Positions 1-64,000 of a stretch of 64,000 bases of DNA are shown here, one piece after another. The stretch is from NCBI RefSeq assembly GCF_034531395.1, contig NZ_JARVCO010000002.1, positions 496,001 to 560,000 of the forward strand, in the 5' to 3' direction. The position numbers and the translations under genes were made by a program. Within the stretch, counting starts at the first letter, position 1, and every line of letters starts with the position of its first letter. This DNA comes from Pontiella agarivorans. Lineage in GTDB: Bacteria > Verrucomicrobiota > Kiritimatiellia > Kiritimatiellales > Pontiellaceae. The notes beneath the pieces were generated by a model. It saw only the letters and a program-made list of their open reading frames with translations. It was not told the origin of the DNA and made no database searches.

Positions 1-765
1 CATGTGCTCGAAAATCTGCTCGCTAATGCGTTCGCATTCACGGAGTCCGGTTCGATCTGCCTGCGGGTGGAGTGCCGGTCCGTCAACGAATCCGGGGCCT
101 CGGTCTATTTCGAGGTCAAGGATTCCGGTATTGGTATCCCATCTGAAAAACAACAGTGGATTTTTGAAAAATTTGTCTACACGAGCGAGTTTGCTAAAGC
201 GCAACCGGATGATGCTGCCTTAGGACTGGCCATCAGTAAACGGCAGGTGGAACTGATGGGTGGAATATTGGGTGTCCACAGTGAAACGGGGCAGGGAACA
301 ACCTTTTACTTTAATCTGATGCTTCCTGTGGCGACGCCGTCCGGCCTGATGGACCGACCGAAAAGGGAGAGTCTGAACCGGGTGCGATGCGATAATATGA
401 GCATTCTGCTTGCGGAAGACAATCGTCTGAATCGGAAGGTGGCGGAGGATCTTTTGACGAAAGCCGGGTGCCGGGTTGATAGCGTTGAAAACGGCCGCGA
501 TGCCGCGCTGCAGGTCCGCAAGGCTGAATATGATGCGGTGTTGATGGACTGCGAGATGCCAGTGATGGATGGTTTTGAAAGCACGAAAAAAATCCGCAAG
601 ATGCCGGAGCCTTACCGCAGCATTCCCATTATCGCCCTTACGGCCAACGCCATGAAGGAAGATATCGAAAAATGCACTGCCGCCGGTATGACGGCCTATC
701 TTTCAAAACCCATCAGCCGCAAGCACCTGATTGAAGTGCTCAATCTGCATGTTCAGCAGGTTTAA
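1..765 (+). CDS. Hybrid sensor histidine kinase/response regulator, C-terminal part
   Basis: The reading frame is open from the first base, so the sensor and dimerisation parts lie outside the window. Counting from the first codon, residues 3-14 are an ATPase N box (VLENLLANAFAFT) and 41-47 a G1 box (DSGIGIP), followed by an F-box-like IFEKF. The G2 region reads GLAISKRQVELMGG. A receiver domain follows from about residue 133, with acidic Asp140 in AEDN, phosphoacceptor Asp183 in MDCEMPVMDG and Lys236 in SKPI. The protein should therefore autophosphorylate and pass phosphate to its own receiver. No output domain follows. Whether a phosphotransfer protein is next in the relay cannot be seen here. 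Confidence 0.88.
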   Translation, partial: HVLENLLANAFAFTESGSICLRVECRSVNESGASVYFEVKDSGIGIPSEKQQWIFEKFVYTSEFAKAQPDDAALGLAISKRQVELMGGILGVHSETGQGTTFYFNLMLPVATPSGLMDRPKRESLNRVRCDNMSILLAEDNRLNRKVAEDLLTKAGCRVDSVENGRDAALQVRKAEYDAVLMDCEMPVMDGFESTKKIRKMPEPYRSIPIIALTANAMKEDIEKCTAAGMTAYLSKPISRKHLIEVLNLHVQQV

Positions 766-853
766 CCGGGGGCTGCGAGAGATGCATGCATAGAATAACT
801 TGAACTCTTCGCGGTGAATCCGCATTTTCTTCTGCTGTTTACAGGGGAAGTTC

Positions 854-1402
854 ATGAAACTCTTTTTTATTTCCGACATCCATGGATCGCTGTCGGCTCT
901 GAATGCGGCGCTCGACTGCTTTCGGCAGGAACAGGCTGACCGGATTATCATCCTCGGCGATGCGCTCTATCACGGGCCGCGCAATCCGCTGCCCGACGGA
1001 TACAACCCGGCCGAAACCGCCCGGCTGTTGAATCTGTATAAGGACCGCATCATCGCAGTGCGCGGTAATTGCGACAGCGAAGTGGATCAGATGCTGATTG
1101 AATATCCCATGATGGAAACCTACGCCATTGTTCAGCTCGAGGACCGGAAGTTTTTTCTGACGCACGGGCATATCTATCATCCCGATGAACATCCGCCGCT
1201 GTGTGCCGGTGATATCCTGGCGTTCGGCCATATTCACCTGCCGATGGCGGAAAAGCGCGGCGACCTTTTTGTGTTCAATCCGGGGTCGATCTCACTGCCG
1301 AAGGAAAACAACCCGCCGTCGTACGGGCTGTTTGACGGCGGGAAGCTGCAGGTCAAAACCTTCGCCGGCGAAGTCCTGCGGGAAGTGGCGGGTGTCGGGT
1401 AA
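854..1402 (+). CDS. yfcE: YfcE/MJ0936-type metallophosphoesterase
   Basis: A 182-residue calcineurin-like phosphoesterase. It has the metal-binding blocks in order: DIHGS at residues 8-12, GDALYHGP in the second block, RGNCDS, LTHGH and FGHIH, followed by NPGS. This arrangement is typical of small YfcE phosphodiesterases, which hydrolyse phosphodiester model substrates; the physiological substrate is uncertain. The length matches the family. AGGGGAAG lies just before the ATG. It stands alone between the kinase gene and a coiled-coil gene, and no operon partner is obvious. Confidence 0.85.
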   Translation: MKLFFISDIHGSLSALNAALDCFRQEQADRIIILGDALYHGPRNPLPDGYNPAETARLLNLYKDRIIAVRGNCDSEVDQMLIEYPMMETYAIVQLEDRKFFLTHGHIYHPDEHPPLCAGDILAFGHIHLPMAEKRGDLFVFNPGSISLPKENNPPSYGLFDGGKLQVKTFAGEVLREVAGVG

Positions 1403-1469
1403 ATTCAGCGCCTTTTGGGCTCTGTCTCGATTTAAATATTTTTTTGTATACGTTTAACAAGGTTTGAAG

Positions 1470-1976
1470 ATGAAGTTTGAAGGTGGGAATTCCGAGCTGT
1501 TGGATAGCGGAACGGCTGAAAATATATCCGGTTCATTTGATGAGGTTGCGGAGCCGCATGAAAGCGGTCGTGACGATACCCTTTCGTTTCTGAACAGTTT
1601 GCCGCTCGTTCATAAACCTAAGCCGAAACATAGTGTGCTTGATGACCATCTTTCCTTTCTTAACAGCTTGCCGAAAGCCGGTTCCTCTACCGGAGAGAGG
1701 GCGACGGAACCGAGTCCCGCTCCCGTAAAGAAAAAGAAAAAAGTAAGTCGCAAGGTAAAGAAGAAGAGTCAGGCGCAGCTGATGCGCGAAGAAAAAAACC
1801 GGCGTGAAAAAGAACGGGCGGAAGCCAAACGGTTGCAATTGGAAAAACAACGGCAGGAAGCCGAGGAACGCCGAAAAAAGCAGGCCGAAGAGGATGAACG
1901 CACCCGAAAACAGATCGAGAATCTAGAAAAGCAAAAAAAGAAAAAGTCCTTTTTCGGAAAGTTCCTCGGGGCTTGA
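1470..1976 (+). CDS. Lys/Glu-rich coiled-coil protein with a repeated LSFLNSLP motif
   Basis: About 168 residues with no family I recognise. The first half carries an 11-residue repeat, DDTLSFLNSLP at residues 35-45 and DDHLSFLNSLP at 58-68. A strongly charged segment from about residue 85 onward is rich in K, E, R and Q and should form a long helix or coiled coil, ending in a basic, Phe-containing tail (KKKSFFGKFLGA). There is no signal peptide and no membrane segment. The ATG at 1470 is chosen because AAGG at 1459-1462 is well spaced; a TTG two codons upstream is also possible. The repeated hydrophobic motif looks like a short docking element, but this is inference. Confidence 0.6.
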   Translation: MKFEGGNSELLDSGTAENISGSFDEVAEPHESGRDDTLSFLNSLPLVHKPKPKHSVLDDHLSFLNSLPKAGSSTGERATEPSPAPVKKKKKVSRKVKKKSQAQLMREEKNRREKERAEAKRLQLEKQRQEAEERRKKQAEEDERTRKQIENLEKQKKKKSFFGKFLGA

Positions 1977-1978
1977 GT

Positions 1979-2338
1979 CTACCTGTGTTTCAATTTCAGC
2001 TCTTCGGCGGCGGCATTCAGCCGTCTGTCTTTGGTGAAGAGTTTCACGTTACCCAGTTTGCAGGAGGCCAGTAGGTGAATATCGATCAGGCCGATGCCCA
2101 GTCCGTGTAACTTATGTTTTTCGATGAAAAACAGTACTTCATCATCTTCCGCCTTTTTTATACGGGGCAGGGCGTGGAGCAGTGAAATAATCTCCTGACG
2201 GTTTTTCAGGTTCCCGCAGGCCAGCTCTCCGATGACGAACGGATGGATTGCCGCTTCACCATCATTCAGCAAAGCGGTCAGTTTTTCATTCCCGGAATTC
2301 AGGTGATCAATCCATATGGACGTATCGACCAGAACCAT
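1979..2338 (-). CDS. vapC: PIN-domain ribonuclease toxin VapC
   Basis: A 119-residue PIN domain. The expected acidic residues are present: Asp5 in LVDTSIW, Glu38 in GELACG, Asp86 in GLIDIHLL and Asp104 in FTKDRR. This set binds Mg2+ in VapC endoribonucleases, which cut tRNA or rRNA when freed from antitoxin. The start codon overlaps the stop codon of the upstream vapB by one base (TGATG), so the pair is translationally coupled. The length is normal for the family and all key residues are intact, so the toxin should be active. Confidence 0.9.
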   Translation of the reverse strand: MVLVDTSIWIDHLNSGNEKLTALLNDGEAAIHPFVIGELACGNLKNRQEIISLLHALPRIKKAEDDEVLFFIEKHKLHGLGIGLIDIHLLASCKLGNVKLFTKDRRLNAAAEELKLKHR

Positions 2339-2532
2339 CAGGCGGCACTCCGGCTGCGCGGCACCGGTTTAAGATCTTTTTCCGTTCCGCCCAGCGCGGC
2401 CAGACGGCGTGCGCTTTCCTGCGCAATCAGCGCTTCCAGCCCTTTACGAACCAACGTGGTCTTTTCCTTGATACCCGTCAAACGCGCCGCTTCCGCCATG
2501 ATTTCGTCATCAATATTTAATGTCGTTTTCAT
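2338..2532 (-). CDS. vapB: VapB-family antitoxin
   Basis: A 64-residue protein that starts MKTTLNIDDEIMAEA, the beta strand and helix of the VapB type II antitoxin family, and continues with TGIKEKTTLVRKGLEALI. The N-terminal half should dimerise and bind the promoter; the C-terminal tail, ending KPVPRSRSAA, would wrap the VapC toxin. It is the first gene of the vapBC operon. Such operons are usually autoregulated by the complex, but no clear operator was identified upstream. Confidence 0.88.
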   Translation of the reverse strand: MKTTLNIDDEIMAEAARLTGIKEKTTLVRKGLEALIAQESARRLAALGGTEKDLKPVPRSRSAA

Positions 2533-2579
2533 ATGGCGATATATGGACTAAATGGATGGGGGTGTCGAGGCGGAAGTGG

Positions 2580-2635
2580 GACAGGCATTCTGCCTGTCAA
2601 TTCGCGCAAAGGAGCTCAATTTCGGCAGACAGGCT
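2580..2635. repeat. REP-like hairpin between vapB and polA
   Basis: GACAGGCA, loop TTC, TGCCTGTC forms a perfect 8-bp stem at 2580-2598. About 25 bases later GGCAGACAGGC repeats half of it. A related CAGGC/GCCTG hairpin lies at 892-908 past 50,000 (50892-50908). It sits outside genes and reads as a small dispersed palindromic element. A terminator role is unlikely because no T tract follows. Confidence 0.5.
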
Positions 2636-2727
2636 GGACTATCCCATCATACCGATCCTCCGAAATATTCAGTCGAGCCGGGAATATGCCAATATCCTTT
2701 AAACTTTCTGATCATTTGAGCATCCGC

Positions 2728-5517
2728 TTAATGCGCCTCAAGCCAGTTGTTGCCGGTTCCGGATTCGACGAGGATGGGGATTTCCATGGGGATGGCGGAG
2801 CGCATTTTTTCTTCGATGAGGGGGATGAGTTCGTCGGCCTCATCGAGGGCGAGGTCGAAGACGAGTTCGTCGTGGACCTGCAGCAGGAGTTTGGTTTGGG
2901 TCTGCTTTTCTTCGAGCATTTTCTGGATGGCGATCATGGCGATTTTGATCATGTCGGCGGCGGTGCCCTGAATGGGGGCGTTGATGGCATTGCGTTCGGC
3001 GCCGGAACGGACCATCTGGTTTTTGGCGTTGATGTCGCGGATGTAGCGGCGTCGGCCGGTGATGGTTTCGACATATTCATGCTGTTGTGCAAATTCGATG
3101 GTTTTGTCGAGGTAGTCCTGCACGCCGGGATAGTTGGCGCGATACTGCTCGATAATTTCCTGCGCTTCTTTGCGCGAAATGCCGAGGCGCTGGGAGAGGC
3201 CGAAGGCGGATATGCCGTAGATGATGCCGAAGTTGACCATCTTGGCCTTGGAGCGCATTTCGCGGGTGACGTCGTTTTTATCAACGCCGAATACGCGCGC
3301 GGCGGTGGCGGTGTGAATGTCTTCGCCGTGGATGAAGGCGTCGCGGAGACCCTGGTCGCCGGAGAGTTCGGCCATGATGCGCAGTTCGATCTGGGAATAG
3401 TCGGAGGCGAGCAGGGTAAAGCCGTCACGCGGGATAAAGGCGCGGCGGATTTCGCGGCCCTCTTCGGTGCGGATGGGAATATTCTGCAGGTTGGGATTTA
3501 CGGATGAGAGCCGGCCGGTGGTGGTGATGGCCTGGCTGAAGGTGGTGTGTAATCTTCCCGTCTCTGGAAAAACCTCTTTGGGCAGGGCATCGACGTAGGT
3601 GGATTTGAGTTTGGTCAGACCGCGGTAGTCGAGCACCATGCGGGCGATCTCGTGTTCACGGGCGAGTTCAGAGAGGACTTCCTCGTTGGTTTTATACTGC
3701 CCGGTTTTGGTTTTTTTCGGTTTTTCGACGAGTTGCAGAACATCGAATAAAACTTCACCGAGCTGTTTAGGGGAGTTGAGGTTGAATTCCATGCCGGCCT
3801 TGGTGTAGATGCCGGTTTCCAGGGTCTGGATTTTTTCGCCGAGTGTGGATGTATATTTTTCCAGGTTGGACACATCGAGGTTGATGCCGTTGTATTCCAT
3901 CTGCGCGAGTACGGGAAGGAGCGGGGTTTCGATTTCGTAGAAGACGCGTTCCTGTCCGCGCTCTTTGAGCATCGGTTTGAGTTTGTGCCAGAGCTGCAGA
4001 GTGATGTCGGCATCTTCGCAGGCATATTCGCAGAGCTGGTCGGGGTCGACATCGCGCATGGATTTCTGTTCCGACTTTTTCTCGCCGATGAGGGCTCCGA
4101 TCGGGACGGGGGAATAGTTGAGCAGTGATTCGGCGAGGTGATCCATATTGTGCTTCTGGTCGGGATCGATGAGGTAGTGGGCGAGCATGGTGTCGAGCAG
4201 TTCTCCTTTCACTGCGATGCCGTTCCACTTCAGGACGCTGATATCATATTTGAGGTTCTGGCCGACTTTGCGTACATCGGGATTTCCAAGGATTGGAAGA
4301 AAGGGTTCGAGAGCGAGCTTCATCTGCTCGGTGTCCGGGGGCAGGGTGACGAACCAGGCCTCGCCGGGTTCGATGCAGAACGAAATGCCGATCAGTTCGG
4401 CGGTGCGAACGTCGAGGCCGGTGGTTTCGGTATCGAAACAGATTTCCAGGACCCCGGAGAGTTTTTCAGCCAGCGCGGTGCGTTCGGCGGCGGTGGTGAC
4501 GAGGTGGTATTTATGTTTGACCTCCCGGATGGTTTTGAAGCCCGGTGCAGGTTCGGTCATTTCGGGCTGCTCGGCGGCGGCGAATTCAAAGAGATCGCCC
4601 TGACCGCTGGAGGCGGCCGCCACGGCGACGGAGGAGGGCGTGGGAGATTCGCCGAAGAGGCGTTTGATCAGCGATTTGAATTCAAGTTCGGTGAAAAGCA
4701 GTTTCAGGGCATCATCGTTGCGCTCACCGATGATGAGGCTGTCAGGATCTTCCTTGACTGGGACATCGCACTTAATGGTGACGAGGCGTTTGGAGAGCAG
4801 GGCCTGGTTTTTGTTGGCTTCGACTTTTTCCTTCTGCTTGCCCTTCAGCTGATCGGTGTTTTCCAGCAGATTTTCGACCGAGCCGAACTGCTTGATCAGT
4901 TTGACGGCGGTTTTGGGGCCGATGCCCGGAACGCCGGGGATGTTGTCGGCGGTATCGCCGGCGAGCCCGAGGATATCAATGACCTGTTCGATGTTGGAGA
5001 TATCCCACTGTTCGAGGATTTTTTTGACGTCAAGCAACTCGGCGTCGCCGCCGCTGCGGCCGGGTTTGAGCATGAAGGTATGTTCGTCGACGAGCTGGGC
5101 ATAGTCTTTATCGGGCGTGACCATGTAGGTTTCGTAACCCTCTTTTTCGGCCTGCCGGGCCAGAGTGCCGATCACATCGTCGGCTTCGAAACCGGGATAT
5201 TCGAGCATCGGAATGTTGAAGGCTTTGAGCAGGGTTTTGATGCGCGGGATGGCGGTGCGGATACCTTCGGGGGTTTCGTCGCGGGTGGCCTTGTATTCCG
5301 GATATTCGTCATGCCGGAAGGTGGGGCCGGAGGCGTCGAGGGCGACGGCGATGTGGGTCGGTTCGTAGGTGTGGATGAGGTCGAGCAGGGTGTTGATAAA
5401 GCCGAATACGGCGGAGGTGTTTTCCCCTTTGGAGTTGATGCGCGGGTTGCGGATGAAGCCGAAATAGGCGCGGAAAATGATGGCCATGCCGTCGATGAGG
5501 AAGAGTTTTTTGTCCAT
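2728..5517 (-). CDS. polA: DNA polymerase I
   Basis: A 929-residue family A polymerase of normal length. The N-terminal flap (5'-3') nuclease starts LFLIDGMAIIFRAYFGF and has GIGPKTA in its helix-hairpin-helix. The 3'-5' exonuclease domain keeps DTETTGLD (Asp362, Glu364), so proofreading should be active. In the polymerase domain, motif A is DYSQIELR (Asp706), motif B is RSGAERNAINAPIQG and motif C is VHDELVFD (Asp883). It fills gaps in repair and removes RNA primers. It is monocistronic on the minus strand, with an imperfect inverted repeat upstream. One copy of the window's 15-bp dyad lies inside at 4284-4298. Confidence 0.97.
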   Translation of the reverse strand: MDKKLFLIDGMAIIFRAYFGFIRNPRINSKGENTSAVFGFINTLLDLIHTYEPTHIAVALDASGPTFRHDEYPEYKATRDETPEGIRTAIPRIKTLLKAFNIPMLEYPGFEADDVIGTLARQAEKEGYETYMVTPDKDYAQLVDEHTFMLKPGRSGGDAELLDVKKILEQWDISNIEQVIDILGLAGDTADNIPGVPGIGPKTAVKLIKQFGSVENLLENTDQLKGKQKEKVEANKNQALLSKRLVTIKCDVPVKEDPDSLIIGERNDDALKLLFTELEFKSLIKRLFGESPTPSSVAVAAASSGQGDLFEFAAAEQPEMTEPAPGFKTIREVKHKYHLVTTAAERTALAEKLSGVLEICFDTETTGLDVRTAELIGISFCIEPGEAWFVTLPPDTEQMKLALEPFLPILGNPDVRKVGQNLKYDISVLKWNGIAVKGELLDTMLAHYLIDPDQKHNMDHLAESLLNYSPVPIGALIGEKKSEQKSMRDVDPDQLCEYACEDADITLQLWHKLKPMLKERGQERVFYEIETPLLPVLAQMEYNGINLDVSNLEKYTSTLGEKIQTLETGIYTKAGMEFNLNSPKQLGEVLFDVLQLVEKPKKTKTGQYKTNEEVLSELAREHEIARMVLDYRGLTKLKSTYVDALPKEVFPETGRLHTTFSQAITTTGRLSSVNPNLQNIPIRTEEGREIRRAFIPRDGFTLLASDYSQIELRIMAELSGDQGLRDAFIHGEDIHTATAARVFGVDKNDVTREMRSKAKMVNFGIIYGISAFGLSQRLGISRKEAQEIIEQYRANYPGVQDYLDKTIEFAQQHEYVETITGRRRYIRDINAKNQMVRSGAERNAINAPIQGTAADMIKIAMIAIQKMLEEKQTQTKLLLQVHDELVFDLALDEADELIPLIEEKMRSAIPMEIPILVESGTGNNWLEAH

Positions 5518-5533
5518 ATTAAATCCTTTTTAA

Positions 5534-5611
5534 ACCACTGATTTGCACTAATCATCACTAATCCGGCTGTGCGGAAAAGATAATTCGTTGAGACTAGTGA
5601 AGATTTGTGGT
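5534..5611. repeat. Imperfect inverted repeat upstream of polA
   Basis: The left arm, 5534-5553, starts ACCACTGATTTGCACTAATC. It matches the reverse complement of the right arm, 5592-5611, at 15 of 20 positions. It lies between the divergent polA and tpiA starts. It could be an old palindromic intergenic repeat or form a hairpin in a 5' leader. No protein is encoded here. Confidence 0.45.
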
Positions 5612-5741
5612 CGCGTCCCCGCCTTTTTCATTAATTTTCACCTTTGCCTATCGGTGCGGGTTTCGCTAGATTCCCCGTTCATTTTTTGAACAAAACTGGG
5701 TGTTAACTGAATTATATTTCAAACGAAACGGAGATGTTTAG

Positions 5742-6497
5742 ATGAGAAAGAAGATTATTGCCGGTAACTGGAAAATGAATAAAACCGTCGAAGAGGCGAT
5801 CGAGCTGGCCAATGGCGTGAAGCGCGAGCTGGCCGACTGCACCGAAGTTGATGTGGTGCTCTGCCCTCCGTTCACTGCGATTAAATCGGTGAGCGATATT
5901 GTTTCCGAAACGCAGATCGCGGTCGGTTCCCAGAATATGTCTTCGGAAGACGAAGGCGCGTACACCGGCGAAATCTGCCACAGCATGCTGAAAGAGCTGT
6001 TCGTGCGCTACGTGATTCTCGGCCACAGTGAACGCCGCGAGTATTATAAAGAAACCGACGAGTGGATTAATAAGAAGGTGATTAAAGCCCTCGAAAAGAA
6101 TCTCCGCCCGATCCTCTGCGTGGGTGAAACCCTCGAAGACCGTGAATCCGGCAGCACCGAAAAGGTGGTTGAAGTGCAGGTTCGTGAAGGCCTGAAAAAC
6201 GTTGCGGCCGATGCGTACACGGAACTGGTAATTGCCTATGAGCCCGTCTGGGCGATCGGTACCGGTAAAGTGGCTACGGCCGAGCAGGCCCAGGAAGTTC
6301 ATGCCTTTATCCGTGCAACGGTTAAAGATATGGTCGGTGAAGAAGCGGCCAATGCGGTTCGCATTCAGTACGGCGGATCCATGAAACCGGGTAATGCTCC
6401 GGAACTGCTGGCGCAGCCGGACATCGACGGCGGCTTGATCGGCGGCGCTGCGCTTGACGCAGAATCGTTCGCCGGAATCGTTAAAGCCGGAATGTAA
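5742..6497 (+). CDS. tpiA: Triosephosphate isomerase
   Basis: A 251-residue TIM-barrel enzyme that interconverts dihydroxyacetone phosphate and glyceraldehyde 3-phosphate in glycolysis and gluconeogenesis. Catalytic residues are all present: Asn9 and Lys11 in GNWKMN, His95 in LGHSERR and Glu167 in AYEPVWAIGTG. The phosphate-binding YGGS and GGLIGGA loops follow. Length is standard. The start follows an AACGGAG ribosome site. secG follows about 115 bases downstream, as in many bacteria, but a large hairpin separates them. Confidence 0.97.
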   Translation: MRKKIIAGNWKMNKTVEEAIELANGVKRELADCTEVDVVLCPPFTAIKSVSDIVSETQIAVGSQNMSSEDEGAYTGEICHSMLKELFVRYVILGHSERREYYKETDEWINKKVIKALEKNLRPILCVGETLEDRESGSTEKVVEVQVREGLKNVAADAYTELVIAYEPVWAIGTGKVATAEQAQEVHAFIRATVKDMVGEEAANAVRIQYGGSMKPGNAPELLAQPDIDGGLIGGAALDAESFAGIVKAGM

Positions 6498-6520
6498 TTC
6501 GCGGCGGTGCCGCGTGGTTG

Positions 6521-6586
6521 AAGGTCTGAACGTCGAAGATCGAATGCTTTTCAGCTTTGATTTTCGATCTTCGGCCGGAAGACCTT
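6521..6586. repeat. Large imperfect hairpin between tpiA and secG
   Basis: AAGGTCT at 6521-6527 pairs with AGACCTT at 6580-6586. Inside that, CGAAGATCGAA at 6534-6544 pairs with TTCGATCTTCG at 6563-6573. Small internal loops separate the two stems. No T tract follows, so it is more likely a repeat or an RNA processing/stability element than a simple terminator. Confidence 0.5.
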
Positions 6587-6613
6587 AGACCAAGTAGGAA
6601 TAAAGGAAAAATT

Positions 6614-7003
6614 ATGTTAGTTCTTAAGGCGCTTTTGATTGTTGTTCTGGTTCTCAGCTGTCTGTTGCTGATCGGCCTGGTGTTGTTGCAGAAATCGAAG
6701 AGTGAAGGACTGGGACTGGCGTTCGGCGCCGGAGCCGGCGAATCGCTGTTCGGTGCGCGTGCAGGTAACGTTCTGTCCAAAGCAACGGTGGTTCTCGGCA
6801 TTGTGTTCATGGGTACGACGCTCGCGCTGGGCGTTATGTTTGCCCAGAAAGACAAGACGCTGATGGACAGTGTGAAGAGTGAACCGGTGCAGCCGGCGGC
6901 TGTTCAGGCTGCTCCGATTCAGGGACTGGATACCGGTGCTGCAGAAGCGCAGCCGGCTGCGGCTGTTCCGCAGGGCGACCCTTCAGCACCCGTTGCAGAA
7001 TAA
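6614..7003 (+). CDS. secG: Preprotein translocase subunit SecG
   Basis: About 129 residues. Two membrane helices, at roughly 3-23 and 50-72, enclose the conserved SecG cytoplasmic loop (LLQKSKSEGLG, then FGAGAGESLFG). SecG stimulates SecYEG-dependent export in the inner membrane. The ATG at 6614 is chosen because AAAGGA lies seven bases upstream; an upstream in-frame start would add an unrelated extension. The tail after residue 85 is rich in Ala, Pro and Gln and longer than in E. coli, as in many non-proteobacterial SecGs. Confidence 0.9.
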   Translation: MLVLKALLIVVLVLSCLLLIGLVLLQKSKSEGLGLAFGAGAGESLFGARAGNVLSKATVVLGIVFMGTTLALGVMFAQKDKTLMDSVKSEPVQPAAVQAAPIQGLDTGAAEAQPAAAVPQGDPSAPVAE

Positions 7004-7025
7004 TACAGGTTAAGTGCCTTTCTGA

Positions 7026-8906
7026 ATGGCATTCAGGCCTCCAGTAATTAGACTCCTCCTGGCCGTATCGACGGTTATTGCGGGGAGTTTTCTGCTTTTC
7101 GGGTGCGGTGGAAAAGAAGGCCGCTTCCCGGTAAAGCCCGGCGAGACGGTGCAGTATGGTCAGACGTCGCGTATTCGCGGATTGGATCCGGGGATCAGCG
7201 GCGAGGTTTCTTCGTCGATGGCCATTTCCAAGCTGTATGAAGGCCTGCTCGAATACGACTATCTGGCCCGGCCGTATAAAGTGATTCCCGCGTTGGCGGA
7301 GTCGGTGCCGGAGGTTTCCGAAGACGGACTGGTGTATACTTTCACCATTCGGAAGGGGATTTATTTTCATGACAATCCCTGTTTTCCGGACGGCAAAGGG
7401 CGCGAGCTCAACGCCCGGGATTTTGTCTATTCATTTAAGCGCGTGGCTGATGTGAAAAATGCATCGTCCGGGTTCTGGGTATTCAATAACCGCATTAAAG
7501 GAATTGATGCTTTTCATGATGCTTCAAAGGGCGAGGAACCAACGGATTATTCGATGGATGTGGAGGGGTTGCAGGCGCTCGATGACTATACCCTGCAAAT
7601 TACGCTGCTCGAACCCTACCCGCAGCTGCTTTATATCCTGGCTATGCATTATGCTTTTGTGGTTCCGCACGAGGCGGTGGAATTTTACGGCAAAGAATTT
7701 GTGAATAATCCGGTGGGCACGGGGCCGTATGAGCTGGTGGAATGGCGGCGGAATTCCCGTATTGAATTTTACCGCAGTCCGAAATGGGCGGAGACCGGCC
7801 GCGTGGAGCGGTATCCGTCGAAAGGTACTCCGGAACAGGTGGCGGCGGGGCTGTTGAAAGATGCCGGGAAACCGATACCGTTTAATGACCGGGTGGTTCA
7901 GTTTGTTATCGATGATGCGACCACCTCCTGGATGATGTTTCTCGCCGGACAGCTCGGGGCGTCCTCGATTTCGCCCGATAACTGGGATGCGGTGGTGATG
8001 CCGGACAAAAGCCTGAGTTCATCGCTGTCGGGTCGGGGCATTGAGCTGATTTCCTCTCCGTATACTGCCGTCTATTATTTAGGATTCAACTGGGATGATC
8101 CGGTGGTGGGCGAAGTGGATGATCCGGCGCAGAATTTGCGAAACCGCAAACTGCGTCAGGCGCTCAGCTGTGCCTATGAGTTTGATGTGATGAACCAGTT
8201 TATGAATAACCGGCTCTATCCCGTGGAGGGGCCGATTCCATCACCGCTGGCCGGTGAACTGAAGGAGCCGTCGCCCTATCGGTTTAATTTGGAAAAGGCG
8301 AAACGGCTGCTGGCCGAGGCTGGCTATCCGGGCGGCATTAATCCCAAAACAGGGAAGCGGCTCGAGATTAATATTGAAATGGGCAGTGCGGATGCAAACA
8401 CACGTCAATCCACGGCGCTGCTGGCGGATATGTTTGAAAAAATCGGCGTGGTGTTGAAGGCCAACTATAACACCTGGCCGGCGTTCATCGAGAAAATGAA
8501 CCGCAGGCAGGCGCAGACATTCCGCCTGGCGTGGGTGGCCGATTATCCTGATGCGGAAAATTTCCTGCAGCTTTTCTACAGTAAAAATGAGTCGCCCGGA
8601 CCGAATCATTCCAACTATCGGAATGCCGAAATCGACCGGCTGTACGAGAAAGTCCGTATTATGCCCGATTCTCCGGAACGCACTGCGCTTTATGAAAAGA
8701 TGTCGCGCATTATCGTGGAGGATGCCCCCTGGATTTTCCAATTTCAGCCGATGAGTTTTGCGGTAAAGCACCGCTGGATTGAAAACTATATTCCGCATGA
8801 TTATCCGTACGGCATGGGAAAATACCGGCGGAGCAATCCCGAAATCCGTAAGGCCTGGATGGAATCGTACGGCGATAAAAAACTCGATATGACGGGGCAG
8901 GAGTGA
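7026..8906 (+). CDS. Peptide-type ABC transporter substrate-binding lipoprotein (SBP family 5)
   Basis: A 626-residue OppA/DppA-like binding protein. A signal peptide ends in a lipobox, LLFGC, with the lipidated Cys at 27. Family features include the N-terminal GLDPGISGEVSSSMAISKLYEGLLEYD block, DFVYSFKRVAD, GTGPYELVEW and the late AQTFRLAWVADYPDAENFLQ block. It is longer than the usual 510-560 residues. It heads a tightly packed five-gene transporter operon with two permeases and two ATPases. The substrate is probably a peptide, but family 5 proteins also bind oligosaccharides and nickel, so this is not settled by sequence. Confidence 0.9.
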   Translation: MAFRPPVIRLLLAVSTVIAGSFLLFGCGGKEGRFPVKPGETVQYGQTSRIRGLDPGISGEVSSSMAISKLYEGLLEYDYLARPYKVIPALAESVPEVSEDGLVYTFTIRKGIYFHDNPCFPDGKGRELNARDFVYSFKRVADVKNASSGFWVFNNRIKGIDAFHDASKGEEPTDYSMDVEGLQALDDYTLQITLLEPYPQLLYILAMHYAFVVPHEAVEFYGKEFVNNPVGTGPYELVEWRRNSRIEFYRSPKWAETGRVERYPSKGTPEQVAAGLLKDAGKPIPFNDRVVQFVIDDATTSWMMFLAGQLGASSISPDNWDAVVMPDKSLSSSLSGRGIELISSPYTAVYYLGFNWDDPVVGEVDDPAQNLRNRKLRQALSCAYEFDVMNQFMNNRLYPVEGPIPSPLAGELKEPSPYRFNLEKAKRLLAEAGYPGGINPKTGKRLEINIEMGSADANTRQSTALLADMFEKIGVVLKANYNTWPAFIEKMNRRQAQTFRLAWVADYPDAENFLQLFYSKNESPGPNHSNYRNAEIDRLYEKVRIMPDSPERTALYEKMSRIIVEDAPWIFQFQPMSFAVKHRWIENYIPHDYPYGMGKYRRSNPEIRKAWMESYGDKKLDMTGQE

Positions 8907-8909
8907 CGG

Positions 8910-10184
8910 ATGTTTAAGTATATCCTCAAACGTGTCCTGCAGATGATCCCGACTGTAATCGGGGTGATCCTGCTGACTTTCATTCTCTTCAATGTGGTGG
9001 GCGGCGACCTGGCCGCCATTGCACTGGGTAAAAAGGTCTCGCTGCAGACGCTGGAAAGTTTTGATGAACAGCGCGGGCTGAACAAACCGCTCTTTTTCGG
9101 GACCCGGGCGAAAACGCGCGCCTATGAAGATCAGGATTTGAGTGAAGGGGCGGGGCGATGGCGCAGCTGGTCGAATGCTGTTTATTCCGCAGAAAGCGGC
9201 ATTGTGACGCTGCAGCCCGGTGCAGCCGTCGACCCGATTGCATTTGAGCTGGATGCGGATGAGGATTATGTCTGGACGATCCGCTATCGCGGGGAGGGTG
9301 TGCTGGCGGGGCGGAAGCTCGCTTCCAACGATTGGAAAAAGGAAAATGTACGTTTTTCCGGTGGCGAAGATGGCGGTTTCCAGACGTTGGAAAAGCCACT
9401 GGAGTTCCGGGTGTTGAAGCTGCGAAAGATCAACCGGAATCCGTTTGATTCGCAACTGACGTTTTATATCCGTCAGCTGTTGCGCGGCGATCTTGGATTT
9501 TCGGAAGGCTTTAAACAGCCGGTGGCAAAGCTGCTGCGCGACGGGGTGCTTCCGTCACTCTCCCTGACGATTCCCATCTTTATTATCGGCATCGTGGTAT
9601 CGATCAGCCTGTCACTGGTCTGTGCTTATTTTCGCGATACGTTTATCGACCGTTTTCTGGTGATTTTCTCCGTGGCACTGATGAGTATCAACTATTTGGT
9701 GTTTATCGTGGCGGGGCAGTATTTCTTTGCCTACAAGCTGGGTTGGTTCCCGGTGTGGGGGTATGAGTCGGCCCGATATCTTTTCCTGCCGGTACTCATC
9801 GGTGTAATCAGCGGGCTGGGATCGAATATCCGTTTTTACCGGACAATTATGCTGGATGAAATGTACAAGGATTATGTCCGCACCGCGTTTGCCAAAGGGG
9901 TGTCGAAACCGCGCGTACTTTTTGTGCATGTGCTGAAAAATGCCATGATTCCGATCATCACGAATGTGGTGATTGCGATTCCGTTCCTTTATACCGGCTC
10001 GTTGCTGCTGGAAAGCTTTTTCGGAATTCCGGGGCTTGGCTATCTGAGTATCAATGCCATTCTTTCGGCGGATATTGATGTGGTCCGGGCGATCGTGCTG
10101 ATCGGCGCGCTGCTGTTCGTGGTTTCGAATCTTCTGACGGACATCTGTTATGCGGCGGCTGATCCGCGCGTAAAACTGAAATAA
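8910..10184 (+). CDS. OppB/DppB-like ABC permease with a large periplasmic insertion
   Basis: A 424-residue inner-membrane permease. The first helix (MIPTVIGVILLTFILFNVVGG) is followed by an extra segment at about residues 35-180, much larger than in ordinary OppB (about 305-340 residues in total). The remaining helices and the EAA-type cytoplasmic loop (AFAKGVSKPRVLFVHVLKNAMIPI) are standard, as is the end, DPRVKLK. The insertion is mostly soluble and predicted to face the periplasm. It may interact with the unusually long binding protein encoded just upstream, with a three-base gap. Two copies of the 15-bp dyad lie in the insertion, at 9323 and 9378. Confidence 0.88.
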   Translation: MFKYILKRVLQMIPTVIGVILLTFILFNVVGGDLAAIALGKKVSLQTLESFDEQRGLNKPLFFGTRAKTRAYEDQDLSEGAGRWRSWSNAVYSAESGIVTLQPGAAVDPIAFELDADEDYVWTIRYRGEGVLAGRKLASNDWKKENVRFSGGEDGGFQTLEKPLEFRVLKLRKINRNPFDSQLTFYIRQLLRGDLGFSEGFKQPVAKLLRDGVLPSLSLTIPIFIIGIVVSISLSLVCAYFRDTFIDRFLVIFSVALMSINYLVFIVAGQYFFAYKLGWFPVWGYESARYLFLPVLIGVISGLGSNIRFYRTIMLDEMYKDYVRTAFAKGVSKPRVLFVHVLKNAMIPIITNVVIAIPFLYTGSLLLESFFGIPGLGYLSINAILSADIDVVRAIVLIGALLFVVSNLLTDICYAAADPRVKLK

Positions 10185-10189
10185 AAACA

Positions 10190-11068
10190 ATGGCTGAAAA
10201 ATCGAACAGTTTATGGGGCGATGCCTGGCGGCGGTTGAAAAAGAACCGGATCGCCATGGTCTGTCTCGGCCTGGTGGTTGTGTTCACGGTTTTGGCGATT
10301 TACGGCGAGATCGTCTATCAGGTATATGAGTTCCGCGACGTTACGCCGGCCTATCAGAAGACGAATCTGGATGTGCAGTTCCAGCCGCCGAGCGCCGAGC
10401 ATTGGATGGGAACCGACGGGTTGGGACGTGATGTGATGTCGCGGCTGATTCAGGGGGTGAGTATTGCCTATAAAGTCGGCATTATTACATCGCTCATCGC
10501 CATTCCGATCGGGGTGTTTTTTGGCTGTATTGCCGGATATTTCGGCGGAAAAGTAGACGATTTTGTGGTCTGGCTCTATTCCACCTTTGCTTCGATGCCG
10601 GGGCTGCTTTTTATTCTGGCCATTGCCATGGTGGTCGGAAAGGGATTGCTCGGAATTTATCTGGGCATCGGGCTGACGACATGGGTCGGCATCTGCCGCC
10701 TGATCCGCGGGGAGGTCATGAAGCATAAGGAACAGACGTATGTGCAGGCCGCCAAAGCGCTGGGCCTGAGTTCCGGACGGATCATGTTTAAGCATATTCT
10801 GCCGAATATTTCCCATGTGATCATTGTGACCTTTTCACTGCGTTTTCCGGCGGCGGTCGGCACCGAGGTGTTTCTCAGTTTTCTGGGGATCGGGGTGCAG
10901 GATCAGCCGTCGTGGGGGCTGATGATCAACAATGCCCGCATGCGTCTCTGGCAGGGGATGTGGTGGGAAATGACTTTTGTGACGATTGCTCTGTTTCTGC
11001 TGGTGCTGGCCTTTAACCTGTTAGGCGACGCATTGCGCGACGCTCTGGATCCGCGACTTAATGACTGA
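10190..11068 (+). CDS. OppC/DppC-like ABC permease
   Basis: A 292-residue second permease of the same transporter. It has the typical N-terminal helix, the HWMGTDGLGRDVMSRLIQG block, an EAA loop (AAKALGLSSGRIMFKHILPNI) and the terminal GDALRDALDPRL. Length is normal. Its end overlaps the next gene by eight bases, which indicates translational coupling with the first ATPase. It should form the translocation pore with the preceding OppB-like subunit. Confidence 0.92.
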   Translation: MAEKSNSLWGDAWRRLKKNRIAMVCLGLVVVFTVLAIYGEIVYQVYEFRDVTPAYQKTNLDVQFQPPSAEHWMGTDGLGRDVMSRLIQGVSIAYKVGIITSLIAIPIGVFFGCIAGYFGGKVDDFVVWLYSTFASMPGLLFILAIAMVVGKGLLGIYLGIGLTTWVGICRLIRGEVMKHKEQTYVQAAKALGLSSGRIMFKHILPNISHVIIVTFSLRFPAAVGTEVFLSFLGIGVQDQPSWGLMINNARMRLWQGMWWEMTFVTIALFLLVLAFNLLGDALRDALDPRLND

Positions 11069-11855
11069 TTCAAAATCCATCATAGAAGTAAGAGAGCTCA
11101 GCGTCCATTTCGGGCATGGCGATGAGCTGGTGAAGGCCGTCGACGGTGTATCGTTTTCCATTGCGCACGGAGAAACGCTGGCGCTGGTCGGTGAATCGGG
11201 CAGCGGTAAAAGTATCAGTGCACTGTCGCTGACCCGGCTGGCTCCGCGCCAGGCGGTTTATGCCGGCGGCGAGGTTTTATTCGGCGGTCAGAATATGCTG
11301 GATCTCGATGATGCTGAACTGCGGAAAATCCGGGGGCGTCAGATTTCGTATATTTTCCAGGAGCCGATGGTTTCCTTTAATCCGGTGTTTACCATCGGCT
11401 GGCAGATCGAAGAGGCGCTGAAGCTGCATCGTAAAGACGTGGACCGGAAGTCTGAAATTGCGCGCCTGCTGGAGCTGGTGCATCTTCCGGCCCGGATGGA
11501 CAGGGCTTATCCGCATGAGATGAGCGGTGGTCAGCTGCAGCGCTGTATGATTGCCATGGCGCTGGCGTGTTCGCCGGAACTGCTGGTGGCCGACGAGCCG
11601 ACAACGGCGCTGGATGTGACGGTCCAGCGTGAAATTCTTAATCTGTTAAAAGAGCTGAGTGACAAGGTGGGGCTCTCAACGCTGATGATTACGCATAACC
11701 TGGGTATTGTTTCCGATCTCGCGGATCGCGTCTGCGTGATGCAGAAAGGAATGATTGTTGAGGAGGGTAAAACCCGCCAGGTGCTTGACGATCCGCAGCA
11801 TGACTACACCAAACAATTAATGGCCGCCGTGCCGCGCCTGCGTCCGAAGAAATAA
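11061..11855 (+). CDS. OppD/DppD-like ABC transporter ATPase
   Basis: A 264-residue ATPase. Walker A is GESGSGKS at 44-51, the signature is SGGQ at 155-158, and Walker B is LLVADEP with Asp178 and Glu179, followed by the D-loop TTALD and a switch His in ITHN. It lacks the roughly 60-residue C-terminal extension, with its iron-sulfur cysteines, found in many OppD proteins. It powers uptake together with the OppF-like subunit encoded two bases downstream. Confidence 0.92.
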   Translation: MTDSKSIIEVRELSVHFGHGDELVKAVDGVSFSIAHGETLALVGESGSGKSISALSLTRLAPRQAVYAGGEVLFGGQNMLDLDDAELRKIRGRQISYIFQEPMVSFNPVFTIGWQIEEALKLHRKDVDRKSEIARLLELVHLPARMDRAYPHEMSGGQLQRCMIAMALACSPELLVADEPTTALDVTVQREILNLLKELSDKVGLSTLMITHNLGIVSDLADRVCVMQKGMIVEEGKTRQVLDDPQHDYTKQLMAAVPRLRPKK

Positions 11856-11857
11856 TA

Positions 11858-12625
11858 ATGGAAAATCTGCTGACAGTCGAAAAGTTGAACGTCATCTATG
11901 GCAAAGGTGCAGAGGCGGTCCATGCCGTCAAAGAGGTGACCTTTCATATCAAACCGGGTGAAATTTTCGGTCTGGTGGGGGAAAGCGGATGCGGGAAAAG
12001 TTCGCTCGGAAAAGCGATTATCCGCATTACGGACCCGACGTCGGGAACGATCGATTTCAAAGGAATTGATGTGGCTTCTTTGAAGGGAAAAGCGCTGAAA
12101 ACCTATCGCCAGGAAGTGCAGATGGTTTTTCAGGATCCCTATGGATCGCTGAATCCGCGTATGAAAGTCGGCCATGCGATTGTGGATGTGCTGAACGTTC
12201 ATAAAATCGGGGCAAATACTGCTGAACGGCGCGAGCGGGTGACGGAACTGTTTGAAGCGGTGGGGCTCAATCCGGCCTGGGCATGGCGATATCCTCATGA
12301 ATTTTCCGGGGGGCAGCGCCAGCGGATCTGTATTGCCCGGGCGCTGGCGCTGAATCCGGATCTGGTGGTTGCGGATGAGCCGGTTTCTGCGCTGGATGTT
12401 TCGGTGCAGGCCGAAATCCTGGAATTGCTTCAGGAACTGCGGGAGAAGCGCGGGCTGGCTTTTCTGTTTGTGAGTCATGATCTTGCGGTGGTTCGCAATG
12501 TCTGTGACCGTGTGGCTGTGATGTATGACGGTGAGATTGTGGAAATGGGCGGTGTTGAGGCGGTGATCGATCAGCCGCAGCACGAATATACGCAGAAACT
12601 GCTTTCTGCGGTTCCCGCGTTTTAG
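11858..12625 (+). CDS. OppF/DppF-like ABC transporter ATPase
   Basis: A 255-residue ATPase and the last gene of the transporter operon. Walker A is GESGCGKS at 41-48. The Q-loop reads MVFQDPYGSLNPRMKVG, a hallmark of OppF. The signature is FSGGQRQR, Walker B is LVVADEPVSALD and the switch is VSHD. Like its partner it is short and lacks the C-terminal oligopeptide domain. Its stop codon overlaps the convergent rnc gene by four bases. Confidence 0.92.
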   Translation: MENLLTVEKLNVIYGKGAEAVHAVKEVTFHIKPGEIFGLVGESGCGKSSLGKAIIRITDPTSGTIDFKGIDVASLKGKALKTYRQEVQMVFQDPYGSLNPRMKVGHAIVDVLNVHKIGANTAERRERVTELFEAVGLNPAWAWRYPHEFSGGQRQRICIARALALNPDLVVADEPVSALDVSVQAEILELLQELREKRGLAFLFVSHDLAVVRNVCDRVAVMYDGEIVEMGGVEAVIDQPQHEYTQKLLSAVPAF

Positions 12626-13335
12626 TCTTCGGCCTTTTTCTCTTCCGCCGAATTCAGTTCTTCCAGAGCCTGGAACGCGGCAAGGCGTTCGCCCTCGCGT
12701 TTACTGCTGGCTTTGGCATGCCATTTTTTTCCACAGGCCGAAACTTCGATGGTGAAAACGCGGTCATGTTCAGGGCCTTCGGCCTCGATGGTTTCATATT
12801 CCGGAATGGAATGACCATGGCTTTGGGCATATTCCTGCAGGGCGCCTTTGGGATTGGTTTTCACGGGGGCGGACTGCAGTTTTCCAAGTTCCGGAACAAA
12901 GACCTTTTTGAAAATTTTGTTGGTGGCTTTGGCGCCGCCGTCGACCCAGGCCGCTCCGATAATCGCTTCTACGGCATCGGCTAAATTGGAGGCCCGTTCC
13001 GCACCGCCGTTTTTGCGTTCGCCGACCCCCAGGCGGATGAATTCGCTGATGCCTATTTTTGCGCCGATCTGCGCGAGTTTTCGGTCCTGCGTCAGCCGGC
13101 TGCGCAGTTTGGACATATCGCCTTCGCGCGCGTCGGGGTTGTGGTCGAAAAGATATTCGGCGGCCATCAGGCTGAGCACCGCATCGCCCAGATATTCGAG
13201 TCGCTGGTTGTCATCCTCGGTTTCTGGATTTTCATAGCGGAAGGACGGATGCGTGAGGGCCAGTTCGAGTACGGCTTTCTTTTTGAAGCGATAGCCGATG
13301 GCCTGTTCCAGGGTTTTGTAGGGGGAAAGGATCAA
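12622..13335 (-). CDS. rnc: Ribonuclease III
   Basis: A 237-residue double-strand-specific endoribonuclease that processes rRNA precursors and structured mRNAs. The signature NQRLEYLGDAVL at 43-54 supplies Glu47 and Asp51; Asp120 and Glu123 in LADAVEAIIGA complete the metal site. A double-stranded RNA-binding domain follows from about 160 (KGALQEYAQSHGH, then KASSKREGERLAAFQALEEL). It overlaps the upstream methyltransferase gene by four bases, so it belongs to the mtaB-methyltransferase-rnc operon. Confidence 0.96.
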   Translation of the reverse strand: MILSPYKTLEQAIGYRFKKKAVLELALTHPSFRYENPETEDDNQRLEYLGDAVLSLMAAEYLFDHNPDAREGDMSKLRSRLTQDRKLAQIGAKIGISEFIRLGVGERKNGGAERASNLADAVEAIIGAAWVDGGAKATNKIFKKVFVPELGKLQSAPVKTNPKGALQEYAQSHGHSIPEYETIEAEGPEHDRVFTIEVSACGKKWHAKASSKREGERLAAFQALEELNSAEEKKAED

Positions 13336-14210
13336 AACGGTGCCGCCGTTCCGATTTTGGTGTTAATGGCTGCTTCGGCAATGGAGCGGCCGTCGATGAG
13401 TTTGGGCTGCAGGCGCGGACGCCAGTGACGGCGTCGACTGCGGATCAGCAACCGGTGTCCGGGAAAAAATTCAAACAGGGCGAGCAGTTTGCTGAACGGA
13501 AGAAACAGGACGGCCAGCGTGCTGAGTGTTTTGTATGATTTTTCGATGGCCGGGGAAACCTGTTCCGGAATCAGCCAGCAGGGAGCGGGCAGGACGGATT
13601 TTTGAAAAAAGGTGCCGATGGCTGATGCTGTTTCGAGCAGTGCGTTGGAATAGGTGATTGTTTCGGGGACGTCGAACCCGTCTTTCAGCCGGTCAAACAG
13701 TTCGTTGGCTTTATAGCCGTTCCGTACGGCACCGCGCGCTGTGGGGTTGAAGCCGGAAAGTTGACGCAGCAGCGCAGTCAGGCTGAACGGGGCGCGTTTG
13801 GTTTCTGCGATCACCACCCAGCCGTCGTTGCGCAGGACGCGGTGACATTCGCGGATGAAGGCATAATCATCGTCAATATATTTAAGCGCATCCACAAGCA
13901 CGAGGCGGTCGAAAGACTGATCTTCGAAGGGCAGCTTTCCCTCTTGGATATAGTCTGCGTTTTCGGACCGTGTGTGTTTCAGGGCGTCGGCCGCCTGCCG
14001 GGTGGCGGCAATGGTTTTCCAGCTGCCGCCAAGGGTGCGTAAACGGCTGCTTATCGCACCATCGCCTTCGCTGATTTCCAGACATTGGAACGAGGAAACG
14101 CTGCCCAATGCACTGGTGATGCGGTTGTAGTTGAGGGTACGGCGGGCGGAACGGCTGAGGAGCCGGTCCTGCCAATCGCGTATTTTTTGGTCCAGTTGAG
14201 AGTCGGTCAT
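13332..14210 (-). CDS. Class I SAM-dependent methyltransferase, substrate unknown
   Basis: A 292-residue protein with a methyltransferase type 11 core at about residues 30-150. The SAM loop is LEISEGDGAIS, and the later blocks are KLPFEDQSFDRLVLVDALKYIDD and ECHRVLRNDGWVVIAETKR. The C-terminal half is specific to this protein and contains proline- and leucine-rich, possibly membrane-associating segments near VLFLPFSKLLALFEFFPG. It is encoded between mtaB and rnc in one minus-strand operon. That context hints at an RNA- or lipid-related substrate, but the sequence does not decide it. Confidence 0.75.
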   Translation of the reverse strand: MTDSQLDQKIRDWQDRLLSRSARRTLNYNRITSALGSVSSFQCLEISEGDGAISSRLRTLGGSWKTIAATRQAADALKHTRSENADYIQEGKLPFEDQSFDRLVLVDALKYIDDDYAFIRECHRVLRNDGWVVIAETKRAPFSLTALLRQLSGFNPTARGAVRNGYKANELFDRLKDGFDVPETITYSNALLETASAIGTFFQKSVLPAPCWLIPEQVSPAIEKSYKTLSTLAVLFLPFSKLLALFEFFPGHRLLIRSRRRHWRPRLQPKLIDGRSIAEAAINTKIGTAAPF

Positions 14211-14243
14211 AGGCAGGGAAATATAAAAATGCAGGGGAGTCTG

Positions 14244-15527
14244 TTAAAGACTAATCACACCCGAAATGCCGGTTGAGGTTGTTTCGGCAACCCGCACCGG
14301 AAGAACCGCGTTCTGCTGATCTTCCGAACAGGCGAATTCTGCAGGGATATAATGCCGGGTATATCCGCTTCCGATACCGTCTTTTACGCGCTCAACAAGC
14401 ACCTCCGCTTCCAGTCCCTGGAACTGGCGATGATAGTTCAGGGCCATGGTTTCGCCCAGTTCACGCAGTTTTTCGCTGCGTTCCATGGCGATGGCGCCGT
14501 TGATCTGATGGCCCATTTTGGCGGCCATGGTTTTAGGGCGGGGCGAATAGGTGAAGACGTGCATCTGCGAAAATCCGACTTTTTTACAGAATGCGTAGGA
14601 TTCTTCGAAGTAGGTATCGGTTTCGCCGGGGAAGCCGACGATGACGTCGGTGGTGAAGGCGGGGTTATCGAGTGCGGCACGGGCGCGGAGGACTGCGTCG
14701 TAATATTCTTCCGCCGTGTAGCCGCGACGCATGGCGTGCAGAACGGCGTCGGAACCGGACTGCAGGGAGAGGTGGAGGTGCGGCATAATATTACTGTGGG
14801 CGGACCATACCTCCAGCAGCTCGTCGGTCAGTTCGCCGGGATGCAGGCTGGAGAGCCGGATTCTTCCGATGTTCGGAAGGTTTACGAGGTTGCGCAGCAT
14901 TTCGGCAAGCGAAGAGCCGCGGCCTCGGCCGTAGAGACCGACGCTGACGCCGGTGACGACAATTTCGCGGTAACCGGCCTCGGTGAGTGCGCTGGCTTCG
15001 CGTACGGCATCCGCGATGGCTTTATCGCGAGGTTCTTTACGAAGTTGGGGAATGATGCAGAAGGAACAGCCGATGTCGCAACCGTCCTGAACTTTCAGGA
15101 AGGCACGGGTGTGGTCGCCGAAACGGGAAATGGTGAAGGTGTCCGTTTCGAGGTTTTCCATTTCGTGTTTTTCGGGCATGGCCAGCTCGTTGAGCTGCTG
15201 GTCAAGGCGCTGGATCCAGTCGGCCCCGGCGGGGACGCGGAATACGGGGTCCTGACCGACGTCGGTGAGCTCGATATCGGCGGCGCAGCCGGTCACAAAT
15301 ACGTGAGCGAGCGGATTGTTCCGCTGCATTTTACGAATCGTCTGGCGCGATTTCTGGGCGGCTGCAGCGGTCACGCCGCAGGTGTGTACAACAATGATGT
15401 CGCCGTCGTCGGACTGTTCCGCCTTTTTCAGGCCGTATCGTTCGAGCAATTGCTCGATCTGCTGGGCATCATACTGATTGACTTTGCAGCCGAGGACGTT
15501 AACGAAATAGGTTTGTAATGTATTCAT
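14244..15527 (-). CDS. mtaB: tRNA t6A37 methylthiotransferase (MtaB type)
   Basis: A 427-residue radical-SAM methylthiotransferase. The N-terminal UPF0004 domain begins TYFVNVLGCKVNQYDAQQ, the form seen in MtaB rather than MiaB, and supplies three cluster cysteines (LGCK, HTCGV, TGCA). The radical-SAM motif is CDIGCSFC (CxxxCxxC). A C-terminal TRAM-like segment (EAEVLVERVKDG) follows. It converts t6A to ms2t6A at tRNA position 37. The ATG at 15527 is preferred over a GTG three codons earlier; neither has a strong ribosome site. A dyad copy lies 40 bases upstream. Confidence 0.9.
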   Translation of the reverse strand: MNTLQTYFVNVLGCKVNQYDAQQIEQLLERYGLKKAEQSDDGDIIVVHTCGVTAAAAQKSRQTIRKMQRNNPLAHVFVTGCAADIELTDVGQDPVFRVPAGADWIQRLDQQLNELAMPEKHEMENLETDTFTISRFGDHTRAFLKVQDGCDIGCSFCIIPQLRKEPRDKAIADAVREASALTEAGYREIVVTGVSVGLYGRGRGSSLAEMLRNLVNLPNIGRIRLSSLHPGELTDELLEVWSAHSNIMPHLHLSLQSGSDAVLHAMRRGYTAEEYYDAVLRARAALDNPAFTTDVIVGFPGETDTYFEESYAFCKKVGFSQMHVFTYSPRPKTMAAKMGHQINGAIAMERSEKLRELGETMALNYHRQFQGLEAEVLVERVKDGIGSGYTRHYIPAEFACSEDQQNAVLPVRVAETTSTGISGVISL

Positions 15528-15566
15528 GATAATCACTGTGGCTTAAAAGGGGGACTCTCTTACGTT

Positions 15567-15581
15567 TTCCAGCGGTTGGAA
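15567..15581. repeat. 15-bp dyad TTCCAR-N3-YTGGAA, intergenic copy
   Basis: TTCCAGCGGTTGGAA lies in the divergent gap between mtaB and nrfH, 40 bases before the mtaB start. It is one of 20 exact copies of the dispersed dyad described in the findings. Confidence 0.75.
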
Positions 15582-15752
15582 GCAAGCGGAATTGTAAGCC
15601 GGTTATTCAGATTCAGTTTAAATATGGAAGAGGAGGATTTATTTCTTTCATAGGCTGGACGGGTCCGTCATGGTGCCGAAACTCAAAAAGGCGATGATAA
15701 TGGTCGTGTTTTTGTGCGGCTGCTGTAACGGTGGTTCAGAGGGGAGAAGAGG

Positions 15753-16262
15753 ATGTTGGACAAAAAAGCGGTGGTTCTTGCTGTGCTGGTGGGTATTCTG
15801 GTTGGAACCGGTGCGTTTACCATGAAATATGCGGAGGGGCTTTCCTATATGAGTTCCGATCCGAAAGCCTGTGTGAACTGCCATATCATGACGCCGCAGT
15901 ACGATTCCTGGGTGAAATCGAGTCATCATGCGCAGGCGACCTGTGTTGATTGCCATCTTCCCCATGATTTTATCGGCAAATACATCGCAAAAGCGGAAAA
16001 CGGCTGGCACCACTCAAAAGCCTTCACAACACAGAATTTTCATGAGCCCATTATGATTAAGGGCAAGAACAAGGGGATTCTGCAGCATAACTGCGTGGAG
16101 TGTCATGAGGATATGGTGCATGAGATATTCAGAAGGGATATCACGGATCCGGATGCGGTGAGCTGTATCCACTGTCACGCATCCGTGGGTCATGGGGTAT
16201 TGCCCACCGGTATTGGCGGGGCGGATCGAGGTGTGGAAAAAGAAAGGGAAAGTCATGAGTGA
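15753..16262 (+). CDS. nrfH: Cytochrome c nitrite reductase small subunit NrfH
   Basis: A 169-residue membrane-anchored tetra-haem cytochrome. One helix at about residues 6-25 anchors it, with the haem domain in the periplasm. The four haem motifs are CVNCH (40-44, followed by Met46 in CHIM), CVDCH, CVECH and CIHCH. NrfH takes electrons from the quinol pool and passes them to NrfA. GAGAAGAGG precedes the ATG. Its last eight bases overlap nrfA, so the two are translated together. Confidence 0.94.
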
Positions 16263-17691
16263 ACGAGTGAAGAAACAGGGCGCGTCCGGGATTTATATTG
16301 TCATTATAGTGGCGGTCGCCATTTTATCAGCGTTGGTGGTCGGGTTGTTGACCAACATTACCGAACGGAAAGTCGAAGCCCGGCAGCAGTATCTGCGTGT
16401 GGTGGAAGTGACAGAAGATACAACGGATCCGGCGGTATGGGGGAAAAACTGGCCGAAACAGTATGACAGCTACAAGCGTACCGCTCTTTCCACTAAAACC
16501 ACATTTGGCGGTCACGGCGGCAGCGAAGCGCTGCCCGAGCAGAAGATCGATCGGCCGGAATATCACTGGCTCAAGCGGATGTTTCTTGGATATGCATTTT
16601 CCATCGATTATCGCGATCGCCGCGGTCACGCCTATATGCTTTTTGATCAGGAGCAGACTGACCGTCATAAGGCCAAGCAGTCGGGCTCCTGTCTGCACTG
16701 TCATGCTTCACTTATGCCGGTTTACCGTGAACTGGGGGACGGGGATGCGATGGCCGGTATGAAAAAAACACATGCCATGTCGTATTGGGAGCTGAACGAA
16801 ATGGCCCATGATATGGGGCATGCGCATCCGGTTTCCTGTGTGGATTGTCATGATCCGGAATCGATGGCCATTCGGGTGACACGACCGGGCTTTATTGATG
16901 GTATTCAGCGTTTGGCGAATTCGGACGCGCCGGTGCCGGCTATTCCGTCGATCGATATCTGGCGGCAGGGCGAACGTGAAACACCGTATGATCCGAATGA
17001 GGATGCGTCCCGCAATGAAATGCGTTCTTTTGTCTGTGGCCAGTGCCATGTTGAATATTATTGTTCATCTGATTTTCCACTCACGTTCCCGTGGGGCAAC
17101 GGCCTGAGTATGGATGGTGCGGAAAAATTCTGGGATGAAACCAAACTGACGAGCGGCGAGCGGTTCTATGATTATAAACACAAAGAAACCGGCGCACCGA
17201 TTCTGAAAGCGCAGCATCCTGAATTTGAGCTGTGGAGCCAGGGTGTTCATGCCCGCAGCGGGGTTTCCTGCTCGGACTGCCATATGCCTTATATGCGCGA
17301 TGGCGCCTCCAAGGTTTCCGACCACTGGGTGCGCAGTCCGCTGCTGAATGTGAACCGGTCCTGTCAAACCTGTCATCGCAAATCGGAGCAGGATATTTTG
17401 GATCTCGTGGATTCGATCCAGCAGAAAAACTACAAATTGCTGCTGCGCGGCGGCGAAGCGTTGAATGATCTGATGGATGCGGTGATGGCGGCAAAAGAAT
17501 CCGGAGCGACAGAGGATGAACTCACTGCGGCACTGGAGTTTCAGCGGAAGGCGCAGTGGCGCCTCGATTACATCGCTGCCGAGAATTCCATGGGCTTTCA
17601 TGCGCCGCAGGAAGCGGCGCGCATTTTGGCGGAAGCGGCCGACTATGCCCGCCAGGGCCAGGTTGAGGCGCTCAAGCTGACCCGTCAGTAA
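16255..17691 (+). CDS. nrfA: Ammonia-forming cytochrome c nitrite reductase NrfA, all-CxxCH type
   Basis: About 478 residues. A single N-terminal helix may be an uncleaved anchor or a signal. Five haem motifs begin at Cys146 (CLHCH), 195 (CVDCH), 261 (CGQCH), 339 (CSDCH) and 370 (CQTCH). Classical NrfA has CxxCK at the first, catalytic haem; here that position is CxxCH. Other active-site features remain: [11 protein letters not shown] before haem 1, HVEYY (265-269) after haem 3, and KAQHPEFE with Gln320 and His321. It reduces nitrite to ammonium in six electrons. The ATG at 16255 overlaps the end of nrfH; a longer upstream frame only duplicates nrfH. Confidence 0.93.
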
Positions 17692-17716
17692 ATTCTCTCT
17701 CCTCGAAACGTCCGGA

Positions 17717-17752
17717 AAGGGCGCCCTGATTTCATTTCGGGCGTCCTTTTCA
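17717..17752 (+). terminator. Rho-independent terminator after nrfHA
   Basis: AAGGGCGCCC at 17717-17726 pairs with GGGCGTCCTT at 17739-17748 with one G-T pair, followed by TTTTCATTT. It ends the nrfHA transcript before pyrE. Confidence 0.75.
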
Positions 17753-17829
17753 TTTAATCAGGATGGACGCCGTTGGGCGGAATATGAAAAAGTGGCGTCA
17801 TTGTTGATTAACCAGTTCAGGGAGAAGTT

Positions 17830-18405
17830 ATGACTCAGGAAGAAGTGCTTGAAATTTTTAAAAAGACGAATGCGTTGCTGGAAGGCCACTTTGAGTTGCG
17901 CTCCGGTCTCCACAGTAATCAGTTTTTTCAATGTGCACTCGTATTGCAGCACCCGCGAATTTCCGGGAAGCTCTGCGAGGCGCTGGTGGAAAAAATGAAA
18001 GCTGAACTTGAGGATCTCAATGTGGATACCGTAATTGCGCCGGCCATGGGCGGGATTACCATCGGTCATGATGTGGCCCGTGCGCTGGGCGTCCGGTTTA
18101 TTTTTGTGGAGAAAGAGGATAATGCACTGAAGCTGCGACGCTTTAAAATTGAAAAGGGCGAACGGTTTGTTATTGCCGAAGATGTGGTGACGCGCGGTGG
18201 GCGGGTGCAGGAGACTGTTGATATCGTTAAGGAGAATGGCGGTGAGGTTGCCGCGATCGGTATTCTCGTGAATCGCAGTGGCGGAAAGGCGGCATTCGAT
18301 GCGCCGCTTGTCAGTTTGCTCGATATCGAACCGGTGACGTATGATCCGTCCAACTGCCCGCTCTGTGAAGCGGGACTGGAACTGGTACATCCCGGAAGTA
18401 AATAA
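17830..18405 (+). CDS. pyrE: Orotate phosphoribosyltransferase
   Basis: A 191-residue phosphoribosyltransferase. FELRSGLHSNQFFQC at about 24-38 is the orotate/PRPP-binding start seen in PyrE. The PRPP loop is FVIAEDVVTRGGRVQE, and Lys-rich ALKLRRFKIEKGE forms the flexible catalytic loop. It makes orotidine 5-phosphate in pyrimidine synthesis. The extra C-terminal CPLCEAG (two cysteines) is common in PyrE of this clade. It has its own terminator and the nrf terminator precedes it, so it is probably monocistronic. Confidence 0.92.
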   Translation: MTQEEVLEIFKKTNALLEGHFELRSGLHSNQFFQCALVLQHPRISGKLCEALVEKMKAELEDLNVDTVIAPAMGGITIGHDVARALGVRFIFVEKEDNALKLRRFKIEKGERFVIAEDVVTRGGRVQETVDIVKENGGEVAAIGILVNRSGGKAAFDAPLVSLLDIEPVTYDPSNCPLCEAGLELVHPGSK

Positions 18406-18413
18406 GTTAAGAC

Positions 18414-18440
18414 AAGTCCCGCATTGATCGGGACTTTTTT
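18414..18440 (+). terminator. Rho-independent terminator after pyrE
   Basis: AAGTCCCG at 18414-18421 pairs with CGGGACTT at 18429-18436 across a seven-base loop, and a T run follows. Confidence 0.85.
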
Positions 18441-18487
18441 ATTGGTTTTTCCGGGAATCGCGGCGGTGACAAAAATAGTCAATCGCT

Positions 18488-18516
18488 TTGACTTGGGAAA
18501 ATTGAATGGGTACTTT
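18488..18516 (+). promoter_or_regulatory. Candidate sigma70 promoter of the zinc-ribbon gene
   Basis: TTGACT at 18488-18493 is followed after 17 bases by TACTTT at 18511-18516. The -35 element is good and the -10 is weak, but the position, just after a terminator and before an isolated gene, fits. Confidence 0.3.
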
Positions 18517-18554
18517 ACGAAGCTTGTTTTTTAGAAATTTTAAGGAGGTTGCCT

Positions 18555-19271
18555 GTGTCGCATCCGTTGGAACCTATTTTTGCCCTTCAGAAGAAGGATC
18601 GTAAACTGATCAAACTCCTGCGGGAGATTCGCGATATTCCGAAACGGAAAAGCGATATTGAACTGCAGCTGAGCGGCTCGAAGAAGAAGCTCGAGATGGC
18701 GCTCGACAGTAAAAAACACACCGAGGCCACGCTGAAAGAGCAGGAACTTGAGGTGGAAGCACTCAAGGAACGGGTCACCAAATACAAAAACCAGCAGATG
18801 GATGCGGAGACGAACGAGCAGTATCGCGCCTTCGTTAAAGAGATCGGCGCGGTTGAGGACGAAATCAAGGTGCTCGAAGAAAAAGAGATCAAGTTGATGG
18901 AGGATCTCGAAGCCGGCAAAGCCATTGTGGCTGAATGCGAGGAAAAGCTGAGCCATGAGCGCGAAGGCATTTCCGATGAATTGGAAGAGCTGGATGAACG
19001 CCAGGCGTATCTCGAAGAAAAAGTCGGGAAAATGAAAGCCGACCGTAACCGGATGGCGGCAGAGTGCGATAAGCAGCTTCTGGCAAAATATATGCGTATT
19101 CTGCAGAACAAAAAAGATATGGCCATTGTGCTGGTTGAAGAAGGCGGACATTGTGGAGGCTGCCATATGAAACTTCCGCCGCAGGTAGTTAATGATGCGC
19201 GGAATCCGACCAAGATTGTCGGGTGCAATTTCTGTGGACGCATTGTCTACAACCCTCCGTATGGAGGATGA
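18555..19271 (+). CDS. Coiled-coil protein with C-terminal C4-type zinc ribbon
   Basis: About 238 residues. A long two-helix coiled coil, rich in K, E and L, covers roughly residues 15-190 and ends in a zinc ribbon with GHCGGCHMKLPP and GCNFCGRIVY, the layout of the zf-RING_7/CT398-like family. Proteins of this type have been linked to nucleic acids or sigma54/secretion partners, but the function is not established. The GTG at 18555 is chosen because AAGGAGG ends six bases before it. The RNase P RNA lies directly downstream, a conserved neighbour in many bacteria. Confidence 0.85.
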   Translation: MSHPLEPIFALQKKDRKLIKLLREIRDIPKRKSDIELQLSGSKKKLEMALDSKKHTEATLKEQELEVEALKERVTKYKNQQMDAETNEQYRAFVKEIGAVEDEIKVLEEKEIKLMEDLEAGKAIVAECEEKLSHEREGISDELEELDERQAYLEEKVGKMKADRNRMAAECDKQLLAKYMRILQNKKDMAIVLVEEGGHCGGCHMKLPPQVVNDARNPTKIVGCNFCGRIVYNPPYGG

Positions 19272-19347
19272 ATTAAGTTTCAGGTGCTCAAGGATTAAGT
19301 TGTTTCTGTAACAGCTTAAGAGCTGCGCACTTGAAAAGTAACCTTTT

Positions 19348-19690
19348 CAGGCAGGGTGTATCGGTCGCTCCGCAGATGCGGGGAGGAAAGTCCGGACTCC
19401 GCAGGGCAGGACGTCCCGTGGTTAACGCGGGAACCCATGTGCCAGATCGCATGGGATGGAAAGTGCCGCAGAAAATATACCGCCCCGGCTTGCCGGGGTA
19501 AGGGTGAAATGGTGGGGTAAGAGCCCACCGCGCGGAAGGTGACGACCGCGGCAGGGTAAACCCCGTCCGGAGCAAGATCAAATAGGGAACTTAGGAGCGG
19601 CCCGCTCTGTTTAAGGTTCCGGGTAGATCGCATAGATAAATGATCGACGCCTTCGGGTGAACAGAATCCGGCTTACCGCCCTGCCTGTCT
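19348..19690 (+). ncRNA. rnpB: RNase P RNA (bacterial type A)
   Basis: The catalytic RNA of RNase P, which removes 5' leaders from tRNA precursors. CAGGCAGGG at the 5' end pairs with CCCTGCCTG near 19679 (helix P1). The near-universal core GAGGAAAGTCCGGACTCC starts at 19383. GGTAAACCCCGTCCGGAGCAAG and AGAATCCGGCTTACC match the conserved 3' core (CR-IV/V region and the P4 partner). Length, about 343 nt, is normal. The exact ends are estimated from the P1 pairing. Confidence 0.93.
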
Positions 19691-19698
19691 TTCTTAAT

Positions 19699-19731
19699 AC
19701 GCATTGCAGTTTTGCAATGCGTGTTTTTTTT
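19699..19731 (+). terminator. Terminator of rnpB
   Basis: ACGCATTGCA at 19699-19708 pairs with TGCAATGCGT at 19713-19722, followed by a run of eight or more T. The T run touches the stop codon of the convergent response regulator gene. Confidence 0.88.
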
Positions 19732-20392
19732 AATTCGGCATCCGGCCTTGCTGAATGACTTCGTAAGCCAGGCGTTCCACGGCTTTTCCATTCGGCAGTT
19801 CGAGTTTGTTTTTGATGTTGATTCGGTGGGTATCAACGGTATTGCGGCTGATGCTGAGGCGTTCGCTGATCAGAGCGGTATCAAGGCCTTCGCCGATCAG
19901 TTGGAAGATATCCATTTCCCGGTTGGACAGTGTGTCGAGCAGGGTATGCGGAGTCTCAGAATACCCTTTTAATTTTTTCCTGATGCGATCAATCATATCC
20001 TCGGAAAAAAAGAGCTCTCCGGAACAAACTTTACGAATGGCCAGTTTAAGCGTATTTGGGGGCGAGGTTTTCATGACATATCCATGGGCACCTGCCGCAG
20101 CCGTACGTTCGGCAAAGAGCTTTTCTTCAGACATGGTGTAAACCAGAATTTTCAGATCCGGATAAAGCTTTCTGATCTGTTGGATCAGGTAGGTGCCGTC
20201 TGTTCCGCCCAGCGAAAGATCAACGATGGCGATGTCCGTGCTTTCGGAACAAAGTTTTTTCAGTGCTTCGTCAGCGGAGGAGGCGGTGCTGGAGATTTCC
20301 AGATCACTTTCGGATGCCAACAGCGTTTTTAAACCGTCATGAATGATCGGATGATCATCAATGACCATAATGCGGTGTGTCAATTTATTCAT
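19730..20392 (-). CDS. NarL/FixJ-family response regulator
   Basis: A 220-residue two-domain regulator. The receiver has VIDDHP near residue 11, the phosphoacceptor in IVDLSLGGTDG and a Lys in VMKTSPP. A LuxR-type helix-turn-helix (LSNREMDIFQLIGEG, ISRNTVDTHRINIKNKL) covers about 155-210. The start MNKLTHRIMVIDDH at 20392 is chosen; an upstream in-frame extension has no receiver homology. No cognate kinase is adjacent. It neighbours a metal-efflux type permease on the same strand, but a link is not proven. Confidence 0.9.
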   Translation of the reverse strand: MNKLTHRIMVIDDHPIIHDGLKTLLASESDLEISSTASSADEALKKLCSESTDIAIVDLSLGGTDGTYLIQQIRKLYPDLKILVYTMSEEKLFAERTAAAGAHGYVMKTSPPNTLKLAIRKVCSGELFFSEDMIDRIRKKLKGYSETPHTLLDTLSNREMDIFQLIGEGLDTALISERLSISRNTVDTHRINIKNKLELPNGKAVERLAYEVIQQGRMPN

Positions 20393-20499
20393 TTTATTCC
20401 AACCCCTAGAACGAATGATATAGAAACATAGTAGGGAGCAGGGGGCGGCAAACAAAGTATTTTTTCGGGAATAAAGAGGGGGTGTGCATAGAAAAGCTA

Positions 20500-21504
20500 T
20501 TAGGTTTTACCTGACCGGGAGGGGAGCAGGCTTTTGATGAGCACGGCCAGCAGCAGAATTGTCCACACCATGTTGAGGGGAGAGTTCGATTCGTGCATAT
20601 GACAAACCTGTTCTTCAATGCCCAGCGCCGGAGAAAAGAAATTGATGATGAATCCTGCCGCCAGTGCGCAGAGCGAAAGCGTGATGAGGAAGACGGTCAG
20701 TTCTTTTTTTCCGATAATCTGCCAGAGCGTTGTCAGTGTGGCCGCATTGGTTGCGGGCCCGGTGATGAGAAATACGAGGGCGGCCCCGGGAGAAAGGCCT
20801 GCTTTGATGAAGGCCAGTGCAATCGGGACAGAGGCTGAGGAGCAGACATAGAGCGGAATTCCGATGAACAGCATCAGAATCATGGCGAACGGCGAATGAC
20901 CCAGCCGGTCGGCAAAGAAGTTATCGGGAATAATCCCGCTGATGACGCCGGAGATGATAATGCCGATCAGCATGGCCTGAGCGATTTTTCCCGGCAATGT
21001 GATAAAGCCGTATTTGAGCATGCGGAGGAGGATATGATTCCGCTGTTCAGCAGCTTCGGTTTTTTCCTCTTCTTCCTGTTTATCGTTTCCGGAGGCAGGA
21101 ACGGCTTCGACAGCGATCCCGCAGAGAATGCCGGATAGAAAAGCGGCCAGTGCCCGGAATACGGAAAAAAACCAGCCTAGCAGGGCGTAGGTGACCAGCA
21201 GCGAATCGACACCGGTTTGGGGAGTTGAGGCAAGAAACGAGGCGGTTGCGCCCCGGCTGGCACCGTGTTTGCGCAACAGCGCTGCAAAGGGGATCACTCC
21301 GCAGGAACAGATCGGCATCGGTACGCCGACCAGTGCGGCTTTGATGGAGCCCATAAGACGGTTTCCGCCCAGATGGCGTTTTACAAAATCGCGGGAGATG
21401 AGTTGCGAAAGAATTCCCGCCATCAGAAAGCCGAACAGGAGATAGGGCGCCATCTCAACGGTGACGAGCCAGATTTCGTTAAGAATATTTTTAAGCATTT
21501 CCAT
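20500..21504 (-). CDS. DUF318/SO_0444-type permease (putative metal efflux)
   Basis: A 334-residue protein with about eight to nine membrane helices in two halves. The conserved PMPICSCGVIPFA motif at about residues 52-64 and a second cysteine block, YVCSSASVPIALAFIKAGLS, are hallmarks of the permease family that includes SO_0444-like Cu/Zn exporters and organoarsenical exporters (ArsP). A charged loop, with NDKQEEEEKTEAAEQ, separates the halves. It has a His-containing stretch, CHMHESN, near the end. The ATG at 21504 is used because the longer frame adds a non-membrane, basic extension. The ion transported is inferred only. Confidence 0.75.
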   Translation of the reverse strand: MEMLKNILNEIWLVTVEMAPYLLFGFLMAGILSQLISRDFVKRHLGGNRLMGSIKAALVGVPMPICSCGVIPFAALLRKHGASRGATASFLASTPQTGVDSLLVTYALLGWFFSVFRALAAFLSGILCGIAVEAVPASGNDKQEEEEKTEAAEQRNHILLRMLKYGFITLPGKIAQAMLIGIIISGVISGIIPDNFFADRLGHSPFAMILMLFIGIPLYVCSSASVPIALAFIKAGLSPGAALVFLITGPATNAATLTTLWQIIGKKELTVFLITLSLCALAAGFIINFFSPALGIEEQVCHMHESNSPLNMVWTILLLAVLIKSLLPSRSGKT

Positions 21505-21628
21505 ACCAGATTCCTTGCGGGTCAGCTTATGGAATGTTTGTTCCGGTACAAGCCTTATCCGTCGGGGTTTATGGCCCCGGATTGAAGTTGTTTTGCGTTT
21601 AGAGGCGGCCCTGCTATATTTCCGGGCT

Positions 21629-23101
21629 ATGGAATTTTCGAAAATCATCCGGGAAAAACTGAAAAAACTGCCCGACGAACCGGGGTGCTACCTGATGCGT
21701 GACCGCGACGGGAAAATCATCTATATCGGTAAAGCGGCTTCGTTGCGCAAGCGCGTGCAGAGCTACTTTCGTTCGCATACGCGCCGGACCGCCCAGCCGA
21801 AGATTCGCAGTCTGATCAGTTCCATCGAGGATTTTGATATTGTGGTGCTCAAGAGCGAGGCTGAGGCGATTCTCACAGAAGGCAAGCTGATCAAAGAGTA
21901 CCGGCCGCATTACAACACACTTTGGAAAGACGATAAGCGCTTTCAGATGATCCGCGTTGATGTGCAGCATCCGTTTCCAACCATTGGAAAGTGCCGAATC
22001 AGAAAAAAGGACGGCGCGGAATATTTCGGGCCTTACACCTCGGGGATGGCGGCCAAAGTGGCGGTGGAATTTCTGGAACGCAAGTTCGGGTTGCGCCGCT
22101 GTCGTCCGCGCGAACCGGATGAGGAGACCTATAAGCACTGTAATGACGATATTATTGCCAACTGTTCGGCTCCCTGCATCGGAAACGTATCACCCGGGGA
22201 ATACCGCCGGCGAGTGGAGGAGGTCTGCGCCTTTCTTCGGGGTGAACGGATGGAGATGCTCAAGGAGCTTCGTGCGGAAATGGAGCAGGCGGCGTCCGAA
22301 CTGAAGTTTGAAGAGGCGGCGGCGCTGCGTGATGTGCTTTTGCATTTGAACAACGCTGTGCGCGAGCGGGCCAAGGTGCGTAAAACGCCGAAGATGAAAC
22401 AGGATGAGGCGCGGATCGGTCTGAAGCAGCTGCAGAAACAGCTGAAGTTGTCGGCGGAGCCGCGGGTGATTGAGTGTTTTGATATTTCAAATATTTCAGG
22501 AACAAATTCGGTGGCCAGTATGGTGTGTGCTGTGGACGGGGTTCCGTATCCAAACCGATACCGCCGTTTTCGGATTAAAACGGTGGAGGGGGCGGATGAC
22601 CCGCGGTCGATGGCAGAGGTGGTGCGGCGGCGTTATTCGCGACTGCAGCGCGAAAAAAAGGAGATGCCGGGACTGGTGATGGTGGACGGCGGAATTACGC
22701 AGCTGCGGGCGGCAAAGGCCGAGCTGCGTTTGCTGGGACTGGATGACTTGCCGATTGTGGGGCTGGCCAAGCGCTATGAAGAGATTGTCTGGGATTACGA
22801 TGAAAACTCGGGAAATCTGGTGCTGCCGCGCAATTCGCCTGAACTGACGGTGGTAACGCGGCTGCGTGATGAGGCGCATCGTTTTGCGATTACCTATCAC
22901 CGTGAACTGCGGCGGCGGCGGATTATGGAATCGCGGTTGGATGAAATTCCGGGGATTGGAAGTTCCAAGAAGGAAATGCTTTTGAAACACTTCGGATCCA
23001 TTACCCGCCTGAACCGGGCTTCGGTCGAACAGATTTCAGAAGCGCCGGGTATTGGAAAAAAAACAGCGGAGCTGATCCGCGCAGAACTGGATAAAAAATG
23101 A
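21629..23101 (+). CDS. uvrC: Excinuclease ABC subunit UvrC (short form)
   Basis: About 490 residues. The order is a GIY-YIG nuclease (PGCYLMRDRDGKIIYIGKA, residues 16-34), then a UVR helix pair (AASELKFEEAAALRDVLLHL), an RNase H-like 5' nuclease domain (ECFDISNISG, MVDGGITQL) and tandem helix-hairpin-helix motifs (IPGIGSSKK, APGIGKKTA). It cuts damaged DNA on both sides of a lesion with UvrAB. It is about 100 residues shorter than E. coli UvrC but all catalytic parts are present. ATG 21629 starts the first conserved block. The next gene overlaps it by four bases. Confidence 0.93.
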   Translation: MEFSKIIREKLKKLPDEPGCYLMRDRDGKIIYIGKAASLRKRVQSYFRSHTRRTAQPKIRSLISSIEDFDIVVLKSEAEAILTEGKLIKEYRPHYNTLWKDDKRFQMIRVDVQHPFPTIGKCRIRKKDGAEYFGPYTSGMAAKVAVEFLERKFGLRRCRPREPDEETYKHCNDDIIANCSAPCIGNVSPGEYRRRVEEVCAFLRGERMEMLKELRAEMEQAASELKFEEAAALRDVLLHLNNAVRERAKVRKTPKMKQDEARIGLKQLQKQLKLSAEPRVIECFDISNISGTNSVASMVCAVDGVPYPNRYRRFRIKTVEGADDPRSMAEVVRRRYSRLQREKKEMPGLVMVDGGITQLRAAKAELRLLGLDDLPIVGLAKRYEEIVWDYDENSGNLVLPRNSPELTVVTRLRDEAHRFAITYHRELRRRRIMESRLDEIPGIGSSKKEMLLKHFGSITRLNRASVEQISEAPGIGKKTAELIRAELDKK

Positions 23102-24285
23102 GCGTACCGACAAGACGATTTGGAAGAACGGAAGTGCAGATGCCGGTGTTGAGCTGCGGCGGCATGCGTTACCAGCAGGGGTGGGATGATTTGGAGCCTG
23201 AGAAAATTGATCCGAAAATTCAGGACAATCTGGAAGCCACGGTACATCGGGCGTTGGAGCTGGGGATCAGCCATATCGAAACGGCGCGTGGTTACGGGCC
23301 CTCGGAAATGCAACTGGGCTGGGTGCTGCCCGAAATCGATCGGGAAAGCTATCTGCTGCAGACCAAGATCGGAGTGAAAGAGACTGCCGAAGAATTTCTT
23401 GAGGTTTTTGAAACCTCGATGAAAAACCTGCAGGTGGATTATGTAGATTTTCTTTCGATTCACGGGATCAATCTGCCGGAGCATATTGATACGTGTCTGA
23501 AGAAGGGTGGATGTGTGGAGGCGGTCCGGAAGCTGCAGCAGGAGGGCCGGGTTCGATTTTGCGGGTTTTCGACGCATGGTGGCCCGGAGGTGGTGGTGCC
23601 GGCCTGTGAAACCGGTGAGTTTGATTATGTGAATCTTCATTGGTATTTTATTTATGATCCGCTCCATTGGCCGATGGTTGAGGCGGCGGCGAAACAGGAT
23701 ATGGGCGTCTTTATCATCAGCCCGAATGACAAAGGCGGGATGCTGTATAAACCGACTGAAAAAATGGCGGCTTTGTGCAATCCATTGACGCCGATGCAGT
23801 GGAATGACCTGTATTGTCTGCAGCGTCCGGAAGTGCATACGCTGAGCATCGGTGCTGCAAAGCCGTCGGATTTTGAAGAGCATGTCGAGGCGGTGTCCCG
23901 TCATCTGGATGATCCGATAGTTGGTGATATTGAACAGCGTATTATCCGGTCGCTGGAAAATGATCTGGGGGCTGACTGGATGAGGCACTGGCACGAAGGC
24001 CTGCCCTTTTACCTGGATGTTCCCGGCGAAATCAATGTGCGTGAAATTTTGCGGTTGTGGACGTTTGATCGGGGGCTCGGGCTGCGCGAGTTTGCAAAAA
24101 TGCGTTATAATTTATTGGGTAATGCGTCGCATTGGTTTCCGGGTCAACAGGCCGCTGAGGTCGATTCGGTGGACTGGAGCTGCCTGAAAAACAGCCGTTT
24201 TGCGGATCGTATTCCGGATCTTCTTAAAGAGGCGCATGCGCTTTACTGGGAGGATAAAGAGGCGAAACGCCTGAGCGAAAGTTAG
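23098..24285 (+). CDS. Aldo/keto reductase family oxidoreductase
   Basis: A 395-residue member of the predicted aldo/keto reductase family. The start RRFGRTEVQMPVLSCGGMR, the ETARGYGPSE block (catalytic Tyr), TKIG (Lys) and SIHGIN (His) match the barrel active site. Asp is replaced by Glu in the first block. Many relatives carry a C-terminal ferredoxin-like four-Cys cluster; this one does not show it. ATGA overlap with uvrC indicates coupling. It ends tail to tail with the next gene, sharing four bases. The substrate is unknown. Confidence 0.85.
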   Translation: MSVPTRRFGRTEVQMPVLSCGGMRYQQGWDDLEPEKIDPKIQDNLEATVHRALELGISHIETARGYGPSEMQLGWVLPEIDRESYLLQTKIGVKETAEEFLEVFETSMKNLQVDYVDFLSIHGINLPEHIDTCLKKGGCVEAVRKLQQEGRVRFCGFSTHGGPEVVVPACETGEFDYVNLHWYFIYDPLHWPMVEAAAKQDMGVFIISPNDKGGMLYKPTEKMAALCNPLTPMQWNDLYCLQRPEVHTLSIGAAKPSDFEEHVEAVSRHLDDPIVGDIEQRIIRSLENDLGADWMRHWHEGLPFYLDVPGEINVREILRLWTFDRGLGLREFAKMRYNLLGNASHWFPGQQAAEVDSVDWSCLKNSRFADRIPDLLKEAHALYWEDKEAKRLSES

Positions 24286-26075
24286 AGCGACAGCACGTAT
24301 TCGATCAGGTCATTTTTCTCTTCAGGGGTGAGTGCGGAAACGTTTCCGTATTTATCGCCGTGCCGGAATTCGTTGAACAGATCCTGGAGGGTGGCGGCCC
24401 GCCCGTCGTGCAGATAGGGTGCGGTGCGCCATGCTTCGGTCAGATGCGGGACATCGATCGGCAGTCCTTCATCGAGCCCCTTGGCGGTGCCCATATCATA
24501 CATCCCATGATCCGAGTGATAGGGGCCGGAGTGGCAGTTGATACAGCCCGCGCTGGAAAAGATCTTTTTTCCGCGCTGTGCCGCGGCGCTGAGTTTTCCT
24601 TGCTCTAAATACGGGCTGGGTACAGCGGTCAGACTTTTCAAATAGGCGTCGATTGCCTGGGCGTCTTTTTCCGGCCGTACGGCAAATTGAATGTGACGCA
24701 GGCCGGCACGTACGCCGACATAGGCATCGGCCCGAACGCCGAGCCACATTGCGCGCGGATTTTCATGCGCGTGCAGCATGGATTTTACATTTTTCGGGTT
24801 TCCGATCCCGTCGTTGAGCAGGTCCCAGTTGAGGGCATCGGTCCGGGCATCGGGGTGGCAGGTGGCGCAGCTGAGCCAGTTCTGAAAGCAGAGTCCGGCA
24901 TCGTTAAAATAGATTTCGCCCTGACGGACCTGCGTGACGGGTTGTTTGGCATCAAGCGCAACCGGTGTGGACGTGGTTTTCCAGTCTTTGGAAATGTGAA
25001 CGATTTCGACGTCGTCCGAGAAATAGTGGGCGACATAAACGGTGCTGCCGTCAACGACGAGTGAGCGGGGGCCGTTGCCTTTCAATTTCATCCTTTTTCG
25101 GATGCCGGAGAGGAAGGAGAGGTTGTTATGTGCGTTCAAATGGGCCTGGCCGGAGTTGGCAGCGGCTTCCGCAGCCACTTTTTCTGAGAGTGCGGTAAGG
25201 TTGATCAGGCTGATTTCGTGGTTGCCGGCAGAGGAGACGACCAGCATTTTTCCATCGTTGGAAAAGCCGATTGCCCAGGGATTGGGGAATCCCTGATCCA
25301 CATCATCGAGCAGGACGGTGTATTGCAAGGTCTGGCTTTCCACGTCGATGACGCTGAGAGCATCGGTGGAGACCCAGCCGCGTTCGAGCTGCGTGGTCGG
25401 TACCAGAAAACGGGCCATGAGATGCGTCGCAAAAACTTTTTTGCCGTCGGGCGACAGTTTGAGATCGCGCAGGCCTTCGGCGCCGTTGACGAGGGGAATA
25501 GTTTTTACGGTTCGAGTCTGTGTGTCGATAACTGATATTTTCGATGCAACGTAGTCGACGTCGGCTCGGCCGTCGGGAATGTGGTTGGCCACAAACAGAT
25601 AACGGCCGTCAGGAGTGATGTCGGCGGCAATCGGCTCCCGGCGGACAGGAATTTGTGCCAAGGTTTTTCCGGAATGCAGATCAATGAATGAAACATTGTT
25701 ATCGAACCGGTTGCAGATATAGAGGGTTTTTGCATCGGGGGAAAGGACGGGGGATGTCGGTGTGTGTCCGGTTTCCAGTGTCTGGAAAATCTCGCCGTTG
25801 CGGGCCATCCAAACCCGGCCGTTGTGTCCGCCGCCGGTGATGAGCATACGGTCACCGTCCATAACAAAACCGCTGGGTTCGGCGGGCAGTTTCAGCCAGG
25901 TGTTTACTTGAAGAGTTTCTTTGTGCAGTTGTTTGATCTGTTTTCCGGTGCGGGAGGCGATGAATAATGATTGTCCGTCGGCAGCTTGATGAATAGCGGT
26001 GGGGGATTGATAGGTCTGGGCGGCAACGCCTTGGACGAACAGAATAAGCAGTGTGGTTCGGTTGAGTAATTTCAT
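24282..26075 (-). CDS. Secreted beta-propeller fused to di-haem cytochrome c peroxidase-like domain
   Basis: A 597-residue exported protein. A signal peptide (KLLNRTTLLILFVQGVAAQ) is followed by YVTN-type beta-propeller repeats to about residue 370, for example VLSPDAKTLYICNRFDNNV and ADITPDGRYLFVANH. The C-terminal part has two haem sites, SCATCH and GCINCH, and the late TAPYLHDGRAATLQDLF block typical of MauG/cytochrome c peroxidase relatives. It should act in the periplasm, reducing peroxide or oxidising a substrate. The ATG at 26075 is preferred because AGAGAAAAG precedes it and the signal peptide follows. Confidence 0.85.
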   Translation of the reverse strand: MKLLNRTTLLILFVQGVAAQTYQSPTAIHQAADGQSLFIASRTGKQIKQLHKETLQVNTWLKLPAEPSGFVMDGDRMLITGGGHNGRVWMARNGEIFQTLETGHTPTSPVLSPDAKTLYICNRFDNNVSFIDLHSGKTLAQIPVRREPIAADITPDGRYLFVANHIPDGRADVDYVASKISVIDTQTRTVKTIPLVNGAEGLRDLKLSPDGKKVFATHLMARFLVPTTQLERGWVSTDALSVIDVESQTLQYTVLLDDVDQGFPNPWAIGFSNDGKMLVVSSAGNHEISLINLTALSEKVAAEAAANSGQAHLNAHNNLSFLSGIRKRMKLKGNGPRSLVVDGSTVYVAHYFSDDVEIVHISKDWKTTSTPVALDAKQPVTQVRQGEIYFNDAGLCFQNWLSCATCHPDARTDALNWDLLNDGIGNPKNVKSMLHAHENPRAMWLGVRADAYVGVRAGLRHIQFAVRPEKDAQAIDAYLKSLTAVPSPYLEQGKLSAAAQRGKKIFSSAGCINCHSGPYHSDHGMYDMGTAKGLDEGLPIDVPHLTEAWRTAPYLHDGRAATLQDLFNEFRHGDKYGNVSALTPEEKNDLIEYVLSL

Positions 26076-26267
26076 CTTTTCTCTTTTATACAGGCGACGA
26101 TACTCCGGCTGAAATAGAGACAGACGGTATTTCTTTTTGTCGGTTTGTAACCGATAGGACAAATGTCTGTGTTAGGATCATGTTAAATAATCAATGTTTT
26201 CTGGCATGTTGTATGCGTATATTGCATAGATGTAACCTCTCAAATAAAAAGGGTTGGCTTTTTGGAT

Positions 26268-26798
26268 ATGGCAATGTGCCGAAAGATTTTAATATTGACT
26301 GTAGTTTTGGCGTTTTGTGCTGTGGACGGTTTATTTGCACAGGGCAAAAGCAGTTTTGAAACCGGTGATTTTACAGGCTGGAATGTGCAGGGCAAGGGGT
26401 GGACGATTTATAGTCGCGATGCTTCCGATGGTTCTAAGTCGGCCCTGTGTACGGTGTCGAAAGGTGAGCCGGCGGGGGTGATGGCCTGTGCCAAAGTTGT
26501 GAAAGCCCAGCCCGGTTTTGTGGTCAAGGTGGATCTGGATCTGGCTGGAAAGGCGAGGCACAACAGTTCGCGGGTTAAAATTTCGGTGATCTGCGTGGAT
26601 GCCGGCGGCGGTATTCTGCAGGAAGTGGAAAAAACAGTCGCCGTACCTTCATCGGATTTTCATCGGATTTCGGTGCCGGAACTGATTGTTCCTGCAAAAA
26701 CAGCGGAAACATATGTCATGCTGATGGTCGAGGTTACGAAGACTGCCAAGAGTACCGAGTGGTGGCGTTTCGACAATGTGCTCATTCGTGTTGAATGA
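26268..26798 (+). CDS. Exported protein of unknown function, carbohydrate-binding-like fold
   Basis: About 176 residues. A signal peptide (RKILILTVVLAFCAVDGLFAQ) precedes a beta-rich domain starting FETGDFTGWNVQGKGWTI and ending STEWWRFDNVLIRVE. That pattern resembles jelly-roll carbohydrate-binding modules, where a final aromatic strand closes the sandwich. No catalytic motif is seen. An in-frame ATG two codons later (26274) is equally possible; neither has a well-spaced ribosome site. The next small gene starts in an ATGA overlap. Confidence 0.6.
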   Translation: MAMCRKILILTVVLAFCAVDGLFAQGKSSFETGDFTGWNVQGKGWTIYSRDASDGSKSALCTVSKGEPAGVMACAKVVKAQPGFVVKVDLDLAGKARHNSSRVKISVICVDAGGGILQEVEKTVAVPSSDFHRISVPELIVPAKTAETYVMLMVEVTKTAKSTEWWRFDNVLIRVE

Positions 26799-27007
26799 TC
26801 GATCCGGTTCACTTTTCTTCAATAGATCATATTCGTGCCTTATTTAATGTTACAGAAAACATAGAAGATCTCATTATGGGGCCTTGGGCTACCGGTGAAG
26901 TAACTGTGGTTACGCTTAATGACTTTGAAATGAGCGAAATCACCGAAACGGTATTTGATTCAGGGTCCGGTAAAATCTTCGTGAAACTGCATCTCGAAAA
27001 ACAGTAA
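26795..27007 (+). CDS. Small hypothetical protein coupled to the upstream exported protein
   Basis: A 70-residue acidic protein with no family I recognise. It has no signal peptide or membrane helix. The ATGA overlap with the upstream gene and a strong terminator 20 bases downstream support it as a real, co-transcribed gene. The sequence ends KIFVKLHLEKQ and is rich in beta-branched residues. Confidence 0.55.
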   Translation: MIDPVHFSSIDHIRALFNVTENIEDLIMGPWATGEVTVVTLNDFEMSEITETVFDSGSGKIFVKLHLEKQ

Positions 27008-27026
27008 CCGCCTTCTGTATTGACCC

Positions 27027-27059
27027 AAAAAGCCCCGCCTCTCCGGTGGGGCTTTTTTT
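27027..27059 (+). terminator. Rho-independent terminator
   Basis: AAAAAGCCCC at 27027-27036 pairs with GGGGCTTTTT at 27048-27057, followed by more T. It ends the two-gene unit at 26268-27007. Confidence 0.88.
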
Positions 27060-27557
27060 GGGGGTTCACGCATTTGCCTGGATCGGCGCATTCTGCACAT
27101 TTGTTTCAGGGCCGAGTTTTTGGCACTGCATGGGATGTTATTTTTAATCGCTGTAATCGATTTTATTCGGTGCCGTGAGTGAAAGACGGGTTGGCTTGAG
27201 GCTTAAGTTGCACGTGGAGGACTTTATGACGCATCGGTTTATTAAATCAGTGAAATGTACAAAATGGATAAAATGTTAAAGAAAACATATGTGCGTCTTT
27301 ATGGTCCCGTTTTTGCAGATATTTTGAATGCTTTTGATCGCCCCTGTCTATCTTTTGGATAGGTGAAGATGTCGGCATAATGGGCTGAAAAACAAGGGGA
27401 AAATAGAAATCCATAAAAAAATGACACTATTATTGTTGCGTGAGACCCTTAACATTAATACCTTTCTTACCATCACAATAAAGGCCGCTGATCTATCCAA
27501 GGGGCTAGGTCACATGTAAAATGTTCATTCCGGGCGGTTGATCTGAGGAGAAATGAG
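27060..27557 (+). other. Long AT-rich intergenic region upstream of the polysaccharide locus
   Basis: About 500 bases without a convincing gene, markedly more AT-rich than its surroundings. It contains a possible 17-codon ORF at 27226-27279 preceded by TGGAGG (peptide MTHRFIKSVKCTKWIKC). The ribosome site AGGAG of the next gene lies at the right end. A long untranslated leader or regulatory region for the locus is likely. I did not find a promoter I would defend. Confidence 0.4.
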
Positions 27558-30500
27558 ATGAAAAGATTACTGTTATTGGTGTCGTGTGCCTGGATAACGG
27601 CGCTTGCGACACAGGCTGCTGAAATATGGAGTGAGGATTTCAGCACGTGGTCTGATGGAGATATTAACGGAGTAAATGGCTGGGTGACTTCGACTAACGG
27701 CTGGACGAACAGCGTGGTTAACGGGGAACTGATGCTGGAGCCGGAGGGTGACCGAATTATGTATTCGACGAGCGGGGCTGATCTGGCCTTCGGCGAAAGT
27801 GTTCGGATTACCGTGGATTACCGTATTGGTATGTCCAGCGAACGTAAGCATAGCGGTTTATTCGGATTCGGAATTCAGACCAACACGATGGCCACAGCAG
27901 GAACTTCGGAAGAGTTGATTAATACGTACCTGTTCGTTTTCGGTCAGGAGGGGTCCATTCGTGAAGATGGTCAATTCAACCAGTTTCCCGACAGCCAGCA
28001 ATGGAACGGCCCGGGGACCTATGTCTTATCAGGCGCTGATCTTGGGTTGAACCCATACGGGTATTATACCAATGAAGCTCCGTATGACAGTGCGGCCTAT
28101 ATTGATCCCTTTTCGGACGATCTGCAGACGGTTTACACCATCACCAAATCTCATATTCAGGACGAATTTAATGTTTCTGTTTTAACGAGTAATAAATTGT
28201 CGGGTGTTACTTCGTCCGGCGCTGATTACGGTATTGCACGTTCCAATGCCTGGAATGCGTCTGAGCTTTACCTCACGCTGTACAGTGCCGGAGGAACGCA
28301 TGTGAGCAACACCAACTATATCCAAAAGGTGACTTTCGAAAAACTTGATGTTGCGATGGATGCACCTACAGGCGTTGGAGCGCTTGGTATGGATGGTCAG
28401 GTTGATCTCTCCTGGACGATCATGCCCGGAGCGACTCAATATGAAGTTTACCGTACCACTACTCCGGGATCGTATAGTGCGCCGCTGGCAACGGTTGGCA
28501 GTGAGGGATATTCAGATGCATCCGTCGTTAACGGAACGACCTATTATTATTCTGTTGTTGCCAAGTATGCCGGTGGTGACTCGGTATTTTCTGATGAAGT
28601 ATCAGCCACGCCGAAAACCATCTACAGCGATGCTCCGGTGTATTCCACCGATTTCAGCGGCATTAGCGGGGACTTGGCTGCAGATGCTGATTGGGTTGCG
28701 GTTTCCGGCAGCAGCAATAATGCATTCAATGTAATTTCGGACAGCGGAACCAATTGGGCGGACACGGTTTCGGTTTCCAACTTTTTTGATGAAACTGTGG
28801 GTAATGCAGTGTATGTGGATCGCCTGATGCGCAATGAAGCAGATGATGCCGTTGAGGGTTCGTTTGATGTGGTGGTCAGTGTGACGGCTGCAGGAACAGA
28901 TGATTCGGATCATAACAATCAGGGTGTGTTGAGTTTCGGTATCACCAGCTCCTCTACTGAAGCGCTGGATGCAGATAAAGCCATGATGGCCATGTTTTAT
29001 CTGGGCGTGCGTTTTGAAAACAATCTCTACGTGACGTTTGGTCAGGAGGGCAATGATATTGACAGTAATCGTCTGGCCTTCCTGGGCTGGAGTGAAGCCG
29101 GATGGAATCCGAAACCGCTTCTAGCTGTAAGCAAGTCCTATCTCGGAAATTCTGAGGCTCCACGTGATCTGGTCACAGATCTTCTGAATGTCAGCTGGAA
29201 AATCCGCAAGACGCGTGAGCCGGGCGTTTATCAGGCCTGGGCATCGTTGTCCAATACAGTTTCCGGTGTTGTTAACACGAGCTCCACTCTGATTGAGTTT
29301 GAAACCGATACCATGCAGGAAATGTACGATGCAACTGCCGGTGTATTTGCCATGGGGCGTCATCCCAATGCAAAAAAGGCTGAATACAATTCGGAACTGT
29401 TTGCCGCGGTCGAAAATGTGAGTATTGCACACTCGAGCGGGAATCTTCCGGACGTGATTGCTCCGACGGTAACCACAGTTCTGCCGGCCGACCGCTCCGT
29501 TACTATTGAATGGGATCCGGTGCTGGATGCGATGGGCGGATATACGTTGACTGTGGAAACGCCGGACAGTGAAACCTATGTGGTGGCGGATGGCATCACT
29601 GAAACTTCATTCACGGATTCACCGCGATGGAATGATGTGACCAATAGCTATACCCTGACGGCAAACTTTGATTCCGATCTTGCGCCGAATACGGCCAGCA
29701 CAAACTTTTCTGCTGCTCCGATCGGACTTGAAACGGTCTTTGCGATGGACGGAAGCTATGGGGCCTACAAAGTGGACTTCGTTGCAGACAATACCGTTGT
29801 AACCAATGCGGGAAATACCGTGCGGTATGTTGATTATCTGTCCTCGCCGCTGTTTGTAACGGATGAGAACGGGTATACCGGTCCCACGCTGTATGCCTTG
29901 CTGCAGCAGGATATTCATGCAAACACCGCGAATTTTTATGCGGAGGCCAATACCGCCGGAGGTGGAAAAATCGGTATGAGCACGTCGGGATGGAATGCCT
30001 TTGGTAACGGCCTGTTTTTCATGCCGGTGTCGGATATGGGATATGGCGAATCGACGCTTGATGCTGTAAATAACGCGCCGTTAAGTACGTATGTATATTT
30101 CGGCAGCTGGACCTGGGGGGCCGGCAACGGTTCCGTACGCGCCGCTGTTCGTAATGGAAGCACCTGGTATGTGAGTGATACGAAATATGCCGCCAACTAT
30201 GTTTCCGGCGGTGAACCGAAACCGGTGTATGTTTCGGACGTGGCTGCGGAAACGTGGTATGAGCTCGATATTTCCGATCCATCAGCCCATCTGGCTCCTG
30301 GCGCGACAACAGACGGAAGCGGGTTCACGGACGTCAATGCCATGGGCTGGTATTTTGACAATGCCGCTAATGCCTATGTCTACGAAATGGAAGTGAAGAT
30401 CTCCGGTGCGCTGGCGTCGTATGACTTCTGGGCACAGAACAGCGGACTGGTCAGTTCGAATTCGGCCGCAGGGCTTGACCCCGATGGCGATTTGATTGTG

Positions 30501-30812
30501 AACAGCGCTGAATATGCCTTCGGTGGCGATCCGCTGGATCCTGAAAATGTCGGGAATCTTCCGGTCATGGATACTTCCATACATTCGGCACCGGGAACAG
30601 GAGATGATTCGTTCGTGTATGTTTATCAGAAACGCAGGGATCCGGTCAGCGGTATCACTTATAATCTGGAATCTACCGAGAATCTTATGCTGGGCTGGGA
30701 TCCGGCCACCTTCACATCCACAGAATCCGTTCTGGATTATGAGTGGATGACGGTAACGAACTATATTCCGCTTATTTCCAATCAGCTGTTTATTCAATTG
30801 GATGCCCAGTAA
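27558..30812 (+). CDS. Large secreted multidomain protein with fibronectin type III domain
   Basis: A 1084-residue exported protein with signal peptide KRLLLLVSCAWITALATQAAE. A beta-sandwich N-terminal region is followed by a fibronectin type III domain at about 268-352 (APTGVGALGMDGQVDLSW, NGTTYYYSVVAKY). Further beta-rich segments resembling the N-terminal one (YSTDFSGISGDLAADADW) follow, then a second FnIII-like stretch near 640-710. It ends with a calcium-binding type block (LDPDGDLIVNSAEYAFGGDP) and a terminal beta domain. No glycosidase residues are evident, so it may bind or present polysaccharide. It opens the galactan locus and has AGGAG before its ATG. Confidence 0.8.
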   Translation: MKRLLLLVSCAWITALATQAAEIWSEDFSTWSDGDINGVNGWVTSTNGWTNSVVNGELMLEPEGDRIMYSTSGADLAFGESVRITVDYRIGMSSERKHSGLFGFGIQTNTMATAGTSEELINTYLFVFGQEGSIREDGQFNQFPDSQQWNGPGTYVLSGADLGLNPYGYYTNEAPYDSAAYIDPFSDDLQTVYTITKSHIQDEFNVSVLTSNKLSGVTSSGADYGIARSNAWNASELYLTLYSAGGTHVSNTNYIQKVTFEKLDVAMDAPTGVGALGMDGQVDLSWTIMPGATQYEVYRTTTPGSYSAPLATVGSEGYSDASVVNGTTYYYSVVAKYAGGDSVFSDEVSATPKTIYSDAPVYSTDFSGISGDLAADADWVAVSGSSNNAFNVISDSGTNWADTVSVSNFFDETVGNAVYVDRLMRNEADDAVEGSFDVVVSVTAAGTDDSDHNNQGVLSFGITSSSTEALDADKAMMAMFYLGVRFENNLYVTFGQEGNDIDSNRLAFLGWSEAGWNPKPLLAVSKSYLGNSEAPRDLVTDLLNVSWKIRKTREPGVYQAWASLSNTVSGVVNTSSTLIEFETDTMQEMYDATAGVFAMGRHPNAKKAEYNSELFAAVENVSIAHSSGNLPDVIAPTVTTVLPADRSVTIEWDPVLDAMGGYTLTVETPDSETYVVADGITETSFTDSPRWNDVTNSYTLTANFDSDLAPNTASTNFSAAPIGLETVFAMDGSYGAYKVDFVADNTVVTNAGNTVRYVDYLSSPLFVTDENGYTGPTLYALLQQDIHANTANFYAEANTAGGGKIGMSTSGWNAFGNGLFFMPVSDMGYGESTLDAVNNAPLSTYVYFGSWTWGAGNGSVRAAVRNGSTWYVSDTKYAANYVSGGEPKPVYVSDVAAETWYELDISDPSAHLAPGATTDGSGFTDVNAMGWYFDNAANAYVYEMEVKISGALASYDFWAQNSGLVSSNSAAGLDPDGDLIVNSAEYAFGGDPLDPENVGNLPVMDTSIHSAPGTGDDSFVYVYQKRRDPVSGITYNLESTENLMLGWDPATFTSTESVLDYEWMTVTNYIPLISNQLFIQLDAQ
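28241..28255. repeat. 15-bp dyad copy inside the FnIII gene
   Basis: TTCCAATGCCTGGAA, exact in the TTCCA-N5-TGGAA core. It is the last copy before a gap of more than 10 kb that spans the polysaccharidase genes. Confidence 0.65.
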
Positions 30813-30843
30813 ACATCGGTACGCGGAAATATAAGAAACAGGG

Positions 30844-30869
30844 AAAACCCCGCTGCGGCGGGGTTTTTC
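30844..30869 (+). terminator. Terminator between the FnIII gene and GH86
   Basis: AAAACCCCGC pairs with GCGGGGTTTT across a short loop, then T. It separates the first gene of the locus from the polysaccharidases, or attenuates read-through. Confidence 0.85.
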
Positions 30870-30896
30870 TCTATATAGAATGAAGAGGAATTAATA

Positions 30897-33800
30897 ATGA
30901 GGTATCGGAAGCGGCTATTGCTGTTCGTGTTTGCGGCAGCACGGGTTTGGGGGACATCTGTACTGGAAATCGGATTTTCGGACTCGGAGGGATTTTTCGA
31001 CGGCACCTCCGTGAATACGATTCAGGGGATGAGTGCCCAGCTCGGCTGGATTGCGGAAGATACCGCAGGCATTGGATATATGGTTTGCACCAGCAGTTAT
31101 AACCGGGCGCAGAATTATGCCGGTTACACGCTGGAAAAAGGTGAGTCGGTGATTATTGAAACCACATTGCGGCTGCAGGGCGATCGTTCGGCGTTTTCCG
31201 CAAAAGATCTGTTCAGAATCGGGTTTGCTGAAAAGGCGCAGCATTCCGGGGCGGACACCCCCTCAATCGGGGCTGAGCTTTCTGCACGGGCCGACGGCGG
31301 CTATTCGGTGGGTCGCGACGCAGCGGTGGTGGTTATTCCTCCATCGGCTTCCAATGACTGGATTAAAATTTCGCAGGTGATCACCCGCAGCACGCTCTCC
31401 AATACATTCACCGGCATCGTCCATGCGTATAATGTAAGCCGGGATACGGATCTGGGAACCACAGCTTCTGCATGGACGCAATCGACTGATGACGGCTCGT
31501 GGGGCGGAACCATGCGTCCGGGTTTCCGGGCGTGGAATTTATCGTTTCCGGTTGAGTTGCAGGTGGACCACTGGAAGGTCTATACGCAGGCGGCTGCAGA
31601 GCCGCCGCTGGAAACCGAACCGGTTCATCTGCTGATTGATCCGGAGGTGAGTGTGGCCATTGGAGGGCACCTTGAGCTCGACCGCCGGAAATTTATTAAC
31701 CTGAGCGATGCCGGCCGTAAGTTTGAAACAAGGACGAACAATGATGCTCAGGAAACCTATTATATTGAAGAGCTAGGGATGAACTTCGGCCGCGAACTGG
31801 GCGGCGCATACGGAACAACCGGATGGAGCAGCGCGGTTCGTGAGGATTCAGAGAATCCCGGACAGGTAGACATAGCCTATCTAACGAATAACCTGAGGGC
31901 TGATAATGGCGGCAGTTCCGCCTGGATGATGGATTCATTCAATCCGAATCTGGATGTGGCCACGCACGACCGATACGGAAGTGTTCCTGATTTTATGGAT
32001 GCCTGGTATGCAGAAGGAGACAGTGCCAATCATTTACATGCGGTGAATATCAATGCCTATGCGGAATATGTCGCCGCGGTTCTGGAATATGGCTACACCG
32101 ATTGGACGCGCCCGAAAACGTATGAAATTGTGAATGAGCCGAATTGGCGGGTCTGGCGCGATCAGCGTTTTGCCGATCTTCATACTGCCGTTAAAAATCA
32201 TGTTCAATCCAATGGGCTGGATGTGGCGGTGGGCGGCCCCTGCATGTCGGTCGGCTATTTTTATAAAAACAACTATCAGAATTTCGGGCTCGATACGTTT
32301 ATGGCCAATACCGGCTGCGATCTCGATTTTTATTCGTTCCATATTTATGACTACATGAGTTTCGATACGAATAAGAACGATTTTGTCGGGCGGGTTTCCA
32401 CGGGGCTGCCTATTGAAGGGGTGCTGGATATGGTGGAAAACTATGCACTCAATACGCATGGAAAAACCGTGGATATGGTGCTGAGTGAGCACGGGGGATA
32501 TATCTCGACCGATCAGGAAGGGGCACTGGATCTGATTGCCGATACTTATTTTCCCAGCAATTCATTTGCCGGAACGGTGTTTGAATGGGAGATGAAGCGG
32601 CGGTCGGTGAGTGAACATCTGGCGGTCAGCAGCGCCATCGCGAATACCTTGGCATTTATGAATAATCCCCATGTGGTGCGCAAAGCCGTTCCCTTTATTC
32701 TGCTGGAATCAGCGGGATGGAATCCTCGCTATTATTCAACACTGCTGGTGAAAGAAAATTTTGATAAAAACAGTGAGGTGTGGCATGAGTCGACCTATGT
32801 GAACTTTTTTAAGTTTTTCCGGAATGTGGAGGGGCGGCGCGTTCGCGTGATGCTTGAGGATCCGGATATTCAGACGCAGGCCTATGTCAGCGGAACAAAG
32901 CTGTTTATTCTGATGAATAATCTGGCGGATAGAGCGGACGCTCTTGCCCTGAATCTTCCGACGACCGGAATAGAAACGATTACATTGCGCCGCTTCGGCC
33001 GGAACACTGATTTTACGCCGTTTTTCACGGAGACACAGGTGCAGACGCTGGAAGGCCTGCAGATCGGCGCTCGTGAAGCATTGGCCATTGAGATAAACTA
33101 CAGTACCGGCTTTGCTGAAAAAATGCGTCTCAATGAAGTGCCGTACTATGGAGATCTGGTTCGGCAGGAATTTGCCGGAAGCAGAACATTCAATGTGGCG
33201 GTTCCTGAATATGCGCAGGCCCGTTCGGCGATGCTTCGTATTTCCGTGGGCCGTGATTCCGGATTGGATAATGATCTCGACGTGGTTTTTAACGGAACAC
33301 CACTGGATGTTCCGCTGGAAGACTGCGCCGATCGGCTGGATAACGGCAGTGAATACGGAAGTCTCAAGCTGATTCCGCTACCGGCGAATTTGCTGCAGGC
33401 TGAAAATACGATTCAGGTTTCTTTTCCGGGTTCGGGTATCGGCGGTATCGGTTCAGTAGTGATCCGGGCGGCGCTGGAGGAGCCGGATGTTCAGCAGGTC
33501 TATGCTGTAAACTGTGCCGGTCCGGAATACATCGCATCCGATGGTACGGTATATCGTGCCGACGCCTATTATTCCGGCGGTTCCGTCGGAATGGACAGCA
33601 CGTCCGACTTTTCAGGAACCGAAGAAGACACCCTCTATGTTCATGAACGGTATGGTGAAGATTTTTCGTATGCTGTGCCGGTACCTGACGGAGATTATAC
33701 TGTGACGCTGCATATGGCTGAAAATTGGTTCGATGTCACGAACGGCCGCATTTTCAGTGTGGACCTTGAAGGGGAAAATGTGATCAGCAATCTGGACCTG

Positions 33801-34298
33801 GTTGCGGAAGCCGGCCGCGCCGTGGCGTACGATCAGCCGTTCAATACCACCGTAAATGACGGGTCACTGGATATTGATTTCTATGCTGCGGTAAACCATG
33901 CCAAAATCAATGCCATTAAAGCTGTGCGGGCCGTTGCATCGGGGCCGGTGTATTCCGACTGGGTGCTGCAGCAGGGGCTCAGCCTGAGCAATGCTGTGAA
34001 AAGTGTGGATGATGACGGTGATGGATTTGATACCTATGCGGAGTTTATTGCCGATACTGATCCGCTCGATTCGTTGTCGCGTTTTCGAATTGATGAAGCA
34101 GGGGCGGAGGATTCCGGTTTCGGTATTTCTTTTCCGTCCTCCAGCAATCGCACGTATACTGTCCGGGTGGCGGGTGAACTGTCCGGAGAGTGGCAGATTT
34201 TGACCAACGGTGTTTCAGGCACTGGAAATATGCTCGATATCATCGATCCTGCTCTGAGTTCCAACCGGTTTTACCGTATTGATGTGGAGATTGAATAA
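30897..34298 (+). CDS. GH86-like beta-agarase/porphyranase with malectin domain
   Basis: A 1133-residue exported enzyme. After a signal peptide and a beta-sandwich of about 200 residues, a clan GH-A barrel runs from about 240 to 740, with the acid/base Glu414 in YEIVNEPNW and the nucleophile Glu531 in VLSEHGGY. This arrangement and the surrounding sequence fit GH86, whose members cleave agarose or porphyran. A malectin-type carbohydrate-binding domain at about 868-1010 (AVNCAGPEYIASDG) is followed by a DDDGDGFDTYAEF calcium loop and a C-terminal domain ending SSNRFYR. Exact specificity is not visible. Confidence 0.75.
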   Translation: MRYRKRLLLFVFAAARVWGTSVLEIGFSDSEGFFDGTSVNTIQGMSAQLGWIAEDTAGIGYMVCTSSYNRAQNYAGYTLEKGESVIIETTLRLQGDRSAFSAKDLFRIGFAEKAQHSGADTPSIGAELSARADGGYSVGRDAAVVVIPPSASNDWIKISQVITRSTLSNTFTGIVHAYNVSRDTDLGTTASAWTQSTDDGSWGGTMRPGFRAWNLSFPVELQVDHWKVYTQAAAEPPLETEPVHLLIDPEVSVAIGGHLELDRRKFINLSDAGRKFETRTNNDAQETYYIEELGMNFGRELGGAYGTTGWSSAVREDSENPGQVDIAYLTNNLRADNGGSSAWMMDSFNPNLDVATHDRYGSVPDFMDAWYAEGDSANHLHAVNINAYAEYVAAVLEYGYTDWTRPKTYEIVNEPNWRVWRDQRFADLHTAVKNHVQSNGLDVAVGGPCMSVGYFYKNNYQNFGLDTFMANTGCDLDFYSFHIYDYMSFDTNKNDFVGRVSTGLPIEGVLDMVENYALNTHGKTVDMVLSEHGGYISTDQEGALDLIADTYFPSNSFAGTVFEWEMKRRSVSEHLAVSSAIANTLAFMNNPHVVRKAVPFILLESAGWNPRYYSTLLVKENFDKNSEVWHESTYVNFFKFFRNVEGRRVRVMLEDPDIQTQAYVSGTKLFILMNNLADRADALALNLPTTGIETITLRRFGRNTDFTPFFTETQVQTLEGLQIGAREALAIEINYSTGFAEKMRLNEVPYYGDLVRQEFAGSRTFNVAVPEYAQARSAMLRISVGRDSGLDNDLDVVFNGTPLDVPLEDCADRLDNGSEYGSLKLIPLPANLLQAENTIQVSFPGSGIGGIGSVVIRAALEEPDVQQVYAVNCAGPEYIASDGTVYRADAYYSGGSVGMDSTSDFSGTEEDTLYVHERYGEDFSYAVPVPDGDYTVTLHMAENWFDVTNGRIFSVDLEGENVISNLDLVAEAGRAVAYDQPFNTTVNDGSLDIDFYAAVNHAKINAIKAVRAVASGPVYSDWVLQQGLSLSNAVKSVDDDGDGFDTYAEFIADTDPLDSLSRFRIDEAGAEDSGFGISFPSSSNRTYTVRVAGELSGEWQILTNGVSGTGNMLDIIDPALSSNRFYRIDVEIE

Positions 34299-34324
34299 TC
34301 ACAGGAAAAGGGAGTGATTTAACG

Positions 34325-37267
34325 ATGAGAATCTCAGTGTTAACTGCAGTTGTTTCGTGTTTTTTTCTGACCCATTCGGCGGAGTCGGCCATCACGGTTG
34401 TTTCAGATGATTTCAGTATCTATGCCCCGGGAGTTTCCATTGCCGGGAACTGGGATCCCAAATCGGATGGGGGAAGTCAGGAAGACCTTTTTACCGGCTG
34501 GAACAGTGAGTATGCGGTGCTGGATGGAGAGGCGGAATTGAATTATCACATTCCGCACCAGACCGGATTTACAATCGGATCCGGTGGGTCAGCGGTCATC
34601 CGTTCTGATTTCCGTTATGTCTATGCCGGCGGCGGAAATATAACGAATTACTTCAACAATCATATTTTCGGTTTGATGATTTCCACTACGCCTGACTGGG
34701 AGAGCGGATCGACCGAAGGGTTTTATATTGCTCAGCGTGGCGGGGCCATCGGCAACCGGCTTAATGATGACCCGTGGATTGAAGGGTGGATATCGCACAG
34801 TACGCTGGGGGTGAACACGGACAATACCGATACCAGTATTTGGTTTTCGGTGGAGTGGACCATTCGCGATGTGGGCGGGGCGTTGCAAGCACAGGCGGTT
34901 CTGACCGATGGAGATTCCGTAAACTATACCTCAACAGAAGAGGAACTCAGCATTCCGACAGGAACCGAGATTTTTGCGGGATACTCCACAGGCTGGAACA
35001 ATACCGGAATGAGTATCGAGGCATTCGGGAAAATATTGGAAGTGCATATGGACAACTTCTCGGTATGGATGGGCGATCCGGAGCCGGGGAGTGTTTATCC
35101 GTTCACTGATTCCTCTAATCTGACGGGCTGGATTGCCTATGAGCCGATGTGGGATGAATTCGACGGTTTTGTGCTGGATGCGGAAAAGTGGGAGCCGCTT
35201 TCGTGGGATGGACGAAAGCCGGTTTATCATGAATATAACAATGTGACCCTGTCCAATGGCGTTGCGGTATTGACCACCGACTGGAAAGACGGTCCGGTCG
35301 GTTCGGTATCGGAAAGTGAATATTCTATTTCATCGGGGTATTTTCAGAGTACGACGGTTCGTCGTTACGGTTACTTTGAAATCAAATGCCGCGCGCTTGA
35401 TTTTCCGATTATGACCACCTGGTGGTTGACCGGCGGCAGCAGCTCATTCGGTCGCGAAATTGATATGCTGGAATGCCCGTCCGGAGTCGAAGGGCGCAAA
35501 GATTACTATTCCTGTAATTTCCATATCTGGAAAACGCCGACACCGGAGGGCGTGGATGACAACGGAGGAACGTCCATTGCCGATCCAGAGCATTATGATC
35601 TGCCGTTTGATATGGTGGATGATTTTCACGTGTACGGGTTCGAGTGGGATAAGGACTCCTGTAAAATCTATATTGACGGCGTGCTTTACCGCACCCGTGA
35701 GACCGGAAGTTTTACGGTTGGTCAACGGCTTATGGTAGGGAATGAATACAACAGTTGGCTCAACGATATCGTGGAGATCAATTCCAACCTGCATAAATTG
35801 GGGACGTCATATGAGGTAGATTATGTCCGTGCGTGGATTAAGCCGGAAACCGATACGACGTGGTATGTCGATGGAGCCAACGGGGACGACAGTTATTCCG
35901 GGCTGAACTGGACCGAGGCCAAAAAAACGATTCCGGCTGCGATTGATGAAGCCTATGACGGTGATTCCATCTGGGTTGCGGGGGGATATTATCCCGAATA
36001 TCTTACTTTTTACGGTATGCATAATCTGAAGGTGTACGGTGGATTTGCAGTGGGCGATATTTCGATTGAAGATCGCGATTTTATCGAACATCCAACCCTC
36101 ATTGATACGCCGCCGGATGGGTATTCCGCAGTCAGTATAAAAGGCACTCAGGGCTTCCGGTTTGATGGGTTTACGGTTACGGGAACCACCGGAAATTATG
36201 AGCACGGCATTGATATCGAAGGTCCCTGCACCAATGTGGTTATCGCCAACTGCCGGACTATTGACCATAACCCCGCCAACGGTGGCGGAAGCGGTGCCTA
36301 CGTGGATGGCGTTGATGGGCTGGGACTGACGCAGGTTCGTTTTGAAAACTGCGAATTTTCCGGTAATCAGTCTTTCGGTCAATATGCCGGCGGTGCGGCA
36401 TTTGGTGCCCGGAACGGTGCGGTGGTGGAGATTGCAGATTCACAGATAATCCATAACGAAACATCAGGAACCGGCGGGTTCCTGCATATGCAGTGGGATG
36501 AGGAAAATACATCGATTTTGGTGACCAACTGTCTGATTTCCGCCAACACCAATATGGTTGGGCGCGGTGTGATTCGGCATAATTGCGGTACGGTTGAACT
36601 CGTGGACTGCACGATCATCAATAATAGCGCCGACGGTGTCGAATCCGATCAATGGGGATCACCCATGATTACAATTCAACGCAGTCTTATTGCAGGAAAC
36701 GGGGGTGAAGGCTTCTGGGCCAACCACTCGGATTTTTGGCTTCAGGATAACCTGTTCTTTGACCATCCGGACGGGCATGTGAATTATAACGGGGATAAAA
36801 GTACGGAATCGGCCATTAATGGTTTATCACAGGCTTCGGGGAATAGGGTGGGCGATCCAAACTCTATGTTGATCACCTATTCCGACAGCGATCTCGATGA
36901 AATGCCGGACTGGTGGGAAGTGGAAAATGAGTTGGATGTGACGGCGGATGATTATGAATCCGACACGGATAATGACGGATCATTTTCCGGGGATGAATTT
37001 ATTGCCGGAACGAATCCGCAGGATGCGGGAAGTGTTTTCAAGGTAAGCAGTGTTCCGGATGCCGGATCTTTTACCATTTACTTCGATGCCGAACCGGGGC
37101 GGTTGTACAGCATCGAAACCAGTGACGATCTTTCCGAGGAATGGAATCTGCTTACCAACGGGATTGCCGGAAATGGAAGCAGAATTGAAATTGTGAATGA
37201 ATTCCTCTCAAGCAACCGGTTTTACCGCGTAACAGCCGAGCTGAACCAAGGGGTCCAATCTAACTGA
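34325..37267 (+). CDS. GH16 glycoside hydrolase fused to a right-handed beta-helix
   Basis: A 980-residue exported protein. After the signal peptide (RISVLTAVVSCFFLTHSAES) comes a lectin-like beta-sandwich to about 255. A GH16 catalytic domain covers about 270-505, with the signature REIDMLE giving nucleophile Glu378, Asp380 and acid/base Glu383. The ExDxxE form with the beta-bulge is used by agarases, porphyranases and carrageenases. From about 513 to 840 a right-handed parallel beta-helix follows (WYVDGANGDDSYSGLNWTEA, then many short N/V/I repeats). A calcium block and the same C-terminal domain as the GH86 protein close it. The combination of two carbohydrate-acting folds in one chain is unusual. 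Confidence 0.8.
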   Translation: MRISVLTAVVSCFFLTHSAESAITVVSDDFSIYAPGVSIAGNWDPKSDGGSQEDLFTGWNSEYAVLDGEAELNYHIPHQTGFTIGSGGSAVIRSDFRYVYAGGGNITNYFNNHIFGLMISTTPDWESGSTEGFYIAQRGGAIGNRLNDDPWIEGWISHSTLGVNTDNTDTSIWFSVEWTIRDVGGALQAQAVLTDGDSVNYTSTEEELSIPTGTEIFAGYSTGWNNTGMSIEAFGKILEVHMDNFSVWMGDPEPGSVYPFTDSSNLTGWIAYEPMWDEFDGFVLDAEKWEPLSWDGRKPVYHEYNNVTLSNGVAVLTTDWKDGPVGSVSESEYSISSGYFQSTTVRRYGYFEIKCRALDFPIMTTWWLTGGSSSFGREIDMLECPSGVEGRKDYYSCNFHIWKTPTPEGVDDNGGTSIADPEHYDLPFDMVDDFHVYGFEWDKDSCKIYIDGVLYRTRETGSFTVGQRLMVGNEYNSWLNDIVEINSNLHKLGTSYEVDYVRAWIKPETDTTWYVDGANGDDSYSGLNWTEAKKTIPAAIDEAYDGDSIWVAGGYYPEYLTFYGMHNLKVYGGFAVGDISIEDRDFIEHPTLIDTPPDGYSAVSIKGTQGFRFDGFTVTGTTGNYEHGIDIEGPCTNVVIANCRTIDHNPANGGGSGAYVDGVDGLGLTQVRFENCEFSGNQSFGQYAGGAAFGARNGAVVEIADSQIIHNETSGTGGFLHMQWDEENTSILVTNCLISANTNMVGRGVIRHNCGTVELVDCTIINNSADGVESDQWGSPMITIQRSLIAGNGGEGFWANHSDFWLQDNLFFDHPDGHVNYNGDKSTESAINGLSQASGNRVGDPNSMLITYSDSDLDEMPDWWEVENELDVTADDYESDTDNDGSFSGDEFIAGTNPQDAGSVFKVSSVPDAGSFTIYFDAEPGRLYSIETSDDLSEEWNLLTNGIAGNGSRIEIVNEFLSSNRFYRVTAELNQGVQSN

Positions 37268-37342
37268 AAGGCGTATTTTCGATTCGGGAATTAAATGGTC
37301 TAATACTCGGTCGAATTAAATGCAACGGAATGGAATGACGGA

Positions 37343-39163
37343 ATGAATAGAAGATGTTTTCTGGGAACTTCCCTGGCGGCCGGAATGGCCGCCGCAACGC
37401 TGGCTGGAAAAAAGCAGCAGCCGAATATTCTATGGATTATCACTGATGATCAGCGGCCGGATTCGCTGGCCTGTTATAACGAAGCAGTACGCGGAACAAA
37501 GCTGAGTCCGCTCGGTTATGTGATGTCGCCGAATATTGACCGGCTGGCACAGCAGGGGACGTTGTTCAGTCAGGCTTACTGTAATGCGCCGGCCTGTGCG
37601 CCGTCGCGCGCTTCGATGCATACCGGGCAGTATCCGTTCCGCAATGGGGTGTATGGTTTCGAGCAGAATCATCAGGCGGCCGATCCATGCAAAAAGACGA
37701 TTCCGCAGGTGATGCGCTCGGCGGGCTATACCACCTGCCAGTTCGGTAAGCACGGATACTATATTTTTGACTGGGGCCCCGGACTGACCTGGAAAACAGT
37801 TGATCAGTATGACGTGGTTGTGGAAAAGAAAAACGATCTGCAGAAGAGTGGAAAAACCGACTTCTTTCCCGAGACCGTCTGGAGCAAGGAAGGTTCAAAA
37901 CGCGTGGAGCGGTTCTATTATCCCGATGGCTCGACGAAGGAATATTACACCTCTCGCGGCAAAGGAAAGGATCTGCTGCCCGAAGACGAGGAAAACCGTA
38001 AGGCGATTGATCGGGAGCGCGGAATTCTGCGGGCTTATACCCGCGATCAAAGCGGTATGATTATCGGAGGGGAAAGTTCGCAGCCAACGGAAAAAACGCT
38101 GGACGGAGAAATTGCCGGTTCGTTTATCCGGTATCTGGAAAACGAGGCGGACACCGGCGAACCGCAGTTTGTGTATCTCGGTTTCCATTTTCCGCATTCG
38201 CCCGTACTGCCGGCGAAGGAATTCCGTGATCGCTTTAAAAGGAAGGAAAAAGAGATTCCTTATAAAATACCGGAATTCGATCCCGCGGAAATCGAGCTGG
38301 CTCCTGCGCAGTTGAAAAAACTGCACGAAAAAATGAATTTTTCCAATCTTCGGAAAGAGGAAAAACTGCAGGCGATTCGTGATTATTATGCGTTTTGTGC
38401 ACATGGCGATTCGCAGATAGGCCGATCCATTGACGCTTTTTTGAAATATAATAAAAAAACGGGGCGCGACTGGATTATCGTCTATGTCTGCGGGGATCAC
38501 AGCTGGCATTTGGGTGAGCAGGGGATTGAAGCCAAATTCGGACCGTGGGATAAATCCACGCACAATGCCGTTATCGCGGCTTCGTCCATTAAAGGTCTTT
38601 TCCCTAAAGGAAAGCATGTAGAAAATCTGGTGGAATTTGTCGATTTTGCGCCGACCTTTTATGAGGCCGCCGGGCTGAAAGCTGACGGGCGTGATTTCCA
38701 ATATCTGGACGGTTCCAGTCTTTGGAAATCCGTGCAGAATGGGCAGCGTGAATATATCGTCGGCGAAATGAATCATGTGGTGGGACCGCGCGCCTACATG
38801 CGTTCGCGCGATTTTGCCTTTTCCATGAAGACCCGAAACAAGGATGGAAAGCCGGGCGATAAGTGGGGCGAGAAGCCTGGGGCGAATATCCGTTGGGCGC
38901 TCGACTGCCCGCGCGCAGACGCTCAGATGTGTCTTTACGATCTGAGGGTCGATCCGGATGAGCGCTGGAATGTGGCGAATGATCCGAAGTATGAAAAACT
39001 TGCGGACTGGTTCCGGAATAAACTCGGTACGATCGTTTTGGGCGATCGCCGGGCGGAGATTAACTGGTCGAAGGAAAATGATTATGTCATCACCGATTTT
39101 GCGCTCGGTGCGGACGATAAAAAGTTGGATATTCCGGCCGCAATCATTCCTGAGGTATCATGA
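37343..39163 (+). CDS. Type I sulfatase (formylglycine-dependent)
   Basis: A 606-residue S1-family sulfatase. The N terminus [14 protein letters not shown] resembles a twin-arginine signal. The first metal block is [13 protein letters not shown]. The maturation motif CAPSR starts at Cys85, which would be oxidised to formylglycine. [11 protein letters not shown] supplies later metal ligands. It should remove sulfate esters from a polysaccharide in the periplasm. Its position after GH86 and GH16 points to sulfated galactans. It overlaps the next gene by four bases. The maturase is not in the window. Confidence 0.88.
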
Positions 39164-40377
39164 ATCGGCGCCATTTTATGGCCCTGACTTCAGCGGCGGT
39201 TCTGCCGGCATGGGCCGTGGCATCCAAAAAAGTCTTGTTTCTAGGCGATGAGGTTATGTTCGCTTATAAGCCGGACCTGTTAAAGTTGATCGGTGATAAA
39301 GCGCATTGCACATTTGTTCCGTTTCCAAAAGTCGGGAAGCCGGATTGGGAAACCTTCTGTAATACGTACGTCTATGGAAAAGGGTATGATGTTATTCATT
39401 TTTCCTATGGCCGCGAACTGATGTTTCATGAAAACGGTGAACCGCGGGGAAAAAATGAAGAGACGTGGGGAATTTATACCGGTCTGATTAAAGCGCTCCG
39501 GAAATCGGGGGCTTTTCTGGTGGGGTGCACCACGACACCGGTTCGCGGAGCAATGCCGGGTTATGAGGGTGCCGTTGACTGGAATTACAATGCACGGTTT
39601 AAACAGATGCTCGGGCCCAGCGGCGTGAAGATTAACGACCTGGGCGACTACACGCGTACACGTTTGTCTGAAATGGTGCAGAATGATTCGAATCTGCCGA
39701 CGCCTCTCGGTGCTCAGCTGATGGCGGAGCAGGTGGCCAATGCTGTTTTTGAAGCGTTCAATGAAGGACAGGATCCTGACCGGCCGCGTATTCTGATGGT
39801 GGGCGATTCAATCGTCGGAGGTTACTACGGTGCTACACGCAACCGGTTCGCCGGCGAGGCCATCGTTTATTCCGGCGGTACCACCTATAATGATGCGCAG
39901 CCCGATTGGAAAAAAATCGTGGATGAATATATTGAAAAGGGGGGAGCGCGCGGCTGGGACGTAATTCAGTTCAATTGGGGGCTTCATGCCATGAAGCATG
40001 TGGATGCTGATCATAAGACGATCAATGCCGATCAGCCCGGCGCCCGGATTCAGTTTTCGCCGGAGGAGTATATTCAGCAGTTGGAGCTGTTCGTTACGGA
40101 ATTAAAGCGGACCGGTGCACAGCTGGTTTTTGCAACCACGACCCCGATACCGAAGGATTGTTCAGGATCCATCGTCTTTCTGGATCAGTCGGCGTATAAC
40201 GAGCCGGCGAAAAAGCTGATGGAACGAGCGGGGATTGCGGTGAATGATCTCTATGCCTTTGTATTGCCCCGGATGAAGGAGCTGATGATTCCTCGGAATG
40301 TTCATTTTACCGCTTACGGTTCCGAGCAGCTGGCGGAACAGAATTATTCGGTATTGTGTTCGCTGATCAGCAAGTAA
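39160..40377 (+). CDS. Tandem SGNH-fold hydrolase (putative carbohydrate esterase)
   Basis: A 405-residue exported protein starting [19 protein letters not shown]. It contains two SGNH-like halves. The first ([14 protein letters not shown], near residue 24) lacks the Ser of the GDS block, having GDE instead. The second ([15 protein letters not shown], near 212) keeps GDS and a late His in NVHFTAYG, with FNWGLH in place of the usual block III. The C-terminal half is therefore the likely esterase or deacetylase; the first half may bind substrate. ATGA overlap with the sulfatase shows co-translation. Confidence 0.7.
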
Positions 40378-40387
40378 AAGGCCTGAA

Positions 40388-40430
40388 AAAAGCCCCCGCC
40401 TGAACAAGACGGGGGCCGGGGTTTGTTTTA
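40388..40430 (+). terminator. Terminator at the end of the polysaccharide locus
   Basis: GCCCCCG near 40392 pairs with CGGGGGC at about 40409-40415 across an 11-base loop, followed by GGTTTGTTTT. It lies between convergent genes and may serve both. Confidence 0.75.
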
Positions 40431-40443
40431 GACGAGGAGACGT

Positions 40444-41241
40444 CTAAAGCATAAAGCGGCGACGAATAAACAGTACTGCTCCGCCAAACGCAGCAACCAG
40501 TCCCAGCGTGGCCGGTTCCGGAATCGAAGAGGTCAGAGTGGCTTGATCCACTTCCAGTTTCGCGACATCGGCCGATGTCGTGAACTGGTATTCCGAGCCC
40601 ATGTTCAGATACCAGGTTCCGGAGTTTGCGAGATCACCCAAATCGGTACCCGCCAGGCTGTCGGTCCAAACCACAGCGTCTGTGCCGTCGTAATAGTTGA
40701 TCACCACGTCATATGCCGTTTCGGTCTTCGTAATTACGATTTCGCTGGTAAACCAGTCACTCATGGCATTCGTTGTGGAGCTGAGCCCGATTTCAGAGAT
40801 GTTGTTCCAACCACCGAATTTCCAGTTTGGCGTTGCGCCCTGTACGGATACGGCGGAACCCCAGATTTGGCCGGGGACCGCATCAGCATCTCTGCGGGTC
40901 CACATAGACTTTGCCAGACCGGAGGCTCCTGTGGCATCACCGGAAATGGCAATTCGGCTTGCATACTGGTTGGCTGCACTCAGGCCTGCAGAACCGAGGG
41001 TGACTCTTTGCTTGATCTTTGCGGATACCCAGTCTCCGGAGGCTTCCGGGGCAGCGACACCGGTCTGCAGTGTCATGAACTGCGCGTCGGAAGTGGTTTC
41101 TGCAATTCCGCCGGTGGTGGTCCAGTTGGCATTTGCCGACCAGCTGCTTAAGGTGTCCATTTGGTCGGTCACTGTAACCATTTCGGCCAGACCGACCGTG
41201 GATACGGCGACTATAGACATCAATAGTGCGTATTTCTTCAT
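40444..41241 (-). CDS. PEP-CTERM sorting-domain exported protein
   Basis: A 265-residue protein with an N-terminal signal peptide (KKYALLMSIVAVSTVGLAE) and a C-terminal PEP-CTERM signal: IPEPATLGLVAAFGG, a short hydrophobic helix, then RRRF. Such proteins are processed by an exosortase and anchored or released at the surface. The body is a beta-rich domain with many W, T and S. Its pattern (NWTTTGGIAETTSDAQFMTL) resembles the sandwich domains in the neighbouring secreted enzymes. AGGAG precedes the ATG. The exosortase is not in the window. Confidence 0.88.
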   Translation of the reverse strand: MKKYALLMSIVAVSTVGLAEMVTVTDQMDTLSSWSANANWTTTGGIAETTSDAQFMTLQTGVAAPEASGDWVSAKIKQRVTLGSAGLSAANQYASRIAISGDATGASGLAKSMWTRRDADAVPGQIWGSAVSVQGATPNWKFGGWNNISEIGLSSTTNAMSDWFTSEIVITKTETAYDVVINYYDGTDAVVWTDSLAGTDLGDLANSGTWYLNMGSEYQFTTSADVAKLEVDQATLTSSIPEPATLGLVAAFGGAVLFIRRRFML

Positions 41242-41457
41242 TGTTATGTTCTCCTATTTGTCCGCCCATGATTTGAATCACCGATTGGTGAGTACGTAAA
41301 CATCGACATCCTGTAAATCTACACAAGGTTGCTGAGTGACCATAAGTTTATTATTTTAACAATTAGCAGAAGTTGTCAGATTCACGGTTTGGCGGATTTC
41401 AATTGAGCACGCATACGGGTATTTCGGCGGGGATTGTGATATTCCGGGAGTCGAAGG

Positions 41458-41479
41458 TTCGGGCCGGGAAAGGCCCGAA
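41458..41479. other. Perfect 8-bp hairpin upstream of the DUF-like gene
   Basis: TTCGGGCC, loop GGGAAA, GGCCCGAA. It lies in the 330-base divergent region between the PEP-CTERM gene and the next gene. No T tract follows. It may be an operator or a leader structure. Confidence 0.5.
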
Positions 41480-41548
41480 TGTATCGATTTCCCGATTAGC
41501 CTTGAACTGAGGGGATGGATTTCCAATTATCTGCGCCTTTGCAATCAG

Positions 41549-41563
41549 TTCCAACCATTGGAA
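41549..41563. repeat. 15-bp dyad touching a ribosome binding site
   Basis: TTCCAACCATTGGAA is a perfect dyad. Its right arm runs straight into the AAAGGAGG ribosome site of the gene starting at 41576. Protein bound here, or a hairpin in the mRNA, could affect translation start. Confidence 0.75.
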
Positions 41564-41575
41564 AAGGAGGGCTCC

Positions 41576-41920
41576 ATGCTCGGAAGCGGGGGCATCATTA
41601 AAACAGCCATGACCAAACGCGGTTTTAAGCACCGCCGAACCGAGGATCAGTTTACGATCCGGGGCGAATATGCCCGGAATCTCCAGTATGTGTATTCCAA
41701 GGAATATCAGACGCGCAGCGGCCTGGTGGTCGATCTGGTCTATTTCTGTACGGATATGCTGAGCGAAAAGCTGGTGATCGGGCTGTATCGGGAGAATCCG
41801 ACCATTGAAAACGGAGTTTACGACAATCAGACGCGGTCACTGGACCTGCGAAAATTTGATTCTGCGAATCTGGAGAAAGAACTCGATCGGTTGATTTCGC
41901 CGATGAAGGACCTCATTTAA
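41576..41920 (+). CDS. Conserved-looking hypothetical protein upstream of dapL
   Basis: A 114-residue soluble protein, not recognised. It has a central beta-rich part (FTIRGEYARNLQYVYSKEYQ, VVDLVYFCTDMLSEKLVIGL) and a C-terminal helix with LEKELDRLISPMKDLI. The ATG at 41576 is chosen because AAAGGAGGG ends five bases before it. It is 16 bases upstream of the aminotransferase gene and probably co-transcribed with it. Confidence 0.6.
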   Translation: MLGSGGIIKTAMTKRGFKHRRTEDQFTIRGEYARNLQYVYSKEYQTRSGLVVDLVYFCTDMLSEKLVIGLYRENPTIENGVYDNQTRSLDLRKFDSANLEKELDRLISPMKDLI

Positions 41921-41936
41921 TTAAGGAGATATAAAC

Positions 41937-43157
41937 ATGAACTATGAAGCACTGTTTGCCGAACGCATCGGCGGTACCCAGTTCGGTAAATCCACCGAAA
42001 TTTATAAGTTTGAAAAAATCAAACGGGCCAAAGCAAAAGCACGTGAGCTGCATCCGGATCTTGAAATCCTGGATTTCGGTGTGGGCGAACCCGACCAGAT
42101 TGCACCGGCGCCGATTCGCGAAGCCCTGAAGGTGGAGTGCGATAAACCGGAAAACCGCGGCTATGCCGATAACGGCGGACCTGACTTCAAACAGGCGGCT
42201 GCGGATTATATGAAAACCTTTTTCGGTGTGGAAGTGGATCCCGCGAAAGAGATTAACCACAGCATCGGCACCAAGCCGGCACTGGCTATGTTGCCGCTGG
42301 CTTTTGTGAATCCGGGCGATGTCGTTTTTCAGACGGTTCCGGGGTATCCGGTCATGGCTACGCATTCCAAATATCTCGGTGCCGAGGTGGTGGACATTCC
42401 GCTGCTTGAAGAAAATGCATTTCTTCCGGACCTTGGAAAGATTGATCCGGCTCTGGCGGAACGCTGCAAACTGTTTTACATCAACTATCCGAACAATCCG
42501 ACCGGAGCCGTCGCAACTCCGGAGTTTTATGATGAGCTGATCGCCTTCGCGAAAAAGTACAATATTCTGATTGTGCAGGATGCTCCGTATTCCACGCTGG
42601 TATACGATTCTGAACGCATTTCGCTGCTGCAGCGTCCCGGGGCCAAAGACTGTGCCCTCGAACTGCACTCCATGTCGAAAGCCTATAATATGACCGGATG
42701 GCGTATTGCCTTTTTCTGTGGAGCTGAATGGGCGGTGAATGCGTTGGCCACCATCAAAGACAACTGCGACAGCGGTCAGTTTCTGGCCATTCAGAAAGCA
42801 GCCTGTGCCGGCATTGCGGACATAAGTCTGGCCGACGGTATCCGTGATCATTATGCCAAGCGCCTGCGCAAAATGGCTGAGGTGCTTAGAGAAGTTGGTT
42901 TCGATGCAAAAATGCCGGGCGGCACCTTCTTTATGTATTTGAAAGCGCCCAAGGGAGCCGGCGATGTTGTATTTGCCAACGCTGAGGAGGCTTCGCTGTT
43001 CCTGATTGAAAACTACGGTATTTCCACGGTGCCGTGGGATAACACCGGGCCGTTTGTGCGTTTCGGTGCCGTTTTTGAATCTGCCGGCGAAGACGACGAC
43101 GAGCGCGTGCTGAACGAGCTGAAAGAACGTCTGCTGAAGGCAGACCTGAAATTCTGA
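41937..43157 (+). CDS. dapL: LL-diaminopimelate aminotransferase (DapL type)
   Basis: A 406-residue fold-type I PLP enzyme. It begins with IYKFEKIKRAKAKA and has a glycine-rich N-terminal block FGVGEPDQ. NYPNNPTGAVA is the conserved Asn/Pro stretch, and LHSMSKAYNMTGWR contains the PLP-binding Lys. The best fit is the DapL group, which makes LL-diaminopimelate directly from tetrahydrodipicolinate in PVC bacteria and others. An aspartate aminotransferase-like role cannot be excluded. AAGGAG lies before the ATG. Confidence 0.75.
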   Translation: MNYEALFAERIGGTQFGKSTEIYKFEKIKRAKAKARELHPDLEILDFGVGEPDQIAPAPIREALKVECDKPENRGYADNGGPDFKQAAADYMKTFFGVEVDPAKEINHSIGTKPALAMLPLAFVNPGDVVFQTVPGYPVMATHSKYLGAEVVDIPLLEENAFLPDLGKIDPALAERCKLFYINYPNNPTGAVATPEFYDELIAFAKKYNILIVQDAPYSTLVYDSERISLLQRPGAKDCALELHSMSKAYNMTGWRIAFFCGAEWAVNALATIKDNCDSGQFLAIQKAACAGIADISLADGIRDHYAKRLRKMAEVLREVGFDAKMPGGTFFMYLKAPKGAGDVVFANAEEASLFLIENYGISTVPWDNTGPFVRFGAVFESAGEDDDERVLNELKERLLKADLKF

Positions 43158-43167
43158 AAATAGCGGA

Positions 43168-43199
43168 GGGCGGGAATGGTTTTTTCATCTTCCCGCCCT
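43168..43199 (+). terminator. Hairpin between dapL and waaA
   Basis: AGGGCGGGAA pairs with TTCCCGCCCT across a loop containing six T. It lies 15 bases upstream of the waaA start. No T tract follows the stem, so termination may be weak and attenuation is possible. Confidence 0.6.
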
Positions 43200-43211
43200 T
43201 AGTGTGTTTGC

Positions 43212-44501
43212 ATGCTCTGGATTGTTTATAACCTGCTGTTTCCGATCGTCTTCCTCTTCATGCTGCCGAAATTTATTTCGCGCATGCTGAAGCGGGGCGG
43301 CTACGGGCAGCATTTTGAACAGCGCATCGGCCACTTTGGGCACGGCACCAAAGAAAAGCTGCGGGAACACCGGCGCATCTGGGTGCATGCGGTAAGCGTG
43401 GGCGAAATCTATGTGGCACTGCGCTTCATCAAAGCCTATCGGGAAAAACATCCGGCCGCTCATTTCGCGCTGAGCACCACCACGTCCACGGCTCACAGAA
43501 TCGGATGCAAAGAGATCGATGAGCGGGACGTACTGTTCTACTTTCCCGTCGATCTGCCGATCATCATTAACAAGGTGCTGGGTATCATCAACCCGCAGCG
43601 CATTGTTCTGATGGAGGGCGAATTCTGGCCCAATCTGATCCGCCTGGCGGACAAACGGGGTATTCCGATTTCGCTGGTCAACGGCCGCATGTCGGAAAAA
43701 TCGTATAAAGGCTATAAAAAACTGCGCTCGCTGACGGCGGATATTCTTCGGCGGATAGACCCGATCTGTGTGCAGGGCGAACTCGATGCAAAACGGATGC
43801 TGGGCATCGGGGCACCGGAGAATCAGGTGCATATTATGGGTACCGTGAAGTTCGATGTGGCCGAGCGCGATCCGGCCGGCGAAGAGACGGCCCGGACGCT
43901 GATGCGGAAAATCGGTGTGCCCGAAAAGGCTGCAGTGCTGCTGGGCGGTTCCACCTGGCCCGGTGAGGAGGATGCGCTGTGCAAAATATACAAAAAACTG
44001 CGCACAGCATTTCCGGAACTTTTTCTGGTGCTGGTACCGCGCCATGTTGAGCGTGCGCCGGAAGTGGTCCAGTGTTTGGAAAAGAACGGACTCAGCTTTG
44101 TGCGCCGCAGCGAAACAGACGGCTTCCGGACCTTGGAAAAACGGCCCGACGTTTTATTCATCGATACCACCGGTGAATTGCGCAATTTCTATTCGGTGGC
44201 GGACATTATTTTTGTGGGTAAAAGTCTCTGTGAAAACGGAGGGCAGAATCCGATCGAGCCGGCGATGTATGGCAAAGCCGTCGTGGTTGGCCCGAATATG
44301 GAAAATTTTCCGGCCGTGATGCCGGTCTTTCTGGGACGCCATGCCCTGCTGCAGGTGGCTGACCTGCGGACTTTGGAACAGGCTGTGGAAAACCTGCTGA
44401 ACGATCCGGCGCAGCGCACGGCCCTTGGGGAGCGGGCCGCCCGGGCGGTGGAGGAAAACCGCGGGGCCATTGAACGTACGGTGGGGCTCATCGGCGAATA
44501 G
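43212..44501 (+). CDS. waaA: 3-deoxy-D-manno-octulosonic acid (Kdo) transferase
   Basis: A 429-residue GT30 enzyme. It has an N-terminal membrane anchor (IVYNLLFPIVFLFMLP) and the catalytic Glu in WVHAVSVGEI near residue 65. EGEFWPNLI and GRMSEKSYKGY are family blocks. The C-terminal half has the GGSTWPGEE and CENGGQNPIEPAMYGKAV motifs. It adds Kdo to lipid A precursor on the inner membrane, so this organism makes LPS. Length is normal. Confidence 0.93.
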   Translation: MLWIVYNLLFPIVFLFMLPKFISRMLKRGGYGQHFEQRIGHFGHGTKEKLREHRRIWVHAVSVGEIYVALRFIKAYREKHPAAHFALSTTTSTAHRIGCKEIDERDVLFYFPVDLPIIINKVLGIINPQRIVLMEGEFWPNLIRLADKRGIPISLVNGRMSEKSYKGYKKLRSLTADILRRIDPICVQGELDAKRMLGIGAPENQVHIMGTVKFDVAERDPAGEETARTLMRKIGVPEKAAVLLGGSTWPGEEDALCKIYKKLRTAFPELFLVLVPRHVERAPEVVQCLEKNGLSFVRRSETDGFRTLEKRPDVLFIDTTGELRNFYSVADIIFVGKSLCENGGQNPIEPAMYGKAVVVGPNMENFPAVMPVFLGRHALLQVADLRTLEQAVENLLNDPAQRTALGERAARAVEENRGAIERTVGLIGE

Positions 44502-44561
44502 GGTGGACGCACTACGGTCTTTTTGTCACTTTTTAAAAAATTTACAGGAAACGAAATTACG

Positions 44562-44957
44562 ATGTCTGAGAGCGATATTTATAAAAAAAGAGAGCCGATT
44601 CCGATGGGAAAAAAGCCGGAGAAAAAGCGTCGCCGGCGACGTTCTGATTCCCATCGGTCATTCGATGACCATACGCGCAAACGGCGGAGTAAAAACAGCG
44701 GGCTGCGTCGTCTGCTGCATCTTTCGCGAAAAGCAGAAAATGAAAAGGTGATCTGGACGGCCTTCGGCGTTGGGCTGCTGATTGTGGTGGTGGCGATTGC
44801 CATCTGGCAGTTTTTTATTCAGGAACGGCTCGTTCGCCAGGAAGAAAATAACAAAGACTATGCCGAATATCTGCCCGTCATTTCAACAGCAAGCAGTGAG
44901 CCGCTGATGGGGGAACATACCGCGTCAGGATCGGCCGGGGACTCAGCCTCGGAATAA
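44562..44957 (+). CDS. Small single-pass membrane protein with a basic cytoplasmic head
   Basis: About 131 residues. The N-terminal half is very basic (KKPEKKRRRRRSDSH, KRRSK), followed by one hydrophobic helix at roughly 70-92 (GVGLLIVVVAIAIWQFF) and a short acidic, Ser-rich tail. By the positive-inside rule the head is cytoplasmic and could bind nucleic acid or phospholipid. Its end overlaps the convergent M50 protease gene by 15 bases. I know no family for it. Confidence 0.55.
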   Translation: MSESDIYKKREPIPMGKKPEKKRRRRRSDSHRSFDDHTRKRRSKNSGLRRLLHLSRKAENEKVIWTAFGVGLLIVVVAIAIWQFFIQERLVRQEENNKDYAEYLPVISTASSEPLMGEHTASGSAGDSASE

Positions 44958-45716
44958 GTTCCGCAGTTTATCTGCAAACGTTTCTCCGGTCCCGCCACCG
45001 CGTGCATAAGGCGGCGGGCTGACTTCCACATCAATCTGGCCGTCGCGATATCCGGTGAAATGGTTCGCCTGGTGTTCCATCATAACCATGCGCAGCTCCT
45101 GCTGGCCGGCAAAATAGATGTAGCCGCCGATGAGGGCCAGAATCAGGTTCATGCTCCAAAGGCCGTAGACGACAAACAGAATGCAGAAATATTTTCCGAT
45201 CGTTGCCGCCAGCCGGGTGGCTTCCACCCGGTTTTTTTTCAATGCTATCGCCGCACGAAGAACCCGCCCGCCGTCCATCGGGAAGCAGGGCAGAATATTG
45301 AAAAACAGAAGTACCAGATTAATGGCTCCGATGAAAAAAAGAACTGAAGATGACGATTGGATGCCTATGAACGTCAGCACCACGCCCAATATCAGGCTCA
45401 CCGCCGGACCGGCGAGAGCAATCAGTATTTCCTGTTTGGGATGAGTGGGCATATAAGACATGCGGGCAACCCCGCCGAGAATGCCCAGTTCAATATCTTT
45501 CACATGTCCGCCCAGCCGGATTGCCGTGAGGGCATGACCGAGTTCATGGAGGGCGACGCTCGCAAAAATACCAATAACGATGACCAGTCCCAGCAGTAGG
45601 TTCTGAGAGCTGTAGCGCAGGGCCAGCAACGGCGAAAGAATGAGGAGCGTCATGCTCACCTTGATCGGTATGCCGAAGGCGCTGCCCAGCACAAGTGTGT
45701 TGTTTTCCATTTTCAT
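44943..45716 (-). CDS. Site-2 protease family (M50) membrane metalloprotease
   Basis: About 257 residues with five to six helices. The zinc site HELGH lies near residue 57 (VALHELGHAL). The second motif NILPCFPMDGGR, at about 140, supplies the Asp ligand. These are the S2P family signatures. The C-terminal tail is soluble (PPPYARGGG). It cleaves membrane-bound regulatory proteins within the bilayer. Substrates are unknown. There is no PDZ domain. The upstream region shared with the ArsR-fusion gene contains a perfect 24-bp palindrome. Confidence 0.88.
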   Translation of the reverse strand: MKMENNTLVLGSAFGIPIKVSMTLLILSPLLALRYSSQNLLLGLVIVIGIFASVALHELGHALTAIRLGGHVKDIELGILGGVARMSYMPTHPKQEILIALAGPAVSLILGVVLTFIGIQSSSSVLFFIGAINLVLLFFNILPCFPMDGGRVLRAAIALKKNRVEATRLAATIGKYFCILFVVYGLWSMNLILALIGGYIYFAGQQELRMVMMEHQANHFTGYRDGQIDVEVSPPPYARGGGTGETFADKLRNLFRG

Positions 45717-45813
45717 CAAAAGTAGTCCTGTAATGTCAGAAGTCCGACAACCTCTCCCGCTGAAGGTTCAAAAACAAGTCGAATCCATTGCTATGTCACT
45801 TAAAGTCTATAAA

Positions 45814-45837
45814 TTTCATACATTGCAATGTATGAAA
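45814..45837. promoter_or_regulatory. Perfect 24-bp palindrome between divergent genes
   Basis: TTTCATACATTG is followed immediately by its exact reverse complement, CAATGTATGAAA. It lies about 100 bases before the M50 protease start and 90 before the ArsR-fusion start. A palindrome this long without a spacer suits a dimeric helix-turn-helix regulator. No T tract and no loop make a terminator unlikely. Confidence 0.6.
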
Positions 45838-45873
45838 TGAGGGGTGTTGCACTTTGATTTTTTGTCTGATTCG

Positions 45874-45918
45874 TTGACAGGCCGGAGTAAATATCCTTTT
45901 ATCCGGAAATTCGGATAT
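45874..45918 (+). promoter_or_regulatory. Promoter and operator of the ArsR-methyltransferase gene
   Basis: A perfect -35 (TTGACA at 45874) is followed after 17 bases by TTTTAT at 45897. Overlapping or just after it, ATCCG at 45901 and CGGAT at 45912 form a dyad with a six-base gap, nested inside ATATCC (45891) and GGATAT (45913). Such placement fits autorepression by the ArsR-type protein encoded eight bases downstream. Confidence 0.5.
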
Positions 45919-45925
45919 ATGAATA

Positions 45926-46849
45926 ATGAGTGATATTCTTGATATTTTTAAAGCGTTGGCGGATGAAGGGCGTTTGCGGATTCTGCGTTCGATTGATCAG
46001 GCGGAGCTTTCGGTAGCGGAGCTGGTTCAGGCATTGGAAATGCCGCAATCGACGGTGAGCCGGCATTTGAAGCCGATGCGTGAGGCGGGATTGGTGGCGT
46101 CGCGGCGCGACGGCACATCGGTCTTCTATAATCGCGGAGAGCTTTTTCGGGATGATGCGTTTGCACGGATTTTGAATGAACGACTGAAGGAAATTTCGGT
46201 GGCCAACCGGGATGCGGCGGCGGTGGAACGGGTGCTGGACCTTCGGCGCAGAAAAAGCCGTGATTTTTTTGATGAAATTGCGGGGCGCTACGGAACGTTG
46301 ACGGAGCCGGGCGGCGGCTGGCAGGCGTTGGCGGCCGGACTGGCGGCCGGATTTTCTGGGAAGCGTGTTGCTGATCTGGGCTGCGGCGAGGGGGCACTTG
46401 CTTTATTGCTGGCCCGTTTTGCAGCTTCGGTTACGGCCTACGATCAGTCGGAAAATATGCTGCAGTTGGTATCGGAAAAAGCAAAAGAGCAGAATATAGG
46501 GGAGCGGCTTGAGCTGAAGGTCGGTAATCTGGAGGATCTGGATCTGAGCGGTGATGCCTATGATGCGGTATTCATCAGTCAGGCCTTGCACCATACATCG
46601 AATCCGGAAGAGGTTATTGAAAAGGCTGCGGACGGACTGAGTGAAGGCGGACAGCTGATCATACTGGATCTTGATCGGCATGAGCACGAGTGGACGCGCG
46701 AGGAGTGGGCGGATCAGTGGCTCGGTTTTGAGCGTCTGGAAATCCGCGACTGGTTGACGGATGCGGGACTGGAGCCGATGGTGATTGATTCGCTGCCGGG
46801 ATCGACGCCTGATCTGTCCGTTCTAATCGTCGTCGGCATTAAGAAATAA
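45926..46849 (+). CDS. ArsR-family regulator fused to a SAM-dependent methyltransferase
   Basis: A 307-residue protein. Residues 1-85 form an ArsR winged helix (LADEGRLRILRSI, MPQSTVSRHLKPMREAGLV). Residues 125-305 form a class I methyltransferase with the SAM loop VADLGCGEGALALLLARF. There are no metal-binding cysteines of the ArsR type, so it is probably not a metal sensor. It lies upstream of ahcY in the same direction. Fused ArsR-methyltransferase regulators and SahR are known to govern the SAM cycle. Here the methyltransferase domain may sense SAM or SAH, which is inference. Confidence 0.85.
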   Translation: MSDILDIFKALADEGRLRILRSIDQAELSVAELVQALEMPQSTVSRHLKPMREAGLVASRRDGTSVFYNRGELFRDDAFARILNERLKEISVANRDAAAVERVLDLRRRKSRDFFDEIAGRYGTLTEPGGGWQALAAGLAAGFSGKRVADLGCGEGALALLLARFAASVTAYDQSENMLQLVSEKAKEQNIGERLELKVGNLEDLDLSGDAYDAVFISQALHHTSNPEEVIEKAADGLSEGGQLIILDLDRHEHEWTREEWADQWLGFERLEIRDWLTDAGLEPMVIDSLPGSTPDLSVLIVVGIKK

Positions 46850-46946
46850 GTTTGAGTTTTCATTTCCGTGTTTGGCAACTGGGGCCTGAAGAGGTTGAGT
46901 TCCATCGATCGGAAATGTGTGATCTAACATAAAAGGAACAGGAGAC

Positions 46947-46961
46947 TTCCAATGGCTGGAA
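46947..46961. repeat. 15-bp dyad overlapping the ahcY start codon
   Basis: TTCCAATGGCTGGAA contains the ahcY ATG (46952-46954) in its centre. A one-mismatch copy, TTCCATCGATCGGAA, lies upstream at 46900-46914. Binding here would block translation or transcription start directly. Confidence 0.7.
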
Positions 46962-48394
46962 AAAAGAAAGCTTCGAAAAAGAAAGCATCAAAGAAAAAGG
47001 TGCAGGACTATATTATTGCGGACATCGGATTGGCCGGTTTCGGTCGCAAAGAGATGGAGTTGGCGGAATATGAAATGCCGGGTCTGATGGCGCTTCGGGA
47101 AAAGTACGGCAAGGAAAAACCGCTGAAGGGTGCACGTATTACCGGATCGCTGCATATGACGATTCAGACGGCTATGCTGATTGAAACCCTGCAGGCGCTG
47201 GGTGCGAAAGTGCGTTGGGCGAGCTGTAATATTTTTTCCACGCAGGATCACGCGGCTGCGGCGGTCGCCAAAAAGGGGACGCCGGTTTTTGCGGTGAAAG
47301 GTGAAACGCTTGAGCAATATTGGGAATACACCGACCGCATCCTCGACTGGGGCAACGGTACGGGACCGAATGTGATTCTCGATGACGGCGGCGACGCCAC
47401 TATGTTTGTTCAGGTGGGTTATAAAGCGGAAAAGGATCCGTCAATTCTTGATAAAAAACCGGGGTCCGAAGAAGAAGCTGTTTTTCTGGCGCAGGTGAAA
47501 AAAGCCCTGAAAAAGGATCCGAACCGTTTTTCCCGTATTGCAAAGGAAATTCGCGGGGTATCCGAGGAAACGACCACGGGCGTTCATCGTCTGTATCAGC
47601 TGGCCGAAAAAGGGGAGTTGCTTTTCCCGGCGTTCAATGTGAACGACTCGGTCACGAAATCCAAGTTCGATAATCTCTATGGATGCCGTCACTCGCTGGT
47701 CGATGCCATCATGCGTGCAACGGATGTGATGCTTTCAGGTAAGGTGGCTGTAGTGGCCGGCTATGGTGATGTCGGCAAAGGCTGCGCGCAGTCGCTGGGC
47801 GGTCAGGGTGCCCGCGTGATCGTTACTGAAATTGACCCGATCTGTGCGCTGCAGGCGGCGATGGAGGGGTATGAAGTGATGAATATGGATGACGCCTGTC
47901 TGCTGGGCGATGTCTTTGTGACCACCACGGGAAACTGCGATGTCATCACGGAGCGCCACATGAAAAAAATGAAGGATATGGCGATCGTCTGTAACATCGG
48001 CCACTTTGATTCCGAGATTCAGGTGGAAAAGATGAAGAAGTACAAGTGGACGAACATTAAACCGCAGGTCGATAAAATCACCATGCCGAAGGGGCACAGC
48101 ATTATTCTGTTGGCCGAAGGTCGTCTGGTGAATCTCGGCTGTGCGACCGGACACCCGAGTTTTGTGATGTCGAACAGCTTCACGAATCAGGTGCTGGCGC
48201 AGATGGAACTGTACTGCAATCCCGGCAAATATCCGATTGGTGTGTACACACTGCCGAAGATTCTCGACGAGGAAGTGGCGCGTCTGCACCTCGAAAAGAT
48301 CGGAGTCAAGCTCGATACGCTGACGCACAAGCAGGCCAAATACCTCGGTATTCCGAAAGACGGCCCGTTCAAACCGGAGCATTACCGGTACTAG
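46952..48394 (+). CDS. ahcY: S-adenosylhomocysteinase
   Basis: A 480-residue NAD-dependent enzyme that splits SAH into adenosine and homocysteine. An unusual Lys-rich head ([15 protein letters not shown]) precedes the standard start [21 protein letters not shown]. The NAD-binding motif is [20 protein letters not shown]. The substrate part has [14 protein letters not shown], and the family end is KPEHYRY. It is encoded behind the ArsR-methyltransferase fusion. The regulatory link is plausible because both act on the SAM cycle. Confidence 0.96.
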
Positions 48395-48397
48395 GCT

Positions 48398-48412
48398 TTC
48401 CAAGTATTGGAA
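48398..48412. repeat. 15-bp dyad just after the ahcY stop
   Basis: TTCCAAGTATTGGAA begins four bases after the stop codon and lies just before the ahcY terminator. Confidence 0.7.
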
Positions 48413-48415
48413 ATG

Positions 48416-48447
48416 GAAAGGGGCGGTTGCACAACCGCCCCTTTTTT
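48416..48447 (+). terminator. Terminator of ahcY
   Basis: AAAGGGGCGGTTG pairs with CAACCGCCCCTTT across a two- to four-base loop, followed by T. It reads well on both strands and also faces the convergent AraC-type gene. Confidence 0.9.
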
Positions 48448-49465
48448 AATTGCGGGTCTGCAACCGATAAGAGCGGGGCGTTTGACCGGCCCAGCGCTTA
48501 AATGCGCGGTTGAAGGCGCTCTGTTCCGAGAACCCGGTGAGAAAGGCGATCTCGCTCAGGGAATATTCCGACTGTATCAGAAGGCGTTGTGCAAGTTCGC
48601 GGCGGGATTCATCGACCAGTTGTTTGAATGACAGGTCCTGTTCGGCGAGGCGTCGTTGCAGGGTGCGGGAGCTCATACCCAGGCGCCGGGAAATTATCTC
48701 TATGGAGGGAGCGCCTTCGCTCAGGGATTGGGAAACCTGGATGCTGACCCGCTTGTTCAGGCCGTGCCGGTCGGACCGTTCGGCAAGCTCGGTTTCAAGA
48801 TGCGCATCGAAGAATGCGCAGATGGTTGCATCTCCAAGCCGGTTGGGCGTGGCCAACGTTTCTTCGGAAACTAAAACGGCATCGCAATCCGCCTCGAAAT
48901 GCACCGGGCAGCCGAAGTAGGTTTCATGCTTATCCGGGCGCTCGGGAGCCGGGTGTTTGAAGAACACCGCTTCGGGGACAACGTCCTGGGTGCTTACTTC
49001 CCGGCTTATTTTTACGATGGCGGCGATGGTCTGTTCATTGGAGAGGCGCAGGCCCAGACGGCGCTCTCCTGCGCGGTGGAGCATCATGTAGATTTTATTG
49101 CCTTCAGTGTGCAGCTCATGGGCAGATACGCTGGTCAGGACTTCACCGTATCGCACGGCCCGCATGTAAGATCCGCGCAGGTCAACGGCCGACTTCCACG
49201 CCAGTCCGAAGGCTCCGTAGTCATCACATACCATCGAATCGCCGACCGCCAGGGAAAGGGATGCGCCCAGCGGGCTGGCATGTGCCGCCTGCTCGCAGAG
49301 TTGATAATAATCCGATGCGGGGATCATGCGTTTGGGATCCACCGGTGCGTCCGGATCAACGCCGATACTGCGAAGTAATTCGACGCGTTTTTCTTCGGCG
49401 CCGGCTTCGCTCTGAAACGCCGCATAGGCCACTTTATGCGCAAACAGTAAAGAAATCTGTCCCAT
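48446..49465 (-). CDS. AraC-family regulator with N-terminal AraC_binding_2-type domain
   Basis: A 339-residue regulator. Residues 1-220 form a ligand domain like that of OruR/ArgR-type AraC regulators (GVDPDAPVDPKRMIPASDYY, then a VGDSMVCDDYGAFGLAWKSA block). Residues 235-335 form the double helix-turn-helix: ISRRLGMSSRTLQRRLAEQ and LSEIAFLTGFSEQSAFNRAF, ending RWAGQTPRSYR. It is divergent from the NmrA-type reductase and probably controls it. A TTGAC-N7-GTCAA dyad lies between them at 49559. Confidence 0.88.
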   Translation of the reverse strand: MGQISLLFAHKVAYAAFQSEAGAEEKRVELLRSIGVDPDAPVDPKRMIPASDYYQLCEQAAHASPLGASLSLAVGDSMVCDDYGAFGLAWKSAVDLRGSYMRAVRYGEVLTSVSAHELHTEGNKIYMMLHRAGERRLGLRLSNEQTIAAIVKISREVSTQDVVPEAVFFKHPAPERPDKHETYFGCPVHFEADCDAVLVSEETLATPNRLGDATICAFFDAHLETELAERSDRHGLNKRVSIQVSQSLSEGAPSIEIISRRLGMSSRTLQRRLAEQDLSFKQLVDESRRELAQRLLIQSEYSLSEIAFLTGFSEQSAFNRAFKRWAGQTPRSYRLQTRN

Positions 49466-49558
49466 GGCCCTACCTAAGCAATCCCGCGCCGCTCATGCAA
49501 TCCCGATGCCGATACAATTGCCGGGGGAAGGGGACGGTTGGCAGTGGGGGTTAATAAA

Positions 49559-49575
49559 TTGACGCGGGCGGTCAA
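49559..49575. promoter_or_regulatory. Dyad between the AraC-type and NmrA-type genes
   Basis: TTGAC, seven bases, GTCAA. It is central in the divergent gap and could be an operator; the left half could also act as a -35 element for the rightward gene. Confidence 0.35.
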
Positions 49576-49655
49576 TACGTTTGCACAGGGTTTCTGTCAG
49601 GTTGCATGCATTAACACAGAACGTGAATCAACACGATTAACCTGAAAGGACAAAA

Positions 49656-50513
49656 ATGATGAAACCGAATACATGCAGTTATACCCGGGAAGGTCTGATC
49701 CTGGTTCTCGGCGGCACGGGAAAAACCGGCCGTCGCGTGGCCTCGCGTCTGGAAGCGCTGGGGCGGGAAGTTCGCATCGGTTCGCGCAGCGGAGTGCCGG
49801 CGTTTGACTGGAATCATGAAGCGGGGTGGAGCACCTGTCTGGAGGGAGTCGATGCCGTATATATCAATTATGCGCCCGACCTGGCGATTGACGGTGCCAC
49901 GGATTCCATTGCGCGGTTTGTGGACAAGGCCCGGGAGCTTGGGGTCCGTCAGCTGGTTCTGTTGTCCGGGCGCGGGGAGTCGGAAGCACAGGCGTGTGAG
50001 CGCATTGTTCAGGAGAGCGGATTGGACTGGACGGTGGTCCGGGCGGGCTGGTTCAACCAGAACTTTTCGGAAGGCGCCTTTAACGACATGGTGCAGGCCG
50101 GGGTGATTACACTCCCGGCCGGGAGTGTTCGTGAGCCGTTTATTGATGTGGATGACATCGCCGACGTTATTGCGGCTGCGCTCACCGAGCCCGGGCATAC
50201 CGGCGAAGTTTACGAGGTCACCGGTCCGCGCCTCATGAGGCTGGCCGATGTCGCAGCGGATTTGTCTTCCGCCACCGGGCGCGACATCCGTTATGAAGCA
50301 ATTCCGCACGAGGCCTTTGTGGGTGCAGTGAAGGAATCCGGAGCTCCGGACGATGTGGTCTGGCTGATGGACTATCTGTTCTCCACCGTGCTGGATGGCC
50401 GGAATGCGTATATCACCAACGGGGTAGAGCGGGCGCTCAAACGGCCTGCCCGGGATTTCCGCGATTATGCCGAAGAGGCGGCGGCCACCGGAGTCTGGGA
50501 AGAGCGGTCATGA
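49656..50513 (+). CDS. NmrA-type NAD(P)-binding oxidoreductase
   Basis: A 285-residue atypical short-chain dehydrogenase. The dinucleotide-binding motif is LVLGGTGKTGRRVASRLEAL at about 10-30. Later parts are VRQLVLLSGRGE, WTVVRAGWFNQNFSE and EPFIDVDDIADVIAAALTEP, as in NmrA/SDR_a5 proteins. The usual YxxxK pair is absent, so it may be a redox sensor or reductase with a quinone-type substrate. AAAGGA precedes the ATG. The next gene overlaps by four bases. Confidence 0.87.
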   Translation: MMKPNTCSYTREGLILVLGGTGKTGRRVASRLEALGREVRIGSRSGVPAFDWNHEAGWSTCLEGVDAVYINYAPDLAIDGATDSIARFVDKARELGVRQLVLLSGRGESEAQACERIVQESGLDWTVVRAGWFNQNFSEGAFNDMVQAGVITLPAGSVREPFIDVDDIADVIAAALTEPGHTGEVYEVTGPRLMRLADVAADLSSATGRDIRYEAIPHEAFVGAVKESGAPDDVVWLMDYLFSTVLDGRNAYITNGVERALKRPARDFRDYAEEAAATGVWEERS

Positions 50514-50884
50514 AAAAGCGATTCATTCCGGGCTATCTCATTCTCTCCGGCGTGATGCTGTTGTTCATCGGATGTTCGATTCTGGCGGTGCCGGACTCGT
50601 TCTTTGCCGGGAACGGCATTGCGCTCGGCGAAGATCCCAGCCTGCGATCAGAAATCAGGGCGCCCGGCGCCATGCTGGCGGGTGCTGCACTGGTAATCCT
50701 TACCGGGGTGTTCCGGCCGTCTCATCGTCCGGTCGGCCTGCTGCTCTGCGTTCTTGTCTTCGGGGCTTTCGGGATCGCGAGACTGATCAGCATGATGCTT
50801 GACGGAATACCGTCGCAGGGAATCATCATCGCGGCTGCCATTGAGCTTGTGCGGTGCGTTTCCGGCCGTCCGGGGGTTCGGTAA
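50510..50884 (+). CDS. DUF4345-type small membrane protein
   Basis: A 124-residue protein with four hydrophobic segments, beginning FIPGYLILSGVMLLFIGCSILA and with the SEIRAPGAMLAGAALVI block of DUF4345. The function of the family is not known. It is translated with the NmrA-type gene (ATGA overlap) and shares its AraC regulator. Such trios with an AraC gene recur in bacteria and hint at a stress or redox response. Confidence 0.8.
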   Translation: MKKRFIPGYLILSGVMLLFIGCSILAVPDSFFAGNGIALGEDPSLRSEIRAPGAMLAGAALVILTGVFRPSHRPVGLLLCVLVFGAFGIARLISMMLDGIPSQGIIIAAAIELVRCVSGRPGVR

Positions 50885-50891
50885 AGGGGCC

Positions 50892-50925
50892 GCAGGCGTT
50901 CCTGCCTGAGCAGCATGGCGGCAGG
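50892..50925. repeat. REP-like GC-rich hairpins after the DUF4345 gene
   Basis: CAGGC at 50893 pairs with GCCTG at 50904, and CCTGCC at 50901 can alternatively pair with GGCAGG at 50920. The core resembles the hairpin at 2580-2598. Confidence 0.45.
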
Positions 50926-50933
50926 ATAATGTT

Positions 50934-50968
50934 AAAGGTCGAAAGTCCCTTTGGGGCTTTCGACCTTA
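50934..50968. terminator. Strong hairpin terminator between convergent genes
   Basis: AAAGGTCGAAAG at 50934-50945 pairs with CTTTCGACCTT at 50958-50968. The inner CCC/GGG pair extends the stem. It lies between the DUF4345 gene and the convergent cyclo-ligase gene and can serve both strands. Confidence 0.75.
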
Positions 50969-50999
50969 TTTAAATGAGTCGCCCGGCTCGCCGGACGGG

Positions 51000-51545
51000 T
51001 TATTTTTCGGTTTCGATGCAGTAGGATTCGGTGATGACAACATCCATGCGCGGTGCATCATCCGGTACCGGGAGGTCTTTCAGTCGCTGGGCATCGATGG
51101 CGAGACCGATAACGGGCGCATTGTAGAATTTCAACAGATCGTCATAGAAATCGAGATCTTCACCCAAGCGCCGGCCTTCGTTGTCGAATGCAACCCCCGG
51201 GACGAGAATCAGGTCGAGTTCATCCGCATCGACGAAAACCGGTTCAACGGGTTCGACGGTTCCGTATGTATTGCGTTTGAAGGTTTCGCCCATTGCAGCC
51301 ATGCGGTAAATGCCGAGCGTCTCATCAAGGGCGGGGATGTAGAACTGCCGCTCATTCTGTGTCATGAGGTGGGTAACATCGATCTGTTCCGGCTGGGGGG
51401 CATAGGCTCCTATTTTTTCAGCGGCGACATAAGCCGGATGCGATTTAAGCCGTTTTACCGCCAGAAATCCGTTTGCTTCAACAATCGGCAGGCCCATGCT
51501 GTGCAGCTGGTTTTTTACATAAGTGCGGGTTTCTTCAGGGGTCAT
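51000..51545 (-). CDS. 5-formyltetrahydrofolate cyclo-ligase-like protein
   Basis: A 181-residue MTHFS-family protein. The conserved late block VPGVAFDNEGRRLGEDLDFYD corresponds to the ATP- and folate-binding loop, but the usual glycine-rich GxGGGYYDR is replaced by GEDLDFYDD. IGAYAPQPEQIDVTHLM is the N-terminal family block. The typical enzyme turns 5-formyl-THF into methenyl-THF using ATP. The loop change leaves activity uncertain. Confidence 0.7.
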   Translation of the reverse strand: MTPEETRTYVKNQLHSMGLPIVEANGFLAVKRLKSHPAYVAAEKIGAYAPQPEQIDVTHLMTQNERQFYIPALDETLGIYRMAAMGETFKRNTYGTVEPVEPVFVDADELDLILVPGVAFDNEGRRLGEDLDFYDDLLKFYNAPVIGLAIDAQRLKDLPVPDDAPRMDVVITESYCIETEK

Positions 51546-51556
51546 GTTTTTTCCTG

Positions 51557-52606
51557 TTAAATAAAGAGCGCCATGGAGGCGGCATAGAGCACAATCATAC
51601 TGACCGCGACGGCCAGAGAGGCGGTTCGGGTTTTTGTTTTAAGCAGAAGCCAGCCGGCCAGTGTGAGCACAAAAATAAGTGCCACGCTCGTCCAATGTTT
51701 GGAAGAGGCCTTTGCCAGCATGCTGTCTCCGCGCATGGCGAGGTCGGCCACGAAAATGATCAGCAGGTTGAACATGTTGCTGCCGAGCACGTTTCCGACC
51801 GCCATATCCAGAAATCCGAGGCGGATACTGCTGAATGAGATGACCAGTTCGGGCAGGCTGGTGGAAATGGCCAGGAAAATGGTACCGATAAGACTGGCTT
51901 CGAGGCCGAACCCGCCCTGTTCCGGCGGAAGCGCCATTCGGCTTCCGAGAATGGAGAGAATAACGCCGCCGCCGATAATAAGTGCGCAGAGACCAAGCAG
52001 AATACTGTAAAAGCGCGTTGCCGGCATATGGGCAAGGGCATCTTCTTCAGGCAGATGTTCCTCCGTTTCTTCGGCGGCATTTTTAAGTTGCCGGTGTTCG
52101 CGAAACAGTACACCGAGGTAAAATACCGGCAGGGCAAGCACCAGTGCCGAGCAGTCGAGCCCGGGAATTATCCAGCTTTCGCGCGGGGCGCGGATGTAGG
52201 CGGCGGCGAAGAGGCCCAGCATGAGGAGGCCGTAGATGATGGAAGAGGTGTGCGAAGATTTCATCGCTGCGGGCTTGAAGTGTTTGGTGAAAAAAATCGC
52301 CATAAATGCAAGAATCAGCAGGTTGAAGACATTCGATCCCAGCATGTTTCCGGTGGCCAGGTCGGCTCCGTCGGCCGCTGTTGCCGCATTAAATACCGAC
52401 GTCAGCGAAACGACGAGTTCCGGAAGACTGGTGACTCCCGCCAGAAAGATCAGGCCGATCAGGCCGTTGCCCAGACCCGTGCGGTCGCCCAGCGCATCGC
52501 CGTACATGCTCAGTTTAATTCCGGTAACCACCACGAGGGCCGCAGTGGCGATAAAAGCGAGTACCAGTCCGGATTGTGTGCCGATCAGTTGTTCAAAGCA
52601 TTGCAT
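51557..52606 (-). CDS. Calcium/sodium antiporter, CaCA superfamily (YrbG type)
   Basis: A 349-residue inner-membrane exchanger with about ten helices. Two inverted alpha repeats are visible: FLAGVTSLPELVVSLTSVF with GNMLGSNVFNLLIL, and FLAISTSLPELVISFSSIR with GNVLGSNMFNLLII. The acidic residues in SLPEL bind cations. An acidic loop (EETEEHLPEEDAL) separates the halves. It exports calcium in exchange for sodium or protons. It follows the cyclo-ligase gene's direction with a 12-base gap. Confidence 0.9.
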   Translation of the reverse strand: MQCFEQLIGTQSGLVLAFIATAALVVVTGIKLSMYGDALGDRTGLGNGLIGLIFLAGVTSLPELVVSLTSVFNAATAADGADLATGNMLGSNVFNLLILAFMAIFFTKHFKPAAMKSSHTSSIIYGLLMLGLFAAAYIRAPRESWIIPGLDCSALVLALPVFYLGVLFREHRQLKNAAEETEEHLPEEDALAHMPATRFYSILLGLCALIIGGGVILSILGSRMALPPEQGGFGLEASLIGTIFLAISTSLPELVISFSSIRLGFLDMAVGNVLGSNMFNLLIIFVADLAMRGDSMLAKASSKHWTSVALIFVLTLAGWLLLKTKTRTASLAVAVSMIVLYAASMALFI

Positions 52607-52739
52607 GTGTCTTTTTGTACACGAGTTTGAATCTCCGGAACAACTCTTATTGACTCAGTGTGACACCGCTGCGGGTTGAAATGGCGCGGTTTTCAGCGGT
52701 TGGAAACTGCCCATCTTTGGAAAAGGGGCATTTTTTGCG

Positions 52740-52756
52740 TTGGCACAGTCGGTGCG
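52740..52756 (+). promoter_or_regulatory. Candidate sigma54-type promoter of clpB
   Basis: TTGGCACAGTCGGTGCG has GG and GC elements ten bases apart, the sigma54 spacing. The -24 TGGCAC is perfect, the -12 (GTGCG for TTGCA) is weaker. Just upstream, TGCCC and GGGCA bracket a short stem followed by six T. Confidence 0.3.
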
Positions 52757-52790
52757 TTAAAGCACATGACCTTATGAAAGGAGTCATACA

Positions 52791-55364
<2,574 letters not shown>

Positions 55365-55388
55365 CGTATCCGGGGAGTTAAATCGACT

Positions 55389-56232
55389 AGGGCCTGTTAG
55401 TACTATCGCCTGAGTCTGTTGTAAAAGACTGACATAGTCTTACTGTAAAAATGAAAGCACAGTGCGGCAAGAGCGGCCACCTGTTGCCGGTCCAGCGAGG
55501 TAAGGTAACCTTTTCACACATGGAGCTTTTAAATGCTGTCCTGTATGTTGGGGAGCAAGGTTGAAAATAGCGGGGCTTCCCTCCCGTTCTGGAAGATGGC
55601 ACACCATCTACACTCGGATGAACCGATGGTCCGAGAGGGGCGTACTGGCAAAGGCCTTCGACGAACTGCAAAAACAGCAGGTCGTGAAGATCAACCTTGA
55701 AGCGGTATCCATCGCCAGCACCTCGATGCAAAGTGCATCCCGATGGAACTGTCGCATTAAAAAAACGGCAGACAATCCATAGAAAAATCCCGTGGAGGTT
55801 GGATGACCAGGATTCATCTGATTGCGGCCGATGCCTGGACCGCACTGGACTTGTCATTATCACCCGGCCATACGAGCGAGGGATCGGAAGGTCGTAAGCT
55901 TCTTTCCAGCAGGGGCGAAGATCGATCAGTCGGTGTTTGTAATATTGAGATGGACACGACCTGCGAAGGGGAGGAAACTCGGCATTCGGCATTCGGCATT
56001 CGGCATTCGGTGTTCGACCTTGACCTCATCCCGGTTGCGCCGCCCAAAGTAAAACGACTTAATTTTTGGGAGTACGATAAGGAAATGTATAAGCAACACA
56101 ATGAGGTAGAGCGTCTATTTCGCCGACTGAAAGAATTCCTCCGAGTTTTATCACGCTTCGAGAATCATCGATGTGATGTTTCTCGCCTTTATTCACTCTG
56201 CACTCACCGTAGATATACTTTCGGTGTGTTAA
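55389..56232 (+). pseudogene. IS5-family transposase remnant, several frameshifts and stops
   Basis: A decayed transposase. From ATG 55451 the pieces can be read in order across frames: RGKVTFSHMELLNAVLYVGEQG, then stops TGA and TAG where Cys and Trp codons are expected, RWHTIYTRMNRWSERGVLAK, VHPDGTVALKK in a second frame, LIAADAWTALDLSLSPGHTS in a third, YKQHNEVERLFRRLKEF with the final Glu of the DDE triad, and MFLAFIHSALTVDIL after another shift. The DDE core between the last two blocks is lost and replaced by DNA with a 7-bp tandem repeat. A GGGCCTGTTAGTACTA at 55389 may be the left end. No right end was found. Confidence 0.8.
55981..56015. repeat. 7-bp tandem repeat GGCATTC
   Basis: Four exact units of GGCATTC and a fifth variant (GGTGTTC) lie inside the transposase pseudogene, where the conserved catalytic core should be. 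Slippage could have expanded it after inactivation. Confidence 0.8.
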
Positions 56233-56510
56233 GACACCCTAGTTTATCTGTCAGTTATATTGGATTGAAAGATGGTACCGGAGAACCTATTTAATTACGC
56301 GAAAGCTTTTGTGATGCATTCGAGTGGTGTTGCTCCGGCGCACGCTCTCTGTGTTTAAAGACTGAAGCTGACTTATTATATAATGTCCATTTTTCTCCCG
56401 TCAGGTGTTGTTGATTTATTTAGATTACCCGATGAATAATGGCATTAAACTGCTGAAGAAATTTTCTTAAAATATAAATAGATATATTCTTTGAGTCATG
56501 CGGTGACCGG
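56233..56510. other. AT-rich intergenic DNA, no gene seen
   Basis: Nothing convincing is encoded. The base composition is AT-rich compared with the flanks, in keeping with decayed mobile DNA. Confidence 0.5.
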
Positions 56511-56886
56511 GTGTGGAATATGTTCAAAGGTATCAAGACGCGGCTGGTGAAGAACGGCGGAGGTTCGGGCCGTGCAGGGGGAAGTGTCGAATTTTCCGGG
56601 CGTGGTGTGCAGTATGTTTTTCTCGCCGGGCGGGCGTGCCGGGATGTGCTGCGGGCGGGATCGACGCAAATCTTCTGGGTGTTGCCGAAAGCGATTTCCA
56701 GGGATTGGATGGATGACTTTCTGAAAGGCGGGCGATATGGCGAACGGCTATCTGGAGAAAAGTGCGCTGAACGAACACCCGTTCACGCGGAACGGCTCGC
56801 TGATTGATCTGTTTGAGGGCCGGATTGATGTGGCGTAGGAAATTGTGAAGCGGATTGATCAGCTCAACGGCCGCGTGGCGATTTAG
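56511..56886 (+). pseudogene. Decayed gene of unknown family
   Basis: Coding-like, GC-rich DNA, broken into overlapping short frames. One frame starts near 56520 with GIKTRLVKNGGGSGRAGGSV. Another, from 56736, reads ANGYLEKSALNEHPFTRNGS and continues LIDLFEGRIDVA, a TAG stop, then EIVKRIDQLNGRVAI and a second stop. The second stretch looks like the conserved end of a real protein, but I do not recognise it. It lies beside the dead transposase, so gene decay is likely. Confidence 0.35.
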
Positions 56887-56909
56887 TGCTCCTGAATATC
56901 AACCGCAGC

Positions 56910-56941
56910 CACGGATAAATACGGAAGAAAAATAATCCGTG
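56910..56941. repeat. Small inverted repeat downstream of the SpoU methyltransferase
   Basis: CACGGAT at 56910 and ATCCGTG at 56935, separated by 18 AT-rich bases. It lies after the stop of the minus-strand methyltransferase and could act as its transcript end or be an intergenic repeat. Confidence 0.4.
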
Positions 56942-56963
56942 TTAACCTGCGCCCCTGCATACT

Positions 56964-57731
56964 CTACCGGCTGTTTTGCATGTGAAACATGCAGATGCTG
57001 CCGGCGATGGCGGCGTTGAGGGATTCGCATTCGGGCTGCAGGGGAATGGTGATTTTTTTTGCGGCGCGGCCGAAGAGTTCGTCGGATACGCCGTGGGCTT
57101 CGGAGCCGATCACTAAAATTGTTTTTTCGCTGAAGGTGGATTCGTAGAGGTTTTCGCCGTCGAGCCCGGTGGTAACGCAGAGCTCGAATCCGTTTTCCAG
57201 CCATTGGAAAAGTTCATTGCGGGAAATGTTCCAAAGGTTGGAAAAGGCGAAGGTGCCCATGGTGGAGCGGATGACTTTGGGATTTTCGGGTTCGACGCAG
57301 TCGCCGTAGAGCAGGATCCCATCAAAGCCGGCGCCGACGGCGGAGCGGATAAGCGTGCCGAGGTTGCCGGGATCGCGCAGATTATCCAACAGCAGGAATT
57401 TTCCGGTGGCTGGAACATCCGGCGCGTCGTTTTTCTTTGAAACCACTCCGAGAATACCCTGTGCGCTGCGGACATCGGAAATTTTTGCAAACACGTGGTC
57501 CGGCACGCTGATGATTTCGATGGTATCGGGAAGCGGAGCCTGGTTCCAGTTGTTGGAAACGACCAGCTGTTCGAGGGTATAGTATTCGCTTTCGTGTTCG
57601 AGCAGGGTTTTGATGCCGCGCCAGCCCTCGACGATAAACCGGCCGGATTCCTGTCGTGCTTTTTTGGAGGTGATCAGGGCGCGCAGGGTTTTGATGAGGG
57701 GGTTGGTGGAAGATGTAATTTCTCGGGTCAT
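56964..57731 (-). CDS. TrmH/SpoU-family RNA 2'-O-methyltransferase
   Basis: A 255-residue SPOUT enzyme. The N-terminal substrate-binding part starts EITSSTNPLIKTLRALITSK. The three SpoU motifs follow: DNLRDPGNLGTLIRSA (motif 1), VIGSEAHGVSDEL (motif 2) and IPLQPECESLNAAIAGSI (motif 3), which build the knot that binds SAM. It methylates a ribose in rRNA or tRNA; the exact target is not visible. It overlaps the exonuclease gene by four bases. Three exact copies of the 15-bp dyad lie in this gene, at 57195, 57229 and 57544. Confidence 0.92.
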   Translation of the reverse strand: MTREITSSTNPLIKTLRALITSKKARQESGRFIVEGWRGIKTLLEHESEYYTLEQLVVSNNWNQAPLPDTIEIISVPDHVFAKISDVRSAQGILGVVSKKNDAPDVPATGKFLLLDNLRDPGNLGTLIRSAVGAGFDGILLYGDCVEPENPKVIRSTMGTFAFSNLWNISRNELFQWLENGFELCVTTGLDGENLYESTFSEKTILVIGSEAHGVSDELFGRAAKKITIPLQPECESLNAAIAGSICMFHMQNSR

Positions 57732-58360
57732 TTTTTTCGGGTTCCATCAAAGTAATAGGTTCCGTTCGCCGTGAGGGCGATGTTCTGAACGGTTATATCC
57801 GGCCGTGCTTTCAGGCTGTGATCCAGAATTTTAAGCAGTGTTTCGGAATCCGCCTCGGCCCGGTGGGTTGTCTCAACCCGAATATCGAGTGTTTCGGCCA
57901 GCAGGCCCAGCTTATGCGATCCGGCTTCGGGATACCAGCGGCGGAAAAGGGTGAGGGAATTGATGACCGGGTTCGGCATGGGGTCCAGATTGTTGCGCTC
58001 AATTTCGGCGGCCATAAAGCGGACATCGAACGACGCGTTATGGGCAATCAGCACGGCATCGCCGGCAAAGTTCCGGAATGCAGGGTAGGTGTCGGCAAAT
58101 CCCGGATATCCGGTCAGTTCGTAACCGGTAATTCCATGCACGTGGCTGTTGCGGACGGGTATGCCCGGATTGATGAGCCAATGCGTGGAATCAATAATTT
58201 TTCCGTTACGGTATTTTACGGCGCCGATTTCAATAATCCGCTCCCGGGCCGGGCTGAATCCCGTCGTTTCGGTGTCAAAGGCCACGAAGGTAACGTCGCC
58301 GACGTCGGCAAACATCCGCAGGCAAAGCAGGGTTATCAGGGGTATAATCAACTTCTTCAT
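57728..58360 (-). CDS. DnaQ-like DEDDh 3'-5' exonuclease with export-type N terminus
   Basis: A 210-residue exonuclease. The ExoI motif is FVAFDTETTGFSP, the ExoII motif is AVLIAHNASFDVRFM, and the late HRAEADSETLL block supplies His and Asp of DEDDh. The N terminus, MKKLIIPLITLLCLRMFADV, looks like a cleavable signal peptide, unusual for this family. The frame extends far upstream, but a start at 58360 is chosen because homology begins there. A near-match of the 15-bp dyad (GTCCAATGCTTGGAA) lies one base before the ATG, where a ribosome site would be. Confidence 0.8.
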   Translation of the reverse strand: MKKLIIPLITLLCLRMFADVGDVTFVAFDTETTGFSPARERIIEIGAVKYRNGKIIDSTHWLINPGIPVRNSHVHGITGYELTGYPGFADTYPAFRNFAGDAVLIAHNASFDVRFMAAEIERNNLDPMPNPVINSLTLFRRWYPEAGSHKLGLLAETLDIRVETTHRAEADSETLLKILDHSLKARPDITVQNIALTANGTYYFDGTRKK

Positions 58361-58423
58361 CGTCCAATGCTTGGAAATTAGCCGAGGGGCGTTTACCTTT
58401 ACGAGAATTTTGCGGAAGAAACC

Positions 58424-59359
58424 ATGATTGATGACACCCTCCTGAAACAGCTGCCGGAAACGGCGCGTGTGATTTTTAAACCGATGATGCGGGATTATAC
58501 CACTTTTAAGCTCGGCGGAATCTGTCCGGTATTGATTGATTGCCCCGATGCGGAAGCGCTGTCCGGTGCGGCTTCGCTGCTGGCTGCGCAGGATATTCCG
58601 AGACTGGTGATCGGGCAGGGATCGAATCTGCTGGTGTCGGATGCCGGCCTGGAGTGTGTGGTGCTGCGCTACTGCTCGGAAGAGCATCCGGCTGTGGAGA
58701 ACGAGGGGTGCTGTATTGCTGTTTCGGGCAATACGCTGCTGGATGATCTGGCCCGAATCGCTATTGAAAAAGGGCTCGGGGATATCGCGTTTTGCAGCGG
58801 AATTCCGGGAACGGTCGGGGGGGCCATTGCCGGAAATGCGGGGGCGTTTGGTCAGCAGATCGGCGATGTGGTGGAAACGGTGCGGCTGATGAATGCCGAT
58901 GGATCGGTTGAAGATGTGGACGCCGATGCGCTTGATTTTCAATATCGTTCTTCGGCGCTGAAAAAATCCGGGGCCATTGTGCTGGATGCCGTGCTGAAAT
59001 TGAAACCGTGCGATGCCGAAACCATGCAGAAAGAGCGGGAGCGTATTCTGGAACTGCGCCGGACCAAGCATCCCGACTGGAAAATCAACCCCTGTGCAGG
59101 CAGTGTGTTCAGGAATATCGAACCGACGTCTGCCGCCGATCGCCGTCAGGCCGCCGGCTGGTTTCTGGAGGAAGCCGGTGCCAAGGATTTCCGGGTCGGC
59201 GGGGCCCACCTCTTTGAAAAGCACGCCAATATCATTATTGCCGATTCCGGAGCCACGGCAGCGGATGTGTATGAGCTGACCGAAAAAATGATTGCCGCCG
59301 TGCGCAAAAAATTCAATTTCGAGCTCAAGCGGGAAATCAAACTGATCGGTTCATTTTAG
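58424..59359 (+). CDS. murB: UDP-N-acetylenolpyruvoylglucosamine reductase
   Basis: A 311-residue flavoenzyme of the type I/IIb MurB set that makes UDP-MurNAc in peptidoglycan synthesis. FAD-binding blocks are YTTFKLGG (residues 25-32), VIGQGSNLLVSD and GIPGTVGGAIAGNAGAFG. The catalytic Ser lies in CAGSVFRN; the family Glu is near the end. Length is normal. It is divergent from the exonuclease gene, with a 63-base gap. Confidence 0.95.
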   Translation: MIDDTLLKQLPETARVIFKPMMRDYTTFKLGGICPVLIDCPDAEALSGAASLLAAQDIPRLVIGQGSNLLVSDAGLECVVLRYCSEEHPAVENEGCCIAVSGNTLLDDLARIAIEKGLGDIAFCSGIPGTVGGAIAGNAGAFGQQIGDVVETVRLMNADGSVEDVDADALDFQYRSSALKKSGAIVLDAVLKLKPCDAETMQKERERILELRRTKHPDWKINPCAGSVFRNIEPTSAADRRQAAGWFLEEAGAKDFRVGGAHLFEKHANIIIADSGATAADVYELTEKMIAAVRKKFNFELKREIKLIGSF

Positions 59360-59405
59360 ACCACGTACTAAAACATACGGGTATATATTTACCACCCGCT
59401 CCGCT

Positions 59406-59434
59406 GGAGGACTCGGAGAGCACAGAGTCCTTCC
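59406..59434. repeat. Inverted repeat after murB
   Basis: GGAGGACTC at 59406 pairs with GAGTCC-TTCC at 59425 with one bulge. It lies between convergent murB and sulfatase genes. A terminator is possible, though no T tract is clear. The surrounding CTCCGTG-type sequence is repetitive. Confidence 0.4.
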
Positions 59435-59517
59435 TCCGTGTTCCGCTGGGTCCTCTCCGTGGTGAAACTTCGTGCGGGATTTATACCGAGAAGTAATCAA
59501 ACATGGTATTAGACCGG

Positions 59518-60912
<1,395 letters not shown>

Positions 60913-60989
60913 GATCCTCTTTCCTTTCGTTTTCTACATAACGCTTCCACGATGATCCGCTGGACAAATTCGGGGGCGGCTCATCGGTT

Positions 60990-61004
60990 TTCCAGGGGCT
61001 GGAA
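60990..61004. repeat. 15-bp dyad upstream of the sulfatase gene
   Basis: TTCCAGGGGCTGGAA, a perfect dyad with a GGG spacer, lies between the terminator of the beta-helix gene and the sulfatase start. Confidence 0.75.
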
Positions 61005-61011
61005 ACGGCAC

Positions 61012-61037
61012 AAAAAAGGCCGCCCGCAGGCGGCCTT
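61012..61037 (-). terminator. Terminator of the GH110-like gene
   Basis: Read on the minus strand, AAGGCCGCC, a four-base loop and GGCGGCCTT are followed by six T. It lies 19 bases after the stop codon. Confidence 0.88.
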
Positions 61038-61055
61038 CAGGAACAGCGCAAAGGT

Positions 61056-62864
61056 TTATTTTTTTGCCGTGAATCCTTTGTTTTTTCCGATCGTCAGGTT
61101 TTCGGTATCTTCGGTTTTGATGGTGATCGGATGGTCGAAACCGGAGGCTGAGTTGCCGCTGATTTCCACATTGTTGCAGTATTCCAGTTCAATGGTTTCG
61201 CCTTCTTCGGCTTTCGGATAGTCGTCCGAATAAATCAGCTTGTTATTCAGGATTTTGAGGCCGTCAACGGAACGGGCTTCGACCAGATGTCCGTTGAAAC
61301 TGCGGACGGTATTGTTTTCGAAGGTGATGTTGCGATGATAGCGTCCTTCGCCCATGCGCTGATCTTTGGTAAACAGCGGGGAGGCGAGGAGCGGGTAACG
61401 GTTGTCGCGGGCGTAACCGGGATTCACAAATTCATTATTGCGGATCATGACGTCCTGTACGGCCCCGGATTCATACCACTTGTTGTTATCTCCTTCGATC
61501 AGGATGCCGTGCATCTGCGAGGAGAGGTAGTTGTTTTCAATGATGACCTTGCCTTTAGTGGTGACGAGAATGCTGCGGGCTCGGTTTTCACGCACAATGT
61601 TGTTGCGGAATTCCAGATCCGGATTCCAGGTCAGGTTTTCCACGGACATGATTTCGGGAAGTTTTTCCGGAACGCCGGCAACGGTGAGTACAAAACGGTG
61701 CTCATTAAGGATTTTGATGTCGGTTACGGTAGTTTCCGAAACGGGGAGGACTGTGCTGCGGTCCATGAGGGCAATGCGGTCTCCGGGTTCGGCGAAGATC
61801 AATCCCCACTGCTGGAAATGGCTGATGTTGCAGAGGAACTGGTTGTTGCCGAGATATTCGACGACGGGAACGTAGGCACCGTGCACATTGATGGCATCGT
61901 CGAGCATGTGTTCAAATACGCAGTTTTCGACCTTAATCAGCCCTTTGCAACCGATGAAATGGGTGGCATCCGCCCGGGTGGAAACGACGCGTTGGCTGTT
62001 GGAAGTCACCTTCATGCCGTCGAGTTCAATGTTTTCCGTACGTTCAACGATCAGGCCCATGCCGCCGGCGTCATGAACCGTGACGTTTTCGATTTTCACA
62101 TTCTTTGAATTGGTGATGTGAATGGCCGGGCAGAGACGGCTGGTCGGATGAACGCCGTAAACCACGAGTGTTGAACCGACCGGCGGCGGTTCTTTTTTGA
62201 AACATTTTTCCAGCTTGATCTTGTTTTTACCGGGTTTGGAAACCTTGTTCGGTTTCCAGCCCTGAACGGCATAGCGATCGGTGTTGTAAATCGGGGCATG
62301 GGTGTCTTTGTCCCAAACCATATTGGCCCCGATGGGGTCCCATTGTCCCATGCGATCAAACATCAGCATACCGTTGTCGATTTTGTTGGGGTAGAGCGTT
62401 TCATCGCATTCGAAGACGGCTGACTGTTTGGCGATGTCGCGTTCAATGCACTTGAGCTCAGCGTGGAACGACTGTTCCCAGTCAATGGAGAAGTTTTTCA
62501 GTGTGATGCCGCTGGCGCGTTCGAGGGTGAACGGGACGACGCGACCGTGCATGAGGAAAAGCGATCCGTTGCCTTCGATGGTGATGTCTTTATGGTCAAA
62601 CAGCGGGAAAATTATGCGTTTGAGGCCGTTGTCATGATTGGAAACCGCCCGGTACACCTCGGCGGCATTGTCTTGATGAAAATCATAAGTTCCCTTGGGG
62701 AAATTAAGTGTAACGCCGGATTCGTTCCCGATGGATTCGAGCAGACGGTTAAGCGCGAAGGTGTTGTCTTTTCCCGGAGCGATGCCGTGATCGGACACAT
62801 TGATGATGCGGGCCTGCGCGGCCAGCGCACCCAGAATGACAGTGCATGCTAAAAGTGATTTCAT
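61056..62864 (-). CDS. Right-handed beta-helix protein, GH110-like (putative alpha-1,3-galactosidase)
   Basis: A 602-residue exported protein (signal peptide KSLLACTVILGALAAQA). An N-terminal pectate-lyase-type start (INVSDHGIAPGKDNTFALNR) leads into long parallel beta-helix repeats. The segment DDAINVHGAY, near residue 340, and the surrounding SRADATHF-like part (STRADATHFIGCKG) are what I associate with GH110 alpha-1,3-galactosidases. That activity would remove alpha-linked galactose from carrageenan- or agar-type chains. GH110 is a call from memory of motifs; a general beta-helix protein is the fallback. Confidence 0.65.
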   Translation of the reverse strand: MKSLLACTVILGALAAQARIINVSDHGIAPGKDNTFALNRLLESIGNESGVTLNFPKGTYDFHQDNAAEVYRAVSNHDNGLKRIIFPLFDHKDITIEGNGSLFLMHGRVVPFTLERASGITLKNFSIDWEQSFHAELKCIERDIAKQSAVFECDETLYPNKIDNGMLMFDRMGQWDPIGANMVWDKDTHAPIYNTDRYAVQGWKPNKVSKPGKNKIKLEKCFKKEPPPVGSTLVVYGVHPTSRLCPAIHITNSKNVKIENVTVHDAGGMGLIVERTENIELDGMKVTSNSQRVVSTRADATHFIGCKGLIKVENCVFEHMLDDAINVHGAYVPVVEYLGNNQFLCNISHFQQWGLIFAEPGDRIALMDRSTVLPVSETTVTDIKILNEHRFVLTVAGVPEKLPEIMSVENLTWNPDLEFRNNIVRENRARSILVTTKGKVIIENNYLSSQMHGILIEGDNNKWYESGAVQDVMIRNNEFVNPGYARDNRYPLLASPLFTKDQRMGEGRYHRNITFENNTVRSFNGHLVEARSVDGLKILNNKLIYSDDYPKAEEGETIELEYCNNVEISGNSASGFDHPITIKTEDTENLTIGKNKGFTAKK

Positions 62865-63352
62865 AACCCAAACCTTTCTCTTTATCTATACACGGCTAAA
62901 CCCAGATACCCGTGATAAACGATATGTATACGTTAGCGCGGGGATGCGGGCTATACCCGTTTTCGTAAAAGACATGCGCTTTTTTGTCAGAGTAAGAGGC
63001 GGGAGAAACGGGGGGCCGTGTCGCCTATTCATCTGTATAGTTTGCCGTTGTCTGCGGGATGGATATCATGTTTAAACCTTAGGCCTTTTCTGCGAGTTAA
63101 TGTTGGTTCTGTTGTTAACACTGGATCTCCTGAAGAGGCTGAATGCGGTGACGTGACAGGAAGCGCATGTGACCAAATCGGAATCTTTCAGTGCGGGCAG
63201 GTCCGTGATGTTTCCGGAAAGCCGGGAGCGGGCAGAGCTGTCGTGGAAAAACATTTGCCGCATGGAGGGCAGCGGCGATGGTATTGTGTCCGGAACGAGT
63301 AACGTTTATTGACCGACCGTTTAAGGGTTCGGAAATCAGTCGGAAAGGGAAA
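62865..63352. other. Long divergent intergenic region between two catabolic genes
   Basis: About 490 bases. It must hold promoters for the minus-strand GH110-like gene and the plus-strand sulfatase. A CG-rich dyad-like AACG...CGTT at 62918-62934 may be a regulator site. On the minus strand, 63072-63263 can encode a short frame with CASCH and FFHDSSARSRLSG, which resembles part of a cytochrome c; this could be a gene fragment. Confidence 0.4.
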
Positions 63353-64000
63353 TGATGAAATATGGAATTGTTGTCGGTTTGCTCTGTGCCATCGGGATCG
63401 GTGCTGCAGCTGCTCCTGATCGGCCGAATGTACTGTTTATTGCCATCGATGATCTGCGGGCCGAGTTGGGCTGTTATGGATCTGAGATTGCCATTACACC
63501 GAATATCGACAAGCTGGCCTCGCAGGGATTGCAGTTTAATCGGGCCTATTGTCAGCAGGCCATCTGTGGAGCATCGCGTGCCAGTCTCATGACGGGCGGC
63601 CGTCCCGATACCATTGGCATCACGCATAATTATGTGAAATTCCGTGATCTGAATCCTGACATTCTCACGTTGCCGCAGGCCTTTGCTGCGCAGGGATACG
63701 ATACGGTCTACTGCGGTAAGGTCTATCATCACGGCGATCTGGATCCGGCTTCGTGGAACCGCCAGCCTGCGGTGGATAAACTTCCTGCCGGAACTCATCC
63801 GGTGAAAGATGGGTTTGCACTTCCTGAAAACAGAAAGCTTAAGGCTGAAACGCGCAAAAAAATGCTCGCGAAATATGGGGAAGTGGCCCGGTTGGGTCTT
63901 GCCATGGGGCCGGCATTCGAGTGCGCCGATGTGCCGGATAATACCTATCGGGATGGCTACAATACGGACCTTGCCATTGCCACGCTGAAGGAGATGGTCG
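63353..64000 (+). CDS. Type I sulfatase, iduronate-2-sulfatase-like, cut by the window end; apparent frameshift at the start
   Basis: The body reads PNVLFIAIDDLRAELGCYG, then YCQQAICGASRASLMTG with maturation motif CGASR, and YCGKVYHHG, as in iduronate-2-sulfatase-like S1 enzymes. It is open to the last base. The ATG-ATG at 63353, after GGAAAGGG, is out of frame with this body by one base: adding a single A at about 63360 would give MMKYGIVVGLLCAIGIG, a good signal peptide. Without it the only in-frame starts are TTG codons at 63310 or 63379. Either a one-base deletion, a sequence error, or use of a rare start explains this. Confidence 0.75.

Follow-up and report, generated by a model that had tools for sequence, protein, structure and literature searches.

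The window analyzed here, a stretch of 64,000 nucleotides from the genome of Pontiella agarivorans, holds three intact forward-strand genes whose products begin with a signal peptide and end in related C-terminal modules (Table 1). Two of them code for enzymes directed at algal polysaccharides. The second gene encodes a GH86-type enzyme with Pfam matches to Porphyrn_cat_1 (3e-15), BPA_C (4e-10) and Malectin (1.5e-29), and the third a GH16 enzyme matching GH16 (7e-12) and Beta_helix (1.4e-9); the product of the first, labelled FnIII, gave no significant match to a Pfam family. Read in frame, the C-terminal end of the GH86 protein carries DDDGDGFDTYAEFIADTDPLD, then EWQILTNGVSGTGN, then SSNRFYRIDVEIE, and that of the GH16 protein DTDNDGSFSGDEFIAGTNPQD, then EWNLLTNGIAGNGS, then SSNRFYRVTAELNQGVQSN, in agreement with the shared layout that the original prediction had described for these two enzymes. 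In the GH86 protein, this type A module consists of a calcium loop and a six-strand beta domain with the end FYRIDVEIE and reaches the last residue; in the GH16 protein, it lies 6 residues from the stop. The FnIII-labelled protein carries another form, type B, composed of a WxxxxGL motif, a calcium loop (DPDGDLIVNSAEYAFGGDP) and a longer beta domain ending in LFIQLDAQ, 1 residue from the stop. Upstream of these genes, a 70-aa frame (26795..27007, +), placed directly after a 178-aa secreted-like ORF (26262..26798), holds a decayed type B tail and looks like a gene relic.

Table 1. Features of the window and of other module-bearing loci. Loci outside the window are given by locus or contig handle.
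Feature	Position	Strand	Details
Decayed type B module tail	26855..26998	+	A3 match 18 bits; 2 residues from stop
FnIII-labelled protein	27558..30812	+	1084 aa; signal peptide, type B module; gene intact
Type B module of FnIII-labelled protein	30414..30806	+	Residues 953-1083 of 1084; A3 profile 129 bits
GH86-type enzyme	30897..34298	+	1133 aa; signal peptide, GH86/porphyranase core, BPA_C, malectin domain, module; intact
Type A module of GH86 protein	34005..34295	+	Residues 1037-1133 of 1133; A1 profile 109 bits
TSP3-type calcium loop of GH86 protein	34008..34046	+	DDDGDGFDTYAEF; direct sequence reading
GH16 enzyme	34325..37267	+	980 aa; signal peptide, GH16, right-handed beta-helix, module; intact
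Type A module of GH16 protein	36959..37246	+	Residues 879-974 of 980; A1 profile 98 bits
DUF1800 proteins with N-terminal module	L061 7955-10003; L172, L143, L113, L138, L152		
Type B module directly before sulfatase domain	L096 369-2885	-	
Type B module directly before sulfatase domain	L055 5518-9699	+	
PEP-CTERM genes adjoining module genes	G000 C4:54796, C2:683156, C8:65902, C4:92083, C2:597420, C12:1172305, C10:839746, C7:225879		

When the last 115 residues of the GH86 protein were searched against its own genome, they found the GH16 end with an E-value of 5.5e-19 and 36% identity, one of 23 other places matched at E ≤ 0.01. Chance likeness of the two ends is ruled out by this E-value together with dozens of genome-wide matches, and the comparison confirms at the sequence level that they are one homologous module, in which a TSP3-type calcium loop is followed by a predicted six-strand sandwich of about 75 residues ending in FYRxxV. 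Three profiles were used: A1, covering the type A calcium loop and beta domain, gave 71 matches in the genome; A2, the type A beta domain alone, gave 39; and A3, representing type B, gave 65 at E ≤ 0.001, part of them in common with type A. In type B members the loops read EY.FGGDP and the beta part is longer; profile-profile comparison of A1 with A3 showed the two types to be homologous (hhalign probability of 98.1%, E = 9e-14), bearing out the earlier view of the FnIII-labelled protein as having the loop and a more diverged tail. The beta domain is present as predicted, but its length, given originally as roughly 85 residues, is about 75 in type A and 95 to 105 in type B. Pfam and NCBIfam have models that recognize the loop and none for the beta domain, and searches of open-licence papers found the module described nowhere. 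The observation is much wider than the window, involving dozens of exported proteins and many Verrucomicrobiota.

AlphaFold2 modeled the GH86 tail with a pLDDT of 93.7 as the loop with a short helix followed by six strands, of which the FYRIDVE strand is the last, and the type B tail folded similarly (pLDDT of 85). Foldseek matches were weak for both, with a best E-value of 0.02 for type A, whose FnIII-like matches ranged from 0.06 to 0.3, and of 0.003 for type B, to a cytokine receptor; a sequence search of solved structures returned nothing below an E-value of 0.04. In the loop half, PF18884 (Pfam TSP3_bac) matched 9 of 19 type A tails (best 6e-9), with no match to the GH86 tail of the window itself at E 0.1. 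Judging from its DxDGDG pattern, the loop probably binds calcium. These matches bring in a first alternative, namely that the module is a generic extracellular Ig/FnIII-like domain that carries a TSP3 spacer, has spread through domain shuffling and is devoid of a targeting role, which would stabilize proteins or bind glycans or other proteins and would owe its C-terminal bias to the mode of addition. The FnIII and Ig domains among the Foldseek matches, though weak, favor it, as do a faint resemblance of the module profile to chitosan-binding and F5/8-type domains and the occurrence of TSP3 loops in many other settings, such as the Amuc_1099-like pilus protein of this genome.

A link of the module to the NCBIfam pilus family Amuc_1099, indicated by weak matches in 14 of 19 tails, was rejected: because the Amuc_1099-like protein has two TSP3 calcium loops, the matches reflect those loops, not machinery. 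That protein is encoded in a row with a PilM-like gene and a membrane-anchored gene (L053 5209-8455, +).

To place the module within proteins, the surrounding DNA of this genome was scanned for reading frames with the beta part, giving 80 frames. The module was last in the protein, at most 12 residues from the stop, in 75 of them, and the distance to the stop was at most 3 residues in 64 and at most 2 in 58. The five non-terminal frames comprised a DUF1800 protein, two with type B and a sulfatase, a 209-aa frame and a TSP3-array protein, this last one cut by a contig end. Among proteins from the genomes of named organisms, the module was terminal in 83 of 90; six of the seven exceptions had it near the N-terminus, and the other is a Calx-beta protein. 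Five of these six carry the Pfam domain DUF1800, and the sixth (L123) has PA14 and GLEYA. If the domain shuffled freely, copies inside proteins should be much commoner than the 5 of 80 and 7 of 90 counted here, and the distance to the stop should not be almost fixed, which argues against the generic module; the near-fixed terminal placement instead favors the sorting or attachment reading.

N-terminal, internal and tandem copies, which fit the generic module, nevertheless occur. Two proteins have tandem modules, and the two sulfatase proteins (Table 1) look as if a module-ended gene had been fused to a downstream sulfatase gene. Such copies indicate that any sorting role would have to be that of a folded domain, not of a linear terminal signal. 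C-terminal tags of other systems can work when placed internally (PMC11980579), so these exceptions weaken the sorting reading without excluding it. Mid-protein copies, which the original prediction had named along with cytoplasmic carriers as findings that would speak against it, are thus present in a minority, and no carrier looked cytoplasmic.

Two further layouts were observed. In the module-bearing DUF1800 proteins across the phylum, this genome included, the usual layout is reversed, the module following the signal peptide directly and lying close to the N-terminus; these proteins also match PF18884. A Pontiella sulfatireligans protein (L115) contains three module copies about 203 residues apart, within residues 2000-2482.

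The passengers are unrelated to one another, including GH86, GH16, subtilase, sortilin/BNR, beta-helix, CBM96, DUF2961, endonuclease/phosphatase and Hcp-like proteins, so that the idea of a common end on unrelated catalytic cores holds well beyond the window. A crude score detected an N-terminal export signal in 72 of 76 carriers, a figure that is descriptive only, since secreted genes are also abundant in the background sample. Of the four carriers missed, one is the GH86 protein of the window, in which the signal is readily seen by eye, and the other three are frames whose starts are doubtful. Essentially all carriers have such a signal, the point that the original prediction had proposed to check. 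By lipobox patterns, no carrier resembled a true lipoprotein, although lipoproteins were also rare in the background (3 of 151) and the contrast gave a P value of 1 with the stricter pattern. About 13 GH86-like paralogues exist in this genome, and only the window copy has a recognizable module; two close paralogues are lipoproteins, and the remainder have no such C-terminal extension. The closest GH86 homologues in relatives are likewise lipoproteins that lack the module, and a distant homologue (L221) has a module-like tail. By sequence, the same enzyme family occurs with either device, a predicted lipoprotein anchor or the module.

The carrier encoded at L060 1725-2747 (-) combines a signal peptide and a C-terminal module with an Hcp-like domain (Pfam T6SS_HCP, 1.8e-8).

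PEP-CTERM, a short PEP motif followed by a transmembrane helix and a basic tail (PMC1569441), was considered and rejected as the identity of the module: motif, helix and basic tail are all absent from the three ends, and PEP-CTERM is carried by separate genes, with 27 matches in the same genome. The original prediction was right to set the two apart. Eight of the 27 PEP-CTERM genes adjoin a module-ended gene on the same strand within about 150 bp (Table 1), and the module genes adjoining small PEP-CTERM genes are mostly type B. The binomial probability of this adjacency is 2e-8 to 6e-5, depending on an assumed background rate that was estimated, not measured. The arrangement suggests co-transcribed pairs, and we count it in favor of localization, since it would connect the module with sets of genes for the surface or matrix.

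The type A profile, with at most 17 matches counted per genome, matched 168 of 289 Verrucomicrobiota genomes, among them 94 of the 96 from the class of Pontiella, and the named loci with the module belong nearly all to Verrucomicrobiota, Kiritimatiellae or Lentisphaerae, with one labelled Solibacter. For a secretion route, this genome encodes GspD of the type II secretion system (T2SS), 390 bits above the cut-off, together with GspI-, J- and K-like genes (pseudopilins); among the Pontiella papers searched, signal peptides come up and a secretion route does not. GspD was found in nearly all of the 289 genomes. With strong GspD taken as an E-value below about 1e-60, it was present in 93 of the 94 genomes with at least 5 modules, and only one of the 57 genomes with weak or no GspD had that many. 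Within one family (f36), each of 9 strong-GspD genomes had at least 13 modules, compared to 0 to 1 in the 22 without strong GspD, and the association persisted in genome-size bins of 2 to 3.3 Mb. The link between module and GspD is a correlation uncorrected for phylogeny, and dependence is not demonstrable from counts. Because the T2SS is near-universal in the phylum, and 79 strong-GspD genomes have no module match, it is not a dedicated partner of the module; the dedicated secretion system that the original prediction had proposed to look for was not found, and what co-occurs is general.

This bears on two further alternatives. A true dedicated sorting domain, with a receptor or translocon of its own that is restricted to Verrucomicrobiota, would fit the phylum-wide spread, the rigid C-terminal placement and the two parallel subtypes; given that no candidate machine was found and that internal and N-terminal copies exist, we regard it as improbable. 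More improbable still is that the module is, or is closely related to, a C-terminal domain of type IX secretion (T9SS). The similar size, the beta-sandwich at the extreme C-terminus, the many unrelated cargoes and the dozens of copies per genome are what such a tail would show, but the three proteins matched no Pfam or NCBIfam T9SS model at E-values up to 1, nor did 19 type A and 16 type B tails at up to 0.1, and no T9SS tail was among the Foldseek matches listed. Moreover, the non-terminal 5 of 80 and 7 of 90 copies show that placement is not strictly C-terminal, and SprA was not found in this genome, nor above the cut-off in any of the 289 Verrucomicrobiota genomes, although no control genome was positive either.

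Our preferred reading, to which we assign a probability of about 0.45, is that the module is a folded, probably calcium-stabilized C-terminal domain for localization or retention of large exported Verrucomicrobiota proteins, acting after Sec export. Sec would carry the module-bearing protein into the periplasm, where the TSP3 loop may serve as a rigid spacer and the terminal six-strand Ig/FnIII-like domain would be recognized as a folded surface, either by an outer-membrane export step, most plausibly the type II system of this genome, or by a surface or matrix partner that would hold the enzyme near the cell. Terminal bias, diverse passengers, export signals, the lack of lipoproteins among carriers, a compact fold, class-wide spread and the GspD association support localization; non-terminal copies, a near-universal T2SS and the presence of the module on only about 1 in 13 GH86-like paralogues weaken it. 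We rate a generic extracellular module of Ig-like type as only slightly less likely than a localization domain. The sequences make the original proposal of a sorting or attachment signal reasonable without proving it: its C-terminal bias, unrelated cores and export signals stand, and the minority of mid-protein, N-terminal and tandem copies counts against it. A bolder form of the localization reading, which we find doubtful, would be a phylum-wide folded C-terminal sorting domain, comprising two subtypes and present in this genome in some 80 copies or more, read by the T2SS or a surface receptor and placing polysaccharide-degrading and other large proteins outside. Verrucomicrobiota such as Pontiella have hundreds of genes for attacking polysaccharides, and how these enzymes are divided among periplasm, surface and medium is the question addressed; a recognizable C-terminal domain would allow candidate extracellular proteins of the whole phylum to be listed.

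Among known domains, FnIII and Ig-like domains resemble the module in predicted topology, with weak Foldseek matches to titin and fibronectin FnIII and to cytokine receptors (E ≥ 0.003), but show no significant structural or sequence relation to it, the module being short, six-stranded and attached to a calcium loop. The bacterial TSP3 repeat (PF18884) resembles the calcium-loop half; it is a 22-residue loop found in arrays anywhere in proteins, and the module adds a beta domain and C-terminal placement, neither of which PF18884 covers. The T9SS C-terminal domains (TIGR04183/PF18962) are C-terminal beta-sandwiches common to many unrelated secreted enzymes, as the module is, but they differ from it in profile, in its N-terminal or internal copies and in that no SprA was found in the phylum sample (with no control genome positive either). 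Like the module, PEP-CTERM/exosortase tags are C-terminal on many exported proteins and present in this genome, some as gene neighbors, whereas the module folds as a soluble domain and lacks helix, motif and basic tail. MYXO-CTERM and GlyGly-CTERM tags likewise stand at the C-terminus of diverse proteins, which arrive at the surface via the T2SS (PMC11980579); the tags are tripartite motif-helix-basic elements cut by intramembrane proteases, whereas the module has no membrane segment. If real, the phylum-wide sorting domain would be a counterpart, in the form of a soluble domain, to MYXO-CTERM and the T9SS tail.
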